A stretch of 64,000 nt of DNA from a virus, in the IMG/VR virus record IMGVR_UViG_3300029953_000018, positions 1 through 64,000 of that record, one strand, 5' to 3'. The notes beneath the pieces were generated by a model. It was not told where the DNA came from, did not search any database, and saw nothing but the letters and a program-made list of their open reading frames with translations. A program made the translations under genes and the position numbers. Positions 1 to 64,000 of this stretch are shown piece by piece; position 1 is the stretch's first letter; every line of letters starts with the position of its first letter.

Positions 1-173
1 CTCCAAAACTCGGTGATGAACGTGATGAGGTTGACGCGCAATTCATCGAGGGCGTTGGGCTCTACGACAAACTCTTTACCCAAAAGCGCCTCGATGTACG
101 CTGCGCGGTACCAGTTCGGTTGAACCGGTAGTTCCGCATGACGGCAGAGCTGGTAGAGCTCCGTGCGGTTCAT
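1..173 (-). CDS. Partial hypothetical protein, cut by window edge
   Basis: An open frame begins at ATG (complement of 171-173) and runs off the left edge after 57 codons. It lies 13 nt downstream of the RusA-like gene stop, in the same minus-strand operon. The visible N-terminus starts MNRTELYQLCRHAELPVQ, a mixed helical sequence with no motif I recognise. An earlier ATG at 190 is closed by a stop after six codons, so 173 is preferred. Function unknown. Confidence 0.55.
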   Translation of the reverse strand, partial: MNRTELYQLCRHAELPVQPNWYRAAYIEALLGKEFVVEPNALDELRVNLITFITEFW

Positions 174-186
174 GTGAGCGAAGAGT

Positions 187-645
187 TCATAGAGCTCTTG
201 CGTGGAGGAATCGAGCGATGGGTCCATCTTCGTCTTCGTTCCAGGCCCAGACTTCTGTGAAGGGGTCCTGATTCGGAAGGGTTACGGTTTTCGCACTTGA
301 GATAGCAAAGTTTTGAGCGTCGTTACACCCGGCTGTTTTGGCGATGATATCTTCGAGTAACTTCACTCTATTGGACGCATCATTGCTCTTATGCCGAGCT
401 ACCTTCGTGGATTTCAGCCAGCGCTCGTTGTAAAGCTCTTCTTCGCGGAAGTGAAGTAGAAGAAGCACCTCGTACTCCACATTGGGGCGAAAGAACGCCA
501 AGAAGTCAGGGTGGTTTTTTCCTAGAAACCCCTGCACTTCGTTCTTGAAACGCTCCCCCTCTTTGGTCAGTTTACGGAAGCGCCCGCGGGTAAAGTACGC
601 GTGGTTGGTCGACGGGGGAAAGAGGGGAAGGCAGACGTACATCAT
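187..645 (-). CDS. RusA-like Holliday junction resolvase
   Basis: This 152-residue protein fits the RusA endodeoxyribonuclease family, small dimeric nucleases that cleave Holliday junctions. The N-terminal PPSTNHAY (about residues 10-17) matches the family's PxSxNxxY entry motif. The central segment with D89, N92, K95, D99 and D109 corresponds to the DxxN-K-D acidic cluster that binds Mg2+. Length is slightly above the usual 120-140. Its start overlaps the preceding gene stop by 4 nt, and it ends the RecA/nuclease block, so it probably resolves recombination or replication intermediates before packaging. The first acidic residue is spaced a little unlike E. coli RusA, so exact catalytic residues are inferred. 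Confidence 0.75.
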   Translation of the reverse strand: MMYVCLPLFPPSTNHAYFTRGRFRKLTKEGERFKNEVQGFLGKNHPDFLAFFRPNVEYEVLLLLHFREEELYNERWLKSTKVARHKSNDASNRVKLLEDIIAKTAGCNDAQNFAISSAKTVTLPNQDPFTEVWAWNEDEDGPIARFLHARAL

Positions 646-1226
646 GGGGGTGTCAAGCGTCGGAGTCCCCGGCGTCCTTGGTCCATGTTGGTCATTTCGA
701 CGTTCTGCCCCCGAAGGGTTACCTGGCGGCTCAGTCCCTTGGCGTAGCGCTCGAGCGCCTCCAAGATGGCGGTGATTTGCTTGTTGGCAACTTCGAGGTC
801 CTGTTCAAGCTTCAGAAGTTCCCGAAAGCGCGGCTGTTCCTTGACCAAGTCTCTCAGAACGGTTTCGGCAGGTTTCGGACGCTTACCGAGGGCCACTTCA
901 TTGCGTATGGTGGCGCGTAGGTCGACCCCGATGATGTCCATTTCATTGCGTATGGTGATGAGCCGCCCTTCGATCTCCGCCTTGGCGCAGCTCGTGTACT
1001 CGAACCAGCAATCCACCTGGCCCATCAGGATGGAATAGGCGTCGCCTTCGAGGCGGGTGTATTGATCGGGATGAATGAGTGGGCGAGGAAAAGGGGGACG
1101 GCCCGGGGGGTCGAACCCCTTCATGGACAATTCCATGAACACGTCGTCGTAGCTATCCCATGTCGCGTGTGCAGCGGCTTCTTGCTGTTGCCCCAAGCCG
1201 ATGTTGCCGCCTACGTGCAGCGTCAT
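642..1226 (-). CDS. Hypothetical coiled-coil protein in recombination operon
   Basis: A 194-residue protein I do not recognise. Residues about 95-165 are rich in E, K, R, L and I with heptad-like spacing, suggesting a long coiled coil (for example around LLKLEQDLEVANKQ). The first third has a Pro-rich stretch (PPGRPPFPRP). It overlaps the nuclease stop by 4 nt upstream and the RusA-like start by 4 nt downstream, so it is translationally coupled to both. Context suggests an accessory recombination or DNA-binding factor, but nothing in the sequence proves this. Confidence 0.6.
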   Translation of the reverse strand: MTLHVGGNIGLGQQQEAAAHATWDSYDDVFMELSMKGFDPPGRPPFPRPLIHPDQYTRLEGDAYSILMGQVDCWFEYTSCAKAEIEGRLITIRNEMDIIGVDLRATIRNEVALGKRPKPAETVLRDLVKEQPRFRELLKLEQDLEVANKQITAILEALERYAKGLSRQVTLRGQNVEMTNMDQGRRGLRRLTPP

Positions 1227-2079
1227 GTCAGCCTCCTAGGTACGAGAGAACGTTTGCGGCTTTGCGCGTGCCGGGTATAGGCCGGTTCGCAGGGCCGTTC
1301 GAAGGGGCACCATGTGCAGTGGCGCCCTTCTTCTCGATCGGGAAGTTGGTTCTGGGACGCAAGTAAGTGAATGTGCTTGGCCCGGCTGTCCATAAAGTTC
1401 CAAGCGTTGACGTCGAAGGGGATGAGCCAGGGGGTCTTTGGGGGTGTGTAGTTGCTGTTCGACTTGTTGTAATAAAGGATCCACGTCAGCGGAACATCGA
1501 GTAATCGCTGATACAGAGACACCTGCTGTACGTGGTCTTTATCCGGCTGCTTGATCTTGTCGTACTCCGGGGCGCTCTTGGTTTTGATCTCGAGCAGGAT
1601 GCGCAAGTAAATATTTTCTTCCTGGTCGTAGAACGTGAAGAGGCCGTCGGCGCTGGACTGGTAAAGATACTGGGCGGCCAGGGCACTGGTTGTGGCGTCG
1701 ATGCGTAGCTCGTGCTCGAACACGAGCTTGCCGCCCGTGTTGAAGCACATACGCTGGAAGTCGTCTTGCAGCAGTGCGTGCACCATGTGCCCCATGTCGA
1801 AGCGCATCTGCATGTTGACGTCCGCATCTTCTTCATTGACGGTCTCTGCGCATTTATCAACGAGTAGGCCGCGTGCCGACTGCAATGGCACAATTCAGAC
1901 GCGTGAAGCCCCGGAGCACGGTCTTCGTCTCCGGGGATGAATGCATTCACCGTACGCCGGCGTTTGCGCTGCGACTTGTAGTGTTCGAAGATACCCTTTA
2001 GTGCGGCCACATGGGCGAGCAGGGGCTTCCAGTCGTTGAGGGGGTCGTAGAGGTCATTGATCGTTACGAGACGGGGCAC
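1223..2079 (-). CDS. Cas4/RecB-like PD-(D/E)XK exonuclease, interrupted by a frameshift
   Basis: Two overlapping frames together make one nuclease. The first (GTG at 2079) gives an N-terminus ending in a Cas4-like ASELCHCSRHAAYSLIN. The second carries FDMGHMVHALLQ, then SADG, LEIKTKS (the ExK of the PD-(D/E)XK core), a QxxxY-like HVQQVSLYQ, and a C-terminal CTWCPFERPC. One N-terminal plus three C-terminal cysteines is the Fe-S cluster arrangement of Cas4/AddB-type nucleases. The frames join by a -1 (or +2) shift near 1835-1850. No classical X-XXY-YYZ slippery heptamer is obvious, so this may be a real mutation, an assembly error or unusual recoding. Intact length would be about 285 residues. 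The role would be DNA end processing with RecA. Confidence 0.65.
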
Positions 2080-2581
2080 CGCTTACCTGCTTCCAGTGTT
2101 CATAGGGGACCAGGATCCACTGGTCGTCAACGTGCAGCGTCGACCGGTTGGTAAAGTTAATCTGGAAAAGGGGAACCTCACCGAGCGCACACTCAGAACG
2201 AATCTTGTCGAGGTCGGCTCTCTCCACCCTTATCCCCTTGGTGAAGGCGGTTTTATTCTCGATGCGGTACTTGCCCTTGACGCGGCCATCCCCTTTGCGC
2301 CAGGAGAGCGCCCCCGACCCCCGTTGACGGTGCCCGCCCATGTCCGCGGCTACCGCTTCTTCTTGCTTCATGGTCGCGCGCTTGACGCGCTTCGCGCTGG
2401 GCAGGGGGGGAAGCACGCTGGGAGCAAGGAGGGGCACGTTGATGGGGCGCTCCGAGGTCATCGCCTCGAACAACCCATCGTAGTTACCCGTCCACACGCC
2501 CACCGCATTACCCACGGAGAACTGCCAGTTCATTCGTTCGGGCGTCAGCGTAATGGGAAGGATCTTCAGCGATACAAGCAT
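2054..2581 (-). CDS. PD-(D/E)XK resolvase-like endonuclease
   Basis: This 175-residue protein has the layout of small Holliday-junction-resolvase-like PD-(D/E)XK proteins. A basic N-terminal half leads into a GGHRQRGSGA-type segment, then a KGDGR turn supplying the acidic residue and an IENKTAF segment supplying ExK, followed by an alpha helix with LDKIRSEC. The order GS-G-A, K-G-D, E-x-K is the usual signature. It overlaps the RecA stop by 16 nt and the next nuclease start by 26 nt. It may nick or resolve recombination intermediates. It is one of three nucleases placed together, so partial redundancy with the RusA-like protein is possible. Confidence 0.65.
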   Translation of the reverse strand: MLVSLKILPITLTPERMNWQFSVGNAVGVWTGNYDGLFEAMTSERPINVPLLAPSVLPPLPSAKRVKRATMKQEEAVAADMGGHRQRGSGALSWRKGDGRVKGKYRIENKTAFTKGIRVERADLDKIRSECALGEVPLFQINFTNRSTLHVDDQWILVPYEHWKQVSGAPSRNDQ

Positions 2582-3921
2582 TGCACACCCGCTGACGCGA
2601 AGACTTCGCGTCTAACAAAGAACTCAAAGTTGACGTTACCCATCAAGTGCATACGCAGGTCATTTTCCGTAGGGTACTTGGTGCCCTCCAGGGGTTGCCG
2701 TGTCTGCCAATTGGTGACCATGAAGTAGCCACCGAAATTGGTGATGACACCACGGTGCGCCGCGGAGCGAATCAAGTCGCCATACATGTCGGTACCAAAG
2801 AGGTCGTAGTAGTACCGAAACTCTCCCGTGATGTTCTCGTGGGTTCCCGCTTTGCCCTTGAGGGTTTTGTAGTGGACCTCCTTTCCTATCGCGACCTTGT
2901 TGTTATCGTTAATCTTCGCGCCGCTCCAGAGCACGACGTCGATGAGTTTGAAGTGCTTGCTGGCTTCGCCCCCTTTGACCTCCCAGTCCTGGATGTACTT
3001 CTGCATAGGACTTGGGGCGCTGCCCTTGCTCTGATTGGCTACGACCTGCTGCACCATCATTAAGGTGGTGTTGTTGGTACCCCGGCGCGTCGTGGGTACG
3101 TAGTTCAACCAGAACTGCTTCATTAAAAACGCGTGGGCGCCGCGTTTGGCGAACTCATCGAGGTCTTTTTCTGCATCGGCCTGAGGTTGCAGCGAGGAAA
3201 TGCTGTCGATGGCGACGATGTTACAAACGCTGCGTGACGTGAGGCCCAGAACTCCTTCGAGAATCTTCTCGCCGGTATCCCCCTGGATGGTTTCAATGTG
3301 CCCAACCTGCCGCTTCCAAAAGTCGATCTCTGTGGAAGAGAGCTGGGGGTAACCTCGCTGGTGGCGGATCTCGTTCCAGTTGTTGAGCACATTGTCGGGC
3401 ACGGCGATGTAGCAGCCGACCTTTCGAATCCATTCAAAGTCCATGGCGCCCTCGGTATGGGCGATGGCCCCAATGAAATCATCGCCATAGATGCGTTGTT
3501 GCATGGCGAACATACGCCAGAGCAACCAGCTCTTGCCCGACCCGTAGGGCCCCGAAAGCATGGCGCCCCCACCGGCGGGAAACCCGCCCCCGAGGGCGAT
3601 GTCGAGCTCGATGATGCCCGTGGGTCGTCGGAGCAAGTAAGGGCTTTCCAGGTCCTCTGCACTGACGAAAGTTTCGGGGTTCTTTTGGCGGAGCGCGTTG
3701 ATCTCGCGCATCTTCTCCGCGTAGGACTTGTCCGTAACGCGGGTGAAGGTCTCGGTAGGGCTGAGCGCGCTCATGGAGGCCAGTGCTCCTTGGGGAGCAA
3801 CCCCGGCGCTGACCTCGGAGGTCATCGCTACGGAAACGGTAGCGATCTTGGGCTGCGCTTTACCCTTGGCTTTCTTATCGTTGGGGGCGGGGTCTACTAC
3901 GGTCTTTTTCTTTGCTGGCAT
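2566..3921 (-). CDS. recA: RecA-type recombinase
   Basis: This 451-residue ATPase belongs to the RecA/UvsX group that pairs homologous DNA strands. Residues about 1-60 are a Lys/Pro/Ala-rich flexible leader. The core begins with RPTGIIELDIALGGGFP, and Walker A is GPYGSGKS at 124-131 (Y-G replaces the E-S common in bacterial RecA). Walker B is IVAIDSIS near 214-220, and an L2-like region with MMVQQVVANQS follows. The C-terminal domain is longer than in bacterial RecA. The start lies inside the end of a small zinc-ribbon gene (25 nt overlap). Neighbours are PolA, HU and three junction nucleases, consistent with recombination-dependent replication. Confidence 0.92.
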   Translation of the reverse strand: MPAKKKTVVDPAPNDKKAKGKAQPKIATVSVAMTSEVSAGVAPQGALASMSALSPTETFTRVTDKSYAEKMREINALRQKNPETFVSAEDLESPYLLRRPTGIIELDIALGGGFPAGGGAMLSGPYGSGKSWLLWRMFAMQQRIYGDDFIGAIAHTEGAMDFEWIRKVGCYIAVPDNVLNNWNEIRHQRGYPQLSSTEIDFWKRQVGHIETIQGDTGEKILEGVLGLTSRSVCNIVAIDSISSLQPQADAEKDLDEFAKRGAHAFLMKQFWLNYVPTTRRGTNNTTLMMVQQVVANQSKGSAPSPMQKYIQDWEVKGGEASKHFKLIDVVLWSGAKINDNNKVAIGKEVHYKTLKGKAGTHENITGEFRYYYDLFGTDMYGDLIRSAAHRGVITNFGGYFMVTNWQTRQPLEGTKYPTENDLRMHLMGNVNFEFFVRREVFASAGVQCLYR

Positions 3922-4073
3922 GATTCTTTCTCAAAGGGTTCCGTGCCGTGCTTCGGGCACTGAAGGACCGAACCGTGCTTCTCGAGCGGGCCGCCACACT
4001 TAGGGCAACCCGCGTTCGCTACCTTCTCCCGCTGCTCCTGATCTACCCGTTCATCAACGCCGAGCTTCTCCAT
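3897..4073 (-). CDS. Small zinc-ribbon protein
   Basis: A 58-residue gene that fits exactly between the HU-like gene and recA, overlapping each by 20-25 nt. It starts at ATG (complement of 4071-4073) and stops at TAG (complement of 3897-3899). The middle carries CPKCGGPLEKHG and then CPKHG, so C-x2-C plus C-x2-H form a likely single zinc ribbon. The N-terminal 20 residues are charged and helical. Small zinc ribbons are common in phage operons, but their partners are mostly unknown. No function is assigned. Confidence 0.6.
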   Translation of the reverse strand: MEKLGVDERVDQEQREKVANAGCPKCGGPLEKHGSVLQCPKHGTEPFEKESCQQRKRP

Positions 4074-4395
4074 AACCGGTCTCCTTGAGCACCGCGCGAA
4101 GCCGCGCGGACTTGGAGAAGCATACGCGAATTTGAAGGTCGACGAACCGTTGGGTTTGCGTTTGCTTACGGCGCCCCTCCTTACCCGCGAGGTAAGTCAG
4201 AGAAACCGTACGCTGAACGCGCGAGGTGTAGACGCGCAGCGTGCCTAAGCCCGGTACGACGACGGTGCCTTGATGCACCAGTTGATCGAGCAGCGCATCG
4301 TACAAGGCGTCGGTGATGCTTGAGACACGCTTTCGGGACAGACCGAGGCGCTGCGCAACCAATGCGTCGAGGGCCAGCTTGTAGGTCTGACTCAT
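4054..4395 (-). CDS. HU/IHF-like DNA-bending protein
   Basis: This 113-residue protein matches the HU/IHF fold. Two N-terminal helices (ALVAQRLGLSRKRVSSITDA) are followed by the strand signature VVVPGLGTLRVY, a basic beta-arm region containing KEGRRKQTQTQR, and a C-terminal FSKSARLRAVL that matches the usual FxPxxxLK end of HU. The beta-arm is longer and more basic than in bacterial HU. It overlaps the polymerase stop by one base (TAATG), so it is translationally coupled to PolA. It probably bends or compacts phage DNA during replication. Confidence 0.75.
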   Translation of the reverse strand: MSQTYKLALDALVAQRLGLSRKRVSSITDALYDALLDQLVHQGTVVVPGLGTLRVYTSRVQRTVSLTYLAGKEGRRKQTQTQRFVDLQIRVCFSKSARLRAVLKETGYGEARR

Positions 4396-6419
4396 TAGCC
4401 CTTGGCCTCGCCCCAGCTATCCCCCGAGCCACCCTCTGCAACGAGGGGGCAAAGAAGTTCTTCACTGAAGGGATGTTCCATTATCTCCTGGATGTTGGAC
4501 ATGGCAAAAGGCACGTATTCGGTACGGCACTCAAAGACGAGTTCGTCATGCACTTGCAGAACGGTGTGACAGTCGTATTCCCGATCAAGGGCCAGGGTAT
4601 CAATGCTTAATTGTGCCATCATGGTGATGTCGGCCGCGCTGCCCTGTATGACAGTGTTCACCGCAAGGCGCTCCCCTTGTGCTCGCTCCACTTTATTGGA
4701 CGACATGATCATGGGGATGTTGCGTCTACGACCGAGAATGGTGAAGGCGAAGCCTGAGGCGCGTCCTTCTTCCACCGTTTCGGTCATGAAGCGTTCCACG
4801 GCGGGATAGGTGCCCTTGTACTTCGCTATCTTGTCCTTGGCAGCTTGAACGGTGATGCCGAGGTCGTTCGCTAATTTGTTTGGGCCCATACCATAATTGA
4901 GCCCGAAGCCGATCGATTTTGCCCCAGTGCGGTCTTCGGCGCATGCATGCAGGTACTCTTCGAGCGTGCTGCCATAAAGGGTGGCCCGCGTCAGAACACC
5001 GGGAAGTACGGTCTCCGCTTCTTGTGCAGCATCGGTCGGCGACAACTTGGCGATCTTCTTGAGTAACCCCTTGGCTTCATTGATGTCGTCGTAGGACTTG
5101 CCGAACATCAGGGAGGCGTTACCGGCGTGGATATCCCATCCGCGCAAGAAGACGCCGACCATGGTTTGTTCTTGGGCAGCGGCGGCGAGCAGACGCATTT
5201 CCAGTTGCGAGTAATCAAAGCCGATGACGGTGTAACCGGGGTCCGTAATGAACGCCTTACGTAGGTTCCACTGATCATTCTCAGGGCGAGGTATGTTCTG
5301 AAGGTTAGGGTCACTTGAACTTATACGCCCTGTACGCGGTGTTTGATTGAAGCTCGAATGAATACGGTCGTAGGTGTCCACTAGCGCATCCAAGCCCACG
5401 ATGTACGTGCCGTGCAGCTTTTCGTACTCGCGTTTTTGAATTATCAGCCCGACGACAGGGTCATCGTGTCGATAATGCTCGAGGCTGTCCGCATCCCACG
5501 ACGGTCGGCGTATGCCGGACTTTCCCCCACTCGTCCACTTCAGAGGCGTTAGCCCTGTGCTATCCATATACTTGCCTACTTGGATGGATGAATTGGGGTT
5601 AAGAGCGAAGCCGGCGCGCATGGTGATCTCGCGCTCGATCTCCGCAATCTTCTTCTCCGCTTCGGGGCGGGCCGCTGCAAACTGCGCGCGGTTGACTTTG
5701 ATACCCCGGCGCTCCATTTTCCAAAGCGACCGTGTGAAGGGAGATGCCACCTTGGTGAAGTAATCCCACAAGGTTTCGATGTACGGCGGCTTGCGGATGA
5801 ATAGCGAGTACGTGCGCTCGCTTTGAAGTTTTGCGCGTAGAGATTCGAAGACTTTGAGCGTTCCCCACGCGTCGTTGGCCGCGTACTCTACGAGCAGCCC
5901 GAAGTTTTCCCGTTCCGCTTTTTCAATCAGCTGCGCGGGGGATTGCTTCGCATTGATCCTACCGAACTGATCCTGGAAGTCGGCCCAGGTCCAATTGAGA
6001 AGATGCTTCGCGATGAACTTGAGCTTGTGCGACAATTGATCGTAAAGCAGGGAATGCATGACCTGGACGCAGTACCACTTGCCAACGAGCGTGTGCCCGA
6101 AGTTGGCCAGGATGTGCATGTCGTACTTGGCGTTCGCCAAGATCCAGGTGATGTTTGGGTTTTGAAAGCAAGGGGTAAAGAGTGGCAACAGGTCTGCGTG
6201 CAGGGTGGCGCGTTGCTTACCCCAAGCCAGCGACCAATAAAGTGGTACGTCTTTCCAGCGAATGAGCCCGGTGGTCTCTGTATCGATGGCGACCTCACGC
6301 GTGTTGTACACCTCGCGAATAACCCGTTGAATTTCATCGGGGTGTGTAATGGGTCGTGTGGGGAGCGTAGCGTAAGGATGCCCGATGTATTGGGCGGTCG
6401 GTAAATCGGTGTTCCACAT
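4395..6419 (-). CDS. polA: Family A DNA polymerase with 3'-5' exonuclease domain
   Basis: This 674-residue enzyme is a Pol I/T7-type replicative polymerase without a 5'-3' nuclease domain. The exonuclease domain opens with DTETTG (46-51, Exo I), followed by ILANAKYDMHIL (Exo II) and EYAANDAWGTL (Exo III). The polymerase carries TGRISSSDPNLQNIP (363-377), motif A FDYSQLEMRLL with D402, motif B R497-K501-Y509, and motif C QVHDELV with H624, D625 and E626. Between motifs A and B there is an insertion of roughly 45 residues around 445-490. The gene sits between the zinc-finger protein and HU in the replication operon. It probably copies the phage genome. Confidence 0.95.
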   Translation of the reverse strand: MWNTDLPTAQYIGHPYATLPTRPITHPDEIQRVIREVYNTREVAIDTETTGLIRWKDVPLYWSLAWGKQRATLHADLLPLFTPCFQNPNITWILANAKYDMHILANFGHTLVGKWYCVQVMHSLLYDQLSHKLKFIAKHLLNWTWADFQDQFGRINAKQSPAQLIEKAERENFGLLVEYAANDAWGTLKVFESLRAKLQSERTYSLFIRKPPYIETLWDYFTKVASPFTRSLWKMERRGIKVNRAQFAAARPEAEKKIAEIEREITMRAGFALNPNSSIQVGKYMDSTGLTPLKWTSGGKSGIRRPSWDADSLEHYRHDDPVVGLIIQKREYEKLHGTYIVGLDALVDTYDRIHSSFNQTPRTGRISSSDPNLQNIPRPENDQWNLRKAFITDPGYTVIGFDYSQLEMRLLAAAAQEQTMVGVFLRGWDIHAGNASLMFGKSYDDINEAKGLLKKIAKLSPTDAAQEAETVLPGVLTRATLYGSTLEEYLHACAEDRTGAKSIGFGLNYGMGPNKLANDLGITVQAAKDKIAKYKGTYPAVERFMTETVEEGRASGFAFTILGRRRNIPMIMSSNKVERAQGERLAVNTVIQGSAADITMMAQLSIDTLALDREYDCHTVLQVHDELVFECRTEYVPFAMSNIQEIMEHPFSEELLCPLVAEGGSGDSWGEAKG

Positions 6420-6447
6420 GCAAAGGCGCTTTCAAAGTAGAACGTTT

Positions 6448-6474
6448 GCGCCCGCGTCCCCGAAACGCGGGCGC
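6448..6474 (-). other. Strong intergenic hairpin upstream of the polymerase gene
   Basis: Perfect 10-bp inverted repeat: GCGCCCGCGT at 6448-6457 and ACGCGGGCGC at 6465-6474, with loop CCCCGAA. It lies 13 nt after the stop of the zinc-finger gene and about 28 nt before the polymerase start. No U-tract follows on the minus strand, so it is not a classical intrinsic terminator. It may lower readthrough, protect mRNA ends or set the relative level of the two proteins. Confidence 0.6.
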
Positions 6475-6487
6475 CAAAACGCGCGGG

Positions 6488-7846
6488 TTACTGACCCTGC
6501 TGCCCGGAGAAGGGGGGCCAGCCGGGCAGGTTCATAGAGGGGGGCGAGAAGGCGGGCTGTGCCTGTGAAGCGGGCCAGATGGGCATTCCCCCGTTTGGCA
6601 TAGCGGGCGCTGCCATCGATGCGGGGGGCGTTGGCATCAGGGGTTGCTGCGCAAAGGTTGGCGGGGTGAAGACGGGGTACGGCGCCGGTGCGGCAGGCAT
6701 CGCGGTCTGCATGGGGGGATTGAAGGTTGGGTACGCGACCGGTACCTGCGTCTGGGAGGCAGGGCCCTTAGGAATGCCCCAAAGCTTGCGCTGTTCTTCG
6801 AGGGGCGTCGGCGCGAACTTCGCATCGAGGCGCAACGGTTTGATGTTGGCCGCCGTCGCTGCGTCCACTTGAATTGGTCGCGGGTTCGATCGGTTGGTGG
6901 GCAACAACGCGGTCTGGTTGTTCTTACCCGTAGGGATCGCCGTGAGCTCGAGGTCTTCATCGAAGAGCGTCGCGCGCTGGGGCGTCAGGTTGTACTGAGC
7001 GCACGCACGGCACGACAAGACCTCACGAACGAAGAGCACTTGCCCGCAGAGGGCGCAGCCGTAGGGTGCGTTCAGCTTTTTGGTCTGCTCTGCATTCAAG
7101 GTTGTCGTGCGCAGGTCGACAACCAGTGCGCCACACGAGGGGTTACCGCACATCTTGGCCGTGCAGATGATGGAGGCTTGGCTACCGCACGTTACACAAT
7201 CTGTGCAGATGGTTTGGTCCATGTAGCCAAAGAGTTGTTCCTTGTGCATGGCGAACATCGGCCAGGGGATTAGATTTCCGATTTTGTACTCGTACTGGCC
7301 GACCCGTTGGTCATTGGGCGCTACGGGAACCCAGTCGTAGTACGGCTGTCCCGTTGAGGGGTTTCTGGCGTCGCTCGGAAGTTTGCACCACAGACCGTAG
7401 TCGTACCAAGTAAAGCCGAACTGCGGGGTGTTCGACATGTACTTACCACGATCTTCTTTTCCAGAGCCCCAGTACATGTCACATCCAAGGCAAGGCTCAC
7501 GACGATTCTTGTCCATGCGCAGAGGCCCTGCGCAGCACACCGCCGTCTTTTTACTCGTGGGGTGACGGTGTACGTAAAAGGGGAAGTACTCGAGCGTCTC
7601 CTCTACAATCGTGTTGTCCTCGAGCACGTAGGGGACGACGTACTTTCCCGGGATGAAGCGACCCATGCGTGGATGATCCGGGAGGCGGAACGTATCCTTC
7701 CAGTAGGGGCCTCCCCCGCCAGCCTTCCGCGATTCCCGTGACTCCGCCTCACACTGCTTACGGTAGTGCTCCCGTTGATTCGCCGTGCCACCCCCGAAGG
7801 GCGTGACATGCGTCAAATCCCGCGGGTCTTTTCCAAATGCTGCCAT
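6488..7846 (-). CDS. Zinc-finger protein with P/Q-rich tail, candidate ssDNA-binding protein
   Basis: A 452-residue protein between primase and DNA polymerase. The N-terminal half has a compact domain with Cys residues at CCAGPL and CLGCDMYW. The middle has further pairs (CTDCVTC, CGNPSCG, CALCGQ, CRACAQ), suggesting two or more zinc sites. The last 120 residues are Pro/Gln/Ala/Met-rich and probably disordered. No canonical SSB is visible in the window, and the place in the replisome operon suggests an ssDNA-binding or replisome scaffold role. This is inference from context, because no OB-fold signature is certain. A good AGGAG precedes the ATG. The tail does not end in the acidic tip of bacterial SSB. 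Confidence 0.6.
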   Translation of the reverse strand: MAAFGKDPRDLTHVTPFGGGTANQREHYRKQCEAESRESRKAGGGGPYWKDTFRLPDHPRMGRFIPGKYVVPYVLEDNTIVEETLEYFPFYVHRHPTSKKTAVCCAGPLRMDKNRREPCLGCDMYWGSGKEDRGKYMSNTPQFGFTWYDYGLWCKLPSDARNPSTGQPYYDWVPVAPNDQRVGQYEYKIGNLIPWPMFAMHKEQLFGYMDQTICTDCVTCGSQASIICTAKMCGNPSCGALVVDLRTTTLNAEQTKKLNAPYGCALCGQVLFVREVLSCRACAQYNLTPQRATLFDEDLELTAIPTGKNNQTALLPTNRSNPRPIQVDAATAANIKPLRLDAKFAPTPLEEQRKLWGIPKGPASQTQVPVAYPTFNPPMQTAMPAAPAPYPVFTPPTFAQQPLMPTPPASMAAPAMPNGGMPIWPASQAQPAFSPPSMNLPGWPPFSGQQGQ

Positions 7847-7864
7847 ACGTTCTCCTCTGGCCCT

Positions 7865-8992
7865 TTAGGCGTTACTTACAGGGACTGTGCCCTCTTTTTT
7901 GTTAAGCCAAGTGCTGTACGGTACGGCGTCGAAGAGCTGTTCCCAGACTTCTTCCGCCGTTAAGTTATCGGGTTGGGCATCTTCGTCATCGAGCAAACGG
8001 GGTGGGTATTCAATGACGTGGGCGTTGAGAGTGCTTCCCAGGGAGGGGCCGTCGTAGCGGCGGTACGCGCGCATTAGTTCCTCCCCGGGGTCTTGGTGAA
8101 AGCGGATCTGGTAGGGGTCCACGGCGTAGCGCTTTGTTTGCTGAAGAACTTGCCCGGCGTTGTACGTGCCACGGATTCCCGCGGCGTTGTTATCGAGGAA
8201 GAAGTACACTTTCCCGCCAAACTTTTCAATCAGCCAGCGGTGCTCCCAGGAGAAGTAAGAGCCCATCAAGCCGATCACATTCTTGATGCCGGCTTGCCAG
8301 ACCCACATGCACGCTTTGTATCCTTCTACAACAACCAAAAAGCTATGCTCGGGTCTGTGCACAAGGAGAGAAGGAAGCACGTTATGCAAGTTGTAAAGGA
8401 CCTTGCGTCGATCCCAGGGGCCGCGCTCGGGTAGACCCCACAAGAGGTATTCCTTGTTGTAGATTTTGTAGCGGGGGCGCACATCCTTGTGGAGCGTACG
8501 TCCGTTGATACCCACGAGGCGCCCGAGGGTATCGCGAATGGGGTACGTGATGCGGTCGTGCCAATGGTCAAAGCCGACGTCGAAGTAGCGCAGCGTTTCT
8601 TCCTTGAACCCGGCCATTAGAAGTGAAGGGATGGTGTATCCATCAAAAAAGCCAAGGGCGCCTTCAGGCAGAGGCGCCAGGCTGTAGACCCCCGGGTCGA
8701 GGGGGTCAGGCCCCGGGGGGGTTGTACGCCGCGCGGCCTCGATGAGGTCTTTGTACTGAAGGTCGATGAGCTGATGGGAAACGCCTACCCCGCGCAAAAA
8801 GGTGAGCAGGTTTCCCTTGGCGTGACAGGAGTGGCAGAAGTAAACGCCGTTCAGGATGTTCATCGCGAAGGACGCGGTGGCATCATCATGAAACGGGCAC
8901 AGGGCCATCACGTTCTCCGAACCGGAGGGCCGTACGTTCTCGAGGAACTTGTAAGCGATATCCAGAATCTCGGAGTGAACGTCGTAGGTCAA
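7865..8992 (-). CDS. dnaG: DnaG-type primase
   Basis: This 375-residue primase has a CHC2 zinc domain (C32, H35, C53, C56 in CPFHDD and FCHSCHAKGN) and a DnaG-like catalytic core ending in TOPRIM. The TOPRIM shows VVEGYKACM (conserved Glu) and FFLDNNAAG. In cellular DnaG the second motif is usually DxD, and here it reads D-N-N. It starts with TTG inside the DnaB stop (TTGA overlap), so primase and helicase are translationally coupled. It is shorter than bacterial DnaG because the helicase-binding C-domain is reduced; about 80 residues follow TOPRIM. It makes RNA primers for lagging-strand synthesis. Confidence 0.9.
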   Translation of the reverse strand: MTYDVHSEILDIAYKFLENVRPSGSENVMALCPFHDDATASFAMNILNGVYFCHSCHAKGNLLTFLRGVGVSHQLIDLQYKDLIEAARRTTPPGPDPLDPGVYSLAPLPEGALGFFDGYTIPSLLMAGFKEETLRYFDVGFDHWHDRITYPIRDTLGRLVGINGRTLHKDVRPRYKIYNKEYLLWGLPERGPWDRRKVLYNLHNVLPSLLVHRPEHSFLVVVEGYKACMWVWQAGIKNVIGLMGSYFSWEHRWLIEKFGGKVYFFLDNNAAGIRGTYNAGQVLQQTKRYAVDPYQIRFHQDPGEELMRAYRRYDGPSLGSTLNAHVIEYPPRLLDDEDAQPDNLTAEEVWEQLFDAVPYSTWLNKKEGTVPVSNA

Positions 8993-10446
8993 TGAACCAT
9001 CCCCGCGACCTCAGCTGCCCCCTTAGAAATCTCAGCGGATTCTTGTTTATTTATTAGAGGGCGTGGAGGCTTAACAGCAGAAGCTTGCTTTGACTGCGCT
9101 TCGGTTTTCAGGACCGCTTGCGCTTCCTTGTCGGATAGTTCGCCGTAGTAAGAAAAGTTGTGGGCGGGCATTCCGTGGATACGAAAACCGGAGAGCTTAT
9201 AGCGTCGACATGCGCCCCCCATAACGAGGGCCAGCGTGTTGGCTCCCTTCTTCCACTCATTGATAACGCGAATGAGCATGGTGGCGTCTTGGCCAAGGGA
9301 GTCGGAGAACGCGACCTCTTCCGTGTTGGCGTCTTCATTCTTCGCGGCGTCCCGGTTGGCTTGAACGCTGGCGATGACGGGTATTTTCATATGAAGCACC
9401 ACCTGCCGTAGGGCGCGGCTGATGTTGGCAACCCGCTCGTTAGGTTTCTTCGAACCGTGCAGGTCACTCATGAGGTACATGCCGTCGACGAATACAATGT
9501 GCGGTTTGTAGCGATCGATCTTCGATTCGAGCCACGCGACGGTGTCCTGTCCAGGACGAACGTCTTGTGCCGAAAGGCATACGAAGGTCATGCGCTGTTT
9601 TAGAAGGCGCAACGAGTCGGCCACACAGTAGAAGCTATCGCGTTCTTCAGGCGTTAGACGCCCTGCGGTGAAGCGCTCGTAATCAACTCCAGCCATGGTG
9701 CAGCCGATGCGTTCGAAGATCTCATCGGCGTCCATTTCCTTAGAGTAAATGAGAATGCGATAGGCAGGGTCGAGATCGATGATGAAGGCGGCGAGGTAAC
9801 AAATGATCCAGCTCTTCATCGACTTCGGGCGTCCGTAGACGATGATGTAGTCGGTGCTTCGAATACCGAGCGTCGCCTTTTGAAGAGGTTCCCAAGGCCA
9901 GGGGCATACGGAAACCCGTTCCCCACGTGCCGCGGCTAAATAATTGTTCCAGACGCGGGGCATGGCGTCGGAGGCATGCACATCGATCTTACGCGGCGTG
10001 CAATCGTTGCGAAGGCTTGCCGCAGCTTCTTGAAGAAAGCCGACGGCGCGTGCCGGGTCCACTTCCACCAACTCGCCGACTTGCGCAACGAGCTGCCTCG
10101 TTTGAACCTTGATCCGGTCCTTGCGCACCTCAGCGCAAAGAGCGTCGGTGGTCATTGATTTATCGTCGCAGAGGGCAAAGTGAGGAAACTTCTGCATCAG
10201 CGCTTGGGGACCCCAAACGCTGCCCATGGTCTCCGGCGCGGAGTAGTAACCGAGGAGCTGAGTAAAGAAGCCCTTGGTTTCGGACATTGTGAAGTCGTCG
10301 TGCGTAATCCCCCATTGCACGACCGAGTTCAGGTCGCCGTTACTAATGATGCGCGATACGAGCTGATGCTGCCAACTGTACAGGGTACGGCGCTCCTTTC
10401 CTGCCCCCAGGATTGTTACGGGGGGTGACGACGGTACGTCCCCCAT
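8989..10446 (-). CDS. dnaB: DnaB-type replicative helicase
   Basis: This 485-residue RecA-fold helicase has an N-terminal helical domain (about 20-150), a linker, and a C-terminal motor domain. Walker A is GRPKSMKS at 205-212, a DnaB-like variant of GxxxxGK. Walker B is IVFVDGMYLM with D321, followed by ISRALRQVVLHMKIPVIASVQANRD, which matches the DnaB H3/H4 region. It is coupled to the primase by TTGA overlap. The start ATG lacks a clear Shine-Dalgarno, and 63 nt separate it from the upstream gene. It unwinds duplex DNA at the fork. Confidence 0.88.
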   Translation of the reverse strand: MGDVPSSPPVTILGAGKERRTLYSWQHQLVSRIISNGDLNSVVQWGITHDDFTMSETKGFFTQLLGYYSAPETMGSVWGPQALMQKFPHFALCDDKSMTTDALCAEVRKDRIKVQTRQLVAQVGELVEVDPARAVGFLQEAAASLRNDCTPRKIDVHASDAMPRVWNNYLAAARGERVSVCPWPWEPLQKATLGIRSTDYIIVYGRPKSMKSWIICYLAAFIIDLDPAYRILIYSKEMDADEIFERIGCTMAGVDYERFTAGRLTPEERDSFYCVADSLRLLKQRMTFVCLSAQDVRPGQDTVAWLESKIDRYKPHIVFVDGMYLMSDLHGSKKPNERVANISRALRQVVLHMKIPVIASVQANRDAAKNEDANTEEVAFSDSLGQDATMLIRVINEWKKGANTLALVMGGACRRYKLSGFRIHGMPAHNFSYYGELSDKEAQAVLKTEAQSKQASAVKPPRPLINKQESAEISKGAAEVAGMVH

Positions 10447-10509
10447 GCGGTCTGCGCAATGAGGGACATTGGTACTACTAGGTGTGGTAGTTAGGAGACA
10501 GCGATCCCA

Positions 10510-10836
10510 CTACATATCGGGGACGTCGCTACCGGTCAGGTGCTCCGCGAGACCCATTGCCTGGGTTTTCGGTAGAGAGACAGCTCCAGGCCCGTCTACC
10601 CCATCTGAGAAAACGGTGCGTGCAACGTCCCCTTCCAGACAAGCGACAAACTGACGAAATGCGTCTTGGGTCGCTGGGCTCCATACGTTGCCGGTATGAC
10701 GAATGAAAGCGGACACCCGCGTGGTAGGATTCATTAAAGCGCTGAGCACTTGAATCTCGGGTGTGTTTTTGGTGTAGTCGATGGTGAGACGCGCTAGCTG
10801 CACGCGTGTAAGAGAGCTGGTTCCATCAACGGGCAC
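10510..10836 (-). CDS. Hypothetical protein
   Basis: A 108-residue protein with no family I recognise. The N-terminal half (LTRVQLARLTIDYTKNTPEIQVLSA is the helical stretch) and the middle FRQFVACLEGDV suggest an alpha-helical fold. No cysteine pairs or transmembrane segment. It lies 63 nt upstream of dnaB and 10 nt downstream of another small gene in the replication operon. The gap to dnaB contains only a weak ACTAC/GTAGT repeat. Confidence 0.5.
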   Translation of the reverse strand: MPVDGTSSLTRVQLARLTIDYTKNTPEIQVLSALMNPTTRVSAFIRHTGNVWSPATQDAFRQFVACLEGDVARTVFSDGVDGPGAVSLPKTQAMGLAEHLTGSDVPDM

Positions 10837-10845
10837 AGCGATTCC

Positions 10846-11169
10846 TTAAAGGATAGGAAGGCCCGCCGCGGCGGCGCCCTCGTTGAGAAGGCGTCGTCCC
10901 GTAATGAAACACGCCTCAGTGGTAAACGACAGCGCACCCTCGGCGGAGGGGCAAGGACACGTCAAGGTGACGGTGTACCGTTGCTTGCTGTAGTCCTCGG
11001 AAGCGGTGGACAAGAGCACCGCAACAGTGCTTGTGAGTTCCCCCTTCTGTTCAGCGAAATGAGCTTGCTGTGCCATCAAGCGGAAGGGGTCTTCTTCCAA
11101 AGCGCCGCCGCTTTGTTGCGGAGAAATCCCGTACTTCTCGTAGAGGGCGTGCCAAGCGGGCGTGATCAT
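10846..11169 (-). CDS. Hypothetical protein
   Basis: A 107-residue protein of unknown function. Its first half is helical and charged (MITPAWHALYEKYGI, LMAQQAHFAEQKGEL). The second half looks like beta strands with CPCPS and an ACFITGRRLL segment. It starts 4 nt inside the end of the upstream gene, so the two are translationally coupled. No motif supports a specific role. Confidence 0.5.
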   Translation of the reverse strand: MITPAWHALYEKYGISPQQSGGALEEDPFRLMAQQAHFAEQKGELTSTVAVLLSTASEDYSKQRYTVTLTCPCPSAEGALSFTTEACFITGRRLLNEGAAAAGLPIL

Positions 11170-11597
11170 GGAAGTACCATCGGCGGGGGTACGTGATAGT
11201 TCGGGGTTACCTTGATAACCTCGTCAACGACATCCTTGGGGATTAGCCTTTTCTCAGCGGCCAGCTGAAGCTTCTTCGGATCGATTTTGTAGACGACCTT
11301 GTTGGTGATCGTTCCCCCTGCGGAGAGAAAGGCATCGTGTCCCACGGCCGCATAAAGAGCGTCGGCGTTCACGGTGGTGGTTTTTTGGTAGAACTCGAAG
11401 TCGCTGCAGGAGACACCGAGACCCCGCACGGCTTTCTCTGCATCTTCCCGCGTTGTGTTGTACGCTTCCAGCAAGCCATCAAGCACTAGAAAGAATGCTT
11501 GATTGGCTTGCTTGAATGCTTGCAGATTGCTCTTGGCGTTTTCAAACGCCGCCACTTCCGGGACCTTGCTTGAATCGACGTCGTTGTGTCTCACCAT
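11166..11597 (-). CDS. Hypothetical protein
   Basis: A 143-residue acidic/basic mixed protein that I do not recognise. Residues 15-70 look helical and amphipathic (AFENAKSNLQAFKQANQAFF, then LLEAYNTTREDAEKAV). It overlaps the uracil-DNA glycosylase stop by 7 nt and the next small gene by 4 nt. No zinc, membrane or nuclease motif was seen. Its place suggests a replication-associated accessory role only by association. Confidence 0.5.
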   Translation of the reverse strand: MVRHNDVDSSKVPEVAAFENAKSNLQAFKQANQAFFLVLDGLLEAYNTTREDAEKAVRGLGVSCSDFEFYQKTTTVNADALYAAVGHDAFLSAGGTITNKVVYKIDPKKLQLAAEKRLIPKDVVDEVIKVTPNYHVPPPMVLP

Positions 11598-12457
11598 TCC
11601 TCCTCACCCGCAGCGCCATCAAGCTGCGACGCACTGACTGTTTCAGGGGCTACGACCTCGCCGTAAACCGTTTGCATGTAGCTTGCGTAGTACCGTTTGA
11701 CGGCGCTGAGCCCGGATGCAAACTTCTCTTTGGGACTGCCCGTGCTCTTGTCAGAGAAGCAACGAAGAACGTAGGCAGGGTGAAGCAAGGGCACGACGGG
11801 GTATTCCACGACGCTTTGCTGCGTGGGCATGATGTATTCCCCGCGCACCTTGTGACGCCACACGCCCTTCGGCGTGAGCTGCGCGCGATGACCTGCGCCG
11901 GGAAGCTTCAAAACGGTGCCCGGGGCACCCACCATGTCGGGTTTCAGCTCCCCGGATTCTTGAAGTACTTTGAGTGATCGTCCGAGAACGGCTTCGGCCG
12001 CTGTGGCTCCCAGGGTTACGATGAGAATTGGATCCACCGCGTAGATTTCTTGTTGAAGGCGCGGTAGACACGCGGCCCGCTGAACAGTATTGGGGGCTTC
12101 ATCTTGTTCGACGGGTAAAGAAACGCCTTTGCGCGTTACGAACTTCTGGCGTCCTTCACCATCCAGTTGATAGATGAAGGAGCGGCAGCACACGGCGTTT
12201 GTGATGTAGAAGTGCTTGATGCCGATGGCTTCAAGAACGGTGCGCAGGAAGCGACCACTCTTGCCTATGAAGGGGCGCCCCTCTTCGTTTTCCTCACGTC
12301 CAGGGCCTTCGCCGATGAACATGATGGCACCCTGAGCGCCTTCGCCGAATACGAAGGCGCCCCCGGTTTCTTGCCGGACCTGCCCAAGATTGCAGGCCGT
12401 ACAGGTCTCCCATTCTTGTCGAAGAACGGTGAGGCTCTTTCGGTAGTCAGGGGTCAT
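11591..12457 (-). CDS. Uracil-DNA glycosylase, family 4-like
   Basis: This 288-residue protein matches Fe-S uracil-DNA glycosylases. An N-terminal CTAC pair (C19, C22) and later cysteines (C90/C91 and C130) fit the four-cysteine Fe-S cluster. Motif 1 is GEGPGREENEEGRPF (49-63), the usual GEAPGxxED-G-PFVG element with E in place of A. A distal LLHPAY (H226) is the HPS-like motif 3. It is longer than typical family 4 enzymes (about 200 residues), with inserts after residues 95 and 185 and a C-terminal extension. It would excise uracil from phage DNA or counter host dUTP misincorporation. Confidence 0.85.
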   Translation of the reverse strand: MTPDYRKSLTVLRQEWETCTACNLGQVRQETGGAFVFGEGAQGAIMFIGEGPGREENEEGRPFIGKSGRFLRTVLEAIGIKHFYITNAVCCRSFIYQLDGEGRQKFVTRKGVSLPVEQDEAPNTVQRAACLPRLQQEIYAVDPILIVTLGATAAEAVLGRSLKVLQESGELKPDMVGAPGTVLKLPGAGHRAQLTPKGVWRHKVRGEYIMPTQQSVVEYPVVPLLHPAYVLRCFSDKSTGSPKEKFASGLSAVKRYYASYMQTVYGEVVAPETVSASQLDGAAGEEEW

Positions 12458-12460
12458 GAA

Positions 12461-12910
12461 TCAACCAAGAAGGATTTTCTTCGCGTCTCTTGTGCCTTCG
12501 TTCGGCAAGGACTTTGCCAGGGTCAAGTTGGCGCTTTGCGCTCGAGCGCGAAGCAGCCCGGTTAGCAGGTTCTCACGCATGCTGCTGTAGGCGCGCGCCT
12601 CTTCTTCTTCCATCTCGGAGAACCGTCGGATGTTCTCGATGTGTACCGTGAGCGTAACCGGCGCGTTGGACAGGTCGAGAGGCAGCAATACCGGGTCGTA
12701 GGCCGCGTGGAGGATGCCCTGCGGGGTTGGAACACGAATCGGTGCGCAGTGCAGCTCGAAGGCATCGTAGACGGTTGCAACGTCGCCGGCCTGGGCCTTG
12801 TGGTACCGGCACCCATCGCCAATGCGGCAAACCAGCCGACGGGTGCCCGAATCCACTACCGCCCAAACAGTTCCATCGTTGTTGCTGGGGGCTTCATTCT
12901 TGATTTCCAT
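12461..12910 (-). CDS. Hypothetical protein
   Basis: About 149 residues from the ATG at 12910. An upstream in-frame ATG at 13009 is possible but lies deep in the helicase gene; 12910 has a nearby AGGATT-like ribosome site. The N-terminal half looks beta-rich (GTVWAVVDSGTRRLVCRIG, then DVATVYDAFELH). The C-terminal half is a charged helix with RFSEMEEEEARAYSSM. It overlaps the helicase end by 55 nt and precedes the glycosylase by 3 nt. Function unknown; a small beta-barrel fold is possible. Confidence 0.55.
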   Translation of the reverse strand: MEIKNEAPSNNDGTVWAVVDSGTRRLVCRIGDGCRYHKAQAGDVATVYDAFELHCAPIRVPTPQGILHAAYDPVLLPLDLSNAPVTLTVHIENIRRFSEMEEEEARAYSSMRENLLTGLLRARAQSANLTLAKSLPNEGTRDAKKILLG

Positions 12911-14634
12911 GATGACGGGAATCCTACGAGGATCGGTTCGTACGGTCCGCCTTCCTCGGCAGGCCAGGACCGTAAGTGGCTTATCAGCTTTTTCGCCATG
13001 CCGATGCACTGGCCAACGTCGTCCACGATGCCCAAGAGCAGCGGCGTCTTTTTGTCAGGTTCTGGCCGCGTCGGGCGGCCTAGCAATTGTTGTAGACCTG
13101 GCTGTTGTGAAAACAGCGAGGAAAGGATGATGGTGTCAAGGCGCTGGCAGTCGTACCCTTCTTTGCCGTACTTGGTGATGGAGAAGATGACGTCGCGCTC
13201 AGCCACGAAGCGGTTGCGTACACCCGGGTCGACCTCGTACGTCAGCAGCCCTGCCTGGGTTGTGACCGCAAGCAAATCGTGGATGTATGCGCGTTGCCGT
13301 CGCTCGAGCTCATTTTGGAGCTTGCGGGCTACAGCAACTTGACGCTCAATTTGTTGCAGGCCCACGAGCTCCGCACGAAGGGTCTGCTGTTCGAGGGCCG
13401 TGATCCCCTTCGTGAGGCGCGCTTCAATGCACGCTTTGCGCCGCTGCATCTTCTTCAGGTCCTTGGGCGGCACTAGGAGGGGGCTCAACTGTTCCCCCAC
13501 ATCGGCGGGGGTAGGCAAGGGGATGTCCGTGTAAAGCGGGTGCCCCGGGCGCTCCCAGCACGACGTCAAGTTGACGACCTCATCAACGCTGTTCGAGAGC
13601 ACCAAGACCACCCGTTTGTTTTGTCGCGCTTCGTGCACCAAGCGCAGGAGTAAATTGACGCGGGGTGGGCATTGCCCGAAGTAACTGCTGAGCTTTGAGA
13701 GATGTACCTCGCCGTTGACGTCAACTACTTTGGGCGCGACGGTGGGGTCCTTCATGTCGACACCTACGCCACTCCAGATGAAACTGAAGGTGGGTAGAAG
13801 CAGCGGCGTTAGATTCTTGTAAACGATGGGGCCTACGTGTCCTTCAGAAAGAACGTGGCGTCCATCCGTGCGCTCGGGGGTTGCCGTCAACGAAATGCGC
13901 ATGCCGTAGAACATGTCGGCGGTTTTGGAGAACAGGGGTGCTGGGCAATGGTGGCCTTCCTCAAAAAAGATAAGCCCGAACCATCGGCGTGCTTCTTCCG
14001 GAATGGTGTCCGCCCAGTTAGCGATGGAATGGTACGTCGCAAGGACAATGCCGTGTTGCCATTCCTTTTTCCCCAGGGCGTAGACACCTACACCGCCCGG
14101 AACAACAAGACACGCGTTGATCTCTTTTTGCCACTGGTAGAGCAGCTGCGTGTTGTCCACCAGGATTAGTGCAGGTACACAGCGCCGGGCGATGAACTCA
14201 AGGGCAATAATCGTTTTTCCGCGGCCACATGTTAATTGCAGTACACCACCTTGTGAACTCTCGAGCGCCTCAAGGCTTAGCCTTTGAATGTTGTTACCTG
14301 TGGGTACCAGAATCTTGTGGCCGCCCACCGTTTTCTCGATTTTGTGGTCGAGCTTTATACGGCTAGTAAAATTGATGGTGGGGTACTGACGCGGACGACA
14401 GTCAATGACAGGGCAGGGTAACCGCACGGGGTCCCAGAAAGCGCGAGGTATTAAAAGGTGAGCGGGCGCTTCCTTCCAGAGATAATCGATGCGCGTATGG
14501 CCTTCGGCACCATACGCGCTCGAACTCTCATACGTGAGCGCGCTCTTCACGCTGTTCACGTCAATGAGATACTTCGGGATCCAAAGGTAGCGGTCGAGGT
14601 ACGCCTTGTCGGGATCCCGGCGAATGACTTTCAT
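12856..14634 (-). CDS. SF2 helicase, UvsW/RecG-like DEAD/DEAH type
   Basis: This 592-residue superfamily 2 ATPase has Walker A TCGRGKT (135-141), motif Ia/Ib region with VDNTQLLYQW, motif II as EEGH at 225-228 in place of DExH, motif III SLTATPERTDG (249-258), and motif VI LLGRPTRPEPDKK. A charged helical insert of about 80 residues (roughly 385-460) separates two parts of the second RecA lobe. The organisation resembles T4 UvsW and related branch-migration helicases, and the neighbouring recombination genes agree. It overlaps the upstream zinc/PQ-rich gene by 4 nt. Substituting D by E in motif II is seen in some SF2 proteins, so activity is plausible. Confidence 0.85.
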   Translation of the reverse strand: MKVIRRDPDKAYLDRYLWIPKYLIDVNSVKSALTYESSSAYGAEGHTRIDYLWKEAPAHLLIPRAFWDPVRLPCPVIDCRPRQYPTINFTSRIKLDHKIEKTVGGHKILVPTGNNIQRLSLEALESSQGGVLQLTCGRGKTIIALEFIARRCVPALILVDNTQLLYQWQKEINACLVVPGGVGVYALGKKEWQHGIVLATYHSIANWADTIPEEARRWFGLIFFEEGHHCPAPLFSKTADMFYGMRISLTATPERTDGRHVLSEGHVGPIVYKNLTPLLLPTFSFIWSGVGVDMKDPTVAPKVVDVNGEVHLSKLSSYFGQCPPRVNLLLRLVHEARQNKRVVLVLSNSVDEVVNLTSCWERPGHPLYTDIPLPTPADVGEQLSPLLVPPKDLKKMQRRKACIEARLTKGITALEQQTLRAELVGLQQIERQVAVARKLQNELERRQRAYIHDLLAVTTQAGLLTYEVDPGVRNRFVAERDVIFSITKYGKEGYDCQRLDTIILSSLFSQQPGLQQLLGRPTRPEPDKKTPLLLGIVDDVGQCIGMAKKLISHLRSWPAEEGGPYEPILVGFPSSWKSRMKPPATTMELFGR

Positions 14635-15491
14635 GGGCGGTGGAAGTACGCCGTCCAGGGATAGTAATCTACGATATTCAGCGCGGTCATAAGCCCTCCC
14701 TTAATTGCACCCCGGCCTAGCGCAGCGGCAGCCATGCGCCAAATATCTTGGGGTTTCACCGGCGGTGGTTCGGGTACGGTGAGAAACGAACCTGATTGAA
14801 CGCCGGGTAGAATGTGGTTTTGTGGTGCGTATGCGGGGACGCTAGCGTTCTCCGGAGCGACGAGTTGTACCGGCATGTGCTGGGGCTGGCTCGCGAAGTA
14901 ACTTCCGTGAACTGCGTAGGCTTGTTGTTGCTGTACCGGGTACGCTTGCGTTTGGGTCCCTTGTTGTACAGGGCGTTGGTACATAGACTGCACCGGGTAT
15001 TGGGGCTGCGCTTGGTAAGTTTGCTGTACTTGCGGTAGGGGTGCCGGCAGCCGTGTTTGATTCGCGAGCGCTTGCTGTAGCGAGCTCATCTGTTGAATGG
15101 GCGTCGGGTAGGTTTGCGACGTACCGGGCATCATCGCCGGTGGCATGACCGGGTGCGGCGTCGGCGTTGGCGCCACCGGTCGGGAAGGGATCATCCCTAG
15201 AATGGTCGGGCTCGTGTTGGGTTCAATCTGTTGACGTACGGGTACATTCATAGACATTGCTTCCTGACAGCGACCATAAAAAGAACACGCCTCCCTTTGA
15301 TGCGTTGCGCCTGACCAATAGCTTGTGTCATTGCCCCCCGCGCATTTAACGTTGTTTGGATCGTGCTTGACGCCAAAGCATAGGGGGCCAACCCAGCCGC
15401 AAGACGCGCACACGCTCTCTTCAGACCCGTTGGCATTGCACGCCGTTTGAACCGTGTGTCGTCTGCAGCTTGGGCAGAGCGCGCTTTCCAT
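14631..15491 (-). CDS. Zinc-finger protein with long P/Q/Y-rich disordered region
   Basis: A 286-residue protein that opens the replication operon. The first 75 residues hold zinc-ligand candidates (CPSC, CASCGWVG, and later Cys at KCAGG and ACSFYGRC). Residues about 80-240 are low-complexity and rich in P, Q, Y, V and M, resembling a disordered linker. The C-terminus ends in a short folded segment with IWRMAAAALGRGAIKGG. A strong GAGGAGG ribosome site precedes the ATG. Its architecture resembles the protein at 6488-7846. Function unknown; a DNA-associated scaffold is a guess. Confidence 0.6.
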   Translation of the reverse strand: MESALCPSCRRHTVQTACNANGSEESVCASCGWVGPLCFGVKHDPNNVKCAGGNDTSYWSGATHQREACSFYGRCQEAMSMNVPVRQQIEPNTSPTILGMIPSRPVAPTPTPHPVMPPAMMPGTSQTYPTPIQQMSSLQQALANQTRLPAPLPQVQQTYQAQPQYPVQSMYQRPVQQGTQTQAYPVQQQQAYAVHGSYFASQPQHMPVQLVAPENASVPAYAPQNHILPGVQSGSFLTVPEPPPVKPQDIWRMAAAALGRGAIKGGLMTALNIVDYYPWTAYFHRP

Positions 15492-15592
15492 AAACCTCCT
15501 CGGGGGCTAGCGGGGCTTGCCTCCAGTTCTCTTATGCCTGCGCTACCCGCTACTCTTTCGGCTATTACGGCGTGCTAGTTTGAGGGAGCGCT
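15492..15592. promoter_or_regulatory. Divergent intergenic region between early and late arms
   Basis: This 101-nt gap separates the minus-strand replication operon from the plus-strand virion arm, so promoters for both must lie in or near it. Visible elements are the minus-strand Shine-Dalgarno (GAGGAGG complement near 15495-15501) and the plus-strand GAGGGAG before the ATG at 15593. A TATTAC and a TAGTTT occur near 15563-15581, but no convincing -35/-10 pair was found. A phage-specific polymerase or sigma factor could use unrecognised signals here. Confidence 0.4.
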
Positions 15593-17029
15593 ATGCAAAA
15601 ACTCAGTGGTATGATCCTGGACCCCTTCGACGATGCCGAAGGCCGCGTGATGCGCGCGCTCTATCCTCGTTATGAAGATGTACCCTCTTTTGTGAAAACC
15701 GCGATGACGGTTTCCCAAGAGGAACTTCAAGCTCTTCCCGACGATGTATTCGCCTTGGTGTTGCGCCAGGGGGATGTAACTCTTCGCAAGTATGCGTGTG
15801 TCGATACAGGGAATACCGCGTTGAACGTGGGGTACTTCTTGGCCACTTTCGACAAACTCCCCGTCGAAGCAGTGAAGGTAGCGGCGCACAGTTTGATCAC
15901 GGCGTGCGGCTGGTACGACATCGATCCGCCTGAAGCATTGAAGAAGCTGAGCACGGGGCTTTTGCCTACGGTGGGGCGCCAACGGGTGTGGAAGGACAGT
16001 GAGGGTACGCTGTACGGAAGCGATGGATCGAGCTGGGATCTTCAAAAGACGGCGGATGTTATCGGCACGATGGACATGCCCACGCAGGCGCCCATGGATA
16101 GCGTGGTGCGTAAAAAGCCGGCGCTGTCCGTCGCGAAGACAGCGGAAGAAGGCATCGCGCACCTGGTGGACACGGATAAGAAAACCGAAGGGGACGACGA
16201 CACCGTACTCGAGCAGACGTTCGGGATTACTGCGAAGAATCCAGCCAAGGAGCCACAAGTTACGGCGGTGCTGCGCCCGCATGTGGACGTGACGGATAAA
16301 GAACCGCCGAAGCTGGTGAGCGAGAAGACCGCACGGTATTACGCGCTGCCCTATGCGCAGCGTTACCCTCTCGATACACATGCGCAGGTAAAAGCGGCGA
16401 GCGCGTACTTCGATGCGTATGTCCGCCTTATGGCTCCAGAGGATCGCCACACGTTCGCGGTCAATCTGGTGAAGCGCGCCGAGCCGCTTTCCATCGGTCT
16501 AAGCAAGACCGCTATGCAGTACGGGCAAACCGCGTACGCACCGGCGGAACACATTGAAGCGTGCATCGAAGGGCGCGTTCAGCTGCTTCAGCCCCACGTG
16601 GATGGATTTACGGAGGCGGAGAAGACCGCGAGCCAGCATGCCATCGGTCTTTACCAGGAGCTGTTTCACAGCCGGGCGCTTTTAACTCCCCCGGTGTTTG
16701 CGCGGACGCTTTCGGATATCGATAAGCTGGCGGGTCTTGATGAATTTTGGGACCAAGACGTTGTCGACCCCTTCCTGTCCACGTTCTATAAGACCGCGGA
16801 ACAAGATGATTCGAGCGATGCCCTCATCGTGGGTAACGAATACATGCGCTTGACGGACTTGAAAGCCCTTGCGGCTAACAAACCCGCTACGTTGCGAAAG
16901 CGGTTCAGCGAAGAGCTTGTTACGGCGTTCCAGAAGGATCCGGTGGGTATCTTCGAATCGCTCCCCCTGGACCAACGCTTGGTTTTGATGCGCATCGCTA
17001 ATGGTGCAACCGAAACGCGAATGGCGTAG
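15593..17029 (+). CDS. Head-region protein with seven KTA motifs
   Basis: A 478-residue protein at the start of the virion arm, preceded by GAGGGAG. No known family recognised. It carries seven K-T-A tripeptides with the Lys at 35, 152, 182, 245, 305, 344 and 400, plus related K-x-A forms (VKAAS, VKRAE). They sit roughly every 40-60 residues after the first gap and often follow a short hydrophobic or acidic stretch. The rest is mainly helical with acidic segments (TEGDDDTVLEQT). The next gene is 14 nt downstream. It could be an internal head or core protein processed by the prohead protease; this is inference from the motif sharing. Confidence 0.65.
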   Translation: MQKLSGMILDPFDDAEGRVMRALYPRYEDVPSFVKTAMTVSQEELQALPDDVFALVLRQGDVTLRKYACVDTGNTALNVGYFLATFDKLPVEAVKVAAHSLITACGWYDIDPPEALKKLSTGLLPTVGRQRVWKDSEGTLYGSDGSSWDLQKTADVIGTMDMPTQAPMDSVVRKKPALSVAKTAEEGIAHLVDTDKKTEGDDDTVLEQTFGITAKNPAKEPQVTAVLRPHVDVTDKEPPKLVSEKTARYYALPYAQRYPLDTHAQVKAASAYFDAYVRLMAPEDRHTFAVNLVKRAEPLSIGLSKTAMQYGQTAYAPAEHIEACIEGRVQLLQPHVDGFTEAEKTASQHAIGLYQELFHSRALLTPPVFARTLSDIDKLAGLDEFWDQDVVDPFLSTFYKTAEQDDSSDALIVGNEYMRLTDLKALAANKPATLRKRFSEELVTAFQKDPVGIFESLPLDQRLVLMRIANGATETRMA

Positions 17030-17043
17030 GGTAAGGCCGATAC

Positions 17044-17871
17044 ATGCCGACCTTGCTCCGCCCCGACGATCCGGATATTCAGAAGCTCGAGCGGCTTGCG
17101 GTTAAAGGAACGAGTGAAGACGAAGCCAAGACGCTGGCGCAGCTTCTTCAAGAAGAACCCGAAGACAACGCCACGCAAGTCGCTGAGGTGCTCGAAACGC
17201 CAAGCACCAAAGTGGTTTCTTCGGCGGCTCCTTCACCGACCACCATCAACCTGTTCCAACATCCGGACGCGCACCCCTATGTGCTCGACGTGGCCCTTCT
17301 TCGTCGCTATGGCCCGGCATGGATGGGTTGGGAACCCGACCTCTTAGAAGCCAAGATCCTGCTTGATTTCCACACGCGCAGCATCAGCGATCTGACGCGC
17401 GACAAGATTCAAGCACTCAAGACGCTTCATCTAGTCGACACGTTCTGGGATTCGTGGCTCGTGTTTGTACCCTGCGCCATGGCCTTGTCCGGGGTGCATG
17501 CGGACTTTCGGGTCCTGAACGCTTTGACCGTCCCCCAAGCCATGATTGCGGTCGACATCGCGGCCAAGCTGCGTACCGACGTACCGTACAGCCTTGACGT
17601 GCGTACGTACCTCGCGGTGGTGCACCTGCACGACGGCATGGTGTGCCCGATCGAACCCCTGACCGATATCGTGGACGTCGATACGTCGCGTTACGATCTC
17701 GACGTACCCAAGATTCGAGCTCAATGGGATGCGGTGCGTAAAGACGATCGAGCGCCGGAAGGGTTAACACCCGAAGCGGTTCAGCTACAGCGCATGCTCG
17801 AAGCCCATCATCTTTTAGAGGAGAGCCGGCAGCATCTGAGCGACCAGCTGCCCCTTGTTTACCATGCTTGA
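17044..17871 (+). CDS. Hypothetical virion-region protein
   Basis: A 275-residue protein between the KTA-rich protein and the glycine-zipper protein, ahead of the portal. The first 70 residues are acidic and probably flexible (LLQEEPEDNATQV). The remainder is a mixed alpha/beta domain with LLRRYGPAWMGWEPDLLEAK, a hydrophobic WLVFVPCAMALSG and a repeated DVDTSRYDLDV. Some large phages have a gene of similar size just before the portal, but no family is recognised here. Its TGA overlaps the next gene start (ATG at 17864). Confidence 0.6.
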   Translation: MPTLLRPDDPDIQKLERLAVKGTSEDEAKTLAQLLQEEPEDNATQVAEVLETPSTKVVSSAAPSPTTINLFQHPDAHPYVLDVALLRRYGPAWMGWEPDLLEAKILLDFHTRSISDLTRDKIQALKTLHLVDTFWDSWLVFVPCAMALSGVHADFRVLNALTVPQAMIAVDIAAKLRTDVPYSLDVRTYLAVVHLHDGMVCPIEPLTDIVDVDTSRYDLDVPKIRAQWDAVRKDDRAPEGLTPEAVQLQRMLEAHHLLEESRQHLSDQLPLVYHA

Positions 17872-19024
17872 TCCGCTTCTTTTGCATTACATGCACGAGG
17901 CGTTGCAGAAGGAAGCGTTCTTAGGAGGGTTGGCACGCGGCGCCCTGACCGCGGCCTCTCAGAAGCTGACGCAGTCGGGGGCGGGCGCCGCTTTGCAAAG
18001 TGCTGGACGCGCGGTGGGGGGCCAGATGGTACGTTCCGCGGGTAACGTGGGCGCGGGCATGGGCCTCGGGGCGGCTGCGGGCGGCGCGCTCGGCGCGGCA
18101 CACGGCGCCTACCAGGGGTACAGCAAACCAGTCGAAGAAGGGGGAGGTACGCTGGGCGCTCTTTCGGGCGCACTCGCCGGCGGAAGCCGGGGCGCCTTGA
18201 TTGGCACCGCCGTGGGGGGTGCCGCGGGGTTGGCTTCGGGGGGCCGCGGGGCGGGGACGGTGGCGCAGCTCACCGCGGGCAAATACAACCCGCTTGGTTT
18301 GGCGGCTCGGTCTGGGCAGCGCCAGCTTCACTCCGTGACCGGGTTGGTCCCTGGGGGCGCCGCGCGGGGAACGCCGCAGTACGCGCAAGCCCTGACGCAG
18401 TTGAACGTCGGGGGTTTGAAAGATCACTTGAATGCGGCGGAGAAGGCGTTGCAACGGGGCAACATCCCCGCGATGGATCAAGTGAACGGGCGGTACCGTC
18501 AGGCGCTCGAAGGCGCGCAAAAGGGGCAGACCAGCTTGGCGGGGATCGCTCAGAACTTCCAGGAGAAGGGGCTGCGCGAGGGCGGTAAAGATGTGCTGCA
18601 GCACGGTCTCGGCAATGCGTGGAGGGGGCAGAGTACGTTAGGCAAGGCCGCGTTGATCGGCACCCCGGCCGCCGGCGCTGCCCTTGCCGCAGCGCAGCCC
18701 AGTGATCCGAATGATCCCGACGCACCGAGCACGAAAGGGGAGCAAGTCGGGGGTGCCCTTGGAAGCGGGGTAGCGTCCGCGTTGACGCCTTTCGTGGGTT
18801 CCACGGGGGGTCGTGCAATTGGGCACGTGGGAAGCGCTGTGGGCGGCACCATCGGGAAAGGCATCGGACAATTGGTGGGTGTGAAGAAGAACCAACCGCC
18901 ATCCATGACGCTCGGCGGTGGCGCCGCGACCCCCGGCGCGCAGCCGGGTCTCGATAGCCCCCAAGTTGAACGAGTGATGACCAACGCAGCGCAAGGCAAA
19001 CCGCCGGATAACCTGATGTCATGA
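17864..19024 (+). CDS. Glycine-zipper hydrophobic virion-region protein
   Basis: About 386 residues from ATG 17864, chosen over an upstream TTG because it overlaps the previous stop. After a short N-terminus with EALQKEAFLGG, residues about 20-140 form a long G/A-rich stretch with repeated GxxxG spacing (GAGMGLGAAAGGALGAAHG and similar). A charged helical middle (about 190-250) and a second G/A-rich region near the C-terminus follow. Glycine zippers favour membrane insertion or tight helix packing, so a role in DNA ejection or inner-head assembly is plausible. It overlaps the portal start by 4 nt. Confidence 0.6.
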   Translation: MLDPLLLHYMHEALQKEAFLGGLARGALTAASQKLTQSGAGAALQSAGRAVGGQMVRSAGNVGAGMGLGAAAGGALGAAHGAYQGYSKPVEEGGGTLGALSGALAGGSRGALIGTAVGGAAGLASGGRGAGTVAQLTAGKYNPLGLAARSGQRQLHSVTGLVPGGAARGTPQYAQALTQLNVGGLKDHLNAAEKALQRGNIPAMDQVNGRYRQALEGAQKGQTSLAGIAQNFQEKGLREGGKDVLQHGLGNAWRGQSTLGKAALIGTPAAGAALAAAQPSDPNDPDAPSTKGEQVGGALGSGVASALTPFVGSTGGRAIGHVGSAVGGTIGKGIGQLVGVKKNQPPSMTLGGGAATPGAQPGLDSPQVERVMTNAAQGKPPDNLMS

Positions 19025-22000
19025 GCTTCTCCTTCGGTAACTTTGCGATGGGCTCCCCCACGAGCCCTGGGCGCTTTCAAGGGGGCATGACCCGCGGCCG
19101 TATTCAGGGCGGCAACGTGCAAGGGGTCAATTACCCGAGCCCTTTCTTTGATGTCGCGCACACGTACTTGCCGACCACGGTTAAGCAGCTTTTCAAGTTC
19201 TGCCGGTACTACTTCCTGACCAACCCGCTCATCAACGCCATCATTGTTAAGTTGGCGGAATATCCGGTGACAGACGTAGTCGTGGACCACGAAGATCCCG
19301 AAGTTGTACGACGGTGGAGCGAGTACTTTAATGAAACCATCCGCATGCGATCGTTTCAGATTGAGTGCGGCTTGGACTACCAGTGCTACGGCACGTCGGC
19401 GGTCAGTCTTTCCTTCCCCTTTCAGAAATACCTGACGTGTACATCCTGCGGCTTCAGTGAACAGGCGCGCAAGATCCGTGAGTATTGGCTGTACACGAGC
19501 CACGAGTTTCGTTTGTCGTGCCCCAAGTGCGGGCAGACGGGTGCAGCAACTCCGAAGGATTGGTATTACCGCGACGCCAGCTCTATTCGTCCAGTGCGCT
19601 GGAGCGTGGAAGACATCGAAGTCAGCTACAACGACATCACGGGCGAGTGCACGTACTTCTATACGCTGCCCGCGCCCATTCGCGCCGACGTTACCCTGGG
19701 AAAAAAGGACATCGTCGAGGGCATGCCCCAAATCTTTCTTCAGGCAATTCGCCAAGAGAAGGGGGTCGTTTTCAGCAAGGCCAACCTTTTCGTAATGAAG
19801 CGGCCAACGCTGGCGTTCCAAGATCGCGGCTGGGGTATCCCGCTTATCCTGCCCGTTCTCAAAGATGCGTTCTACTTGCAGATCATGAAGAAGGCGCAGG
19901 AAGCGCTTCTGCTTGAGCATATTGTTCCCCTACGCATTTTGTTTCCCCAAGCGGCTAGCGGAACTACCGATCCATTCACGACAATCAATCTTCTCGATTG
20001 GCGTGACCAAGTTGCGATGGAGCTCGCGCGTTGGAGGCAGGACTGTGTGACGCCAGAGTCTTGGGTGGAAGCTGAGGCTGGGGTTGTACAAGCGGGGAGC
20101 GTGAAGAAGGGTGATCGTCTCCGTGACCACACAGGGTTCTTGTCTACTGTTGAGAAAGTATGGCGCCGCCCCCTACGTGACGGCGAGCGCGCGTACCAAG
20201 TTGTTGTACGCGGTTTGCACGGTGCTGTGCCCTGCGTGTCAGAAGGCCACCCGTTCATTGCACGACGGAAGTTCAACAATGGCAACGGGCACAAACTTGG
20301 AGGTGAGACTAAGCCCATCCGCGTGAAGGACCTGCGCGTGGGGGACTACATCGGGTACCCCGTACCGAAGTATCCCGCGTCGGAAGCGAGTACACTTGAT
20401 CTCGCAGAGTTCGTGGACAATGCAGTGACCAACGACTGGGTCTACGTAGACTATCGAGACGCGGGTGTTCCCGAAGCGTACGAGCACTTGGCGTCGGGCG
20501 CAGAAGCTACAGATCGACAAGCATTGCTCTCGGAAAAGGGTTGGTCGGTCAACCAGTACAAGACCGCGCAGAATGCGATCCGTGAGCAGCGCGTACCCCG
20601 TCGTGTTACCCGTTACATCGCCTTTGACGAAGAGCTGTGCTGGGTCTCTGGGTTGTACCTGGCCGAGGGGAACGTCACGCCGAAGCAGGTTCTTTTCTCG
20701 CTGCACAGGGACGGGGCGGAATTCGTGGCGCGCCTCGATGCGTTCTTCCTGAAGAACTTTGGAACCGAAGGGTTTACCGCGGAAAAGAGTGAACAGGGCA
20801 TCCAGCGTGTCTACTCAAGCACAGTAGCCGCCCAGTTTTTCCATAGCCTGTGCGAGGGTACATCCGTCAGGAAGCGCGTGGCAGACGAGTTGAAGCACGC
20901 CGGGGAGCGGCGCGTCGCTTCACTTCTTCACGGCTACTTCGACGGCGACGGTTGTTACCACGAGGGCCACAAAACGGAGAAGCGTGACGCGATTACAGCC
21001 AGCCGACAGCTCGCTGCCGACGTTCGCAATCTTCTTCTCGCCTATGGGTTCATCCCGGGTCTTACACGTCAAGAACCGGAAGCCTACTGCATCAACGGGA
21101 AGACGGGCGTGTCCAGCGGTTCGTACAAGATATCGCTTCACGGCGGCATGGCCCTGCGTTTTGACGCTTGGCTACGCGGTGAGCCGCTCCCACACGTAGT
21201 TCACTGCAACATCGGGCTCTTTAAGGACGGCTACGTGTGGCATCGCATCGAGGAGCTCCGGGAGGTAGAAGCCAAGGAGGTGATCGGTTTCCAGATGACC
21301 TGTGGTCCCGTCGTTACCCTCGAAGACGACACGGAAACGCACGGCACGTTCTGCTTGTGGGGCATGGCCTCAGTTAACACGAACTACATCCCGATCATGC
21401 CCCTACCCCTGGGTAATCAGACCATTGGTGGGGATGGCAAAGCGCTCTTGATGAGTCAAGAAATGCAAATGCTAGGCGAGCAGATCATGATGGGCATGGG
21501 TGTGCCCCGGGAGTTTTTGCAAGGCGGCTTGTCCTGGGCTGGCAGCAACGTGTCCATGCGCATGCTCGAGAACACGTTCTTGAGCTTCATCGGCCGACAG
21601 CGGCAGATGGTCAATTGGATCATGCAGCTCGTCTCCCATTTCATGGGGTGGCCCAAGGTCAATGTACGGCTCAAGCCGTTCAAGATGGCCGACGACATGC
21701 AACGTAAGAGCTACTTGTTCCAGCTGAACCAAGCGAACAAGATCAGCGACACCACGCTACTGGCGGACGCCGACCTCGATATTGAAGATGAGAACGACAT
21801 CATGATCCGCGAGAGCGCCAGGCGCTTGGCGGCGGTGAAGAAGCAACAGCTCGCGATGGCCGAGATTCAAGGCGAGAGCCAGGTCATCATGATGAAGATG
21901 CAAGCCAAGGCGCAGCAAACGATGCAGCAAGCGCAGCAGCAACCTTTGGCACCGGGAGAGCCCGGGGGGCCCGATGGCGCCCTGAACGCGCAGCAAGCGC

Positions 22001-22419
22001 AACAAGCAGCACAGCCACCCCCCGTCCCCATGTTGCCTGGGCCTGCGCCTGCGCGCGGGTACTCTTCGAGCGTGCCAGCCGGCGCGCAGAGCTCCCTTAG
22101 TATCGATCAGGACTTGGGGTCGTCCGCCGGGAACGAGAAGATGCCCGTCGACTTGGTTCAGCTGGCCACTGGCTACGCCAAACAGATCGCGCAGCTTGAT
22201 CCAGACATGCAAGAGATGGCGCTCAACGCTCTGGCGGCGCAGAGTCAAGACCTGGCCGATTTGGTGACTGAACTCATCAGTAAAGAACAACAGAGCGCCG
22301 CCCCCGCAGGCGACGCCGTCATGCTGGGCGACGCTCAGGGGGGCTCGGAAACGGGGGGCGTGGACATGCGTCCGTTGCCCGAAGCATTGCCCCCACGGCG
22401 GATGCAGGCGTTGATCTAG
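19021..22419 (+). CDS. Portal protein containing an intein
   Basis: The 1132-residue product is a portal (extein about 687 residues) interrupted by an intein at residues 342-786. The N-extein shows a portal-like core (FFDVAHTYLPTTVKQLFKF, FLTNPLINAIIVKLAEYP). It has an unusual zinc ribbon with C140, C143, C167 and C170. The extein junction is WRQD followed by TNYIPIMPLPLG, a conserved portal segment with IGGDGKALL. The C-terminus is Q/P/A-rich and acidic, with helical repeats. Portals form the dodecameric DNA channel at the head vertex. The gene overlaps the upstream gene by 4 nt. Confidence 0.85.
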   Translation: MSFSFGNFAMGSPTSPGRFQGGMTRGRIQGGNVQGVNYPSPFFDVAHTYLPTTVKQLFKFCRYYFLTNPLINAIIVKLAEYPVTDVVVDHEDPEVVRRWSEYFNETIRMRSFQIECGLDYQCYGTSAVSLSFPFQKYLTCTSCGFSEQARKIREYWLYTSHEFRLSCPKCGQTGAATPKDWYYRDASSIRPVRWSVEDIEVSYNDITGECTYFYTLPAPIRADVTLGKKDIVEGMPQIFLQAIRQEKGVVFSKANLFVMKRPTLAFQDRGWGIPLILPVLKDAFYLQIMKKAQEALLLEHIVPLRILFPQAASGTTDPFTTINLLDWRDQVAMELARWRQDCVTPESWVEAEAGVVQAGSVKKGDRLRDHTGFLSTVEKVWRRPLRDGERAYQVVVRGLHGAVPCVSEGHPFIARRKFNNGNGHKLGGETKPIRVKDLRVGDYIGYPVPKYPASEASTLDLAEFVDNAVTNDWVYVDYRDAGVPEAYEHLASGAEATDRQALLSEKGWSVNQYKTAQNAIREQRVPRRVTRYIAFDEELCWVSGLYLAEGNVTPKQVLFSLHRDGAEFVARLDAFFLKNFGTEGFTAEKSEQGIQRVYSSTVAAQFFHSLCEGTSVRKRVADELKHAGERRVASLLHGYFDGDGCYHEGHKTEKRDAITASRQLAADVRNLLLAYGFIPGLTRQEPEAYCINGKTGVSSGSYKISLHGGMALRFDAWLRGEPLPHVVHCNIGLFKDGYVWHRIEELREVEAKEVIGFQMTCGPVVTLEDDTETHGTFCLWGMASVNTNYIPIMPLPLGNQTIGGDGKALLMSQEMQMLGEQIMMGMGVPREFLQGGLSWAGSNVSMRMLENTFLSFIGRQRQMVNWIMQLVSHFMGWPKVNVRLKPFKMADDMQRKSYLFQLNQANKISDTTLLADADLDIEDENDIMIRESARRLAAVKKQQLAMAEIQGESQVIMMKMQAKAQQTMQQAQQQPLAPGEPGGPDGALNAQQAQQAAQPPPVPMLPGPAPARGYSSSVPAGAQSSLSIDQDLGSSAGNEKMPVDLVQLATGYAKQIAQLDPDMQEMALNALAAQSQDLADLVTELISKEQQSAAPAGDAVMLGDAQGGSETGGVDMRPLPEALPPRRMQALI
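20044..21378 (+). mobile_element. Intein with LAGLIDADG homing endonuclease in portal
   Basis: This 445-residue intein (portal residues 342-786) starts with CVTPESWVEAEAG, the catalytic Cys of block A, and has block B CVSEGHPFIA. The endonuclease has two LAGLIDADG motifs, GLYLAEGNV and LHGYFDGDGC, each keeping its acidic residue. The end is CLWGMASVN followed by T as the +1 residue. The penultimate position is Val in place of the common His, a rare variant. Splicing would rejoin D341 to T787. Placement in a conserved portal motif is typical of intein targeting. Precise ends are inferred from block patterns. Confidence 0.8.
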
Positions 22420-22421
22420 CT

Positions 22422-22754
22422 ATGGGTACGAAGCTGCATGAAGCCCGCTTGCCCGATGGGCGGCACTACTCTTGGTCGTTTTTCTGCCCGGGGTGTCAGT
22501 CGGTTCACTGCGTTACGAGTGGCTGGTCCTTCAATGGATCCTCTACGGCGCCGACCTTTTCTCCACCTGTCTTGGTGCATGCAGAGCCGGCCGTTGGTTA
22601 CCCACGGTGTCACTCCCACGTGACGAATGGCGAGATCGCGTATTGTTCAGATTCTACGCATGCGCTGGCGGGAAAGACCGTGCCGTTACCGGACTGGGAT
22701 GCCACCAGGTTTGCTGCAGACAAGCTCTTACATCCAGAGCAAAAGAACAGCTAA
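22422..22754 (+). CDS. Conserved phage hypothetical protein, DUF6527-like
   Basis: A 110-residue protein that resembles a small phage family often labelled DUF6527. Characteristic elements are FFCPGCQSVHCV near the N-terminus (C-x2-C), then GWSFNGSSTAPTFSPPVLVH, CHSHVTNGEIAYCSDSTHALAG and VPLPDW. The Cys/His pattern suggests a zinc site. It follows the portal by 2 nt and ends before a bidirectional terminator. The function of the family is not known to me. Confidence 0.7.
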   Translation: MGTKLHEARLPDGRHYSWSFFCPGCQSVHCVTSGWSFNGSSTAPTFSPPVLVHAEPAVGYPRCHSHVTNGEIAYCSDSTHALAGKTVPLPDWDATRFAADKLLHPEQKNS

Positions 22755-22764
22755 AAGAAACACG

Positions 22765-22788
22765 GGGCGCCCTCCGAAGAGAGCGCCC
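22765..22788. terminator. Bidirectional hairpin terminator between convergent genes
   Basis: GGGCGCCCTC (22765-22774) pairs with GAGAGCGCCC (22779-22788) around a CGAA loop, with one C-A mismatch. The minus-strand transcript reads GCCCCGTGTTTCTTTT after the stem, giving a T-rich tail. The plus side continues GGTTCTTAG. It lies between the stop of the plus-strand small gene (22754) and the stop of the minus-strand VWA gene (22794), exactly where both units should end. Confidence 0.65.
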
Positions 22789-22793
22789 GGTTC

Positions 22794-24062
22794 TTAGAGC
22801 TTTTGGCTCTTGTCGCACACCACTAGGTGTCCCCAGGGTGCCGGGCGTCGCGCGTAGGGGCTTCGCACGATGCACCAGATGACGTCTAATCCGCGAGGAG
22901 ATTTTGCGGGCGCTGTGCCATCGCCGTCGGTGTAGTAAACGAGCAGGTTAGCGTCGCGGTACTTCCTTCTTACGTAATCGAAAACTTTGGTGAAGTCCGT
23001 TCCTCCCCGGCCCTTGTAATCGATCTTTGGTAAGTCGCGTAGGCGAATACGCCGATCAGATTGAACGTAGACATCGACTTGAAGGTGCACTGCTTCTTCG
23101 ATGCCCACGCTGCGCATCAAGTGATACACCTCGCTGCGCGCGCTGAGGAGTTGCTTGTGGCCCATGGATCCCGAGGTGTCTTCGACCAAGACAACGTTGG
23201 GACGATGGTCCACCAATCCCGCGCAAAGCACACCTGCAAGCTGCCCTCCGACGCTGGGGTTTCGCATGGAGTAAACAGAGTTTCCGGCGATGTGCTCTGC
23301 GCTGCGTTGAATGAGGCGGCGGCAGAGCTTACGCCAATCCACTTCGGGCGCGTTGTAGCGCGCTTTGATCATTGTCTTGAAGCGCCCAGGGCCGTCGAGA
23401 GCCGCTTCAATCGCATCGAGGGTTTGTTGTTTGGCGCAGAGGACCTCGGCTTCATTCTTCCCGTAGGCGGCGTCGAGCGCCGCCTCGAGTTCTTTGTTTA
23501 CAGCGTGCCCTCCCCCGGAGCCACAACCGCCCGCGCCGATCTTGGGTTGCCAGGATGTGGCGGCTTGCTTCGGCTGCTTGCCGTCCATGAGCTGTTGCAG
23601 CGTTTTGTTTTTTCTCCGCAGCTCTTCCTCGAGCAGGCTGTAGTACTGCTCGAGGGTCAAGTTGGGGGGATGGTTGTAGGTCGAGGGGTAAATAACCCAG
23701 GAGGGCAATGGCCACTTTTCTTCTTGAAGGTTGAAGTTGATGGCTTCATCGGCGGCGATGCCCGCTAGGTTTTCATCGGGGAGGGCGATGACACGTTCAA
23801 AGCCGCGTAGAATGTGTTCACTCTCATGTACGAGGCAGCTGCCGATAACATCTTCTGCCTGAACTTCAGGATCGGACAGCAGCCAGGGGCCGTTAACGTA
23901 GAGCACCAAGCCCTGCGTAATGCCCATGGTGGTCCCCGGGACGTCAACCACTTCCACCACCATGTCGAGCAGGATCCCGTCATAGTAGTCGGCGCGAGAG
24001 TTGACGTAGGCACGTCCGAGGGAAAGGCGTGAGAGTGCCTCAGAGACGATAGAACGGTCCAT
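22794..24062 (-). CDS. VWA-domain protein with metallopeptidase-like N-terminus
   Basis: A 422-residue protein with an N-terminal HESEH (H79-H83, the HExxH zinc motif) followed by RGFERV and AADEAIN. It then has a charged linker and a C-terminal VWA domain. The MIDAS residues are visible in EDTSGSMG (DxSxS), GGTDFTKV and YYTDGDG. The layout matches the putative metallopeptidase-VWA proteins that partner with MoxR ATPases. The start overlaps the ATPase stop by one base (TGATG), so the two are translationally coupled. A chaperone-type complex acting on phage or host proteins is the usual expectation, but the target is unknown. Confidence 0.8.
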   Translation of the reverse strand: MDRSIVSEALSRLSLGRAYVNSRADYYDGILLDMVVEVVDVPGTTMGITQGLVLYVNGPWLLSDPEVQAEDVIGSCLVHESEHILRGFERVIALPDENLAGIAADEAINFNLQEEKWPLPSWVIYPSTYNHPPNLTLEQYYSLLEEELRRKNKTLQQLMDGKQPKQAATSWQPKIGAGGCGSGGGHAVNKELEAALDAAYGKNEAEVLCAKQQTLDAIEAALDGPGRFKTMIKARYNAPEVDWRKLCRRLIQRSAEHIAGNSVYSMRNPSVGGQLAGVLCAGLVDHRPNVVLVEDTSGSMGHKQLLSARSEVYHLMRSVGIEEAVHLQVDVYVQSDRRIRLRDLPKIDYKGRGGTDFTKVFDYVRRKYRDANLLVYYTDGDGTAPAKSPRGLDVIWCIVRSPYARRPAPWGHLVVCDKSQKL

Positions 24063-25303
24063 CAGGTAACCCCGATGTACTTTAGGTGCCCCTTGTCGTA
24101 GAGCAGGCCAGTGGTCTGCGCTACAGCTTCTTGAAGATGAGGGTCTGGATGGTTCCCGTCGTAATGGGCACGAAGTAACGTCTTCGCGGGGCGTGTACAG
24201 ACATCGGCGTAACCAAAGCTCGCCGCGTTGAACAGCAAGAGCCAGCAGCTAGTTGCCAGCTGCGCTCCCCTTACGGGGTCCGCTTCGTTAGCTACGTAAA
24301 TGGCGCACGAGGACAGCACCGTGCGTACAACATCGAGCTGCTTAGGAATCTGCCAGCCCTTCAGGAGTACGTCTTCGGGATTGGGCAAATTCAGCTTCTT
24401 CATGAAGACGGCCCAGTCGGCAGCGAGCCCTGCGCCGACCAGGCCCGCAACGACGTCGAGCTGGGTGCGCTCTCCTAATCCAAGGCAGCGGGCGGTGGTG
24501 ACGCCGTTGACAGCCCACGACCACGTACGGTGAGAAGGCCAGGGGCCCGCGGCGCGGGGGTCGTCTGCCTCTGGTTGGTCATAGAGGCGGTAGTGCTCCT
24601 TTCCATCATCCTCCCCCTCTCCCTTTTTCAGCTTGTAGGTGCCGCCCGACGACGCCAGAAAATCGTGGGTTACGCGTAATACAGCGCCGAAGTGAAGCCC
24701 CCAGTTGGCGCGAACGCGGGCTTCACTGTTGGTCAAATTGGGGATGTCGGGCTCGTACTCATCGTTCATGTATTCGTCCCATTGCTTCAGCGTAGGATTT
24801 GTGTACGCGTAGTGCAGTACGCGGTTAGCGAAGGGGATTTCAAGCTCTCGGCCGTTAGCTGCAATATCTGGGGGGTTCATTGCGAGAACAATGCGTACAC
24901 CCGGGGGCAGCTTGTACTCACCGATGGTGCGCTCATTCATCAAGGAGAGAAGCGCTGCCTGTACTGCGCGCGGCGCGGATGAAATCTCGTCGAGAAAAAG
25001 AATGGCACGTTCGTCGTTGATGGCAGCGCGAATCTGGGGCAGCGCGCATTCGAGAGAGAAGCCAACGGGCGTCATAACCGGGTAGCCCCCGATGTGCTCC
25101 GGGATCTTCGTGGAGGCGAAGATCGGGTAGACGTGCAAGCCCAGCATCTTTCCGATGGCGTAGATGCGCTCGCTTTTGCCAACGCCCGACCCTCCAATGG
25201 AGCATAAATTGATGCCCCAATTGCCTTCTTGGAAGGGCGCCATCGGCCCTTTGGCGAGCGGCGTGGACATGCTAGCCACCAGCAAACTCTCAAAGCGATC
25301 CAT
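24062..25303 (-). CDS. MoxR-type AAA+ ATPase
   Basis: From the ATG at 25303 the protein is 413 residues; an upstream TTG would add ten. Walker A is GGSGVGKS, Walker B is AILFLDEIS, and sensor 1 is IVLAMNPPD, followed by an arginine-finger region with FANRVLHYA. This order is the MoxR/BchI class. It lies directly before the VWA/metallopeptidase gene, the usual MoxR-VWA pairing. It presumably hydrolyses ATP to remodel a substrate together with the VWA partner. GAAAGAA precedes the chosen ATG. Confidence 0.85.
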   Translation of the reverse strand: MDRFESLLVASMSTPLAKGPMAPFQEGNWGINLCSIGGSGVGKSERIYAIGKMLGLHVYPIFASTKIPEHIGGYPVMTPVGFSLECALPQIRAAINDERAILFLDEISSAPRAVQAALLSLMNERTIGEYKLPPGVRIVLAMNPPDIAANGRELEIPFANRVLHYAYTNPTLKQWDEYMNDEYEPDIPNLTNSEARVRANWGLHFGAVLRVTHDFLASSGGTYKLKKGEGEDDGKEHYRLYDQPEADDPRAAGPWPSHRTWSWAVNGVTTARCLGLGERTQLDVVAGLVGAGLAADWAVFMKKLNLPNPEDVLLKGWQIPKQLDVVRTVLSSCAIYVANEADPVRGAQLATSCWLLLFNAASFGYADVCTRPAKTLLRAHYDGNHPDPHLQEAVAQTTGLLYDKGHLKYIGVT

Positions 25304-25592
25304 GTTGTTTTCTTTCTTCGATGAATGCGACAACGTCAGGACAAAAACGAGCCGGCATGGCCGTTTTCAAGAAACTACCCCGTACAACAAGAAACCCGTC
25401 TTCATCCGCCAAGGTGAAGGGCACGTAGAGTCCCCCGGGAATACGCACAGCTGTTTTGCGGTTCTCTGCTTCTTGTAAACTAGCCCTAAAAAGGGCGCGT
25501 AGCGCTTCGTCGTCGAGAGCGCTAGCGGCCTGCCAGCGCTCTCGAGCACGACGAAAGGCATGCGGGTCCACGAGAACGTGGGTCAACCGCAC
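25290..25592 (-). CDS. Hypothetical protein
   Basis: A 100-residue protein starting at GTG 25592 behind AGGAG. It is Arg/Ala-rich and helical in the first half (FRRARERWQAASALDDEALR) and has a beta-rich second half (YVPFTLADEDGFLVVRG). It overlaps the MoxR gene start by 14 nt. No family recognised. Probably a small soluble protein of the MoxR cluster. Confidence 0.5.
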   Translation of the reverse strand: MRLTHVLVDPHAFRRARERWQAASALDDEALRALFRASLQEAENRKTAVRIPGGLYVPFTLADEDGFLVVRGSFLKTAMPARFCPDVVAFIEERKQHGSL

Positions 25593-25601
25593 ACGGATCT
25601 C

Positions 25602-25853
25602 CTAGGCACTCTCGGTGGGCTCACTTTGCACAACGCGAATATCAATGCGCATGGGTTCTACCGCAGCGATTAGACCGAATAGAACGTTCAGCTCCCGTTG
25701 CTTGAGCAGTGAATCCTGCTCCTTGATGTCTTCAGTGCCTTCATACAGGCCGACGTTAACGCCGTATTCCTTAAGAAACCGGTAGAGAAGCTGCGCCAGC
25801 GTTCGTTTGTCGCTATGCGCTTTACCACTGACCGTTACCGTGAGTGTGTTCAT
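25602..25853 (-). CDS. Small protein resembling a truncated P-loop phage family
   Basis: An 83-residue protein with N-terminus LTVTVSGKAHSDKRTLAQLL. The position and helix context look like the Walker A region of a short phage P-loop family, but the usual GxxxxGKS/T is degenerate (GKAHSDKR). The rest is a helix and a beta hairpin ending in IDIRVVQSEP. It overlaps the upstream zinc protein stop by 4 nt (ATGA). ATP binding is doubtful because the lysine-serine pair is missing. Function unknown. Confidence 0.45.
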   Translation of the reverse strand: MNTLTVTVSGKAHSDKRTLAQLLYRFLKEYGVNVGLYEGTEDIKEQDSLLKQRELNVLFGLIAAVEPMRIDIRVVQSEPTESA

Positions 25854-26479
25854 GTATTCCTTCGTGCAATGCAGTACCCGGCCGCCCGGTTACAAGGCCC
25901 GTTGCGCCAGCAGCGCGTGGTGATTCCTTCCACGCATTCGTTGTTCTGTAGAATGTGCTCCCCGGTACCCCACAGCCCTTCCAAGAGGTTCAGGTTGATG
26001 TCGTTGCAGCATACGGAACAGATGTACTCAAAAGGCGGTATCGTAATAAAATCCAGGGCCCATTCGCGGTTGGGGGCGCGATCGGAAAGAACGAAGCTAC
26101 CGTCATAGACGATCCCCGTTTTTTCCCCCTGAAGAATGTCGGAGCCGCACCCTGTGCAAGCGGCCACAACAAATGCACCGCTTACGAGCACGGGAGGCTG
26201 GTCCTTGTAAATGTAGCGAAGGGTTGAGCGTGTTTCATCCCAGCAATCTTCATGCAGATAGTAGGGATGGTACTGATACTCGCCATCTGCGGCCAGAAGG
26301 GGCAGAGGTACTTCGAAGACCCGCCCACAGTCATCTTGCGTAACGTTCGCAATGACAATGTGCAGTAGACAAATTGGCGTCTCAGCCGCTACGAGTTTGC
26401 TGCAGCTGTTGCACACGTGGTCACTTTGCATGACGACGCGGTTCGCCAGTGTTTCCCTAGCCAGGCTGCTCATTGCCAT
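25850..26479 (-). CDS. Cysteine-rich zinc-binding protein
   Basis: A 209-residue protein with at least three Cys pairs: CNSCSKL near the N-terminus, ACTGCGSD near the middle and ICSVCCND further on. Later come single cysteines and an HEDCWDE segment. These suggest two treble-clef or ribbon zinc sites. It overlaps the next gene by 4 nt and the upstream gene by 10 nt. The fold class is unclear, and no catalytic residue is evident. Confidence 0.55.
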   Translation of the reverse strand: MAMSSLARETLANRVVMQSDHVCNSCSKLVAAETPICLLHIVIANVTQDDCGRVFEVPLPLLAADGEYQYHPYYLHEDCWDETRSTLRYIYKDQPPVLVSGAFVVAACTGCGSDILQGEKTGIVYDGSFVLSDRAPNREWALDFITIPPFEYICSVCCNDINLNLLEGLWGTGEHILQNNECVEGITTRCWRNGPCNRAAGYCIARRNT

Positions 26480-27081
26480 GTCATTACCTCCCGTTGAATG
26501 TGCAGCCAGCGTTTACTGAGCGCTTCGAGGCTCAAGTCGCGGGGGCACCCTAAGGGGTCGAAATCCCCCAAATAGGTATCGAGGAATTGTTCATCGACGC
26601 GCTCCCCCGTGTGCAAGTAACGTGGGAGATCAAAACCATGAAGCAACAAGTCAGATACGCGATAGTCATTTTGTTGGCGTAGTTCAAGCTCACGCAGAAA
26701 GAGATCGTCTTCAACGTCGTCTGGGTAGGCATGCAGCCCTACCCACCCACGGCGCCTATCTCCGATTTCGTAGCGTTCTTCTTGTGTCCAAGGATTGATG
26801 TCCCCCGGTTTTGCATCCCCGCAGAGTAATTCGAAGTCGAACTGCCCGATGAAAGACACGATTCCATATTGATCAACCACGCGCAGGCGCAGGGGGTCTT
26901 TGCTGCGCACAGAGCGCGTAAGAAGCGTGGTGCGCTCTTCGAGTACAGGGCACAGCGTGTTCTCAACGGTCCAGCGGCGCTGCGGCATGATGGGGTCTTG
27001 GAAGGTTCTACCCCACAGGCCCAATAGTGATGTTAATAGACGGGTGCCGGGAATGACTTCGAACTCTTTTGTTAGCGGCAC
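26470..27081 (-). CDS. Hypothetical protein
   Basis: About 203 residues from GTG 27081, which sits 8 nt after a strong AGAGGAGG. An upstream ATG at 27135 lacks such a site. The sequence is mixed with many charged residues and a late DLPRYLHTGERVDEQFLDT. No motif recognised. It shares 74 nt with the end of the small membrane gene upstream, which contains its ribosome site, so the two are probably coupled. Function unknown. Confidence 0.55.
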   Translation of the reverse strand: MPLTKEFEVIPGTRLLTSLLGLWGRTFQDPIMPQRRWTVENTLCPVLEERTTLLTRSVRSKDPLRLRVVDQYGIVSFIGQFDFELLCGDAKPGDINPWTQEERYEIGDRRRGWVGLHAYPDDVEDDLFLRELELRQQNDYRVSDLLLHGFDLPRYLHTGERVDEQFLDTYLGDFDPLGCPRDLSLEALSKRWLHIQREVMTWQ

Positions 27082-27196
27082 GACGAGCCTCCTCTTGGGG
27101 TAAAAAACCACTGTGGTCTGCGAGCCACCAGGCAATGCCCTGGAGAACGCCGACCACCGCGGCTAATAGGAAGAGGGGGACCTCTCCCTGTTTCAT
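27008..27196 (-). CDS. Small membrane protein
   Basis: A 62-residue protein. Residues about 7-25 (PLFLLAAVVGVLQGIAWWL) form one clear transmembrane helix, followed by a charged, Arg-rich tail (EEARRAANKRVRSHSR). It begins with ATGA overlap to the upstream 52-residue gene and contains the ribosome site of the next gene. A single-span anchor or spanin/holin-like role is possible, but no specific family fits. A short GTG-like gene boundary makes the 3' end less certain. Confidence 0.45.
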   Translation of the reverse strand: MKQGEVPLFLLAAVVGVLQGIAWWLADHSGFLPQEEARRAANKRVRSHSRHPSINITIGPVG

Positions 27197-27351
27197 GCAG
27201 CGTTGCTTCCTTTCTTCGGTACAGTTGGGGGTTCTTCGCTGTCGGGTTCTCCTTCGTCGAAGGTCATGTAGAGCTCCGCAACGTCCTGGGAGAGCTGTGA
27301 CGTTTCCGGGGGTATCGGCGGTGTTTCTTTCTTGGGGGTTTGCTTTCTCAT
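27193..27351 (-). CDS. Small Pro/Glu-rich protein, first gene of MoxR cluster
   Basis: A 52-residue protein from ATG 27351 (MRKQTPKKETPPIPPE), rich in P, E, K and T, with an acidic end (TFDEGEPDSEEPP). A longer frame from 27492 would run into the RNA polymerase gene on the other strand and is not preferred. It is the first gene of the minus cluster and is coupled to the small membrane gene by ATGA. Probably disordered; function unknown. Confidence 0.4.
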   Translation of the reverse strand: MRKQTPKKETPPIPPETSQLSQDVAELYMTFDEGEPDSEEPPTVPKKGSNAA

Positions 27352-27420
27352 CGTGATTGTTATCCCTGCGAAACTGCGTTTCTTGTAGGAGCGAACCTCC
27401 TCGCGGTACGCTAGGCGGCC
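27352..27420. promoter_or_regulatory. Divergent intergenic region upstream of RNA polymerase gene
   Basis: The 69-nt gap separates the minus MoxR cluster from the plus RNA polymerase gene. It contains an AGGAG-cgaac-CTCCT inverted repeat near 27388-27402 and a TACGCT at 27407-27412, eight bases before the ATG at 27421. No Shine-Dalgarno is placed well for that ATG, which is consistent with a short or leaderless transcript. No clear -35 element was seen for either direction. Confidence 0.35.
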
Positions 27421-30400
27421 ATGGCCTACCTCAATCCCAAGGAAGCGTTCGCCGACTTGAAGCAGAACGTCATCGAGGGGTTGCAAGCGCACTTCCCCAT
27501 CACGGGGTCAAAGCAGAGCATCCATCTCGAGGGCGTCGACGTGCGTGAGCACGCACGGGATTTCAATGATCTAACGGAGCAACACAAGGCCAAAGTCGAG
27601 GGGCGCTCCTGGACGGTACCGGTCTTTGGGGCGCTGGCTCTGAAGAACAATCAAACGGGAGAGGTCCTCGATCGAAAGAGCATTCAGCTGGCGGACTTGC
27701 CGTACATGACCCAGCGGCACGCCTACATCGTTGATGGGCGGGAATACCAGGTGGATAACCAGTGGCGCCTTAAGCCAGGCGTGTACACGCGCCGTAAAGA
27801 AGACGGGGAGCTGAAGTCTCAGTTCAACGTGCAGGGAAAGCGCCCCTTCGACATCACGTTGGATCCAGAGACCAAGGTTTTTTCCATGATACGCGGGGAC
27901 TCAAAGAACATCCCCGTCTACCCCCTCATGAAAGAGCTCGGTGTCGACGACGACACGCTTCAAGCATCCTGGGGGAAAGAGGTCTTGGCGGCGAACCGAG
28001 GCGCCCGCGCAGCGGGTACGGCGCTTGAGCGCTTCTACAAAGCTGACAAGAAGCGTGCACCGACGAGCACCGAAGAAGCGCGGCAGCACTTCATCGATAC
28101 GATGGAGGGTTCGAAGATACGCCCCGAGGTGACGCAGATAACGCTTGGGAAGCCCTATGACCACGTGAACGGGAATCTATTGCACGACGTTACGACCAAG
28201 ATGATTGGCGTGCAACGCGGCGAGATTCCTGAGGATGAGCGAGACAGCCTCGTCTTCAAGGATTTGCACACGGTGGCCGACTTCGCCAAGAAGGGCCTGA
28301 CCGACTGGAAGACGAAGAAAGCGCTCCAAGCGCGCACGGCACGTAAGATCAATACCGCCACCAGCATCCGCCAGGTGATTCACGGCAACATGTTCAGCAG
28401 GCCGGTTAAAGCTACATTCACCGAGAACGCGCTGGCGCGTACGGCCGATCAGGTCAACCCCGTCGAGATGCTGACTTCGAGCTTTCAAACGACCATCATG
28501 GGGCCCGGGGGAATCCAGAGCGACAACGCCATCAGTGAGTCGGCAAAGCTCATAAACCCTAGTCAAATCGGGTTTTTGGATTCCATACATACCCCCGAAG
28601 GGTCCAAAACTGGGGTAACTTTGCACCTTCCGATGGGTGTCATTAAACGCGGGAACACGCCTCTCATCCCGGTGTACAACCTGCGCACGCAGCAGATGGA
28701 CCACATTGATCCTGTGACGTACCACAAGTCCGTGGTGATGATGCCCGACCAGGTAACGTGGAATAAGAGCACGCCCATCCCCGTGGGTAAGCGCGTGATG
28801 GTGTCGCAGAAGGGCAACGAGCTGGTAGAGGCCGACGCTTCTTCCGCGGACTACGTGATGCGAAGCCCAAGTCAGCTTTTCAGCATGACTTCGAACTTGA
28901 TTCCTTTTCTAGGAAACAATTCAGGTAACCGCGCGAGCTACGCCACCCATCATATCGAGCAGGCGATCAGCCTGCACGATCGGGACGCTCCCCTAGTCCA
29001 ATCGGGAACAGGGCGGGCGACGGGTGTGCGTACCTTTGAAGAATTCATGGGACGGCAGTCTGCCCACATCGCGCCTACGGCGGGTACGGTGACAAAGGTC
29101 ACGGCCGACGCGATCACCGTGCAGGATAAGGAGGGTAAGGACCACCACGTCACCATCTACAACAACTTTCCCCTCAATGATCCAAAGGCAGTTCTTCATA
29201 GTACGCCGGCTGTAAAGGAGGGGGATGCGGTTACACCGGGGCAGCTTCTGGCCGATAACAACTTCACGCGCAATGGTCAGTTGGCACTCGGAAAGAACTT
29301 GCTGGTCGCCTACATTCCTTTTAAGGGACACAACTTCGAAGACGGCATCGCTATTAGCCAGACCGCCGCCGCCAAAATGGCGAGTGAGCACATGCATAAG
29401 CCGTCGATTACGTTGGGGCCTGATGCCATTACGGGCCTCGCGAAGTACAAGGCGTTGCACCCAACATCCTTCGAGACGCAGCAGCTAGAACACCTGGATG
29501 ACGCAGGGGTCGTACGCGTTGGTCAAACCGTGCGTACGGGCGATCCGCTGGTGGTGGCATCCCGCCCGTTTGACTCCAAGGGGTCGTACTCTCTGAGCAA
29601 GATTCGTAAGAGTCTAAGCAGTCAAACGCTGGACTCCAGCTTGACGTGGAAGAGTGAGCATCCCGGTGAAGTGGTGGGCATTCATCGAGATGAAGAGGGT
29701 AATGTCACCGTACATGTGCGCACCGTAGAGCCTATGCAAGTAGGCGATAAAATGTGTTACGACGAAGAAACGGAGATGCTTACCGCGCGCGGGTGGCTTC
29801 CAGTGGCGGATGTAACGTGTGCCGACGAAGTCTGCTCTCGTGTTGACGGGCACATTGTTTATCAAAGTCCCGATGCGGTTTTTGCTTACCCAACCGGCGG
29901 GCGTATGTACCGCATCAAAAGCCGGCAGGTCGACTTACTCGTTACCGATAAGCACGACATGTTTGTCAAGGAGCGGGGGGCCTCCGACTTTTTGTTGACG
30001 CCGGCGGCTACGCTTTTTGGTCGTCGCATTCGCTACGCCAAGAGTGGGCTCTGGCAAGGGCATGACCCGGAGTACATTGCCTTCCCCGCTCTGTGCGTTC
30101 GTGCCGGTCAGTACGGTAACGGTTCTCGGATGTTGCCCGAAGTACGGTTGCCCGTCTCGGTGTACTGCATGCTCTTGGGGGCCTACGTGTCTAACGGGCA
30201 CACGTTTGATCAGCCGGGGGACTACGGCATCGCCATTGACAAAGCAACGGGACCGCAATTCGAAGAACTGTGCCGTGCGCTAACCGAGGCGAACATCGCC
30301 TTCAGTCGTACGAACGGCGCGACCTGCTCCCGCGTTACCATCCATTCCAAGCAATGGCTTGAGCACTTTCGTGTTCTTGGGCGTGCACGCGTCAAGTACA

Positions 30401-33400
30401 TCCCGGAGCACATCTTCAGTTTTTCGCGGGACAGCCTCTGCATTCTCTTTAAGTGGTTGATGTGGGGGAATGGTTCTTCAATGATGACGGGGCGTCCTGT
30501 GGCGTACTTTACCTCGTCAAAACGTCTAGCCGATGATGTTCAGCGTTTGGCTCTGCACGTGGGCTACGCCGGTAACGTCCGTATTCACGCCGAGGAAGGG
30601 TGGCAAACGATCAAAGGTAAGCCCTCGTGGTGTGCGCGTTCCTACGAGGTGCGCATCGTTACAACGAAGCTGGAGCCTCAGGTTAATAACGGCCACGTAA
30701 AGAAGCAGCGTGCTCAAGAAGAATACTTCGTCGAGAACTACACCAAGCCGGTGTACTGCGTCCGTGTTCCCGGGCACGTTGTCTACGTTCGCCGAAACGG
30801 TAAAGCTGTTTGGTCGGGCAACTCGGGGCGTCACGGGAACAAGGGGGTCATCACCACTATCCTTCCCGACAAAGAGATGCCGCACACAGCGGACGGGCGT
30901 CCAATTGAAGTCGTCTTGAATCCTAGCGGCGTTCCCGGGCGCATGAACATGGGTCAGGTCTTGGAAACGGCGGCCGGTAAGATTGCAGAGAAGACGGGGC
31001 AGACCTACATCGTCAACAACTTCGAGCACGGTGTAGACCAACTCGATCGTGTGAAGAAGGCGCTCAAAGAACACGGGCTTACGGATACCGAAGAAGTAAT
31101 TGACCCCGTGAGTGGGCAATCCCTCGGTAAAGCTTTGGTAGGTCCTCAGCACCTTCTGAAGTTGAACTTTCAAATTGATAAGAAGGTGAGCGTGCGCTCT
31201 GGTATGCCTCTTGAGGGTGCCGAACCAGAGCATTATGATGCGGACACGCTCATTCCCGCGCAAGGGGGTAAGACGGGCGGGCAGTCCATGGGTAACCTGG
31301 GATTGTACGGGATGCTCGCGCACGGTGCGAAGCACAATATCCGGGAGATGCAGACTTGGAAGAGTGAGGGTGCGGATCGAAAAGAGCGTTGGGACAGCCT
31401 TCACAATGAAGTGTGGCGTGCCATTCAAACGGGGGAAACACCACCCCCTCCGAAGAAGACCTTCGCGTTCCAAAAGTTCGAGGACATGCTGACGGCTGCG
31501 GGTATCAACGTCACGAAGCGCGGGCATACACTTCAGTTGACTCCCCTCACCAATCAACAGATTCTCGCGCAAAGCGCGGGGGCGTTACCCAATCCGGGCT
31601 ACAGCGTCATTTCGAAGAAGGGTAAAGCAGGGGATGAGCCCGTCGCGCGTAAAGGCGGCGTCTTCGACCCCGCGATTACGGGAGGACATGGGGGGCAGAA
31701 CTGGTCGCACATTGTTCTTCCGGAGCCCGTCCCCAACCCCGTATTCGAGCATGCGATCCAGCGTGTTCTTGGCCTTAAAGAGGGGCAGTACGCGGACATC
31801 GTTAACGGTGAGGCCGCGGTTAAGGACGGCAAGGTTGTTCCCTTGGGAACAGAGGGCTCTAAAGCGGGGGGTGCCGCCATCGCGCATATGCTGGGTGAGC
31901 TCGACGTAAAAGAGGAGCTCAAGAAAGCTAAGGACGCTCTCGACAAGCTCAAGGTACCCGCGAACCTCGCGCATCGAGATGTTACTCCAAAACTTGATCA
32001 GCTTTCGAAGCAGGTGCGCTACCTGTCCACTTTGGACAAGGCAGGGATTCATCCAAAGGACGCCTACGTTCTCGAAAACCTGCCCGTGATCCCACCCATC
32101 ATGCGGCCCGCAAGTTTTTTGCCGAACGGTAACGTACACGAAGCGGATCTGAACAGCTTGTACACGCGCGCTGGGCAGCTCGCGTCCGCAATGCAATCCC
32201 CCAACTACAAGTACTTGAGCGACCATGACAAGAAGGAGGATCGCTTCAATTTGTACGACAGCGTGAAAGCGCTCATGGGGGTGGGGGAAGATTGGGCGAC
32301 CCGGGGCAAGCAAGGCAAGGGAGTGCTCCTTCAAATCGCGGGCTCTGCACCCAAAGAAGGTTACTTCCAGAATACGCTCTTATCGCGTCGTCAAGACATG
32401 ACCATGCGCGCCACCATCACGCCAGATGCATCCATGGGGCTTGACCAGGTGGGCCTACCGGAAAAGAAGGCGCTCGACTTGTTCCGCCCGTTTGTAGTGA
32501 ACAAGCTGCAAGAAATCGGAGCCGCTAGTACACCACGGGAAGCGCATGCGCTTTTGTCTGAACCGGGGAAGAAAGATCCCGCGGTGTACCAGGCGCTCGA
32601 TAAGGTGATGGCGGAGCGCCCCGTGCTGCTCAAGCGCGATCCGGTACTGCACAAGCACGGCGTGCAAGCTTTTTGGCCGCAGCGCGTCCCGGGGAAAGCC
32701 ATTCAGATTCACCCCTTAACTACCGGGGGCTTCACGGCCGATTTCGACGGCGACACCATGGCACTCTACGTACCCATCGGGCGCGACGCTGTTGAAGAAG
32801 CCAAGGGCATGGTGCCTTCCCGAAATGTATACAACGAAGCCAGCGGCAAGGTTATTTACCAGCCGAGTCTGGAAGCCAGCCTGGGCTTGTTCAAACTCTC
32901 GCGTGTTACAGGGGATAGCGGAAAGACATTCGACTCCCATGCCGCCTTACTCAAAGCGGCACAAGCGGGAAAGCTGACGGTGACCGAAACCGCAACGGTC
33001 GATGGGAAGCCCACGACGGCCGGGCGTATCTTGTTGGCGTCCGCCGTTCCGGAATCGATGCAGCACGACATGTTGCACAACATGAATCTGTCCTTGAATA
33101 AAAAGGGTACGGATCGCGTGTACACGCAGATCGCCAAGGAACACAAGGCCGCTTTCGCGGATTCGGCGGTCAAGCTGATGCGCCTCGGGTACGACGCCGC
33201 CTTCGGTGTTCTCAAGATCCCTAACCCGGCAACGCAGGGAACGGCGGCGGCTGTCGAGAAAGATGGGGAACACCCCAAGGACAACGTTCAGTACTTGCCT
33301 ATGGGTACGCATTCCTTGAGCTTGAACGACTTTACGCCGGACAAGGCCACGCGGGATACTATCGTGGCGGCTGCAACTAAAAAGGTGGAACAGATCAATG

Positions 33401-34968
33401 CGCGCACGGATCTTAGTGACGCCGAGCGAGAACAGCATGTGGTCAACACCTGGCACGATGCAACGGACCAGATGCTGAAAGAGCATGATACGAAGATGAC
33501 GGCCAATCCCAATAACCTGTACCTGATGCAGCAAGCGGGTGTGAAGCCGGGGCCTATTCAATACCGGCAGCTTCGCCTGGCCCCGATGCTCATGGTGGAC
33601 AGCCAGAACCGTGTGATTTCGACGCCGGTAACGAAGAGTTACTCCGAGGGGTTGGACGTGAGCTCCTACTGGACGCAGATGGCCGGTGCGCGCCGAGGAT
33701 CAGTACTCAAAGTTCAAGAGGTGCGCGAACCGGGGTACTTTACGAAGAAGCTCATCAACGTAACGATGGGCCTACAGGTTACGAAGCATGATTGCGGTAC
33801 GGATAACGGGCTGCACTTGCCTATCCACTCCCAGGATATCTTTGACCGTACTCTGGCACAGGAACACACCATTGGGGGTGTGACGTACGCGAAGGACACG
33901 GTGATTACGCCGCAGGTAGCGTCCACAATCAAAGCCGCGGATAAGAACGCAACTTTGTTGGTCCGCTCAACATTGAAGTGCGACAACGGAACCGGCGTTT
34001 GTCAGAAGTGCGCGGGCCTGGCGCCCGATGGGCAGCATTATTCCTTGGGAACGAACGTTGGGATTTTGGCTACGCAAGCTCTTGGGGAACGCGCTACTCA
34101 GCTCACGCTCAAAGCTTTTCATGGAGGCGGTGTAGCGGAGCGTGGCGCAAACTTGGTCAACGATTTTATTCGCGTCCAGCAGTTGACGTCTCTGCCCAAG
34201 GAAATCCCGAACGCGGCGCGTTTGGCTGCGAAGGATGGTGTGGTTGAGAAAATTGAAGAAGATCCCACGGGTCACGTGGCGTGGATTGGTGGCGTCAAGC
34301 ACCACATCGCCAACGATGATCAGGGTAACCCGCTCTTCAAACCGCTCCCTGGGCAGACCGAGTCCACCTTACCCGGGGGCACGAAGTGGACGGGGTTGCA
34401 AGTCGGTATGAAGGTGCGCGCGGGAGACCCTTTGACGGATCCGGCGCGCACCTATGTCAATCCCCATGACTTGTACGCCGTCACGGGAAGTATGGCTCAA
34501 GTGCAAAACCACTTGGTGACGGAGCTGCATGACATTTACGGTCGCGAGGGCGTTCGCCGTCAGAACACGGAGACTGTGGTGCGCGCCCTTAGCGACCTGA
34601 CCCGTGTCATTAACCCCGGGGATCATGAAACCATGATCAAGGGACAGTACGCGTCGCGTGCCAAAGTGCAAGAAGCCAACCGACAGCTTATAGCGCAGGG
34701 TCTTCAGCCGATTCAGCACACGCCGATTATGAAAGGTATCAGCGTGATGCCCCTTGAGGTACAAGAGGATTGGATGGCCAAGTTGAACCATGAGCGCTTG
34801 CGGGATCCAGCGCAGGGACTGCCCGCGAGTGCCGCCCTCGGGGCTTCCTCTGATCTGCACGGGAACAACCCGGTAGCAGGCATGGCTTACGGAGCCGAGT
34901 TTGGAATGACCAACGTCAACGTCTTCGACAAGCCGCACCTTAAAGACGTCGCGTCCCACGCATACTGA
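27421..34968 (+). CDS. rpoBC: Fused beta-beta-prime multisubunit RNA polymerase with intein
   Basis: A 2515-residue chain (about 2159 after removal of a 356-residue intein) carrying both large RNA polymerase subunits. The beta part shows GFLDSIHTPEG, GKNLLVAYIPFKGHNFEDGI and, after the intein, GRHGNKGV with IVLNPxGVPxRMN-like VLNPSGVPGRMNMG. It ends near residue 1376 with a beta C-terminal helix, and the beta-prime part follows directly: LPVIPPIMRP, a GKQGKG switch region, the catalytic TADFDGDTM (D1774, D1776, D1778), a bridge helix with MAGARRGSV and a trigger loop LTLKAFHGGG. The second beta-prime zinc site keeps its Cys (DCGT, KCDN, VCQKC). The beta-prime N-terminal zinc domain appears deleted. 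It is co-oriented with virion genes and overlaps the spike gene by one base. It may transcribe phage genes early from the virion or late; no alpha, omega or sigma is visible here. Confidence 0.93.
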   Translation: MAYLNPKEAFADLKQNVIEGLQAHFPITGSKQSIHLEGVDVREHARDFNDLTEQHKAKVEGRSWTVPVFGALALKNNQTGEVLDRKSIQLADLPYMTQRHAYIVDGREYQVDNQWRLKPGVYTRRKEDGELKSQFNVQGKRPFDITLDPETKVFSMIRGDSKNIPVYPLMKELGVDDDTLQASWGKEVLAANRGARAAGTALERFYKADKKRAPTSTEEARQHFIDTMEGSKIRPEVTQITLGKPYDHVNGNLLHDVTTKMIGVQRGEIPEDERDSLVFKDLHTVADFAKKGLTDWKTKKALQARTARKINTATSIRQVIHGNMFSRPVKATFTENALARTADQVNPVEMLTSSFQTTIMGPGGIQSDNAISESAKLINPSQIGFLDSIHTPEGSKTGVTLHLPMGVIKRGNTPLIPVYNLRTQQMDHIDPVTYHKSVVMMPDQVTWNKSTPIPVGKRVMVSQKGNELVEADASSADYVMRSPSQLFSMTSNLIPFLGNNSGNRASYATHHIEQAISLHDRDAPLVQSGTGRATGVRTFEEFMGRQSAHIAPTAGTVTKVTADAITVQDKEGKDHHVTIYNNFPLNDPKAVLHSTPAVKEGDAVTPGQLLADNNFTRNGQLALGKNLLVAYIPFKGHNFEDGIAISQTAAAKMASEHMHKPSITLGPDAITGLAKYKALHPTSFETQQLEHLDDAGVVRVGQTVRTGDPLVVASRPFDSKGSYSLSKIRKSLSSQTLDSSLTWKSEHPGEVVGIHRDEEGNVTVHVRTVEPMQVGDKMCYDEETEMLTARGWLPVADVTCADEVCSRVDGHIVYQSPDAVFAYPTGGRMYRIKSRQVDLLVTDKHDMFVKERGASDFLLTPAATLFGRRIRYAKSGLWQGHDPEYIAFPALCVRAGQYGNGSRMLPEVRLPVSVYCMLLGAYVSNGHTFDQPGDYGIAIDKATGPQFEELCRALTEANIAFSRTNGATCSRVTIHSKQWLEHFRVLGRARVKYIPEHIFSFSRDSLCILFKWLMWGNGSSMMTGRPVAYFTSSKRLADDVQRLALHVGYAGNVRIHAEEGWQTIKGKPSWCARSYEVRIVTTKLEPQVNNGHVKKQRAQEEYFVENYTKPVYCVRVPGHVVYVRRNGKAVWSGNSGRHGNKGVITTILPDKEMPHTADGRPIEVVLNPSGVPGRMNMGQVLETAAGKIAEKTGQTYIVNNFEHGVDQLDRVKKALKEHGLTDTEEVIDPVSGQSLGKALVGPQHLLKLNFQIDKKVSVRSGMPLEGAEPEHYDADTLIPAQGGKTGGQSMGNLGLYGMLAHGAKHNIREMQTWKSEGADRKERWDSLHNEVWRAIQTGETPPPPKKTFAFQKFEDMLTAAGINVTKRGHTLQLTPLTNQQILAQSAGALPNPGYSVISKKGKAGDEPVARKGGVFDPAITGGHGGQNWSHIVLPEPVPNPVFEHAIQRVLGLKEGQYADIVNGEAAVKDGKVVPLGTEGSKAGGAAIAHMLGELDVKEELKKAKDALDKLKVPANLAHRDVTPKLDQLSKQVRYLSTLDKAGIHPKDAYVLENLPVIPPIMRPASFLPNGNVHEADLNSLYTRAGQLASAMQSPNYKYLSDHDKKEDRFNLYDSVKALMGVGEDWATRGKQGKGVLLQIAGSAPKEGYFQNTLLSRRQDMTMRATITPDASMGLDQVGLPEKKALDLFRPFVVNKLQEIGAASTPREAHALLSEPGKKDPAVYQALDKVMAERPVLLKRDPVLHKHGVQAFWPQRVPGKAIQIHPLTTGGFTADFDGDTMALYVPIGRDAVEEAKGMVPSRNVYNEASGKVIYQPSLEASLGLFKLSRVTGDSGKTFDSHAALLKAAQAGKLTVTETATVDGKPTTAGRILLASAVPESMQHDMLHNMNLSLNKKGTDRVYTQIAKEHKAAFADSAVKLMRLGYDAAFGVLKIPNPATQGTAAAVEKDGEHPKDNVQYLPMGTHSLSLNDFTPDKATRDTIVAAATKKVEQINARTDLSDAEREQHVVNTWHDATDQMLKEHDTKMTANPNNLYLMQQAGVKPGPIQYRQLRLAPMLMVDSQNRVISTPVTKSYSEGLDVSSYWTQMAGARRGSVLKVQEVREPGYFTKKLINVTMGLQVTKHDCGTDNGLHLPIHSQDIFDRTLAQEHTIGGVTYAKDTVITPQVASTIKAADKNATLLVRSTLKCDNGTGVCQKCAGLAPDGQHYSLGTNVGILATQALGERATQLTLKAFHGGGVAERGANLVNDFIRVQQLTSLPKEIPNAARLAAKDGVVEKIEEDPTGHVAWIGGVKHHIANDDQGNPLFKPLPGQTESTLPGGTKWTGLQVGMKVRAGDPLTDPARTYVNPHDLYAVTGSMAQVQNHLVTELHDIYGREGVRRQNTETVVRALSDLTRVINPGDHETMIKGQYASRAKVQEANRQLIAQGLQPIQHTPIMKGISVMPLEVQEDWMAKLNHERLRDPAQGLPASAALGASSDLHGNNPVAGMAYGAEFGMTNVNVFDKPHLKDVASHAY
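29755..30822 (+). mobile_element. Intein in RNA polymerase beta, degenerate homing endonuclease
   Basis: The intein spans residues 779-1134 (356 aa), between GDKM and SGRHGNKG, the conserved catalytic-lysine region of beta. It starts with CYDEETEMLTARGW and ends in VRRNGKAVWSGN, with Ser as the +1 residue. The two LAGLIDADG positions read GAYVSNGHT (N925) and LMWGNGSS (N1017), where Asp/Glu normally sits before the final Gly. Both catalytic acids are therefore Asn, suggesting the endonuclease is dead while splicing residues remain. Boundaries are inferred from intein block patterns and the continuity of flanking beta sequence. Confidence 0.85.
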
Positions 34969-36248
34969 TGGGCCGCTACATCACCGATCCCCATACGGAT
35001 GCGCGTACGCCGCTCGAGCGTACCAGCATGCGCAGTTCGTGGACGCAGCCCCACGGGGCTTCGCCCGCGTTTATTCACGAATCTCGCGTCTTAGACTTTA
35101 ATTTGGCCACCTGGACCGTCGATGTACGCTCTCAGTTTGACCAGAAGTTCTACCCGAACATTCAGGTTGCGGGCCCTTACCTTCATCCTAATCGCGGAGA
35201 AGGTTGGTCGGTTGTTCCCGAAGTGAACGCAAAGTGCGTGGTATGTTTACCCAGTGACGGGCCCCCGCCTTTTGTGCTGGCTTTCATCATGCCTATGGAG
35301 ACCCCCGAGGATCCCTCCTCGAGCGCTGCGGCAGAAGACGCAGCGGATACCACAGGTACTAACCAGGGTGCGGTTTTCTCTGGAGGTCGTGCACGGGGTA
35401 AGCCCGGGGACATGATATGGCAAGGGCGGGACGGCAACTTCGTGATTATGCATCGCGGGGGCGTTCTCCAGGTGGGGTCGACGGAGCTCGCCCAGCGCAT
35501 TTACATACCGCTCGGCAATATCATTACGGACATCAGTCAAAACTACGAGCATCACAATACTGGGGGTTCCATTAACTGGGGACTGTCCACAAGCTACACC
35601 GACGATAATCCTCAGACCGAGTTTCGTCAGACGTTCCGGTTGTTTGCCAACGATGCCCAGGCGGATCTACGCATTGCTGTTGGGCAAGTGCATCAGCCTG
35701 TTCCAGAACCTTCGGGGGATGCAGGCGAGACCTCGAACAACACGGCGATGGGTGTAGGGGCCGACACTATCGTTGCTGAGTTCGTGATCGCACCGGCCGG
35801 CTTCAACGTGGAAGCGGGTTCGCCGGTGAGCGGCGTAGAGAACCTGACCAAGTTGAAGATGTTTTTTGACCGGTCAGGGTCTGGGTTCTTGCGCGCTGAA
35901 GCAAGCGTCAACATCCGCGTCAAAAATCAACTTCGTATTACGGCAGATCAGGGGATGACGCTGACCTCGGGTAAGTCACTGCAATTGCAGGCGACAGAAA
36001 ATCTACGGTTGGTGGGAAGTACTGGGGTTCAGATTACGTCGGATAAGGGCGCGGTAACCATTAACGGAGGGGACACCCCCGTGGCCACCGTCGGCTCAGC
36101 GGTGAGCATTGTTATCGCAACGCCCGTACCTATTATCCTGAGCGCACCCGTACCGGGGACGCCAGGTGTCATCTCAGCGGGCGCGATGTTCACCGGCTTT
36201 ATCACCAACGGATCCAGCACGGTGTTGGTCCCGGGGCCGCAAGGCTAA
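34968..36248 (+). CDS. Baseplate spike/gpV-like protein
   Basis: A 426-residue protein. The N-terminal about 130 residues include a five-strand OB-like region (LATWTVDVRSQFDQKF, then PYLHPNRGEGWSVVP and KCVVCLPSDG) typical of baseplate gpV/gp5 hubs. A central acidic and Gly-rich linker follows. The C-terminal part repeats short beta strands (VNIRVKNQLRITADQG, LQLQATENLRLVG, VQITSDKGAVTING) as in a beta-helix tail spike. It starts with one-base overlap (TGATG) to the RNA polymerase stop. It likely pierces the host outer layer under the baseplate. Confidence 0.7.
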   Translation: MGRYITDPHTDARTPLERTSMRSSWTQPHGASPAFIHESRVLDFNLATWTVDVRSQFDQKFYPNIQVAGPYLHPNRGEGWSVVPEVNAKCVVCLPSDGPPPFVLAFIMPMETPEDPSSSAAAEDAADTTGTNQGAVFSGGRARGKPGDMIWQGRDGNFVIMHRGGVLQVGSTELAQRIYIPLGNIITDISQNYEHHNTGGSINWGLSTSYTDDNPQTEFRQTFRLFANDAQADLRIAVGQVHQPVPEPSGDAGETSNNTAMGVGADTIVAEFVIAPAGFNVEAGSPVSGVENLTKLKMFFDRSGSGFLRAEASVNIRVKNQLRITADQGMTLTSGKSLQLQATENLRLVGSTGVQITSDKGAVTINGGDTPVATVGSAVSIVIATPVPIILSAPVPGTPGVISAGAMFTGFITNGSSTVLVPGPQG

Positions 36249-36251
36249 GCG

Positions 36252-36884
36252 ATGGCTCTGGGTGCGCTCAAAAGCGGTACGTTGGGCGGCTTCAACGTGG
36301 GCCTCGCGGTGGCGGTTGGGTTTTTGGTACCTCTTGGCATCCAAATCGACGCGCTCATCGCGGCGGGCCTAGGCCCCTTTCAGCTCGACATCAGCGCGCG
36401 CCTCATGGCGACGCTGTCCATGTCGGTGGGCCTGAGCATTCAGGTGGGTAACCCCTTCGCTGGGATTCAAGCGGTGCTCATGGCGCTCGCCAACATTCAA
36501 GTGGCGTTGTCCCTAGCCCTCGAATTTCCTATCCCCTCAATTCAAATTGGTGTGCAGCTCAGCGCTTCCATCGCGTTGGCGGGCACGCTGTCGATTCAGC
36601 TGGGGGGCTTGCAATTGGCTATTCAGCTGGCTCTCGCGATCAAAATCCCTGCGCTACGTGCTACGGCGCAACTCGCCGCCAGTTTAAACGCCGGCCCCGT
36701 ATTCGCGTTTACCTTCGCCGGGGATTCCTTGGCGACCACGGGCACGGAGGTGAACGGCTTATTTGCCGGGGGTCTTATTGACGGTACCAACGTCATTCAG
36801 CCTAGCGATCCCGTTTTTGGTATCGTGCTGCTAAGCGCAGCGCCTTCAGTTCAAGCATCGTTCGATGTACTCTTTCAGGTATAG
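36252..36884 (+). CDS. Hypothetical repetitive hydrophobic baseplate-region protein
   Basis: A 210-residue protein almost wholly made of A, L, I, V, G, Q and S. It has repeating amphipathic strands or helices such as IQVALSLALEFPIPSIQIG and LAIQLALAIKIP. It lies 3 nt after the spike gene and 5 nt before the next virion gene. Similar low-complexity proteins occur near baseplate hubs in large phages, but I cannot assign a function. The C-terminal 40 residues are less repetitive. Confidence 0.55.
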   Translation: MALGALKSGTLGGFNVGLAVAVGFLVPLGIQIDALIAAGLGPFQLDISARLMATLSMSVGLSIQVGNPFAGIQAVLMALANIQVALSLALEFPIPSIQIGVQLSASIALAGTLSIQLGGLQLAIQLALAIKIPALRATAQLAASLNAGPVFAFTFAGDSLATTGTEVNGLFAGGLIDGTNVIQPSDPVFGIVLLSAAPSVQASFDVLFQV

Positions 36885-36889
36885 AAACC

Positions 36890-39217
36890 ATGATGCAGCC
36901 TCTTTTCTACGCCCCCGAAGTGTTCATCGAGAAAAGCGCGGGCGAGGTCGATCTTCCAGACGATCCGAATCAGTGGCCGCAACAGATTCTTCAAGAGCTC
37001 TACAAGCAAGTCCCCTACATTACCGATTACCAACCCCATGTGCGCATGGCGAGCGTGGACGCGGAACGGGGGTACGGGCTAGGGCACGTCGAGATCCAGA
37101 ACCAAACAGAAGCCCCGATGGATACGCCGCAGGATCAATTGGATTCGGCGGGCATCCGTACGGTGCGCATCCCCTTCATCATCCGGGAAAAGAAGCTCAG
37201 CCCCTTCGACTTGCTGATCAATGATACCGGCGCGACCATCCCGCTGACGGAAAACCGGCTGCGTCAGGCGCTCTTTCGGCCCCAGGCATTTGACGTCACC
37301 AGCCGAACGCCGGGGGATCAGAGCATGATTGGTCAGCTCTACCCACCCTACCGTCAGAACTACGGGTTTGGTGGGGGCGGCATCGCGATGAACGCGGCCG
37401 GCGGGATGGGCATTGGCAAGGTGGGCATGAAGCTCGCGGCCGCGGACGAAGCGTCCAGTGCCTTCGAAGCGTTCATTCTGAGCGCTGCGGAGAAGGACGC
37501 GAACGTCCTCACACAATCAGCGCGCGAGCACATCAAGCCGAAGAACTTTGCAATCCCGAAGGGCGAAGGCCCCGGCGGTACAGGCAAGTACCCTATCGAG
37601 AACGCGACCCATGCGAAGGCTGCGCTGTCGATGGTCGGCGCTCACGGCTCACCCGCGGAGAAGACCAGGGTCTATTCGGCGGTGGCCAAGAAGTATCCGG
37701 GGATTGCCGCGAGGTCGTTGGTGCCTGCGGTCAAAGTGGATGCAAAAAAAGAAGCCTCGGTGCTGCTTGCCATCCTCCCCACCTTGGACGGTTTCGATGC
37801 GGAGCATGCCGCAAACGAAGTAAATGCCCTAGGCCCCAACGCATTTTCTCGGATCAAGGTAGCGTCCTCTCGTTTCTACGACGCGCTGCGACTGGTACTT
37901 GCCGCGCAGGAGCAGACGAAGCACGCGGCGTGGGAGCAGTGGCTCAAGCCCGACGTGGTCCAAGTGCAAAAAGCCGTGGAGGGCTACAAGGTAAAGACGG
38001 CGAGCCGCCGGTACTGGGATCCGCAAGAAGCGTTGATGAATCGCGGGGACGTGGTGCGGAGCTTCGGGACCAAGGTGGCCATGCAGGCGGATCTGACCGG
38101 TTGCTGCACACTAGGTACGAACCTGCAGAAGACGGCGGAGGACGCACCCGCGACGGCATCGGTGGTGACCAAGCCCGGGATGTACAAGGTCATGGACAGC
38201 GGGGGCAAAGAGCAATTGGGGTACGTGGTGCCTCAGCTGGTCGATGTGCATGGATCCGAGATTCCGATCGCCTTGTTCACCAACGGCAGCACGGTCGCGG
38301 TGCAGAGCGACATTCATGGCGTACCTGCGGGGGGCGCCAACGTGAGCTTGCCTTCGGGGCCCATTGGGCAGCACGGCACGTTTTACACCGAGCGCGACGG
38401 GGGCGTTCGTATGACGGTGCCCTTCGATTTGCAGGACTCGGTGACGCAAGGCGATCAACCCCGAGTGTACAACGGCACGACGTTCGGGGGCGACAAGGTC
38501 ACGCTGTCCGTGCAGCCCAACCTGGTCGACGTGACCCCCGTGGACAACGGCCGGGTGTTGATCCCCGCGGAGTGGAAGTGGCTGCCCCTTGATGGCGCCG
38601 ATCACATTTCGCTCTTGAGCAGTGAGGAAGCCACGGCAGCCAACCCCGAGAGCAAGCTGGCGCACGTTGAGGTGGTCTCCGACGGAATGTCCTTTACTCT
38701 GCGGGGGACGCCTCTGACCAAGATCGCGACGGAGCAGCGCAGCTTCTTGTCCCTGGATGACGCGATCTTTCTCCTCGCGGGGCTTGGGGTGGAGATGAAT
38801 TACGCCGCGGAGAAGCTGGCCGCGGCGGTGGCCTTCAGCCGGCCGGAGCCGATCAAGGTGGCGTGCTTGGTTGCTCCGAAGGGCGATCAGATGAAGCAGG
38901 CCCTCGAGAAGGCGGCTGGAATTGTGGGTGCCATAGCCGGTTTCAAACAGCCGCTCCTTCTCAAAGAAGCGGCGAGCTTCCCCGATCCGCAGATGGTTGA
39001 CACGGTCTTGAGCCTCGGGTTCATCAATCCCGAGAACATCATGACCTTTGTTAGCTACCTTCCGGACATCGAAGACGTGCAGACGAAGATGTGTGAGTTG
39101 CTCTTCGCCGTGCGCTGCGGTCTCTCGAACGTGCCGCAGTCGGCACTCGAGCGCGCAGTGCGGTCGACGGAAGAGGTCATTGAGGGTCTCAAGATCCTCG
39201 GTTTCCAAGGTTCCTAA
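36890..39217 (+). CDS. Large virion protein with DUF6582-like domain
   Basis: A 775-residue protein. Residues about 210-275 contain PKNFAIPKGEG, KYPIENATHAKAALSMV and SPAEKTRVYSAVAKKYP, matching a small domain (DUF6582-like) found in some phage prohead proteases and structural proteins. The remainder has N-terminal FIEKSAGEVDL, K-x-A motifs (two of them KTA: VKTASRRY and LQKTAEDA, with related TKHAAW and LKEAAS), and beta-rich C-terminal parts. It ends 14 nt before a strong hairpin. It is probably a head or baseplate-associated structural protein; processing by the prohead protease is possible. Confidence 0.6.
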   Translation: MMQPLFYAPEVFIEKSAGEVDLPDDPNQWPQQILQELYKQVPYITDYQPHVRMASVDAERGYGLGHVEIQNQTEAPMDTPQDQLDSAGIRTVRIPFIIREKKLSPFDLLINDTGATIPLTENRLRQALFRPQAFDVTSRTPGDQSMIGQLYPPYRQNYGFGGGGIAMNAAGGMGIGKVGMKLAAADEASSAFEAFILSAAEKDANVLTQSAREHIKPKNFAIPKGEGPGGTGKYPIENATHAKAALSMVGAHGSPAEKTRVYSAVAKKYPGIAARSLVPAVKVDAKKEASVLLAILPTLDGFDAEHAANEVNALGPNAFSRIKVASSRFYDALRLVLAAQEQTKHAAWEQWLKPDVVQVQKAVEGYKVKTASRRYWDPQEALMNRGDVVRSFGTKVAMQADLTGCCTLGTNLQKTAEDAPATASVVTKPGMYKVMDSGGKEQLGYVVPQLVDVHGSEIPIALFTNGSTVAVQSDIHGVPAGGANVSLPSGPIGQHGTFYTERDGGVRMTVPFDLQDSVTQGDQPRVYNGTTFGGDKVTLSVQPNLVDVTPVDNGRVLIPAEWKWLPLDGADHISLLSSEEATAANPESKLAHVEVVSDGMSFTLRGTPLTKIATEQRSFLSLDDAIFLLAGLGVEMNYAAEKLAAAVAFSRPEPIKVACLVAPKGDQMKQALEKAAGIVGAIAGFKQPLLLKEAASFPDPQMVDTVLSLGFINPENIMTFVSYLPDIEDVQTKMCELLFAVRCGLSNVPQSALERAVRSTEEVIEGLKILGFQGS

Positions 39218-39230
39218 ATCAGGAGCTAAC

Positions 39231-39273
39231 GTTCGTGCTCCGAGCCCCGCCACCGGCGGCGTGGAGCACGAAC
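39231..39273 (+). other. Long stem-loop between virion transcription units
   Basis: GTTCGTGCTCC (39231-39241) and GGAGCACGAAC (39263-39273) form a perfect 11-bp stem. Within the 21-nt loop, CCGCC (39247-39251) pairs with GGCGG (39255-39259). No T-tract follows (ACCAATTCACC), so it may be a terminator of the U-free type or an RNA stability element. It begins 13 nt after the upstream stop and ends 36 nt before the next start. Confidence 0.6.
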
Positions 39274-39296
39274 ACCAATTCACCTCTTTCGCAGTG

Positions 39297-39302
39297 TAGA
39301 CT
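39297..39302 (+). promoter_or_regulatory. Candidate -10 element TAGACT
   Basis: TAGACT sits seven bases before the GTG at 39309, right after a hairpin, and the gene has no good Shine-Dalgarno. The same hexamer form recurs at 51885 (TAGGCT), 52917 (TAGAGT) and 62059 (TAGACT) in other gaps. The first A of the transcript would then fall at or near the start codon. No -35 hexamer was found. Weak evidence. Confidence 0.3.
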
Positions 39303-39308
39303 GCCCAG

Positions 39309-40244
39309 GTGATTCGAAGAAGCCCCGCGGAGTACTACATCAAGTACCTCATGCTGCTACCCGACAAGCTGTCGGACGCCGACATTGTTCGGACCTTGAG
39401 GGAACACCAACTGGATTACCCAGGAGCGAGTTACTTGACGAAGCTGCGCGCGGGCTTGCGCCCGCCGACGCCCTTTCGTCCGCTGATGGCGAGCGATGTC
39501 CCTTCCTACCGCTTTTTACAGAGGCATCGGGTCCACCATCTCTTCTTCCGAAATACCTACACGCTCGAAGCGCTGGAGATGTTGACCACGCCCCGCTCGA
39601 AGGAGCTGATCGAGTCCCTCATCTTGGCGGAAGAACCCTTAATGAGCATCTGCCTTCGCTTGCGACGGTTTGGCGTTCATGTGAATCCTAAGTCGGTGGA
39701 GTACTACGAGCACTTCTTCTTCAACACGAGCCTCGTAGACCACACGGAGCTTCGCGCGCTCATATCGATTCGCGTGGAAGACATGGCGGCCGGAAGCAAC
39801 CCGGATGCGGAGACCCTGGTGCGCTACAAAGCGATGCAGCGGGCTTTGTACAACGACCCGCGCTACGTAGCGGTGAACGCTGTATCCCCTCAGATCGCAG
39901 CGATGCGTCTTCAGATGCGCCACGGCTTGATGCCAAATCGCATTGAACGAATGAAGCTAGCGCAGAGCGTTCAGCAAATGGCGATGACCGCGTTGTCCGA
40001 CACGTTGCAGCGAGGGGGTCCGGAGTACACCACGCAGGCGCGGGATCTTGCGTCGGTGGCAAAAGACTTGAGCACCATCATTCGTGAAGCGGGCGGGGAG
40101 AACACGCAGCTCAACGAAAGCTTGCAGCGAATTGCGCTCAGTAACGATACGACCGAAGTGCAGAACATCCGACAGTTGCCCGGGGGGCAATATGAAGATA
40201 GTGTCACGATCACTTCCGTTGAGGTGATGAATGACAAGCGCTGA
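39309..40244 (+). CDS. Hypothetical protein upstream of terminase, possible small terminase
   Basis: A 311-residue protein starting at GTG 39309 (an internal ATG near 39351 is an alternative). It is highly helical, with an N-terminal YYIKYLMLLPDKLSDADIV, a central RRFGVHVNPKSVEYYEHFFF and a C-terminal helical region. It lies two genes before the large terminase, which suggests a small terminase or packaging partner. No helix-turn-helix signature is clear enough to claim that. It overlaps the next gene by 14 nt. Confidence 0.5.
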   Translation: MIRRSPAEYYIKYLMLLPDKLSDADIVRTLREHQLDYPGASYLTKLRAGLRPPTPFRPLMASDVPSYRFLQRHRVHHLFFRNTYTLEALEMLTTPRSKELIESLILAEEPLMSICLRLRRFGVHVNPKSVEYYEHFFFNTSLVDHTELRALISIRVEDMAAGSNPDAETLVRYKAMQRALYNDPRYVAVNAVSPQIAAMRLQMRHGLMPNRIERMKLAQSVQQMAMTALSDTLQRGGPEYTTQARDLASVAKDLSTIIREAGGENTQLNESLQRIALSNDTTEVQNIRQLPGGQYEDSVTITSVEVMNDKR

Positions 40245-40698
40245 GCGTACGGTGCAGGTGTCGCAGGTAGATAAGGGCAATGCTGCTACCGCGTTTTCGG
40301 GTACGGGGGACATGCTTTTGCCCGCAGTGCTGTCCTTTGTATCCACGGGCTACCGCTACTTCTTAGAGGAGCACGCCCTCGTGGAGCGTGACCTCGTGGT
40401 GCATTTCTTTACGACGGAGCAGCAACAAAAAACGTGGGATGTTAATGCGCTGGAGCAATGGTGGTTGAACACATTTGCGTGCACATTGAGCGCGGTCGCC
40501 TGTGATTACTTTCAAGCGGGGCCCCCGCGCATTATGGCCAAGTACACAAAGGAAGTAGCGAGCTGGTGGTTTAAGGCGCAGGGGTTTGACCACCTTCTGG
40601 ATTTGTCCGCGTTCCTTCACGTTTTCTTCGAGCGGCTTGACGAAACACTTCACGCTGAGCTTCTTGCACCTGGCGCACTTCCACCCGGTAGGGTTTAA
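40231..40698 (+). CDS. Hypothetical helical protein upstream of terminase
   Basis: A 155-residue protein of unknown family. After about 25 polar residues, it is mainly aromatic and helical (YRYFLEEHALVERDLVV, WWLNTFACTLSAVACDYF, SAFLHVFFERLDE). It overlaps the upstream gene by 14 nt. Its 3' end overlaps a minus-strand gene by about 128 nt, which lowers confidence that both are real in full. Confidence 0.5.
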   Translation: MTSAERTVQVSQVDKGNAATAFSGTGDMLLPAVLSFVSTGYRYFLEEHALVERDLVVHFFTTEQQQKTWDVNALEQWWLNTFACTLSAVACDYFQAGPPRIMAKYTKEVASWWFKAQGFDHLLDLSAFLHVFFERLDETLHAELLAPGALPPGRV

Positions 40699-40963
40699 GA
40701 GCAAACTCCACGTGCTCTCTTGTGAAACGTACATGCACGGCGCGCCAGCCAAGCCCCAAAGCAACCTGTCGGATAATGGCGCGGATGGACGTGTGTAGGT
40801 CCTTGGGCAATGAGGCAATCTGAAGCTTGGCGTGGTGCTCGCGTTTCTTGTCGTCGGTATCGAGGGACCAGCCACCAGGAAAGTGAGGGCCGCCGGAGCT
40901 CAACCAGCGCCAAACTTCCTGAAGGGCCTCTTGGGGGTCGGCTGTTTCTTCTTGAGGTTCCAT
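40571..40963 (-). CDS. Hypothetical minus-strand protein divergent from terminase
   Basis: A 130-residue frame on the minus strand. It fills the 263-nt space before the large terminase and overlaps the preceding plus-strand gene at its 3' end. The sequence is charged, with KREHHAKLQIASLPKDLH and a helical VALGLGWRAVHVRFTREHVEF, and an Arg/Gln-rich tail. Its ATG shares the CATG with the terminase ATG on the other strand. No ribosome site is seen. It could be a real antisense-oriented gene or a fortuitous frame. Confidence 0.4.
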   Translation of the reverse strand: MEPQEETADPQEALQEVWRWLSSGGPHFPGGWSLDTDDKKREHHAKLQIASLPKDLHTSIRAIIRQVALGLGWRAVHVRFTREHVEFALKPYRVEVRQVQEAQREVFRQAARRKREGTRTNPEGGQTPAP

Positions 40964-42737
40964 GGGTAACGCAGCTTTAGCCTACGATGACGATGATCTG
41001 GACGACACGTGGGATGGGGAAGAACCCTGGACACCCGAAGTCTTACCCGAGGAAGAGCCCCTTGAAGTAACCGCGCTTCAAAAGGTTGCGCCCGTCTTAC
41101 CCATGATGCGCCCGTCACAATTCACGGCGCGGGCGTTCGTCCTACCAAAGGATGATGGAATGGGGTCAGGTCCTTTCTCTTTCAAAGGGAGACGGCATCT
41201 TCCTCGCCTTTACGATACGCCCGCACGCCGCGTTCTTCTATGCTGCGCACGACAAGTTGAAAAGTCGACAGCGTTAGGTAACCGCGCGCTGTGTTACTCA
41301 GCGCTCGTTCCTTCCATCCGCATTCTATACGTGAGCCCCTCGGGGTCGCAGACCAAAAACTTCTCACGGGATCGTATTAAGGAGCCTATCGAGACCAGCG
41401 AGCTTTTGCGCCAATTCACGACGCGCATGCTGTCGCAAAACGTCTTCGATAAGCAGTTCATCAACCGGTCGATGATCACGATGCGCTACGCGTATCTGAA
41501 TGCAGACCGCGCCCGCGGTATCCCCGCCTGGCAGCTTTACTTGGATGAGATCCAGGATATTTTGCGCAGTTGCATCCCTGTTCTTGAGCAGTGCACGTCC
41601 CACGCACCCGATCGATGGAAGAGCTTTGTGTACGCCGGTACACCGAAGAGCCTCGACAACGTAATCGAGGAATACCGGGCCAATAAAAGCACGCAGGGGG
41701 AGTGGGTTGTTCCTTGCGAAGGGTGTAACACGTGGAACGTCCTCGGCGAGAAGAACATTGGTAAGAAGGGGCCCATTTGTAGCAAGTGCGGTAAGGCGAT
41801 TGACCCGCAAGGAGAGCGCGCCCAGTGGGCCTGGATGGTTACGCCGGATGAAGAGCGTATCCATGTTCCCTTTGAGAGCTACCGCATTTCGCAGTTGATG
41901 GTGCCTTGGAAGATTCGAAACTGGCACGAAGTTCTGCACGACTACGTTAACCATCCCCGCGCGCAGTTCATGAACGAATGCCTCGGCATTTCGTTTGAGT
42001 CGGGGACCCGGCCGCTAAATCAAGCGCAGCTTCGCGTGCAGTGCGGTACGCACTCCATGAGCGAGCTTGAATCCTTGCGGCATCGCTCCTTGGCGGAGCC
42101 TTTTTTCTTTGGCGTGGATTGGGGGTCTGGGGATAGCGCTTACACAGTTCTGACCATCGCGACGTACGTGAACGATCGCTTTCGGGTGATCTTCATGCAC
42201 CGCTTCGTCGGCGAGGATGCGGACCCCGACGTTCAGGTTAAGAAGATTATCGAGATGGGGCATCACTTCAACGTGGCCACCATCGGTGCCGACCGTGGGT
42301 ATGGCTTTGGTATGAACAGCCGCCTTGTACGCGCTTTTGGTAACAAACGCGTTCATCAATTTCAGCACTTGGGCAAGCTTACGAAGAAGGTGATCTTCGA
42401 TCCCAAGTTGATGTACTGGAAGATGCACCGCACCGCGGTGATGAGCGATATCTTCGAGGCTATTAAAAAAGGCAAGGCGGAGTTTCCCCGATGGGATGAG
42501 TTCAAGAAGCCTTATGCCGAAGACTTCACGAGCATCTACAGTGAGTACAACGAACGCCTACGAATGATCCAATACGACCATAAGCGTGGGAGCCCTGACG
42601 ATTCATTTCATTCGTTTATGTACGCGTGGCTTTCCTCTATGATCATGATCCCACGCCCGGACATCATTGCGCCGTCGCAGGAAAGCGAAGACGGTAAAGT
42701 GCTATCGCCTTACACGGGCCCCGTTTATCAGGGCTAA
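40962..42737 (+). CDS. terL: Terminase large subunit
   Basis: A 591-residue DNA-packaging motor. The ATPase has Walker A ARQVEKST (96-103) and Walker B LYLDEIQD with D195/E196. The nuclease domain has FFFGVDWGSGDSAY (D386), IGADRGYGFG and DDSFHSFMYAW, the RNase H-like acidic triad. Between them lies a zinc ribbon with C252, C255, C273 and C276. The N-terminus is acidic. A TTGAGG precedes the ATG. The gene ends in a 4-nt overlap with a convergent minus-strand gene. It cuts concatemers and drives DNA into proheads through the portal. Confidence 0.95.
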   Translation: MGNAALAYDDDDLDDTWDGEEPWTPEVLPEEEPLEVTALQKVAPVLPMMRPSQFTARAFVLPKDDGMGSGPFSFKGRRHLPRLYDTPARRVLLCCARQVEKSTALGNRALCYSALVPSIRILYVSPSGSQTKNFSRDRIKEPIETSELLRQFTTRMLSQNVFDKQFINRSMITMRYAYLNADRARGIPAWQLYLDEIQDILRSCIPVLEQCTSHAPDRWKSFVYAGTPKSLDNVIEEYRANKSTQGEWVVPCEGCNTWNVLGEKNIGKKGPICSKCGKAIDPQGERAQWAWMVTPDEERIHVPFESYRISQLMVPWKIRNWHEVLHDYVNHPRAQFMNECLGISFESGTRPLNQAQLRVQCGTHSMSELESLRHRSLAEPFFFGVDWGSGDSAYTVLTIATYVNDRFRVIFMHRFVGEDADPDVQVKKIIEMGHHFNVATIGADRGYGFGMNSRLVRAFGNKRVHQFQHLGKLTKKVIFDPKLMYWKMHRTAVMSDIFEAIKKGKAEFPRWDEFKKPYAEDFTSIYSEYNERLRMIQYDHKRGSPDDSFHSFMYAWLSSMIMIPRPDIIAPSQESEDGKVLSPYTGPVYQG

Positions 42738-43438
42738 TGCACATAGTGATTGAGTCGGCGTAAGACGTTGGTGTCGGTTTCAGGAAAGATTGTGGTAGCT
42801 GCGGTGCGCCCGCGCCGGCGGAGCACGTAGATGTAGGCTGCTTCGCGCAAAGAGCGTCGAGCGGCGGCAAGCTCCGCTTGTGCTTCTTTTAGCTCGAGAT
42901 CCATGAACGGGACGCTGAAGCGCTGGTAGAGGCGCTCGGCCAATTCCAGGAGCTCTCGCCAGGGTTCGGGGTTGCCTGTGTACAGCTCCAGCAAATCGAA
43001 GAGCTCTTCATGAATGCCGAACAAGAGGGTGCACCAATCCGCCACTTCCAGGACTTCTGTGGGTACGTCGGCGAGCGCATCATGAACGCGGCCCGCGAGG
43101 TCGAGGATGCTTTCTCGGTCGTACGGAAGCGTGGGCGCGTTCAATCCGTGAAGGCGTTCGAGTCGGATAAGCCGGCGCTCCAAGCGGTCTTCGCGAGCAT
43201 GCTCTAATAAGCGCCGCGTCTCACTGGGCGCATTGACCACCCCGGTTTGGCGCAGAGCCGCCAGCATCTGCACTTCATCTCTCTCCAGGTAGACCGTAAC
43301 TTCGATCGGGTTGTTGCAGCGACGCAGCTCTCCTGTACGCACGAATCGCCGCGCTTGCCGGTAACTTATATGAAGAATCTCTGCGGCTTGCGCGAGCGTT
43401 ACCCAGTTTGGATTTCTTCCCATGCGTTCTTGGGACAT
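42734..43438 (-). CDS. HTH DNA-binding protein, possible regulator
   Basis: A 234-residue minus-strand protein. Its N-terminus (NWVTLAQAAEILHISYRQARRFVRTGELRR) has the form of an excisionase/MerR-type winged HTH. The rest is a long helical region with many Glu and Arg (LLEHAREDRLERRLIRLERL) and a C-terminal R/T-rich segment. It lies between the terminase and the next plus-strand gene, and its ATG overlaps that gene's ATG in CATG (43436-43439). It is a likely regulator of the flanking divergent unit. A GAGGG lies close upstream of the start. Confidence 0.65.
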   Translation of the reverse strand: MSQERMGRNPNWVTLAQAAEILHISYRQARRFVRTGELRRCNNPIEVTVYLERDEVQMLAALRQTGVVNAPSETRRLLEHAREDRLERRLIRLERLHGLNAPTLPYDRESILDLAGRVHDALADVPTEVLEVADWCTLLFGIHEELFDLLELYTGNPEPWRELLELAERLYQRFSVPFMDLELKEAQAELAAARRSLREAAYIYVLRRRGRTAATTIFPETDTNVLRRLNHYVH

Positions 43439-44429
43439 GTACCCTCTAGTAGCACCTATGAGCCAGTACGATCTACCGCCGCAAACCCTGTTGCAACAAT
43501 CCTCGGCGCGGCCTGTCAGCGGGGAAGAACTGGAGACATACGGAAAGCATGCGGCCGATGCTTACGGGCGGGGAGATTACGAAACCCTCAGCGAGGCCAT
43601 TGTGGACACGGTGAAGACCGCGGGTCTTTCTCCTGCGCAGGTTCAACGCGTGGTGGAGTTTACGAACACCGCGGCTTTTTTGACGGAGTTCAATAAGGAG
43701 GGCGCCGCAAGTAAGTACGTTGTATTCAACGGAGGGCCGGCGCGCTTCAACGAGGTTATTCAAGACTTGAACGATGGGGGTGGGGGCACGGTGTTCGATC
43801 GGGGAATACTCGATTACTCACACACCCCCGACGTGAAGACGGCGTCGCGGAAGCAACAGGCGTTGGAGAAGACGGCGGCGGCAGAAGCCGACGATGTCTT
43901 GGCGCGCGCTTTCCGTGTTGAATGCGCTGCGTCCCCTTTGCCTTACGCAAACCCCCTCGCGGATGTTCATGATCTTTGCGAGAAGCTGGCCGCGGCACGG
44001 GACGGGCACACCGCGCAAATAAATGAGCTCGAGCTTGATCTGAGCGCAGTGTCCGAAGAGATGTACCAGCACGTAAAACAGGCAGCCCTCGAGGGTGTTT
44101 CCCTTGGCTCGGTAGTGCAGGCGTGGGACTTGGCATTGCAACCTGACCCAGTCCTGGTCAAGGCGGCCTTTGCGCTGATGGGACCTCGACTTCAAGCCGA
44201 CGTGTTCGGTTCGTGGAATGCACTGGGTGCCTCCTTTGAGAAAACCGCAGCGGTGGGGGCAATGGTTAACGCGGAACACCCTATTGTGGTGGCCTTCGAT
44301 GCCTACTGCGACCTCGTTACCAAGCTCGCGCACCTGCGCGCGGCGCAGGGCGACATGCTGGCGGGCATCGATCAGCTTCAGGCGTTCGAACGTTCCGTAG
44401 CGCGTAACTACAGTGAGGTGGTGGCGTGA
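43437..44429 (+). CDS. Head-region protein with four KTA motifs
   Basis: About 330 residues from ATG 43437 (43458 is also plausible). It begins MYPLVAPMSQYDLPPQ and is mainly helical. Four KTA tripeptides lie in VKTAGLS, VKTASRKQ, EKTAAAE and EKTAAVG, mostly flanked by acidic or hydrophobic residues. It overlaps the next gene by GTGA. It is probably part of the inner head or core, by analogy with the other KTA-bearing proteins. No family match is recognised. Confidence 0.55.
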   Translation: MYPLVAPMSQYDLPPQTLLQQSSARPVSGEELETYGKHAADAYGRGDYETLSEAIVDTVKTAGLSPAQVQRVVEFTNTAAFLTEFNKEGAASKYVVFNGGPARFNEVIQDLNDGGGGTVFDRGILDYSHTPDVKTASRKQQALEKTAAAEADDVLARAFRVECAASPLPYANPLADVHDLCEKLAAARDGHTAQINELELDLSAVSEEMYQHVKQAALEGVSLGSVVQAWDLALQPDPVLVKAAFALMGPRLQADVFGSWNALGASFEKTAAVGAMVNAEHPIVVAFDAYCDLVTKLAHLRAAQGDMLAGIDQLQAFERSVARNYSEVVA

Positions 44430-44932
44430 ACCCGTTGGATCTGTACTTGCTGAGCAAACACGCTGATGCGCCACAAGCAGGGGGTTGGGGGCCAACGCTG
44501 CGCAATGCTGCCATTCAAACCGGCGTGGGGTTGGCGGTAGCGGGTGCTCCCCTGGCCGCCAGTCATGTGTACAACGCGGTAACCAAGCGCCATCACTTCA
44601 ACAAAATGATGGAGCACAACGAAGACTTGCAGGCGTACCACGCGCAAGACCCGGCGCGCTTCAATCAGCTCTTCACGTCATTGCACGGCATGAACCCCGA
44701 GTTCGCCGCCGACCCTATTGTGGCGGGTTCTTACATGCGCCAGATGGCCGCCCACCCCGCAGGCGCGGGCAAAGCCTTGGTTGAAGCACGCGGTGCAGCC
44801 AAAGCGTTGCCCACGCATCCTTTGTCTGACGTGATGAAGGGGATGGCGCCCACGATGGGTAAGGCCATTGCAGAGGGTACGGCGCCCAAGGCGCGGGCGG
44901 CACAAGTTCCTCCTGATGTAGCCACGGGCTGA
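44426..44932 (+). CDS. Hydrophobic Ala-rich virion-region protein
   Basis: A 168-residue protein starting at GTG 44426. It has an N-terminal YLLSKHADAPQ, then a hydrophobic G/A-rich helix (TGVGLAVAGAPLAASHVYNAV), and a mid-region with GMNPEFAADPIVAG. The tail is A/P-rich and basic (APKARAAQ). It could insert into a membrane or pack in the head. It is coupled to the KTA protein by GTGA. Function unknown. Confidence 0.5.
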   Translation: MNPLDLYLLSKHADAPQAGGWGPTLRNAAIQTGVGLAVAGAPLAASHVYNAVTKRHHFNKMMEHNEDLQAYHAQDPARFNQLFTSLHGMNPEFAADPIVAGSYMRQMAAHPAGAGKALVEARGAAKALPTHPLSDVMKGMAPTMGKAIAEGTAPKARAAQVPPDVATG

Positions 44933-44941
44933 GCACGGCGC

Positions 44942-46534
44942 GTGATTAAAGTCAGTACCTTCCTTCATCAGAACGCGTTCGGCTACACCGCCATACCGCT
45001 TTTCGGTGCGGCGGATCGGGAGTTCGAAAAGAACGCCAGCGCGCACTTGTTGACGCCTGTGGCGCAGTACATTGCGTCTTTGCGCCCGATGAACAGCGCT
45101 CAATATGTTTTGGTGAACGCCCTAGGCGCGGGGGAGTACTTCGGTTCGAATATAAATGGCGATAACTTTCCCGAAGCAGGATTGATCCATTGTCCCGCGG
45201 GATGGACGGGTACGCCTGGCGTCGATCGCGCCTTAGCCGCGGATTGGCCTTACGGCTTTCCGACGTTCTACAACGCGTACCCCTTCGCGCATCACAAGAA
45301 TAAGGACGCCAGCCGCGCGTATGGGGTTGTGGAGCTCGCCGCGTGGAACGACCACATGAAGCGGGTCGAATTGGTGGTGCGCGTCGATTACGACAAGTGC
45401 CTTCAGTACGGCGGTGTTCCTGTTTGGGACAAGCTGAAAGCAGGTCAGTACGCCGACGTCTCCATGGGAAGCCGCGTCCCTTTTGATACCAGTTCCATCA
45501 CGTTGGATTGGAACGCGTACAACGACGCTAAGGCAACGTACGACCCGAAGAAGCACCGTTCCCCCGGCCAAGCTGTCCTCGAGGTGCATAAGAAGACGCC
45601 CATTAAAGGGCTAAGCATCACGCGTGACGATTACGACGAGTACTGCCTCAAGTACATGAACCGTATTCTGCCCGATGGGCGGAAGGTGTTCGTCTGGAAT
45701 GACTACCCGCGGTTCTTCGACATCAGCTTCGTCTTTATTGGTGCCGACCGTACCGCGAAGGTCATGGTGTACATCGCCCGGGAGGGGTCCTTTCCCGAAG
45801 CGATGCAAACCAAGACCGCCTCTGTCGCCGAAGGGTTCTCTGGGTTTCTTGAGAAGACGGCCAGCGTTAAGGGAGCGGGGCTTAAGCGGGCGGAAATCGA
45901 TAAAGAGGTTACCCCCATTCCCGATGCGGCCAAGGCCATCCCTCTTCTGACGAAGAACGAACCGCCCCTTCCCCACGACTTGTTGAACGCCTTGTCTGCG
46001 GTACCCACAGCGAGCGCACTGAGTACAACCAGCGGCCTTGGGATGGTTCTGCGCCCTCAAGAATTTCAGCGCATGGTTCTTGTGCGTGCCGGCCAGGGTT
46101 CTCTGGCGGACAGCTTGGATAGGCAGAACAAGGTATTTCCTTCTGGAGAACCTCCTTCATCGTGTGGTTTATCTCCGGAGTTGTTTCTTCCGGCGCTGGC
46201 GCGCTTACTTCTTCCCTTGTTCGATCAGCGCACCGCACTCGCTCCCGCTGTTGAGCGCCGCGTTGTTATTCTTAGCTCAGGTTCTGCGGATCCCGTGAGC
46301 GCACCTACTTCCGATACCTCGGAGCTTCTTCGTAAGATTGGTGCGGCCTACAATGGGTATCGTGAACAACTTCTGGAGATAGCCCCCTACAGCCAAAGCT
46401 TGATCCAGAAAGTAGCGACAGCTAGAAACCACGACCTAACAAAGCTTGCTGAGTGTTCCCCAGAAGATGTGTTTACCCCCCTATCATTCTGTTACTTACG
46501 CGACGCGTATTTGCATACTTGCCGCGCAGGATGA
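44942..46534 (+). CDS. Prohead (head-maturation) protease
   Basis: A 530-residue protein whose first about 280 residues match a large-phage head protease family: VLVNALGAGEYFGSN, NGDNFPEAGL, a histidine segment PFAHHKNKDASRAYG (H117/H118), a serine segment ADVSMGSRVPF (S174) and FFDISFVFIGADRTAKV. Immediately after come two KTAS motifs (residues 291-294 and 305-308), then a Ser/Pro-rich C-terminal region of about 220 residues. The zinc-ribbon insert found in some relatives is missing. Head proteases are packaged, activated and cleave scaffolds and core proteins. The KTAS pair may mark autoprocessing. Confidence 0.8.
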   Translation: MIKVSTFLHQNAFGYTAIPLFGAADREFEKNASAHLLTPVAQYIASLRPMNSAQYVLVNALGAGEYFGSNINGDNFPEAGLIHCPAGWTGTPGVDRALAADWPYGFPTFYNAYPFAHHKNKDASRAYGVVELAAWNDHMKRVELVVRVDYDKCLQYGGVPVWDKLKAGQYADVSMGSRVPFDTSSITLDWNAYNDAKATYDPKKHRSPGQAVLEVHKKTPIKGLSITRDDYDEYCLKYMNRILPDGRKVFVWNDYPRFFDISFVFIGADRTAKVMVYIAREGSFPEAMQTKTASVAEGFSGFLEKTASVKGAGLKRAEIDKEVTPIPDAAKAIPLLTKNEPPLPHDLLNALSAVPTASALSTTSGLGMVLRPQEFQRMVLVRAGQGSLADSLDRQNKVFPSGEPPSSCGLSPELFLPALARLLLPLFDQRTALAPAVERRVVILSSGSADPVSAPTSDTSELLRKIGAAYNGYREQLLEIAPYSQSLIQKVATARNHDLTKLAECSPEDVFTPLSFCYLRDAYLHTCRAG

Positions 46535-46629
46535 TACAACTTTCCTATTAGGCACACGCCAGCGTGGAGAGGGGTAGCGCCCTTCGAGGAACACGTGAAC
46601 ACGTCCCACTACTTCGGAGAAACGCATCC

Positions 46630-47394
46630 ATGATGAACGCCACGCTCGCGGCCATGTACAATACGGCAGGGTACGGAGCGCAAACCCGTGAACAGGAGAA
46701 GGTTGCACACCTTGAGCTGTTCGCCAAAACGGCCGCGGCCAATGGGATTGACCTGACGGCGCTTTCTCAAGGTGATCGGGTCGCGCTCTACAACGAGTTC
46801 ACCCAGAAGCTGGCTGAAGAGGGGGGCGAGTTCCCCCCGAAGGGTGAAGAGCACGAGGAAGAGTCCGAAGAGGAAGAGTCCGAAGAGGAAAAGAAGAAGC
46901 GCGAAGAGAAGGACAAGGAAGAGGGCTCCGAGGAAGAGAAGAAGGAAGCCCAGGCGCAGTTCGCAGCCATGCGTCAGTGGCAAGAGAAGAACGCCGAGGT
47001 CGATTTCCTTGGCCGCCGTATGGCGCACGCATTCGAAGACGAGCGCCGGCAGATTCAAGCTGCGAAGACGGCGTCGGCCAAGCCGGGAGCGGCGCAACCG
47101 GCAGTGCCGGCCGTTGCTCCCATGCCGAAGACGGCGTCGGTTAAGCAGCCCGCGACGCCGTTTGATACCCAGGCCGCGCGTCTTGCGGTGAAGCTGGCTT
47201 CCGACGCCAAGCTCAATACGAACTCGGTCATCGACAAGCTGAACGCGTTGCTGACCCTCGGGGTACCCCCGTTGGACAAGACGGCATCGGTCGCTTCAGC
47301 GAGTGATTACACCCACACCCTTAACGTGCGGGCCCTCGAGCTGTTGGAAGCGTCGGGGTACCCGGTCAACTGGAACGCGGTCTTCGGGCAGTAA
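46630..47394 (+). CDS. Acidic scaffold/core-like protein with KTA motifs
   Basis: A 254-residue protein from ATG 46630 (46633 is also possible; the preceding GGAG is about 10 bases away). Residues about 65-120 are extremely acidic and Lys-rich (EEESEEEESEEEKKKREE), typical of scaffold-like segments. Four KTA motifs occur: FAKTAAANG, AAKTASAKP, MPKTASVKQ and LDKTASVAS. The position between protease and capsid gene supports a scaffold/core role. The C-terminal 60 residues form a folded helical region (LNALLTLGVPPLDK). Confidence 0.6.
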   Translation: MMNATLAAMYNTAGYGAQTREQEKVAHLELFAKTAAANGIDLTALSQGDRVALYNEFTQKLAEEGGEFPPKGEEHEEESEEEESEEEKKKREEKDKEEGSEEEKKEAQAQFAAMRQWQEKNAEVDFLGRRMAHAFEDERRQIQAAKTASAKPGAAQPAVPAVAPMPKTASVKQPATPFDTQAARLAVKLASDAKLNTNSVIDKLNALLTLGVPPLDKTASVASASDYTHTLNVRALELLEASGYPVNWNAVFGQ

Positions 47395-47401
47395 ACACGC
47401 C

Positions 47402-49648
47402 ATGACACGGAGCAGAAACAAGTACGCGGACGCTTTGGGATCGGGAACACCGGATCCCAGTACCGCCCCGGCACGTTCTGCGTCTGTGCCTCAAATCGCT
47501 ATCGCGAACACCCCGGCCCCTGGTCAACGGGGGCCTGTGGGTCTTGGCGGTCGCACATCGTATTCGCGTGTCAATACGGGAACCCCACCCATCCCCGACA
47601 TGGGAACCAGTGCTCAGAAGAGCCAAGCTCCTCGGGGGATGGAGTTCCTACCCAAGACGGCAGCCCAGGAGAATTATCACATGACGACTACGGTCGCGGG
47701 ACGACCCGCGCTGCAAGAGATTATCAAACAGGCCATGGAAGGGGCGGCTGCTCGGGTTGACATCAGCCTGGAGTCGGCGCGCCAAATCGCTAATGCTGGG
47801 GGAACACCCCCCGCGGTTGAGAAAACCGCTTCGGCACTTCCTTCCGTACGTTCCTTGCCAACGGATTTGACCACGAAGTTGGCCAGCGCCCTTGATTACG
47901 TCGCGGTTCAGATGGATCCCAAGCTGGCAGCCATCGACATCGACGCCAAAACCACCGACGGCGTCGGCCCGGGGGAAGGACCCAATGCGCTTGATGTGAC
48001 GCACGCGATTAGCAGCGACGCTCCCCTTCAGCCCAATGCGTCGGGAAAGGCGATTGAACAACCGCCCAAAAACCCGGCACAGCAAAAGGATCCAACCCGT
48101 CCGGCCGACCCGGGTACGGGGCTCGAGACCAACGACAGTACCGAGCACAGGGAGCAGCCGATCGAGCCCATCCCAAATCAAAAGACCACGCTCTCCAATG
48201 AGCAGGCCAAAGAGTCGTCGGCGTACGCCAACAACCTGCTTGCTCTTGGGCTGGCGCGTGTTGAGTACGACACCAAAGGCCAGCCGCAAATTGTTAAAGC
48301 AGCTGGAATCGGGGGCGCTATTACGGGTGCTCTTGGCGGCGGTGCTCTTGGCGCAGGGTTGGGTGCCTTGGCCGGGCATGCGCTGGGTATCGGCGCGGGG
48401 ACCGGCGCGAAGTGGGGCGCTACCCTCGGTGCCGCCGGCGGTGCCCTTCATGGATCAGACGTGCTTCAAGGCGTGGGCGCTCCCCCTGCCGCCGAAGCGC
48501 AACCCAAGGTTGCCGCGGAGGAAACCACGCTTGAGCGCAAGGGGCGCAAAGGCGGTGCATTGGCCGGCACGATTGCAGGCAGTGTCGGTGGGGAACGCGC
48601 GGGGAGAGCTCTGGCCGAAGTGCTGGGCGCGGGTGCTCTTCGAAGTGGTCTTGCCCGTGCAGGCGGTTCTGTTCTCGGAGCGGGTATCGGTCATCACATC
48701 GGTGGGCGCCTTGGGCGCGCGGCCGGCGGCGCGGCGGAACATCGTCTCGACATGATCGACCCCAAGGGGAAGAAGGAAGCGTCGGCCGCGCTCAAGAACC
48801 TGGCGCTTCGCATGGCGAAGACCGCCTTGGATCCGGAAATGATGACTCCCGAACAGATCGATGCAGCGCAAGCCTACGGAGCGGCGCGCGCGCCACAAGT
48901 TCATGGCGCGTTGGTGGGCGGTGCTCTTGGGGCTCTCGGTGGGGGTGCCGCGGGATATTACTTTACACCTCTCAACTTTGCCGGGAAGATGATGGGTGGC
49001 ACCTTGGGCGCGATTCACGGTGGTTTGGCAGGAGCGGATATCGGCTCAGCCGTTGACGCGGCGCGGATGACTCCTGAACAGCACGCGCAGATGACCTTGA
49101 ACGCGGAAGATGCCGCGCAGGCTAACAAGCAAGCGTCAGTGTACGCCCGCAATCTTCTGGCCCTCGGGCTGAAGAAGCAGGCGGAAGATGCCATCAACCC
49201 GGCGCAGATCAGCGCGGGTAAGATCGACGACATCGGCGTCAATTCTCCTGACGGTGCCACCCCGGCGGGCGTTGGTGTTCCTTCGGAACCGAGCGACGTC
49301 AATTCACAGAAGCGGCTCATCGAGTCGAACCTGGCCGCCATCGGGTACACCCGGCGGGAAGCCAAGAGCGATCCGAAGAAAGACCTAGGCGCGGTGCTCA
49401 ATGAGCCGGCCCTGTCCGCGGAACATGATCGTACGCTGAACGAAGCGTTCGATCACACGGAGGAAGCGGGCGCCAAGATTGGTAGCGCTCAGACGTTGAA
49501 GATTGCTGCCGCGCGCGCGGTTTTGAACAAGCTCGCGCAGCAACAGGTGGTCGGCAAGAAGACCAAGAAGAGCATGATGGGAGGCGCTGGTGGCGCACCC
49601 AATACCCCTCAAGCCGCCAGCGGATTTACCGCCGGCGCGCAGATGTAA
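47402..49648 (+). CDS. Large head-region protein with glycine-zipper blocks and KTA motifs
   Basis: A 748-residue protein from ATG 47402 (the N-terminal 33 residues of the longer frame are excluded). It has a low-complexity polar N-terminus, KTA at LPKTAAQE, VEKTASAL and MAKTALDP, then several G/A zipper blocks (GGAITGALGGGALGAGLG, GALGALGGGAAGYYF). A segment with YANNLLALGL recurs as YARNLLALGL near the C-terminus, suggesting an internal duplication. Located between scaffold-like protein and small head proteins. Function unknown; a membrane-active or inner-head role is plausible. Confidence 0.55.
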   Translation: MTRSRNKYADALGSGTPDPSTAPARSASVPQIAIANTPAPGQRGPVGLGGRTSYSRVNTGTPPIPDMGTSAQKSQAPRGMEFLPKTAAQENYHMTTTVAGRPALQEIIKQAMEGAAARVDISLESARQIANAGGTPPAVEKTASALPSVRSLPTDLTTKLASALDYVAVQMDPKLAAIDIDAKTTDGVGPGEGPNALDVTHAISSDAPLQPNASGKAIEQPPKNPAQQKDPTRPADPGTGLETNDSTEHREQPIEPIPNQKTTLSNEQAKESSAYANNLLALGLARVEYDTKGQPQIVKAAGIGGAITGALGGGALGAGLGALAGHALGIGAGTGAKWGATLGAAGGALHGSDVLQGVGAPPAAEAQPKVAAEETTLERKGRKGGALAGTIAGSVGGERAGRALAEVLGAGALRSGLARAGGSVLGAGIGHHIGGRLGRAAGGAAEHRLDMIDPKGKKEASAALKNLALRMAKTALDPEMMTPEQIDAAQAYGAARAPQVHGALVGGALGALGGGAAGYYFTPLNFAGKMMGGTLGAIHGGLAGADIGSAVDAARMTPEQHAQMTLNAEDAAQANKQASVYARNLLALGLKKQAEDAINPAQISAGKIDDIGVNSPDGATPAGVGVPSEPSDVNSQKRLIESNLAAIGYTRREAKSDPKKDLGAVLNEPALSAEHDRTLNEAFDHTEEAGAKIGSAQTLKIAAARAVLNKLAQQQVVGKKTKKSMMGGAGGAPNTPQAASGFTAGAQM

Positions 49649-49659
49649 AAGGAGCGGCC

Positions 49660-50052
49660 ATGGCAACCCAAAAGATGGATCAAGTCAAAGTCGCTCGCGT
49701 CATTAAGGATGCGGCGGTCGCCTTGCGTACCGTGTCGCAAGAACGGGACGCATTGCAAACCGAGAACGCCAAGTTGGCTCAGGCCAACCGGGTGTTGACG
49801 ACGCGCATGCAGGCCGAGAAGGTAGCGATGGACATGCACGACAAGGGTGTGCACACCGCTATGCCTTTCGCGGACCTGGTCGACACGCTCGAGAAGCGTG
49901 CGCATCAAGACCCGAAGGGCTTTGAGGTTCTCAAAGAAGCCGTCAACCTTACGGGTCCGGACATGATGAAGACCGCGTCGGTGGGCACTACAGCCGCTGC
50001 CCATCTCGGTGCTTCGGATTTCGAACAGTACATCCTCGGAGACATCGGCTGA
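49660..50052 (+). CDS. Coiled-coil head-region protein
   Basis: A 130-residue protein with a strong coiled coil from about residue 10 to 70 (VALRTVSQERDALQTENAK), then a helical domain ending in MMKTASVGTTAAAHLG. It ends with DFEQYILGDIG. Its start follows an AAGGAG. The C-terminal KTAS may be the protease site. The coiled coil and position next to the capsid gene suggest a scaffold or core protein. Confidence 0.6.
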   Translation: MATQKMDQVKVARVIKDAAVALRTVSQERDALQTENAKLAQANRVLTTRMQAEKVAMDMHDKGVHTAMPFADLVDTLEKRAHQDPKGFEVLKEAVNLTGPDMMKTASVGTTAAAHLGASDFEQYILGDIG

Positions 50053-50092
50053 CCGCGGCGCTTCTTCAACAGACTGCACTAGGAGAATTTCA

Positions 50093-50635
50093 GTGACCAC
50101 ACTTCGCGAAAACTTCAAGCCGGTTTCCGACGTTATGCCCATTGTTCGAAGGGACTGGATCCTTGCGGACAAGACCCTGGCCAACCCGTCCAACCCGCTG
50201 TCGCTCATCGATGGCGAGTGGATGACGCTGAATGGCGTCGGCCAAATGATCCGCGCGGTTGACATCACGCAGACGTTGGGGACGTCGGCGCTCAATGTGC
50301 TGTCGTGGCCCTTGTGGGCGGAGAACGGCCGTTATGATGTGCAGGCTATAGCCGACTGCAAGATGCCCCTTCTATGGCTCAACGCCTGGGAGTTCGAGAC
50401 GCGCATCTACGATCCGGCCGAGGTCTCGGGGGCAAACGGCGCGCCCATCGCCGCCATGCTGCAACCCCTCAAGGTGGCCAGCATTTCGGTGGGTGGCGTG
50501 TACGGGGTACGGACCCTGAGCGGCCTCGTGGGCCATGGCGGTTCGAACGACACCGACCGCATCGTTGGGTACGTCACCAAGTTGCCCGCTGCCAACAACG
50601 GTTGGCTGCGTCTTCGCGGAGGCAACCTCTTCTAA
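50093..50635 (+). CDS. Small head protein, possible decoration protein
   Basis: A 180-residue protein from GTG 50093, behind AGGAG (an upstream in-frame ATG at 50009 lies inside the preceding gene). The sequence is compact and beta-rich (PVSDVMPIVRRDWI, VLSWPLWAENGRYDV, VGGVYGVRTLSGLVG). It sits immediately before the capsid gene, the usual place of decoration or head-stabilising proteins. No KTA motif. Function by position only. Confidence 0.55.
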   Translation: MTTLRENFKPVSDVMPIVRRDWILADKTLANPSNPLSLIDGEWMTLNGVGQMIRAVDITQTLGTSALNVLSWPLWAENGRYDVQAIADCKMPLLWLNAWEFETRIYDPAEVSGANGAPIAAMLQPLKVASISVGGVYGVRTLSGLVGHGGSNDTDRIVGYVTKLPAANNGWLRLRGGNLF

Positions 50636-50678
50636 GCCGTGTGGTGAACAACGGCCTACTTAACTAAAGGAGAATCAG

Positions 50679-51800
50679 ATGGCATCGGCACGGCAAGTCA
50701 ACGATCTGTTCAACACACGCCTCGGCGAACCCGGGGGCAAAGAAAAGCTCGCCCAGTTTGGCGGCTCTTACATTCGCGATCGTCTTCGCGAGGTTTCGTT
50801 CGTTCGCAAGATCGTGCCCCCGGAGCAGGTTACGCGTACGGACTGCCAGCGTTCAACGCGGCATGACACGCTGGTCAAGATCGTCGACATCGAGCCCAAG
50901 AGCCGGGCCATGGCGATCAGCTTCCGGGGACAGCCCACGGCCCGGTTTATCCGGGGTGAGCGCGCCGAGGTAGCTTTCTTCACGATCAGCTCGGAGGTCT
51001 TTCAGAAGACCGAACAAGAGCTACTAGCGTATGAGATGCCCATCACCAAGATCATCGAGGAGAATTCGGTGAAGGACATCCAGGAGATCGAGGATCGCGA
51101 GTTCGTCATCCATATCGAAGCCGCGGTTCAGGCGCTTCAGCAGGAAGCCAACGGTGGAACGATCGTGTCGTTGAACGCTTCAGCTCTTCAAGGCAGTGCG
51201 CCTCCGGTCGAGTTCTCGGTTCGTAAGGGGGAGCTTGCGCGCGCCGCCAATACGAACGACGCGGTAATCCGCCCGGTTCAGCGCAAGGACATCGTGGAGG
51301 GCTTCAAGATCATCGACGGAAGACGCCTGCGGTGCGCACGCTTCCTTCTGACCGAAACTGACTTCGACGATGTCCTGTCCTGGACCGTGGAAGACACCGG
51401 CGATCGGATTCAGTCGGAGACCACCGTCGACGGGTACAAGTACAATTTGCTCGTGGGCCGCCCGTACATCCGGACTGTGAAGACCGACATCCTGCGCCGT
51501 GGGAACATCTACTTCTTCGCGGAACCCGAGTTCTTCGGGAAGTTCTACGTGCTTAACCAGACCAAGTTCTACATCGACAAGGTCGCCAACACGATCACCT
51601 TCCAGGCATGGGAGGACATCGCGATGGCGGTCATCAACATCGCCAGCGTTGGCAAGATCGAGCTCTACTCGGCGGACGCTACGGCCAACGATGAGGACAC
51701 GCTGCTCGACAACTTCATTCCGGTGGCTGAGGATAGCCTTGGCGCCATCAACAACCGCGTGAACGAAGGGCTCAAATTCCCCCAGATCGTCGCCAATTAA
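50679..51800 (+). CDS. Major capsid protein
   Basis: A 373-residue HK97-type capsid candidate, preceded by AAGGAGAATC. It has an N-terminal helix (VNDLFNTRLGEPGGKEKL), the typical spine segment (EIEDREFVIHIEAAVQALQQEA), and late beta strands (YNLLVGRPYIRTVKTD, FFAEPEFFGKFYV). Codon use seems biased to C-ending codons compared with neighbours, which fits high expression. It lacks KTA motifs. It is followed by an intrinsic terminator. Confidence 0.8.
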   Translation: MASARQVNDLFNTRLGEPGGKEKLAQFGGSYIRDRLREVSFVRKIVPPEQVTRTDCQRSTRHDTLVKIVDIEPKSRAMAISFRGQPTARFIRGERAEVAFFTISSEVFQKTEQELLAYEMPITKIIEENSVKDIQEIEDREFVIHIEAAVQALQQEANGGTIVSLNASALQGSAPPVEFSVRKGELARAANTNDAVIRPVQRKDIVEGFKIIDGRRLRCARFLLTETDFDDVLSWTVEDTGDRIQSETTVDGYKYNLLVGRPYIRTVKTDILRRGNIYFFAEPEFFGKFYVLNQTKFYIDKVANTITFQAWEDIAMAVINIASVGKIELYSADATANDEDTLLDNFIPVAEDSLGAINNRVNEGLKFPQIVAN

Positions 51801-51838
51801 CCTGAGGGAACTCGCGTAGTTCTGTCGGCCCGGATTAA

Positions 51839-51873
51839 GAGGGCACCGGCGCCGGTCGTCGGTGTCCTCTTTT
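51839..51873 (+). terminator. Intrinsic terminator after capsid gene
   Basis: GAGGGCACCG (51839-51848, the first G-A pair included) pairs with CGGTGTCCTC (51860-51869) around a GC-rich 11-nt loop, with one G-T wobble. A TTTT run follows at 51870-51873. It lies 39 nt after the capsid stop, consistent with termination of an abundant head transcript. Confidence 0.8.
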
Positions 51874-51884
51874 GCGTTTCAAGG

Positions 51885-51890
51885 TAGGCT
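51885..51890 (+). promoter_or_regulatory. Candidate -10 element TAGGCT
   Basis: TAGGCT lies six bases before the ATG at 51897 and just after the capsid terminator. The gene has no strong Shine-Dalgarno. The arrangement mirrors the TAGACT before 39309. A leaderless transcript could begin at or near the start codon. No -35 seen. Confidence 0.3.
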
Positions 51891-51896
51891 ACGATC

Positions 51897-52391
51897 ATGC
51901 CGCAAGATGTGTTTTTCATTTTCAATACCACCCGGTCGATTCACACCGGCTCTGTGCGCCGGGCACTGCTGGGTCCTGAGAGCAGCACCAAAAACCTTTT
52001 CTTGGCGGGGGGTCTGGTCCGTGTTGTTCGGGGCCGCCCCTCTCCGGTAACCGGCGACTTTCTTCGAAAGCACATTCATGAAGTGCAAGACAAGGAGCGC
52101 AAGGGACTGGTGCGCGTGTACAACGCCCGAAGCCAACGGGTGGATCTGACAACCCTCGCGGCGGTTACCGAAGACGCTCTGCGAGAAGACGCAACCCTCG
52201 AGGACGTTGTGCCTCCTGAGGTACCTGAAGTACCCACGGAAGAAGGGCTTACTTCTACCCAGGAAGTCGCCGTGGATACGGCGGAGCTTTCGGTCGAGGA
52301 AATTTTTGAAGAAGGCACGACGGAAACTACACCCGTTGCGTCAGAAGAAGTGCACACGAGCGCGGGCAGTCGACGGCGTCGACGAGGGTAA
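51897..52391 (+). CDS. Acidic hypothetical protein after capsid
   Basis: A 164-residue protein. The N-terminal 60 residues are folded-looking (FIFNTTRSIHTGSVRRALLG). Then a charged acidic segment with E/T/V repeats (PEVPEVPTEEGL, EEIFEEGTTET) leads to a very basic RRRRRG tail. Located right after the capsid terminator. A head or neck accessory role is possible. No family recognised. Confidence 0.5.
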   Translation: MPQDVFFIFNTTRSIHTGSVRRALLGPESSTKNLFLAGGLVRVVRGRPSPVTGDFLRKHIHEVQDKERKGLVRVYNARSQRVDLTTLAAVTEDALREDATLEDVVPPEVPEVPTEEGLTSTQEVAVDTAELSVEEIFEEGTTETTPVASEEVHTSAGSRRRRRG

Positions 52392-52396
52392 GCGCT

Positions 52397-52912
52397 ATGG
52401 CCAACGGTGAAAAGCTGCAGGGCGTTCAGGCGATGAGCCAAACGATGCAGGCGTTTGTTCAGACTGTGCGGCTTTTTACGCGGGATCACCCTCAGCTCAA
52501 TCGTTTACTGACCGGGGAAGAGTCCACGGATCGCATCATTGCGTGGGCAGTGATGGACGCCCTTTCGGATTTCAATGGGACGCCCCCTTTTTTGGGAGCG
52601 TTCAGCCTTGAAGATTTGCTTCAATGGCATCAACAGGCGCTGCTCACACGCATGACCACGTGTTCGCTGCTTGAGTCCGTAGGGCTCCTTCAAACGCGAA
52701 ACCACATCAATTATTCAAACGGCGGCATCAACGTAGGCGTGAACGATAAAACGCCGCTCATCATGAACTGGCTCCAGTACTTCAAAGGGACGACGGAGCA
52801 GATGAAGCAGCGGGTTAAGGTCTCGCTGAACATCGGGCAGATTATCGGCCCCATGAACACCGGTTTGCATTCAGAACTCTGGAGTGTGAACGCTTCGTAC
52901 CTCAGTTACTAG
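52397..52912 (+). CDS. Hypothetical neck/head protein
   Basis: A 171-residue protein of mixed helical composition (MQAFVQTVRLFTRDHPQLN, then SLEDLLQWHQQALL) and a beta-rich end. It begins 5 nt after the upstream stop. No domain recognised. Its position between capsid and tail genes suggests a head-completion or neck role. Confidence 0.5.
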   Translation: MANGEKLQGVQAMSQTMQAFVQTVRLFTRDHPQLNRLLTGEESTDRIIAWAVMDALSDFNGTPPFLGAFSLEDLLQWHQQALLTRMTTCSLLESVGLLQTRNHINYSNGGINVGVNDKTPLIMNWLQYFKGTTEQMKQRVKVSLNIGQIIGPMNTGLHSELWSVNASYLSY

Positions 52913-52916
52913 TGGT

Positions 52917-52922
52917 AGAGTT
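52917..52922 (+). promoter_or_regulatory. Candidate -10 element TAGAGT
   Basis: TAGAGT with an upstream TGG lies in the 31-nt gap before the GTG at 52944. Then comes AAGGAG at a normal distance, so here the transcript would carry a leader. It is the weakest of the four similar hexamers. Confidence 0.2.
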
Positions 52923-52943
52923 TGCATTACCTAAGGAGCACCC

Positions 52944-53399
52944 GTGTCTCTTCATACCTATGAGTTCGACAACCTAAAGGACATGGAGTTCTTCCTTCAG
53001 GGAGGGGTTTCGGGCGGTAAAGAGGTTGTTACCCAAAACGGGCGCATCTACGGGTTGAACGGTTCGACCCTGATCTTTACGTTGCCCGCAGGCACGGTAC
53101 AGTTCTCTGATGTTTTGGAGCAGGGGCTGACGTTCCAGCAGATTTCTCAGCAGATCGCTGCTGTACTCCCGGCGCTCGCCACCTTTTGGCGCGACAAGTA
53201 CATTCACATCCTGCAGAAAGCATTGGGGGGTGGGATTTCCCTGAGTAAGAGTGGAACCGCGAATCCTTTCTTCGGGTTCAGCTCCGCAACGGACGCGATC
53301 GGTACCTTGTTCAACGGTCCTTCGGGGGCTACGCCGCGCTACATCGACAGTAGTGGTAAAGCACGGCTCGAGGGCTACTACGTGGTAGTGGAGTTCTAA
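52944..53399 (+). CDS. Hypothetical neck/head protein
   Basis: A 151-residue protein from GTG 52944 behind AAGGAG. It is beta-rich with aromatic and Gly residues (FFLQGGVSGGKEVVTQNG, FGFSSATDAIGTLF). Its stop abuts the next gene directly. Possibly a head-tail connector or minor neck protein; no family recognised. Confidence 0.5.
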   Translation: MSLHTYEFDNLKDMEFFLQGGVSGGKEVVTQNGRIYGLNGSTLIFTLPAGTVQFSDVLEQGLTFQQISQQIAAVLPALATFWRDKYIHILQKALGGGISLSKSGTANPFFGFSSATDAIGTLFNGPSGATPRYIDSSGKARLEGYYVVVEF

Positions 53400-55679
53400 A
53401 TGACGAACAGTTTTGAGCGAGCGCTTTTCGGCGAAGACGCGCAGATCCCCCTCCACATGGCAAGTGCTTACTTCGTGTCCATGAAGCAGCCCCTTCAGGT
53501 CAAGGTGGCGCGCGTTTCGACGAAGACCGCAGGGTGGCAAGACGCGCCGGATGAGACCGGGCTTCTCGAAGGGCAATTTGAAGTACCCCTCGAGTTCGCG
53601 GTGCAGCTTATGGGTACGTGCGCCATGCACTTGCTACGGCTGATGACCGCAGGGCTCATCTACTCGAAAAGCATTCGAGGCCCCTACGCCGGTGAAGTTC
53701 TACGCGTCATTTGTGACACGGAGTGGGATCACAAGAACGCCTTTCAGTATTTGGTGGAGCGCATGGCGGTCTTGGCCGGTGCACCGCACATCCCAGAATC
53801 GGAGATGCCCCCGTCGAGTACCGATCCTCTCGCGGTAGCGCAACGTATGATCCGCGCTGAACAAGAAATGATTCAGAGCTATCACGAGTTGTGCGCAGTC
53901 CTCGGGCACAACCCGATGAAGTTCAAGATCAAGTCGTACATGGGCGAATGCCAGGCCCACTTGGATAAGTATTGGCGGGCACTGCCACCCGAGTATGGGA
54001 ACAAGCCTATGATTCCTACGCCGCCCGTGATGCTCGAGCGGCACGAGGAAAATGAGACCCCCGAACAAGAGGCCATCGAAAGCCCCGAGTTTCAACAGGC
54101 GGAAGAAGCCGCGGGCGTCGAACAACCTGGTGAAGACGAAGGGGCCGAGGATCAAGAGCTCCCTGAAGGTGGGGAGGACACGCCGCAAGAAGCGTCGGAG
54201 GCGCCTTCGGAAGAAGCTGTAGAGGAACCCGCACCGCCAGACCAAAAGACAGCCAGTGGTTTTTCCAAGGTCGCTGCCTTGATGGCGAAGTGGGCCAAGG
54301 AGAACGCAACCGATGCAGAGCTCAAAGAGACCGGGCGGCAGCGGGCGGTGACCACCATTTCTGCGGAGCACCACCGGGAGTCCGCGCGCCGCGGGGAGCG
54401 GGCAGGGCGAACCCTCGGTATGTTAGGGGGTGCAGCGGCCGGGGGCGTGCTTGGGCATGCGCTCGGTAAAGGCCATCCGATGGCGACGCTAGGGGGCGCC
54501 GCTCTGGGTGGCGCCGCGGGCCATCGGGTGGGGGGTGAGCTCGGAACCGAGGCGGACATTGCGCGGCACAAGAAGGCGAACATCGCCAAGTTGGCTATGC
54601 GCATGGTGCGTTCTTTAACGAAGACCGCTGATGAGCTTCAGGGCATCCCCGATGCGGAAGCCCCCATGGCTTCCCCGACCGATGATCCGGAGCTGACCCC
54701 GGTCAATTACCTGCAAGCCGAGCAAGTGGGGCAACAGTTTCAGGATCGAAACGAGGCCAACTTCTACCGTTCGAAGCTGCACGCGACCGAGCAGCAGGTG
54801 GCGCAAGCGCAGCAAGAAGCGCAAATGCAGGTGCAGCAGATGCAGCAGGCGGCGGCTCAAGCTCAGGCTGATGCCGCCTCGGCAGCGCCGCGCATCAAGT
54901 CCGCGCTTGATGAAGCGGTCAACGCCAAGAACGACGCGCTCAAGCAAATGGAGACCGCGTCGCGCATGCGGATCGCGCAGCAGAACCTACGCATGCAATT
55001 GATGGAGTTGGCATCCCAAGATCCCGATGCCCAAGCCGCCATGGATTTGGCGCAAAGTACGGGGCAGGGAACGCCCATGGGCACACCGCTCGGAACGGTG
55101 CCCCCGGCCGCTCCCGATGCTGGCTTAAATGCGGGCCCACCGCAGCCTCCGGCTCAAGGGGATTCGGGTGGGGGCCCCCCGGGGGGGCCCGCCGGCGCGG
55201 CCCCTGATGCGCAAACCGCCCCTGGCGCGGCGCCGCCCGCGGGGTCGCCTGACATGAATGCCACTGCGGGCGGCCCGCCGGGGCCTGACCCGTCCATGGC
55301 CCAAAGCCTGACGCAGGTGGGAAAGACGGCGTCGGTGCTTCGTCGCGGGTTGCAGAAGCACGCAGCGCTCGGCGGCGCTTTGCTGGGCGGCTTGGTGGGC
55401 GGTGCGGACCAAGCCTACCGAACCCATCAGGGAATTCAGGGGGGCCTTGACCCGGTGCAAAGCCGCATTGACGCCCTGATGGGAAGCCAAGACGGCAGCT
55501 ATGGCAGCGCCGCCGCCTTGGCCATGGCTAAGACCCAGTTGGCTCAGCGGGAGCTGGCCTTGGCGCATCCGACCCAGGCCATGCTGCGCAATACAGGGAA
55601 GGGCGCTGTGCAAGGGGCGCTGCTCGGCAGCGGTATCGAGGACAAGGGCCGCCAACTTCAACGACTGCTGACGCAGTAG
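53400..55679 (+). CDS. Ferritin-like domain head protein with zipper, coiled coil and KTA motifs
   Basis: A 759-residue multidomain protein. Residues about 60-195 resemble a four-helix ferritin-like bundle with E108-x-x-H111, E154/E156 and E183...H187, though one ligand spacing is off. An acidic linker follows, then a glycine-zipper block (about 340-370), a Gln/Ala coiled coil (about 450-530), a long Pro/Gly tail and a second zipper with KHAALGGALLGG. KTA motifs are STKTAGW, DQKTASGF, LTKTADEL and VGKTASVL. It is probably a packaged head-core protein. Iron binding is uncertain. Confidence 0.6.
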   Translation: MTNSFERALFGEDAQIPLHMASAYFVSMKQPLQVKVARVSTKTAGWQDAPDETGLLEGQFEVPLEFAVQLMGTCAMHLLRLMTAGLIYSKSIRGPYAGEVLRVICDTEWDHKNAFQYLVERMAVLAGAPHIPESEMPPSSTDPLAVAQRMIRAEQEMIQSYHELCAVLGHNPMKFKIKSYMGECQAHLDKYWRALPPEYGNKPMIPTPPVMLERHEENETPEQEAIESPEFQQAEEAAGVEQPGEDEGAEDQELPEGGEDTPQEASEAPSEEAVEEPAPPDQKTASGFSKVAALMAKWAKENATDAELKETGRQRAVTTISAEHHRESARRGERAGRTLGMLGGAAAGGVLGHALGKGHPMATLGGAALGGAAGHRVGGELGTEADIARHKKANIAKLAMRMVRSLTKTADELQGIPDAEAPMASPTDDPELTPVNYLQAEQVGQQFQDRNEANFYRSKLHATEQQVAQAQQEAQMQVQQMQQAAAQAQADAASAAPRIKSALDEAVNAKNDALKQMETASRMRIAQQNLRMQLMELASQDPDAQAAMDLAQSTGQGTPMGTPLGTVPPAAPDAGLNAGPPQPPAQGDSGGGPPGGPAGAAPDAQTAPGAAPPAGSPDMNATAGGPPGPDPSMAQSLTQVGKTASVLRRGLQKHAALGGALLGGLVGGADQAYRTHQGIQGGLDPVQSRIDALMGSQDGSYGSAAALAMAKTQLAQRELALAHPTQAMLRNTGKGAVQGALLGSGIEDKGRQLQRLLTQ

Positions 55680-55688
55680 GAGACCATC

Positions 55689-56570
55689 ATGCTGGATGCA
55701 TTTCTGAACGTGTTGGTGAAGAAAGCTTCGGACAAGAAAACCGAAGATGAGTTGACGGCGCATCTGACGCGCTTGCCTCTGAACGAGATTCAAAAGATTG
55801 CGCGGCTGGGCTCGGTTAAGAAGGCATTCTGCGGCGACGGTGACGATGGGAAGTGGCTCGCGCGCTACGAAGACACGGCGCTGTATGAGAAAGCGTTGGC
55901 GCTTGAGGAAGAGCTGCTCAAGATCGAAGCGCAGCGCATTGAGCGTCGGTTGAAGCCGGAACCCGAGATCGACAACCTCTATGCCCAAGAGGACATGGTT
56001 CGGTTGAAGAAGCGGCAACTGGACCTCGAGTTGTCCAAGCTGCGCGCGGGGGGCGAGGCGGAGCCGGCGGCAAACGATCTGGAAGAAGAAAACGATCTGG
56101 AAGAAGAGGAAGAGCCGGCAGCGGAAGACGGAAGCATGAAGTCCGCGCATTTGGCCTTCGTGCGTAAGCTGGCGGCGTGCTCGGATCCCACCCAGGGGCT
56201 GAAGGCGCCCGCGGTAAAGCGACCCCCGGTTCCTTCGATGGCCGTGAAGACAGCGAGTGTCCTGCGCCCCTTTCTTCCGGCCTTCCCAGGACTGCCCAAG
56301 GAAGCGTGCTTCGATCTGGCGGGGCGAGCGTTGGCGCACGCAGAGGCACAGCAAGCATCTTTGCGCGCCAAGCATGCGGGCATCGGCGGCGCTATCAAGG
56401 GCGCGCTGCGCGAAGGGGCCATTCAAGGGGGTACGGGTGCAGCCGGGGGCGCCCTTGGAGGCGCATTGTTTGGTGGTGTTGGGGCTTTACCCGGGGCTGC
56501 CATCGGAGGCGCCGGCGGCGCTATCAACGGTATTATTTCAGGCGCAGCCAAAGGTTTTAACGACAAGTAG
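55689..56570 (+). CDS. Acidic, glycine-zipper head-core-like protein
   Basis: A 293-residue protein with a helical N-terminus, an acidic Glu-rich segment (NDLEEENDLEEEEEP), the motif AVKTASVLRPF, and a C-terminal glycine zipper (KHAGIGGAIKGALREG, then GGALGGALFGG). It shares KTASVLR with the preceding protein. Located just after it, behind AGGAG. It could be an inner-head protein with a membrane-active tail. Confidence 0.55.
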   Translation: MLDAFLNVLVKKASDKKTEDELTAHLTRLPLNEIQKIARLGSVKKAFCGDGDDGKWLARYEDTALYEKALALEEELLKIEAQRIERRLKPEPEIDNLYAQEDMVRLKKRQLDLELSKLRAGGEAEPAANDLEEENDLEEEEEPAAEDGSMKSAHLAFVRKLAACSDPTQGLKAPAVKRPPVPSMAVKTASVLRPFLPAFPGLPKEACFDLAGRALAHAEAQQASLRAKHAGIGGAIKGALREGAIQGGTGAAGGALGGALFGGVGALPGAAIGGAGGAINGIISGAAKGFNDK

Positions 56571-56580
56571 GGCTCCCTAA

Positions 56581-57483
56581 ATGCCGGGTTTGGCGATTAC
56601 TAAAGCGCGCGTTCTGTCGTTGTCCCTCGACTACAACCAGTTAACTTGGGAAGTCGGAGATACAGCGGAAGACCTTCTTGATTACACCTTTCTTGTTCTG
56701 CGCGCTGAGTCCGCCTCGGGCCCCTTCGACCCCATTTCGCAGGAGCTCGAAGACGCGTTCTTGTTCATCGACAACCTGGTCAAGGTTGGGAATATCTACC
56801 GGCAGTACCACTACAAGATCCAGATCCGTAATAAGCAAACCGGGGAAGTTAAGCTTTACGGACCCTACGCTAAGACCCCCGAGCCGACGCTCATCGCTCA
56901 GGAATTGCGGCTGCATCTGAACCTGCTGATGCACGAGTTCATCGGGCGCCGCTGTTGGCTTTTACCCGTGCGTACGTTTGGGCAGCGTTGTGCAGATTGC
57001 TGGAACCCCCGCCTTCAAAAGCGGAAGTTCAGTGGTTGTCGTAGCTGCTTCGATACGTCGTTTGTACGGGGGTACCACAAGCCTATTGAAATTTGGGTCA
57101 GCATTGATCCAACACCGGCCAATCAACAGCCGACCAACTCGGGTAAGCTTCAGCAGCAATCCACCACAGGGCGCATGTCGTTTTACCCACCGGTAAAACC
57201 CGATGACGTGCTGGTTGAACCCGAGAATATTCGGTGGACCGTGCGTACTATTTCCACCACGCAAGAACAGCGCGCGGTGGTGACGCAAGAGCTTCAGATG
57301 CGGCGTGCTGAGACGACGGACATGGAGTACCTCATCCCCTTGGATTTGGGGGCGCCCATGCAAGACTTGTTTTATACCCCTGCTCGCAATTACACGAACC
57401 CGACCACACTGACGGATTTGCCTAAAGACGACATCGACTTCGAGGGGATCTATTCCCTGTACCCCCCGTGGTACGGTCGTTAG
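56581..57483 (+). CDS. Neck or tail-completion protein with zinc finger
   Basis: A 300-residue protein. The N-terminus looks like a fibronectin-type III fold (LDYNQLTWEVGDTAEDLLD). It then has a zinc-finger region with RCADCW and GCRSCF followed by YHKPIE, a pattern seen in a structural gene of many large phages. The C-terminal half is beta-rich. A neck, head-closure or tail-completion role fits the position before the sheath. The match is by pattern only. Confidence 0.6.
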   Translation: MPGLAITKARVLSLSLDYNQLTWEVGDTAEDLLDYTFLVLRAESASGPFDPISQELEDAFLFIDNLVKVGNIYRQYHYKIQIRNKQTGEVKLYGPYAKTPEPTLIAQELRLHLNLLMHEFIGRRCWLLPVRTFGQRCADCWNPRLQKRKFSGCRSCFDTSFVRGYHKPIEIWVSIDPTPANQQPTNSGKLQQQSTTGRMSFYPPVKPDDVLVEPENIRWTVRTISTTQEQRAVVTQELQMRRAETTDMEYLIPLDLGAPMQDLFYTPARNYTNPTTLTDLPKDDIDFEGIYSLYPPWYGR

Positions 57484-57486
57484 GTG

Positions 57487-57891
57487 ATGAACGAGCTTTT
57501 CTACGCTGCTTTCGCTGATGAGCTCGTGAAGATTGCCGAGGCGGATGCCGTAACAGACGCTGCGTCGGCGGTGAATGAAGGGCAAACGCCACCCCCTTAT
57601 CGAGAACACCCGGCGTTGACGCTGGCGAAGGGGGTCGGTGGCTACGCCCTTGGCGCGGGGGCAGGGTACGTGGGTATGCACGGCCTGAACCGCGGTATCC
57701 AGGCGTTGGGGGGTGATGGGTTACCCCTCGCCGTAATGAAATACGGCCCCCCGGTAGCGGCGGGCGCCGCGGGTCTTGGGTTTGGGTTGTTGCAGCACCG
57801 TATGATGGATCGTCTAAAGAAGTCGGGGGCACCCCCGCAGAACCCCCTGACGGAGCCACACGGTGGACTCGATCAAGACCCCGAAATTTGA
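57487..57891 (+). CDS. Hydrophobic G/A-rich small protein
   Basis: A 134-residue protein from ATG 57487. The N-terminus has LVKIAEADAV, then a hydrophobic G/A stretch (GYALGAGAGYVGMHGL, VAAGAAGLGFGLLQH) and a P-rich tail. Overlaps the next gene by 29 nt. Probably membrane-associated or packed within the virion. Related in style to the other zipper proteins. Confidence 0.5.
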   Translation: MNELFYAAFADELVKIAEADAVTDAASAVNEGQTPPPYREHPALTLAKGVGGYALGAGAGYVGMHGLNRGIQALGGDGLPLAVMKYGPPVAAGAAGLGFGLLQHRMMDRLKKSGAPPQNPLTEPHGGLDQDPEI

Positions 57892-58744
57892 GGACACGAG
57901 CGCCTTTCCCGGAAGCTTCAAGTACACCCCGCTCGAAGCCCTAAGAAACCTATTCGTCGGGTTCATGCAGGGCTTGTTCAATGCAGCGCCCCCAGGGGCG
58001 TATCACTGGGATCCCGACCCGGCGACCACGGACATCATCATTCAGGATGAAGCGCCGGTAAAGACTGAGGTGATGCAGCGCCGACCGCTCATCACGCTGA
58101 CCCGGGGACCCATCCAGTTCTATTCCTTTGGAATGGACGATTTGCTTCAGTACGACGCGGCCATCAATCGTAAGACCAAGAGCATCTTGGCGACGGGTAC
58201 GATGACGATCAATTGTTGTTCGCGCGTACCGCTTGAGGTCGAGAATATTGGCTGGGTTGTAGCGGAGCACATCTGGCTTTTGCGCGACCTTCTTCTACAG
58301 CACGGCTTGTTCGATACGGGGCGCCAGATTCAGCTGGGGTCGCCCTCTCCCGCAGGGTCTATTATTGCGGATGACAATGGGGATACGTGGACGGCAGTAG
58401 CCATCAGTGTACCGTTTCAATTTGTGCGTACGAGTGCGTTTACACCCCTCGGAAAGCAGATCGTTCAAAGCATCGAGCACCGCATGCGCACGCAATTTCC
58501 GGCGCCTACTACCGTGGGGGGTCCCCCGCCGTACAACGGGTTTGACCGTCCGTTTGCCGTGCATCCGGTACCCGTGCCGCCTCTTATCAATGCCCCCGAT
58601 GCCCACGGGGGTACGGCTACGTTTTCGAACAGGCCCACCTTTCTGCCAAAGCAGCGGCACCCCCTCGACCCGACGCGGGAAGTGTACGTACGAACGGTGC
58701 GCCCCTTCCGTGCGGGTAGCCTGCAGCTACCCTCTTCTCTGTAG
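57863..58744 (+). CDS. Tail-completion or neck protein
   Basis: A 293-residue protein from GTG 57863 behind ACGGAG. It has an N-terminal helix (YTPLEALRNLFVGFMQGLF), a beta-rich centre (ITLTRGPIQFYSFGMDDLLQYD) and a Pro/Gly-rich end. It directly precedes the sheath gene. Such genes often terminate tail tubes or join head and tail, but this is by position. Confidence 0.5.
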   Translation: MDSIKTPKFEDTSAFPGSFKYTPLEALRNLFVGFMQGLFNAAPPGAYHWDPDPATTDIIIQDEAPVKTEVMQRRPLITLTRGPIQFYSFGMDDLLQYDAAINRKTKSILATGTMTINCCSRVPLEVENIGWVVAEHIWLLRDLLLQHGLFDTGRQIQLGSPSPAGSIIADDNGDTWTAVAISVPFQFVRTSAFTPLGKQIVQSIEHRMRTQFPAPTTVGGPPPYNGFDRPFAVHPVPVPPLINAPDAHGGTATFSNRPTFLPKQRHPLDPTREVYVRTVRPFRAGSLQLPSSL

Positions 58745-58823
58745 TGCAATTCCCATACACGCGCGCCGCGTGGAAGAATCGCTGAAGTAGCAGAGCACTT
58801 ACGCATCCAAAGGAGCGCGCTAC
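58745..58823 (+). other. Short intergenic region with small hairpin before tail sheath
   Basis: This 79-nt gap contains CACGCG-cgc-CGCGTG (58758-58772), a 6-bp stem without T-tract, and AAAGGAG just before the sheath ATG. No clear promoter. The hairpin could be a weak terminator or processing site. Confidence 0.4.
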
Positions 58824-61800
58824 ATGGCGAATAGTACACCGGCGTCTATCCCGCGCCCCGGCACCCAGGTCATCCAACAATTTAGGGCGGTAACGCCCAC
58901 GGTCATCACGCCCACGCTCGTGCCCAACGTGGTCGGCGTGTGCAAGCAGATTGTGGATTTGCTCGTGACCGACAGTACCGGCGGGCAGACCCTCAATGCT
59001 GATGCGCTGATTGACCTTCCGGCCTTTTTCTTTTCGGCGGCTGCTACCGGAAGCCCTCCCGTATACACGGGTCTCGATGGGCTTCAATTGGCGGTGAGCA
59101 TCAACGAGTCGGTTGAGGTTGATTTGCCGTTCTCGGACCCTTCGGCGGAGGGGTTGACCCCTGCGACCATGGTGTCGCAGATCATGGCCGCTTTGAGTCA
59201 GCAGGGCGTAACGTCGGCCCAGGCTATCCTGGTCAGCGACACCTACTTCGAATTTGCGACCCTCGGTAAAGGGCAGTTTGAATCCATCACCATCCTTGAC
59301 ACGACGTCGCCTGTGGTTGCATCGGCACTCGGAATTGGTATCGGGCAGACCTACCTGGGCGTTTCCAACTACAATCAGTACACGCTGACCATTCCGGAAG
59401 AAGCCTTTCCCGATCCGCGCAATAACCTGGCGGAGTTGGTGATTGAGCAAAACACCGTGCGCGTGTTCCTGGCAACGGGGCACAGCACGGACATCACGGA
59501 AGCCACGCGAACGGCGTCGTTCCTGATGAAAGGAACCGTGGCCATTTCGGGGTCCGTGCAATCCCCCACGGATTTGTCGGGCCTGGTGTACCCCACGGCC
59601 ATTGGCACGAAGAACCTCATTATCAACGTGGACAATGGTACTGACCAGACGATCGCGTTCACGAGCCCCGCAAGTGACACGGCGTTTTTGAGTCAGCTCC
59701 AAGCGGGCTTGTCCGGCGCAACGCCGTCGCTGGTCTCGGGTAAGTTTTTGGAGATCACCAGCAACAGCGAGGGTGCGAATAGCTCCGTTACGATCCGCCC
59801 GGCAAGCACGCTTTTGACCACGAACGGCGGGCCCCTGTCCTTTCCCGTTTTGGCAGGTACTGGGACAAGTATCGCGGCTGTAAGCGATGGCAGCGGCGGC
59901 GCCTACACCTCGCTTCTGGATTTCGCTAGCATGAACTTTACGGCGGCAGCGACGCACGCGGTGTTGACCGCCTCGGCCCCCCCGACGTTCTCTGCGCTGA
60001 CCACTGGCAGCACGTTGATTCTGAGCGATGGGCATGCGCCGCAGACCATCACGTTTGCGGGTAACGAGACTACGGTGGTGGGGGCGACCAACAGCCTACA
60101 AGCCACCATTCAGGCGCTGGTGGGTACCGAAACGGGCGGCAACGTTGTGGTGTCTTCGACAGGGGGCGCGCTGACGTTGACCAATGAAACCGTTGGCGAT
60201 GAGTCGATGCTCCAAATTGTTGGGGGCACGGCCTTGGCGGCGCTCGACCCGGGTACAACGCCCACGTTGATCGCCGGTGCGCAGACCAACGGTAACCCCT
60301 TCCCTCCCCAGGCCGGCGACCAGATTTGGATCGACGGGACGTTGTTCGCGTTGGTGAACAAGGTGGCACCGGGGGGCATCACCACGCGTCTCAAGATCAA
60401 CCAGCAGGTACCGATCAGTACGAATGTCGGTACGAGCTTCTACATTGAAGCGCAGAACCTGGTGTCCCCCGCGCCCCCGAATCGACCCACGCCTGACTTG
60501 GTGGTGGATCTTACGGACAACATCACCATCAAGCACAGTCTCCTGCGCGACTTCGTGGGAAACCCTCTGGCGGTTCAGGCCCCTATTTACGTGGCGTACA
60601 CAGCGCTTCGGCTCGACACTACGGCCTTGGCAACGAACCCGGGTCTTTTGCGCTTCGGCAATACCACGGACCTCGAGGCGGCGATCGGGCCAACGACCGC
60701 GGACAATCCGCTGGCGCTCGGGATGTACTTCGCACTCATCAATGGGCCCGGCATTCAAGTAACGGGATTGGGCGTCGACGCAATTGCATCCGAAGAGCCC
60801 TTCGGTACCGTCGAAGCGTTCACGAGGGCCGCGGAATACCTCGAGGGCTTCGAGGTGTACGCCATTGCGCTTCTAACCCATGACGAGTCCGTGGCGCAGG
60901 TGTTCAACACCCACGTACAGTTTATGAGTCAGCCCGAGCAACACGGCGAGCGCATCTTGCTGTGGAACCCGGTCATCCCCACCAACGCGCTCGACACATT
61001 GATTACGAGTGGCACCAACGGTGACGGGCTGAGTACCATCACGTTCGATACCAAGATCACGAGCCTGAGCACGCTCTTGCAAGCGGCGGGTGTTAGCCCG
61101 GTGGGAACCATCCCGGTGGCGTCCGGGTTGTTCCTAGCTCTGGCCGCGGATGGGAACAATTACTCGATCGCCAGCATCGTGGGCTCCCGCGTTACGGTGC
61201 GCGTGAGCGCGGGTAGCTTCCCCAACGGTTCGAACGACGATGGCTTCTATGCAGAGAACGTTCTGCCTTCGCCGCTCATTGGGGAATTGTTCTCGATTCG
61301 TGTGCGGGGACTGCCCCTCGTGACGCTGGCGGGAACCCCCGATAAGAATGCGATTGCAGCCAATGTCAACGCCATGGGGCAGTCGTTTCAGAACCGTCGG
61401 TTTTGGATGACGCTTCCCGATCGGTGTGTGGCCACCATCTCGGGCGTCAGCCAGGTCCTCGACGGCTTCTACATGAACGCGGCTACCGCCGGCGCGATCG
61501 GGCAGCAGCCGCCACAGCAGTCCTTTACCCAGTTCCCCATCACGGGGTTCACCGGGGTGAAGGGTAGCAACGATACGTACAGCGAGAGCCAGCTGAACGT
61601 GATGGCAGGCGGTGGCGCCTACATCTTTGTGCAGGATGTTGCGAACGCGCCCATCTATGCACGCATGGCGCTGACAACGGATTTGACCAGTGTCGAAACC
61701 CGCACGGACTCCGTGACCAAGATCGTCGACTTCACTGCGAAGTTCGTTCGGGGGAGCCTGAAGAACTTCATCGGGCGCTTCAATATCACGCAGGGCTTTT

Positions 61801-61982
61801 TGGATACCCTGGGCACCGTGGGTCAGGGGCTCTTCGGCTTCCTTACGGAGAACGGCGTGTTGATTGGGGGAAGCCTCGACAATATCATCCAGGATGAGAA
61901 CAACCGAGACACGGTCATCATGGATTCGACGTTGGATGTTCCTATTCCGTGCAACTACCTAAAATTGACCTTACTCATTTGA
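58824..61982 (+). CDS. Contractile tail sheath protein
   Basis: A 1052-residue protein. The C-terminal half has sheath-family signatures: PLALGMYFALINGPGIQV, EAFTRAAEYLEGFEVYAIALLTHD and FNTHVQFMSQPEQHGERI. The extreme C-terminus has the strand-rich domain (ETRTDSVTKIVDFTAKF, DVPIPCNYLKLTLL). The long N-terminal half (about 550 residues) has repeated beta-rich segments, much larger than in T4 gp18, and may be decorations on the tail surface. It surrounds the tail tube and contracts on infection. It is followed by two hairpins, one a strong terminator. Confidence 0.9.
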   Translation: MANSTPASIPRPGTQVIQQFRAVTPTVITPTLVPNVVGVCKQIVDLLVTDSTGGQTLNADALIDLPAFFFSAAATGSPPVYTGLDGLQLAVSINESVEVDLPFSDPSAEGLTPATMVSQIMAALSQQGVTSAQAILVSDTYFEFATLGKGQFESITILDTTSPVVASALGIGIGQTYLGVSNYNQYTLTIPEEAFPDPRNNLAELVIEQNTVRVFLATGHSTDITEATRTASFLMKGTVAISGSVQSPTDLSGLVYPTAIGTKNLIINVDNGTDQTIAFTSPASDTAFLSQLQAGLSGATPSLVSGKFLEITSNSEGANSSVTIRPASTLLTTNGGPLSFPVLAGTGTSIAAVSDGSGGAYTSLLDFASMNFTAAATHAVLTASAPPTFSALTTGSTLILSDGHAPQTITFAGNETTVVGATNSLQATIQALVGTETGGNVVVSSTGGALTLTNETVGDESMLQIVGGTALAALDPGTTPTLIAGAQTNGNPFPPQAGDQIWIDGTLFALVNKVAPGGITTRLKINQQVPISTNVGTSFYIEAQNLVSPAPPNRPTPDLVVDLTDNITIKHSLLRDFVGNPLAVQAPIYVAYTALRLDTTALATNPGLLRFGNTTDLEAAIGPTTADNPLALGMYFALINGPGIQVTGLGVDAIASEEPFGTVEAFTRAAEYLEGFEVYAIALLTHDESVAQVFNTHVQFMSQPEQHGERILLWNPVIPTNALDTLITSGTNGDGLSTITFDTKITSLSTLLQAAGVSPVGTIPVASGLFLALAADGNNYSIASIVGSRVTVRVSAGSFPNGSNDDGFYAENVLPSPLIGELFSIRVRGLPLVTLAGTPDKNAIAANVNAMGQSFQNRRFWMTLPDRCVATISGVSQVLDGFYMNAATAGAIGQQPPQQSFTQFPITGFTGVKGSNDTYSESQLNVMAGGGAYIFVQDVANAPIYARMALTTDLTSVETRTDSVTKIVDFTAKFVRGSLKNFIGRFNITQGFLDTLGTVGQGLFGFLTENGVLIGGSLDNIIQDENNRDTVIMDSTLDVPIPCNYLKLTLLI

Positions 61983-61986
61983 TCTA

Positions 61987-62013
61987 ATGCGGCGCGTGCT
62001 CGATGCGCCGCAT
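61987..62013 (+). other. Hairpin immediately after tail sheath gene
   Basis: ATGCGGCGC (61987-61995) and GCGCCGCAT (62005-62013) form a 9-bp stem with a 9-nt loop. It starts 4 nt after the sheath stop and directly precedes the next, stronger hairpin. It may stabilise the mRNA end or form a double terminator. Confidence 0.6.
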
Positions 62014-62014
62014 A

Positions 62015-62045
62015 AGAGGAGCCCCACCCCGGGCTCCTCTTCTTT
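62015..62045 (+). terminator. Strong intrinsic terminator after tail sheath
   Basis: AGAGGAGCCC (62015-62024) and GGGCTCCTCT (62031-62040) form a perfect 10-bp stem with loop CACCCC, then TCTTT. This is a textbook intrinsic terminator ending the long neck/tail transcript. Confidence 0.85.
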
Positions 62046-62058
62046 AGCCTACCTTTGC

Positions 62059-62064
62059 TAGACT
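62059..62064 (+). promoter_or_regulatory. Candidate extended -10 element TGC-TAGACT
   Basis: TAGACT preceded by TGC (extended -10 form) lies after the sheath terminator and 26 bases before the GTG of a small HTH gene. A ribosome site GGTAGGAG follows it. No -35. Together with the same hexamer elsewhere, it is a weak promoter candidate. Confidence 0.3.
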
Positions 62065-62090
62065 CGAAGAGCTTTCGGTAGGAGCTCTAC

Positions 62091-62201
62091 GTGCTGGCAA
62101 CGATTTACAATTCACCAAGCATAGCAACTACGCATGAGGAATTAGCGGTGCGCAATAATGCAACAACCCGCACGGTGAGTCGCGTGCTGAATGGCAAGTG
62201 A
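62091..62201 (+). CDS. Mini HTH protein resembling LacI-type recognition helix
   Basis: A 36-residue frame starting at GTG 62091, 8 nt after TAGGAG, and ending at TGA 62199-62201. The sequence begins VLATIYNSPSIATTHEELA and ends TTRTVSRVLNGK. The end closely resembles the recognition-helix tail of LacI-family HTH domains (xTVSRVLNG). It sits alone between the sheath terminator and a second terminator, suggesting its own small transcript. It may be a tiny DNA-binding regulator, or a remnant of a larger gene. Too short for most gene finders. Confidence 0.45.
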   Translation: MLATIYNSPSIATTHEELAVRNNATTRTVSRVLNGK

Positions 62202-62207
62202 CGAGGT

Positions 62208-62229
62208 AGAGGCCCAGCGGTCTCTTTTT
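62208..62229 (+). terminator. Terminator after mini HTH gene
   Basis: AGAGGCC (62208-62214) and GGTCTCT (62219-62225) pair with one G-T wobble around CAGC, followed by TTTT. It ends the small unit between the sheath and tube genes. The tube gene ribosome site (AGGAGG) follows. Confidence 0.6.
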
Positions 62230-62252
62230 AGCCATAGATTAGGAGGCGGACA

Positions 62253-63050
62253 TTGAGCGGGAATTACTCTGATTGGGCCCCGTACAATAACTACGTACAG
62301 GCCGGGATGGTTGACGGCCAGTACGTCAACGCGGGCTTCATGCTATTGGCTGCAGGGCCGCCGCGTATCGCGAACATCGGCGGCGCGGCTTCCTTTGCGC
62401 AAGCCTTGAGTGGCAATGGTCAATCGGCCAATCAGATCGTGCTGCCCATTGGTGTACTGCAGAGCTTCAACGTCAGCCACAACCGGCAGTTCAGCCGTAT
62501 CTTCGAAATCGGTTCCGAGCGAAGTTACTTCATCTCGGGGCGTACGGTAGGTCAGCTGAGTTTGGGGCGCGTGTACTACCACGGTGCGTCCCTCTTGCGC
62601 ATTCTTTATGCGTACTACCAAGACGATATTGGACCGACCATCGTCCCGTCGATGTGGCCGAACGCGGGTTCTGCCTCAATGGCGAACCCCCACGACGTCA
62701 TCATCCCGCCGGGGTACGAGAACCTTTACTTCAACCTCGCTTCAGACTTGTTCGCACAGCCCATCGGCATCTTGATGTACATCCGCGACATCAACCAAGA
62801 TGCGCTCGGCGCCCTCTACTTCGAATCGAGTTACTTGCCGAATCACTCATTGGCTACGGATAGCCAAGGGGTTCTTCTGCAGGAGAACGTCGCGGTACAG
62901 TTTGAGCGCGCAGTCCCTGTAGCTATCAGCGCGCTGACCCTTATTTCGACGGCATCCAACGCGGGGGGCTCGAATATGTCGAGTACCTTCCTTGGAATTC
63001 CTGACGCGTCGACCCAGGCCAACGCGTCCACATCGGCCGCGGCGGCGTAA
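62253..63050 (+). CDS. Probable tail tube protein
   Basis: A 265-residue protein from TTG 62253 behind AGGAGG. The centre GVLQSFNVSHNRQFSRIFEIG and ISGRTVGQLSLGRVYYHG resembles tube-type proteins of large myoviruses. It lies directly after the sheath unit, the usual order. The C-terminus is S/A/N-rich and probably disordered. It would polymerise into the inner tube. Confidence 0.65.
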   Translation: MSGNYSDWAPYNNYVQAGMVDGQYVNAGFMLLAAGPPRIANIGGAASFAQALSGNGQSANQIVLPIGVLQSFNVSHNRQFSRIFEIGSERSYFISGRTVGQLSLGRVYYHGASLLRILYAYYQDDIGPTIVPSMWPNAGSASMANPHDVIIPPGYENLYFNLASDLFAQPIGILMYIRDINQDALGALYFESSYLPNHSLATDSQGVLLQENVAVQFERAVPVAISALTLISTASNAGGSNMSSTFLGIPDASTQANASTSAAAA

Positions 63051-63059
63051 GGAACTCCC

Positions 63060-63446
63060 GTGTCCACGCCGTTCACGACAACGCTTACCGTTCAAACGCC
63101 CATGGCGGCGGGGCAGCCGCCGCTCCCCATCGTGGCCGCTCTCTCCGCTGCTTATGACAGCCGCACCGAGTATCGACTGTCCTTTACAGTGTCGGGAACC
63201 AAGACGCTCGACATGGGAACGTTGGGCCCCAACGGCGCTAAGCTTTTGCTGGTGACGATGGATGCCAGCGTTGACCCCACGGTTCAACCCGTGCTTCTTT
63301 CCCTTAATGGAGCCACACCCGGTATCGAAGTATCGCCCGGGGGGTTTTTTGCTTTAGGGAGTCCTCAGCCAACCACCGCCGGTGTCCTTTCCATCACGAT
63401 CACACACGCTTCCACCGCCGCTATGAGCGTGTGGGTTTTTGGATAA
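63060..63446 (+). CDS. Small beta-rich tail-associated protein
   Basis: A 128-residue protein from GTG 63060, 9 nt after the tube gene. It is beta-rich, with LSFTVSGTKTLDMGTLG and VLSITITHASTAAMSV, like an Ig-like or jelly-roll decoration domain. No family recognised. It probably decorates the tail or binds the host surface. Confidence 0.5.
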   Translation: MSTPFTTTLTVQTPMAAGQPPLPIVAALSAAYDSRTEYRLSFTVSGTKTLDMGTLGPNGAKLLLVTMDASVDPTVQPVLLSLNGATPGIEVSPGGFFALGSPQPTTAGVLSITITHASTAAMSVWVFG

Positions 63447-63449
63447 CTT

Positions 63450-63938
63450 ATGCACCGTCAAGTCATCGAGCGCGTTACTGAAGTGGCTGCGGGGTCTGCT
63501 TCTAATGTAATCAAGGACAGTGTATTCGGCGCGCTGCTGACCGTAGCGGTCGTTTGCATCATTTGGTTGCTGAAGCGCTTGATGAGCGTGCAGGATCAGA
63601 GGGTCGAAGATCAAGTACGCGCCAACGAGATGATGGAGCACAGCCGCGAGAAGACATCTAGCCTGATTGCGCAAGTGAACCAAGCGTCCGTGGGGGTCAA
63701 CGCGACGCTGGACAAATTGGTAGATGCGCAATGCGACAGCACGCGTTCGTTGGGCGATTTGCGCTCGTCTATTCAGTCATTACAGGTGACCACGGACAGC
63801 GTCATCCGCGACGCTGTCCGTGGTCGGTCTCAACCGGAAGTCGCACCCATGTCGTCTGTTCGACAGGAGGTACCCCGCGGAGGGAGTTACTCGCATCTTG
63901 ATCCTGGGTTGTACGACCGAGGAGAGAGAGGACGGTGA
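63450..63938 (+). CDS. Membrane-anchored coiled-coil protein
   Basis: A 162-residue protein. Residues about 26-44 (FGALLTVAVVCIIWLLKRL) form a transmembrane helix, followed by a coiled coil (VEDQVRANEMMEHSREKTS). The rest is helical and then polar. The gene contains a 16-bp perfect inverted repeat. It ends with GTGA overlap to a partial gene. A holin, spanin or anti-receptor anchor is possible, but unproven. Confidence 0.55.
   Translation: MHRQVIERVTEVAAGSASNVIKDSVFGALLTVAVVCIIWLLKRLMSVQDQRVEDQVRANEMMEHSREKTSSLIAQVNQASVGVNATLDKLVDAQCDSTRSLGDLRSSIQSLQVTTDSVIRDAVRGRSQPEVAPMSSVRQEVPRGGSYSHLDPGLYDRGERGR
63788..63825 (+). repeat. Perfect 16-bp inverted repeat inside coding region
   Basis: GACCACGGACAGCGTC (63788-63803) and GACGCTGTCCGTGGTC (63810-63825) are exact reverse complements, with loop ATCCGC. 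It encodes TTDSVIRDAVRG in the membrane/coiled-coil gene. No T-tract follows. It could form a stable mRNA hairpin affecting translation or mRNA decay. Confidence 0.75.
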
Positions 63939-64000
63939 CTGTGATCGCCTTCTTGCAAAGGTTGACAGGGACGTCACGCCGTGGCGTACAAGAAAGTCAA
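63935..64000 (+). CDS. Partial hypothetical protein at right edge
   Basis: A frame starting at GTG 63935 (GTGA overlap with the upstream stop) runs off the window. The 22 visible codons begin MTVIAFLQRLTGTSRRGVQ when the GTG is read as Met. GAGAGAGG precedes the start. Too short to classify; its position near the membrane gene makes a lysis gene possible. Confidence 0.5.
   Translation, partial: MTVIAFLQRLTGTSRRGVQESQ

Follow-up and report, generated by a model that had tools for sequence, protein, structure and literature searches.

Several kinds of multi-subunit-type RNA polymerase (RNAP) have been described in phages. Those of the phiKZ/AR9 type, homologous to the cellular enzyme and devoid of alpha and omega, consist of four or five chains and come as two sets per phage (PMC7598289). 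In a comparative study of jumbo phages, phages with phiKZ-like RNAPs had no recognisable sigma, and sigma factors were found in phages without an RNAP (PMC7824862). The crAss-like RNAP, YonO and P23-45 gp96/gp64 carry both catalytic barrels on one chain, and some of these enzymes are packaged in the virion (PMC10770324). Deep-branching phage beta and beta-prime subunits have also been reported from the multi-subunit RNAP-encoding Caudovirales, or mReC (Weinheimer and Aylward 2020, PMC7481178), in a paper that mentions fusion for crAssphage only and mentions neither inteins nor virions. The bacterial alpha2-beta-beta-prime-omega enzyme has separate alpha and omega subunits and an N-terminal zinc domain in beta-prime, whereas none of the three was detected in the clade described below. 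Helicobacter and Wolbachia possess a fused rpoBC, which is cellular and accompanied by alpha; it shares with our locus the covalent beta-beta-prime fusion and the bacterial type of enzyme, and is set beside it here by description.

The window, by which we mean the whole 64,000-nucleotide stretch of viral DNA analysed, encodes a polymerase (Table 1) that was compared with each of these systems. Unlike the split phiKZ/AR9 enzymes, it is one chain and one set, and its clade combines an RNAP with a recognisable sigma. Unlike the highly diverged crAss-like, YonO and P23-45 enzymes, the crAss/YonO type being hard to pick up with cellular RpoB/RpoC profiles, it has strong Pfam matches in canonical domain order (Rpb2 domains 3, 6 and 7, followed by Rpb1 domains 1, 2, 4 and 5), and a plain sequence search of the PDB with the window protein reaches bacterial beta-prime at 1e-94. 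Four of these matches (Rpb2 domains 3 and 6, Rpb1 domains 2 and 5) exceed the curated Pfam cut-offs. The preliminary description of this DNA had set the enzyme apart from the phiKZ/AR9 type as split and from the crAss-like type as highly divergent. It had also read the locus as one 2515-residue frame with the hallmark motifs of both large subunits (GRHGNKG and TADFDGD), fused in canonical-like fashion near residue 1376, 2159 residues long without its intein, lying in a phage virion cluster and overlapping a co-oriented baseplate spike gene. All of this held up, and the analysis adds to it a clade of at least 62 loci, cultured relatives that are partly re-split, the link to mReC (2020) and a conserved sigma70-like partner.

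Table 1. Positions of the polymerase gene, its parts and neighbouring features in the window
Feature	Position	Strand	Basis or remark
Putative P1-like promoter core GGCATAAG	15531..15538	-	~40 nt upstream of leftward replication operon; sequence match
Portal protein gene, 1132 aa	19021..22419	+	Arash homologue annotated as portal
Four genes between portal and RNAP: HNH-like, ATPase, two of no assigned function	22794..27135	-	
Single-chain beta-beta-prime RNA polymerase	27421..34968	+	Uninterrupted frame, 2515 codons; Pfam and PDB matches
Beta part 1, residues 1-778, to DKM of the active-site motif	27421..29754	+	Pfam, alignment; homologous L035 region folds like bacterial RpoB
Predicted intein, residues 779-1134 (356 aa)	29755..30822	+	Starts CYDEETEML, ends ..VVYVRRNGKAVWSGN, then Ser; weak LAGLIDADG match
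Beta part 2, residues 1135 to ~1370: GRHGNKG motif and beta C-terminus	30823..31530	+	Pfam, alignment
GRHGNKG motif, residues 1136-1142	30826..30846	+	
Approximate beta/beta-prime junction, residues ~1370-1380	31528..31560	+	Joint alignment with rpoB/rpoC
Beta-prime part, without first zinc domain; second four-Cys zinc site and catalytic loop kept	31561..34965	+	
Catalytic TADFDGD, residues 1772-1778	32734..32754	+	Relatives mostly NADFDGD
Spike/baseplate-like gene directly 3' of RNAP	34968..36248	+	DUF2345 below cut-off; 1-nt overlap
Terminase large subunit	40962..42737	+	
Major head protein, phrog_2522	50679..51800	+	

In a joint alignment with rpoB and rpoC, the rpoB of two bacterial species stops at residue 1013-1014 of the intein-free numbering, and the joint falls at residues ~1369-1380 of the window protein. 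About 32 residues of the N-terminal beta-prime zinc domain are missing in every aligned phage form, and the four cysteines of the second zinc site are conserved among relatives. Both halves of the active site can be recognised, the basic beta-barrel motif as DKM and SGRHGNKG once the intein is omitted, and the DxDxD loop of the beta-prime barrel as TADFDGD. The first residue of that loop is a near-universal Asn, replaced by Thr in the window and by Gly in its close relatives. The Asn of NADFDGD helps discriminate ribonucleotides from deoxyribonucleotides. Structure prediction, with beta modelled on the intein-free relative L035, recovered both folds: residues 1-1092 of L035 (mean pLDDT 81) match RpoB over their full length (E 6e-70, TM 0.70), and the moderate beta-prime model, window residues 1135-2330 (mean pLDDT 71), matches RpoC (E 2e-47) with a modest TM-score, as would be expected for a part modelled without its partners. 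The linker is of low confidence in the models.

The insert in the beta portion lies between DKM and SGRHGNKG, that is, inside the active-site motif. It is in frame, starts with Cys1 and ends in Asn followed by Ser, and its insertion site is empty in most relatives. By these features it should splice itself out of the motif to leave a core of 2159 residues; insert-free forms of the single-chain RNAP measure 2061-2217 residues. Intein-like inserts also occur at three further RNAP sites among relatives (L018, L025, L029, L030, L044, L056, L070 and L075), the commonest being inside the catalytic NADFDGD loop. Their final residue is mostly Asp, not Asn; L025 and L029 moreover have Asn in place of the last catalytic Asp preceding the insert. 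Other genes carry inserts as well. The portal gene of the window has an intein-like one of 445 aa that starts with C and ends with N, then T; portal inserts in relatives occupy this site and two others, and several terminase genes have inserts resembling the window RNAP intein in sequence.

An assembly error or chimera was ruled out as the source of the fusion by identical independent records and dozens of divergent relatives. The RNAP gene recurs with 100% identity in five further IMG/VR records, and the record from which the window comes (84,497 bases) matches a segment of the 167,481-base record G001 at 99.99% identity, so that a missed stop or frameshift between the halves, which the preliminary description had named as grounds for abandoning the fusion, is unlikely. 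Host contamination was likewise ruled out by the phage genes surrounding the RNAP, which include those for portal, terminase, major head protein, UvsX, DNA polymerase, primase and helicase.

Counting the window and its five copies, the polymerase is one frame of at least 2000 codons at 62 loci. The frame is intact in dozens of lineages (~40 below 85% identity), and 40 single-chain rows entered the tree after near-copies above 85% identity had been dropped. By tblastn, the nearest cultured phages are Vibrio phages D69, D148 and D181 and Salmonella phage Arash, with ~30% identity to the window protein. They belong to the same clade, fuse beta to the start of beta-prime and have the portal gene next to the RNAP, but the C-terminal part of beta-prime, joined in the window, is separate in them: Arash and D69 have a chain of 1525-1546 aa for beta and the first part of beta-prime, and a gene of ~610 aa for the remainder. 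A third form (L109-L124) comprises three chains, namely beta with ~100 beta-prime residues (~1115-1225 aa), a 385-aa catalytic piece and a 610-aa piece; because the cut falls within beta-prime, the fusion is kept here too. In a quick LG+G4 tree, rooted on bacterial enzymes and those of Cobetia phage Carin-5 and with long branches flagged by the program, the single-chain type forms one clade, and the three-chain type forms one clade nested beside the Arash type. The simplest reading would be one ancient fusion followed by cuts, the fusion being ancestral and the cuts secondary. No second RNAP set was found; each record has one RNAP, and extra matches came from inteins or from other stretches of that gene. 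The polymerase gene of Vibrio phage D181 is interrupted by a homing endonuclease gene (L002, 9513-10462), and that of the related phage D69 (L003) is intact.

The clade resembles mReC in comprising tailed phages from IMG/VR-type data with alignable, deep-branching beta and beta-prime near virion genes, and the two sets may have some contigs in common. Membership by capsid was rejected, the mReC capsid family PF07068 (Gp23-type) being absent from all 16 clade genomes searched (T4 control positive); in the original study, only 8 of the mReC contigs yielded a capsid protein (PMC7481178). Under the mReC filter for NADxDGD, the TADFDGD of the window would fail and the NADFDGD of most relatives would pass. 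Within the literature covered, which included few subscription journals and preprints, we came across no description of a phage with a canonical beta-beta-prime fusion, alone or with a sigma partner, and no paper on phage Arash. Related phage polymerases are thus already known (mReC, phiKZ, crAss-like), and the fused architecture with its sigma partner is apparently unreported, the absence of a report being no proof.

The preliminary description had proposed searching for alpha, omega and sigma-like proteins, a search that was positive for sigma and negative for the other two. Alpha (PF01193) and omega (PF01192) were over the Pfam cut-off in 0 of 20 records, with controls positive in 13 of 14 and 14 of 14 cases respectively; either subunit would have escaped this search if it had diverged beyond the reach of the Pfam profiles. 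A sigma70-family protein of ~250 aa, on the other hand, accompanies the RNAP in 22 of 24 records, of both the single-chain and the re-split types. The family was traced from one weak repeated match, and a five-member alignment was then searched in the 24 records. The two records without it are the window's fragment, whose longer near-identical counterpart G001 does have the gene, and G002, which may be partial. Similarity extends over sigma regions 2-4: the Sigma70_r2 profile is positive in some genomes, region 3 is over the cut-off in three of four family members, region 4 is weak, and a profile search of the PDB with the family finds SigA at 1e-12. The same small family is present in Arash and D69, and the Arash copy, annotated as a sigma factor, sits among structural genes. 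Besides this protein, Arash and D69 each have an RpoD-like sigma factor.

A bipartite promoter-like motif, CAA followed after ~16 nt by GGnATAAG, recurs before non-structural genes in several of these genomes. The motif emerged from Arash, D69 and G017 only, the other genomes being scanned afterwards. Upstream GGnATAAG sites, observed over expected, number 21/3.0 in Arash, 19/3.1 in D69, 11/1.7 in G017, 7/1.2 in G009 and 7/1.1 in G005; since the pattern was loosened after matches in G001, G005 and G009, counts for these three lean upward. The same script gave 1 site against 1.2 expected in T4, where it recovered that phage's own late TATAAATA (23 against 2.4 expected). CAA stands 19-20 nt upstream of the GG in 30 of 86 upstream sites from seven genomes, most other spacings occurring about once; three of the seven (Arash, D69 and G017) had supplied the weight matrix. 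The distribution over strands is uneven. Sites of the GGTATAAG/GTTATAAG type precede leftward, non-structural genes in Arash and D69, and none was found before rightward, mostly structural genes in the upstream-region sets of the two phages; the non-structural strand carries all upstream motif sites in D69 and nearly all in Arash. A genome-wide scan of Arash returned one rightward site, at 11,588, a short distance ahead of the sigma gene. The motif is weak in the phage to which the window belongs (G001), with 2 strict-core sites against 1.0 expected and no clear promoter motif in plain word counts; the matrix finds 4 sites of at least 10 bits there against ~0.05 in shuffles, and one of the 4 is the site ~40 nt ahead of the window's leftward replication operon. 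These patterns suggest that the phage polymerase reads the CAA-GGnATAAG motif, which host RNAP could also use because TGGTATAAG resembles an extended -10 element.

Whatever the type of locus, a portal homologue is almost always found upstream of the RNAP, and the adjoining spike-like gene, whose homologue in L063 matches the baseplate hub/tail lysozyme phrog_430, is conserved in the single-chain clade. Further genes, terminase and the major head protein follow it on the 3' side. In Arash, the sigma and RNAP genes are both in the virion half. The four leftward genes between portal and RNAP are a feature of the subclade to which the window belongs; no such genes were found at this position in other subclades.

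There is a possible explanation that joins these observations, and we consider it somewhat likelier to be right than wrong: the locus would encode a single-chain, alpha-free, sigma-dependent phage RNAP that reads the bipartite motif and is carried in the virion for the next infection. It is built on the fusion, the intein, the family relationships, the loss of the first zinc domain, the conserved sigma and the motif enrichment, all read from sequence, and from these we infer splicing, activity, sigma-core pairing, motif recognition and packaging. The bacterial enzyme relies on an alpha dimer to unite beta with beta-prime. With no alpha detected in these phages, that task probably falls to the covalent joint, which the re-split relatives have retained as well, while the small sigma70-family protein would supply promoter recognition, most likely at CAA-(~16 nt)-GGnATAAG. 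Because the RNAP gene (in Arash the sigma gene too) sits in the virion module and the promoters drive other genes, the enzyme is probably made late and carried in the particle to begin transcription once the next cell is infected. Packaging, already suggested in the preliminary description, is consistent with gene position and promoter distribution; location in a virion module is no proof of it, and this least certain step seems to us evenly balanced between true and false. More tentative still is a wider picture, possible though we would sooner doubt than accept it, of a widespread phage lineage with a two-protein apparatus in which the fusion replaces alpha, sigma reads a phage-specific promoter, the packaged enzyme gives a start free of host RNAP, and the re-split relatives show how multi-chain enzymes originate by breakup.

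A non-virion enzyme, rather unlikely in our view, would be made during infection, at first from host-transcribed mRNA, and would transcribe middle or late genes with the phage sigma, leaving early genes to host RNAP. P23-45 and phiKZ do have non-virion enzymes (PMC10770324, PMC7598289), and with one RNAP per record something else must transcribe the remaining genes. A second motif, TAAAATA, points the same way: it stands before genes in Arash (12/15, expected 1.0) and D69 (17/32, expected 2.3), mostly structural ones in D69. However, the single-chain genomes tested showed no TAAAATA ahead of their genes, the GGnATAAG core occurs in single-chain and re-split types alike and belongs to non-structural genes, and the location of both sigma and RNAP genes in the virion half of Arash speaks against a non-virion enzyme. 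TAAAATA precedes rightward genes of Arash (L158-L167) and D69 (L168-L177), among them the separate beta-prime C-terminal gene of Arash.

It is improbable that the sigma-like protein instead recruits host RNAP, with the fused polymerase using another specificity factor or none. In jumbo phages of group 2, sigma factors are believed to work with host RNAP (PMC7824862), and some of the present genomes have the further RpoD-like sigma, but the small family co-occurs with the RNAP across both types. That the polymerase is degraded or inactive and kept for another, structural purpose is barely credible: the Thr in TADFDGD and the inteins in active-site motifs would suit it, but the three catalytic Asp, GRHGNKG and the zinc cysteines are all kept in a frame that has stayed intact across lineages.

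If the packaged, sigma-dependent enzyme is real, a close relative of bacterial RNAP would have been pared down to a single core chain with one sigma. In so simple a system one could examine the roles of alpha, omega and the beta-prime zinc domain, and test if fusion is able to stand in for alpha during assembly. The enzyme would also bridge the gap between the split phiKZ enzymes and the very divergent crAss-like ones, with a fused-then-cut series within a single clade, and the cultured relatives (Arash on Salmonella, D69 on Vibrio) would permit direct tests.

One contig binned as Deltaproteobacteria (L157) contains a relative of the fused enzyme at 52% identity; it is probably phage DNA in a bacterial bin, a weak hint of a host that is unusable for host assignment. 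Many RNAP matches in the phage collection are bacterial contigs. AGRM01000005, AFYI01000006 and several OR84xxxx records, filed as phages, apparently carry ordinary bacterial rpoB-rpoC, and records of this kind should be excluded from surveys of phage RNAPs.
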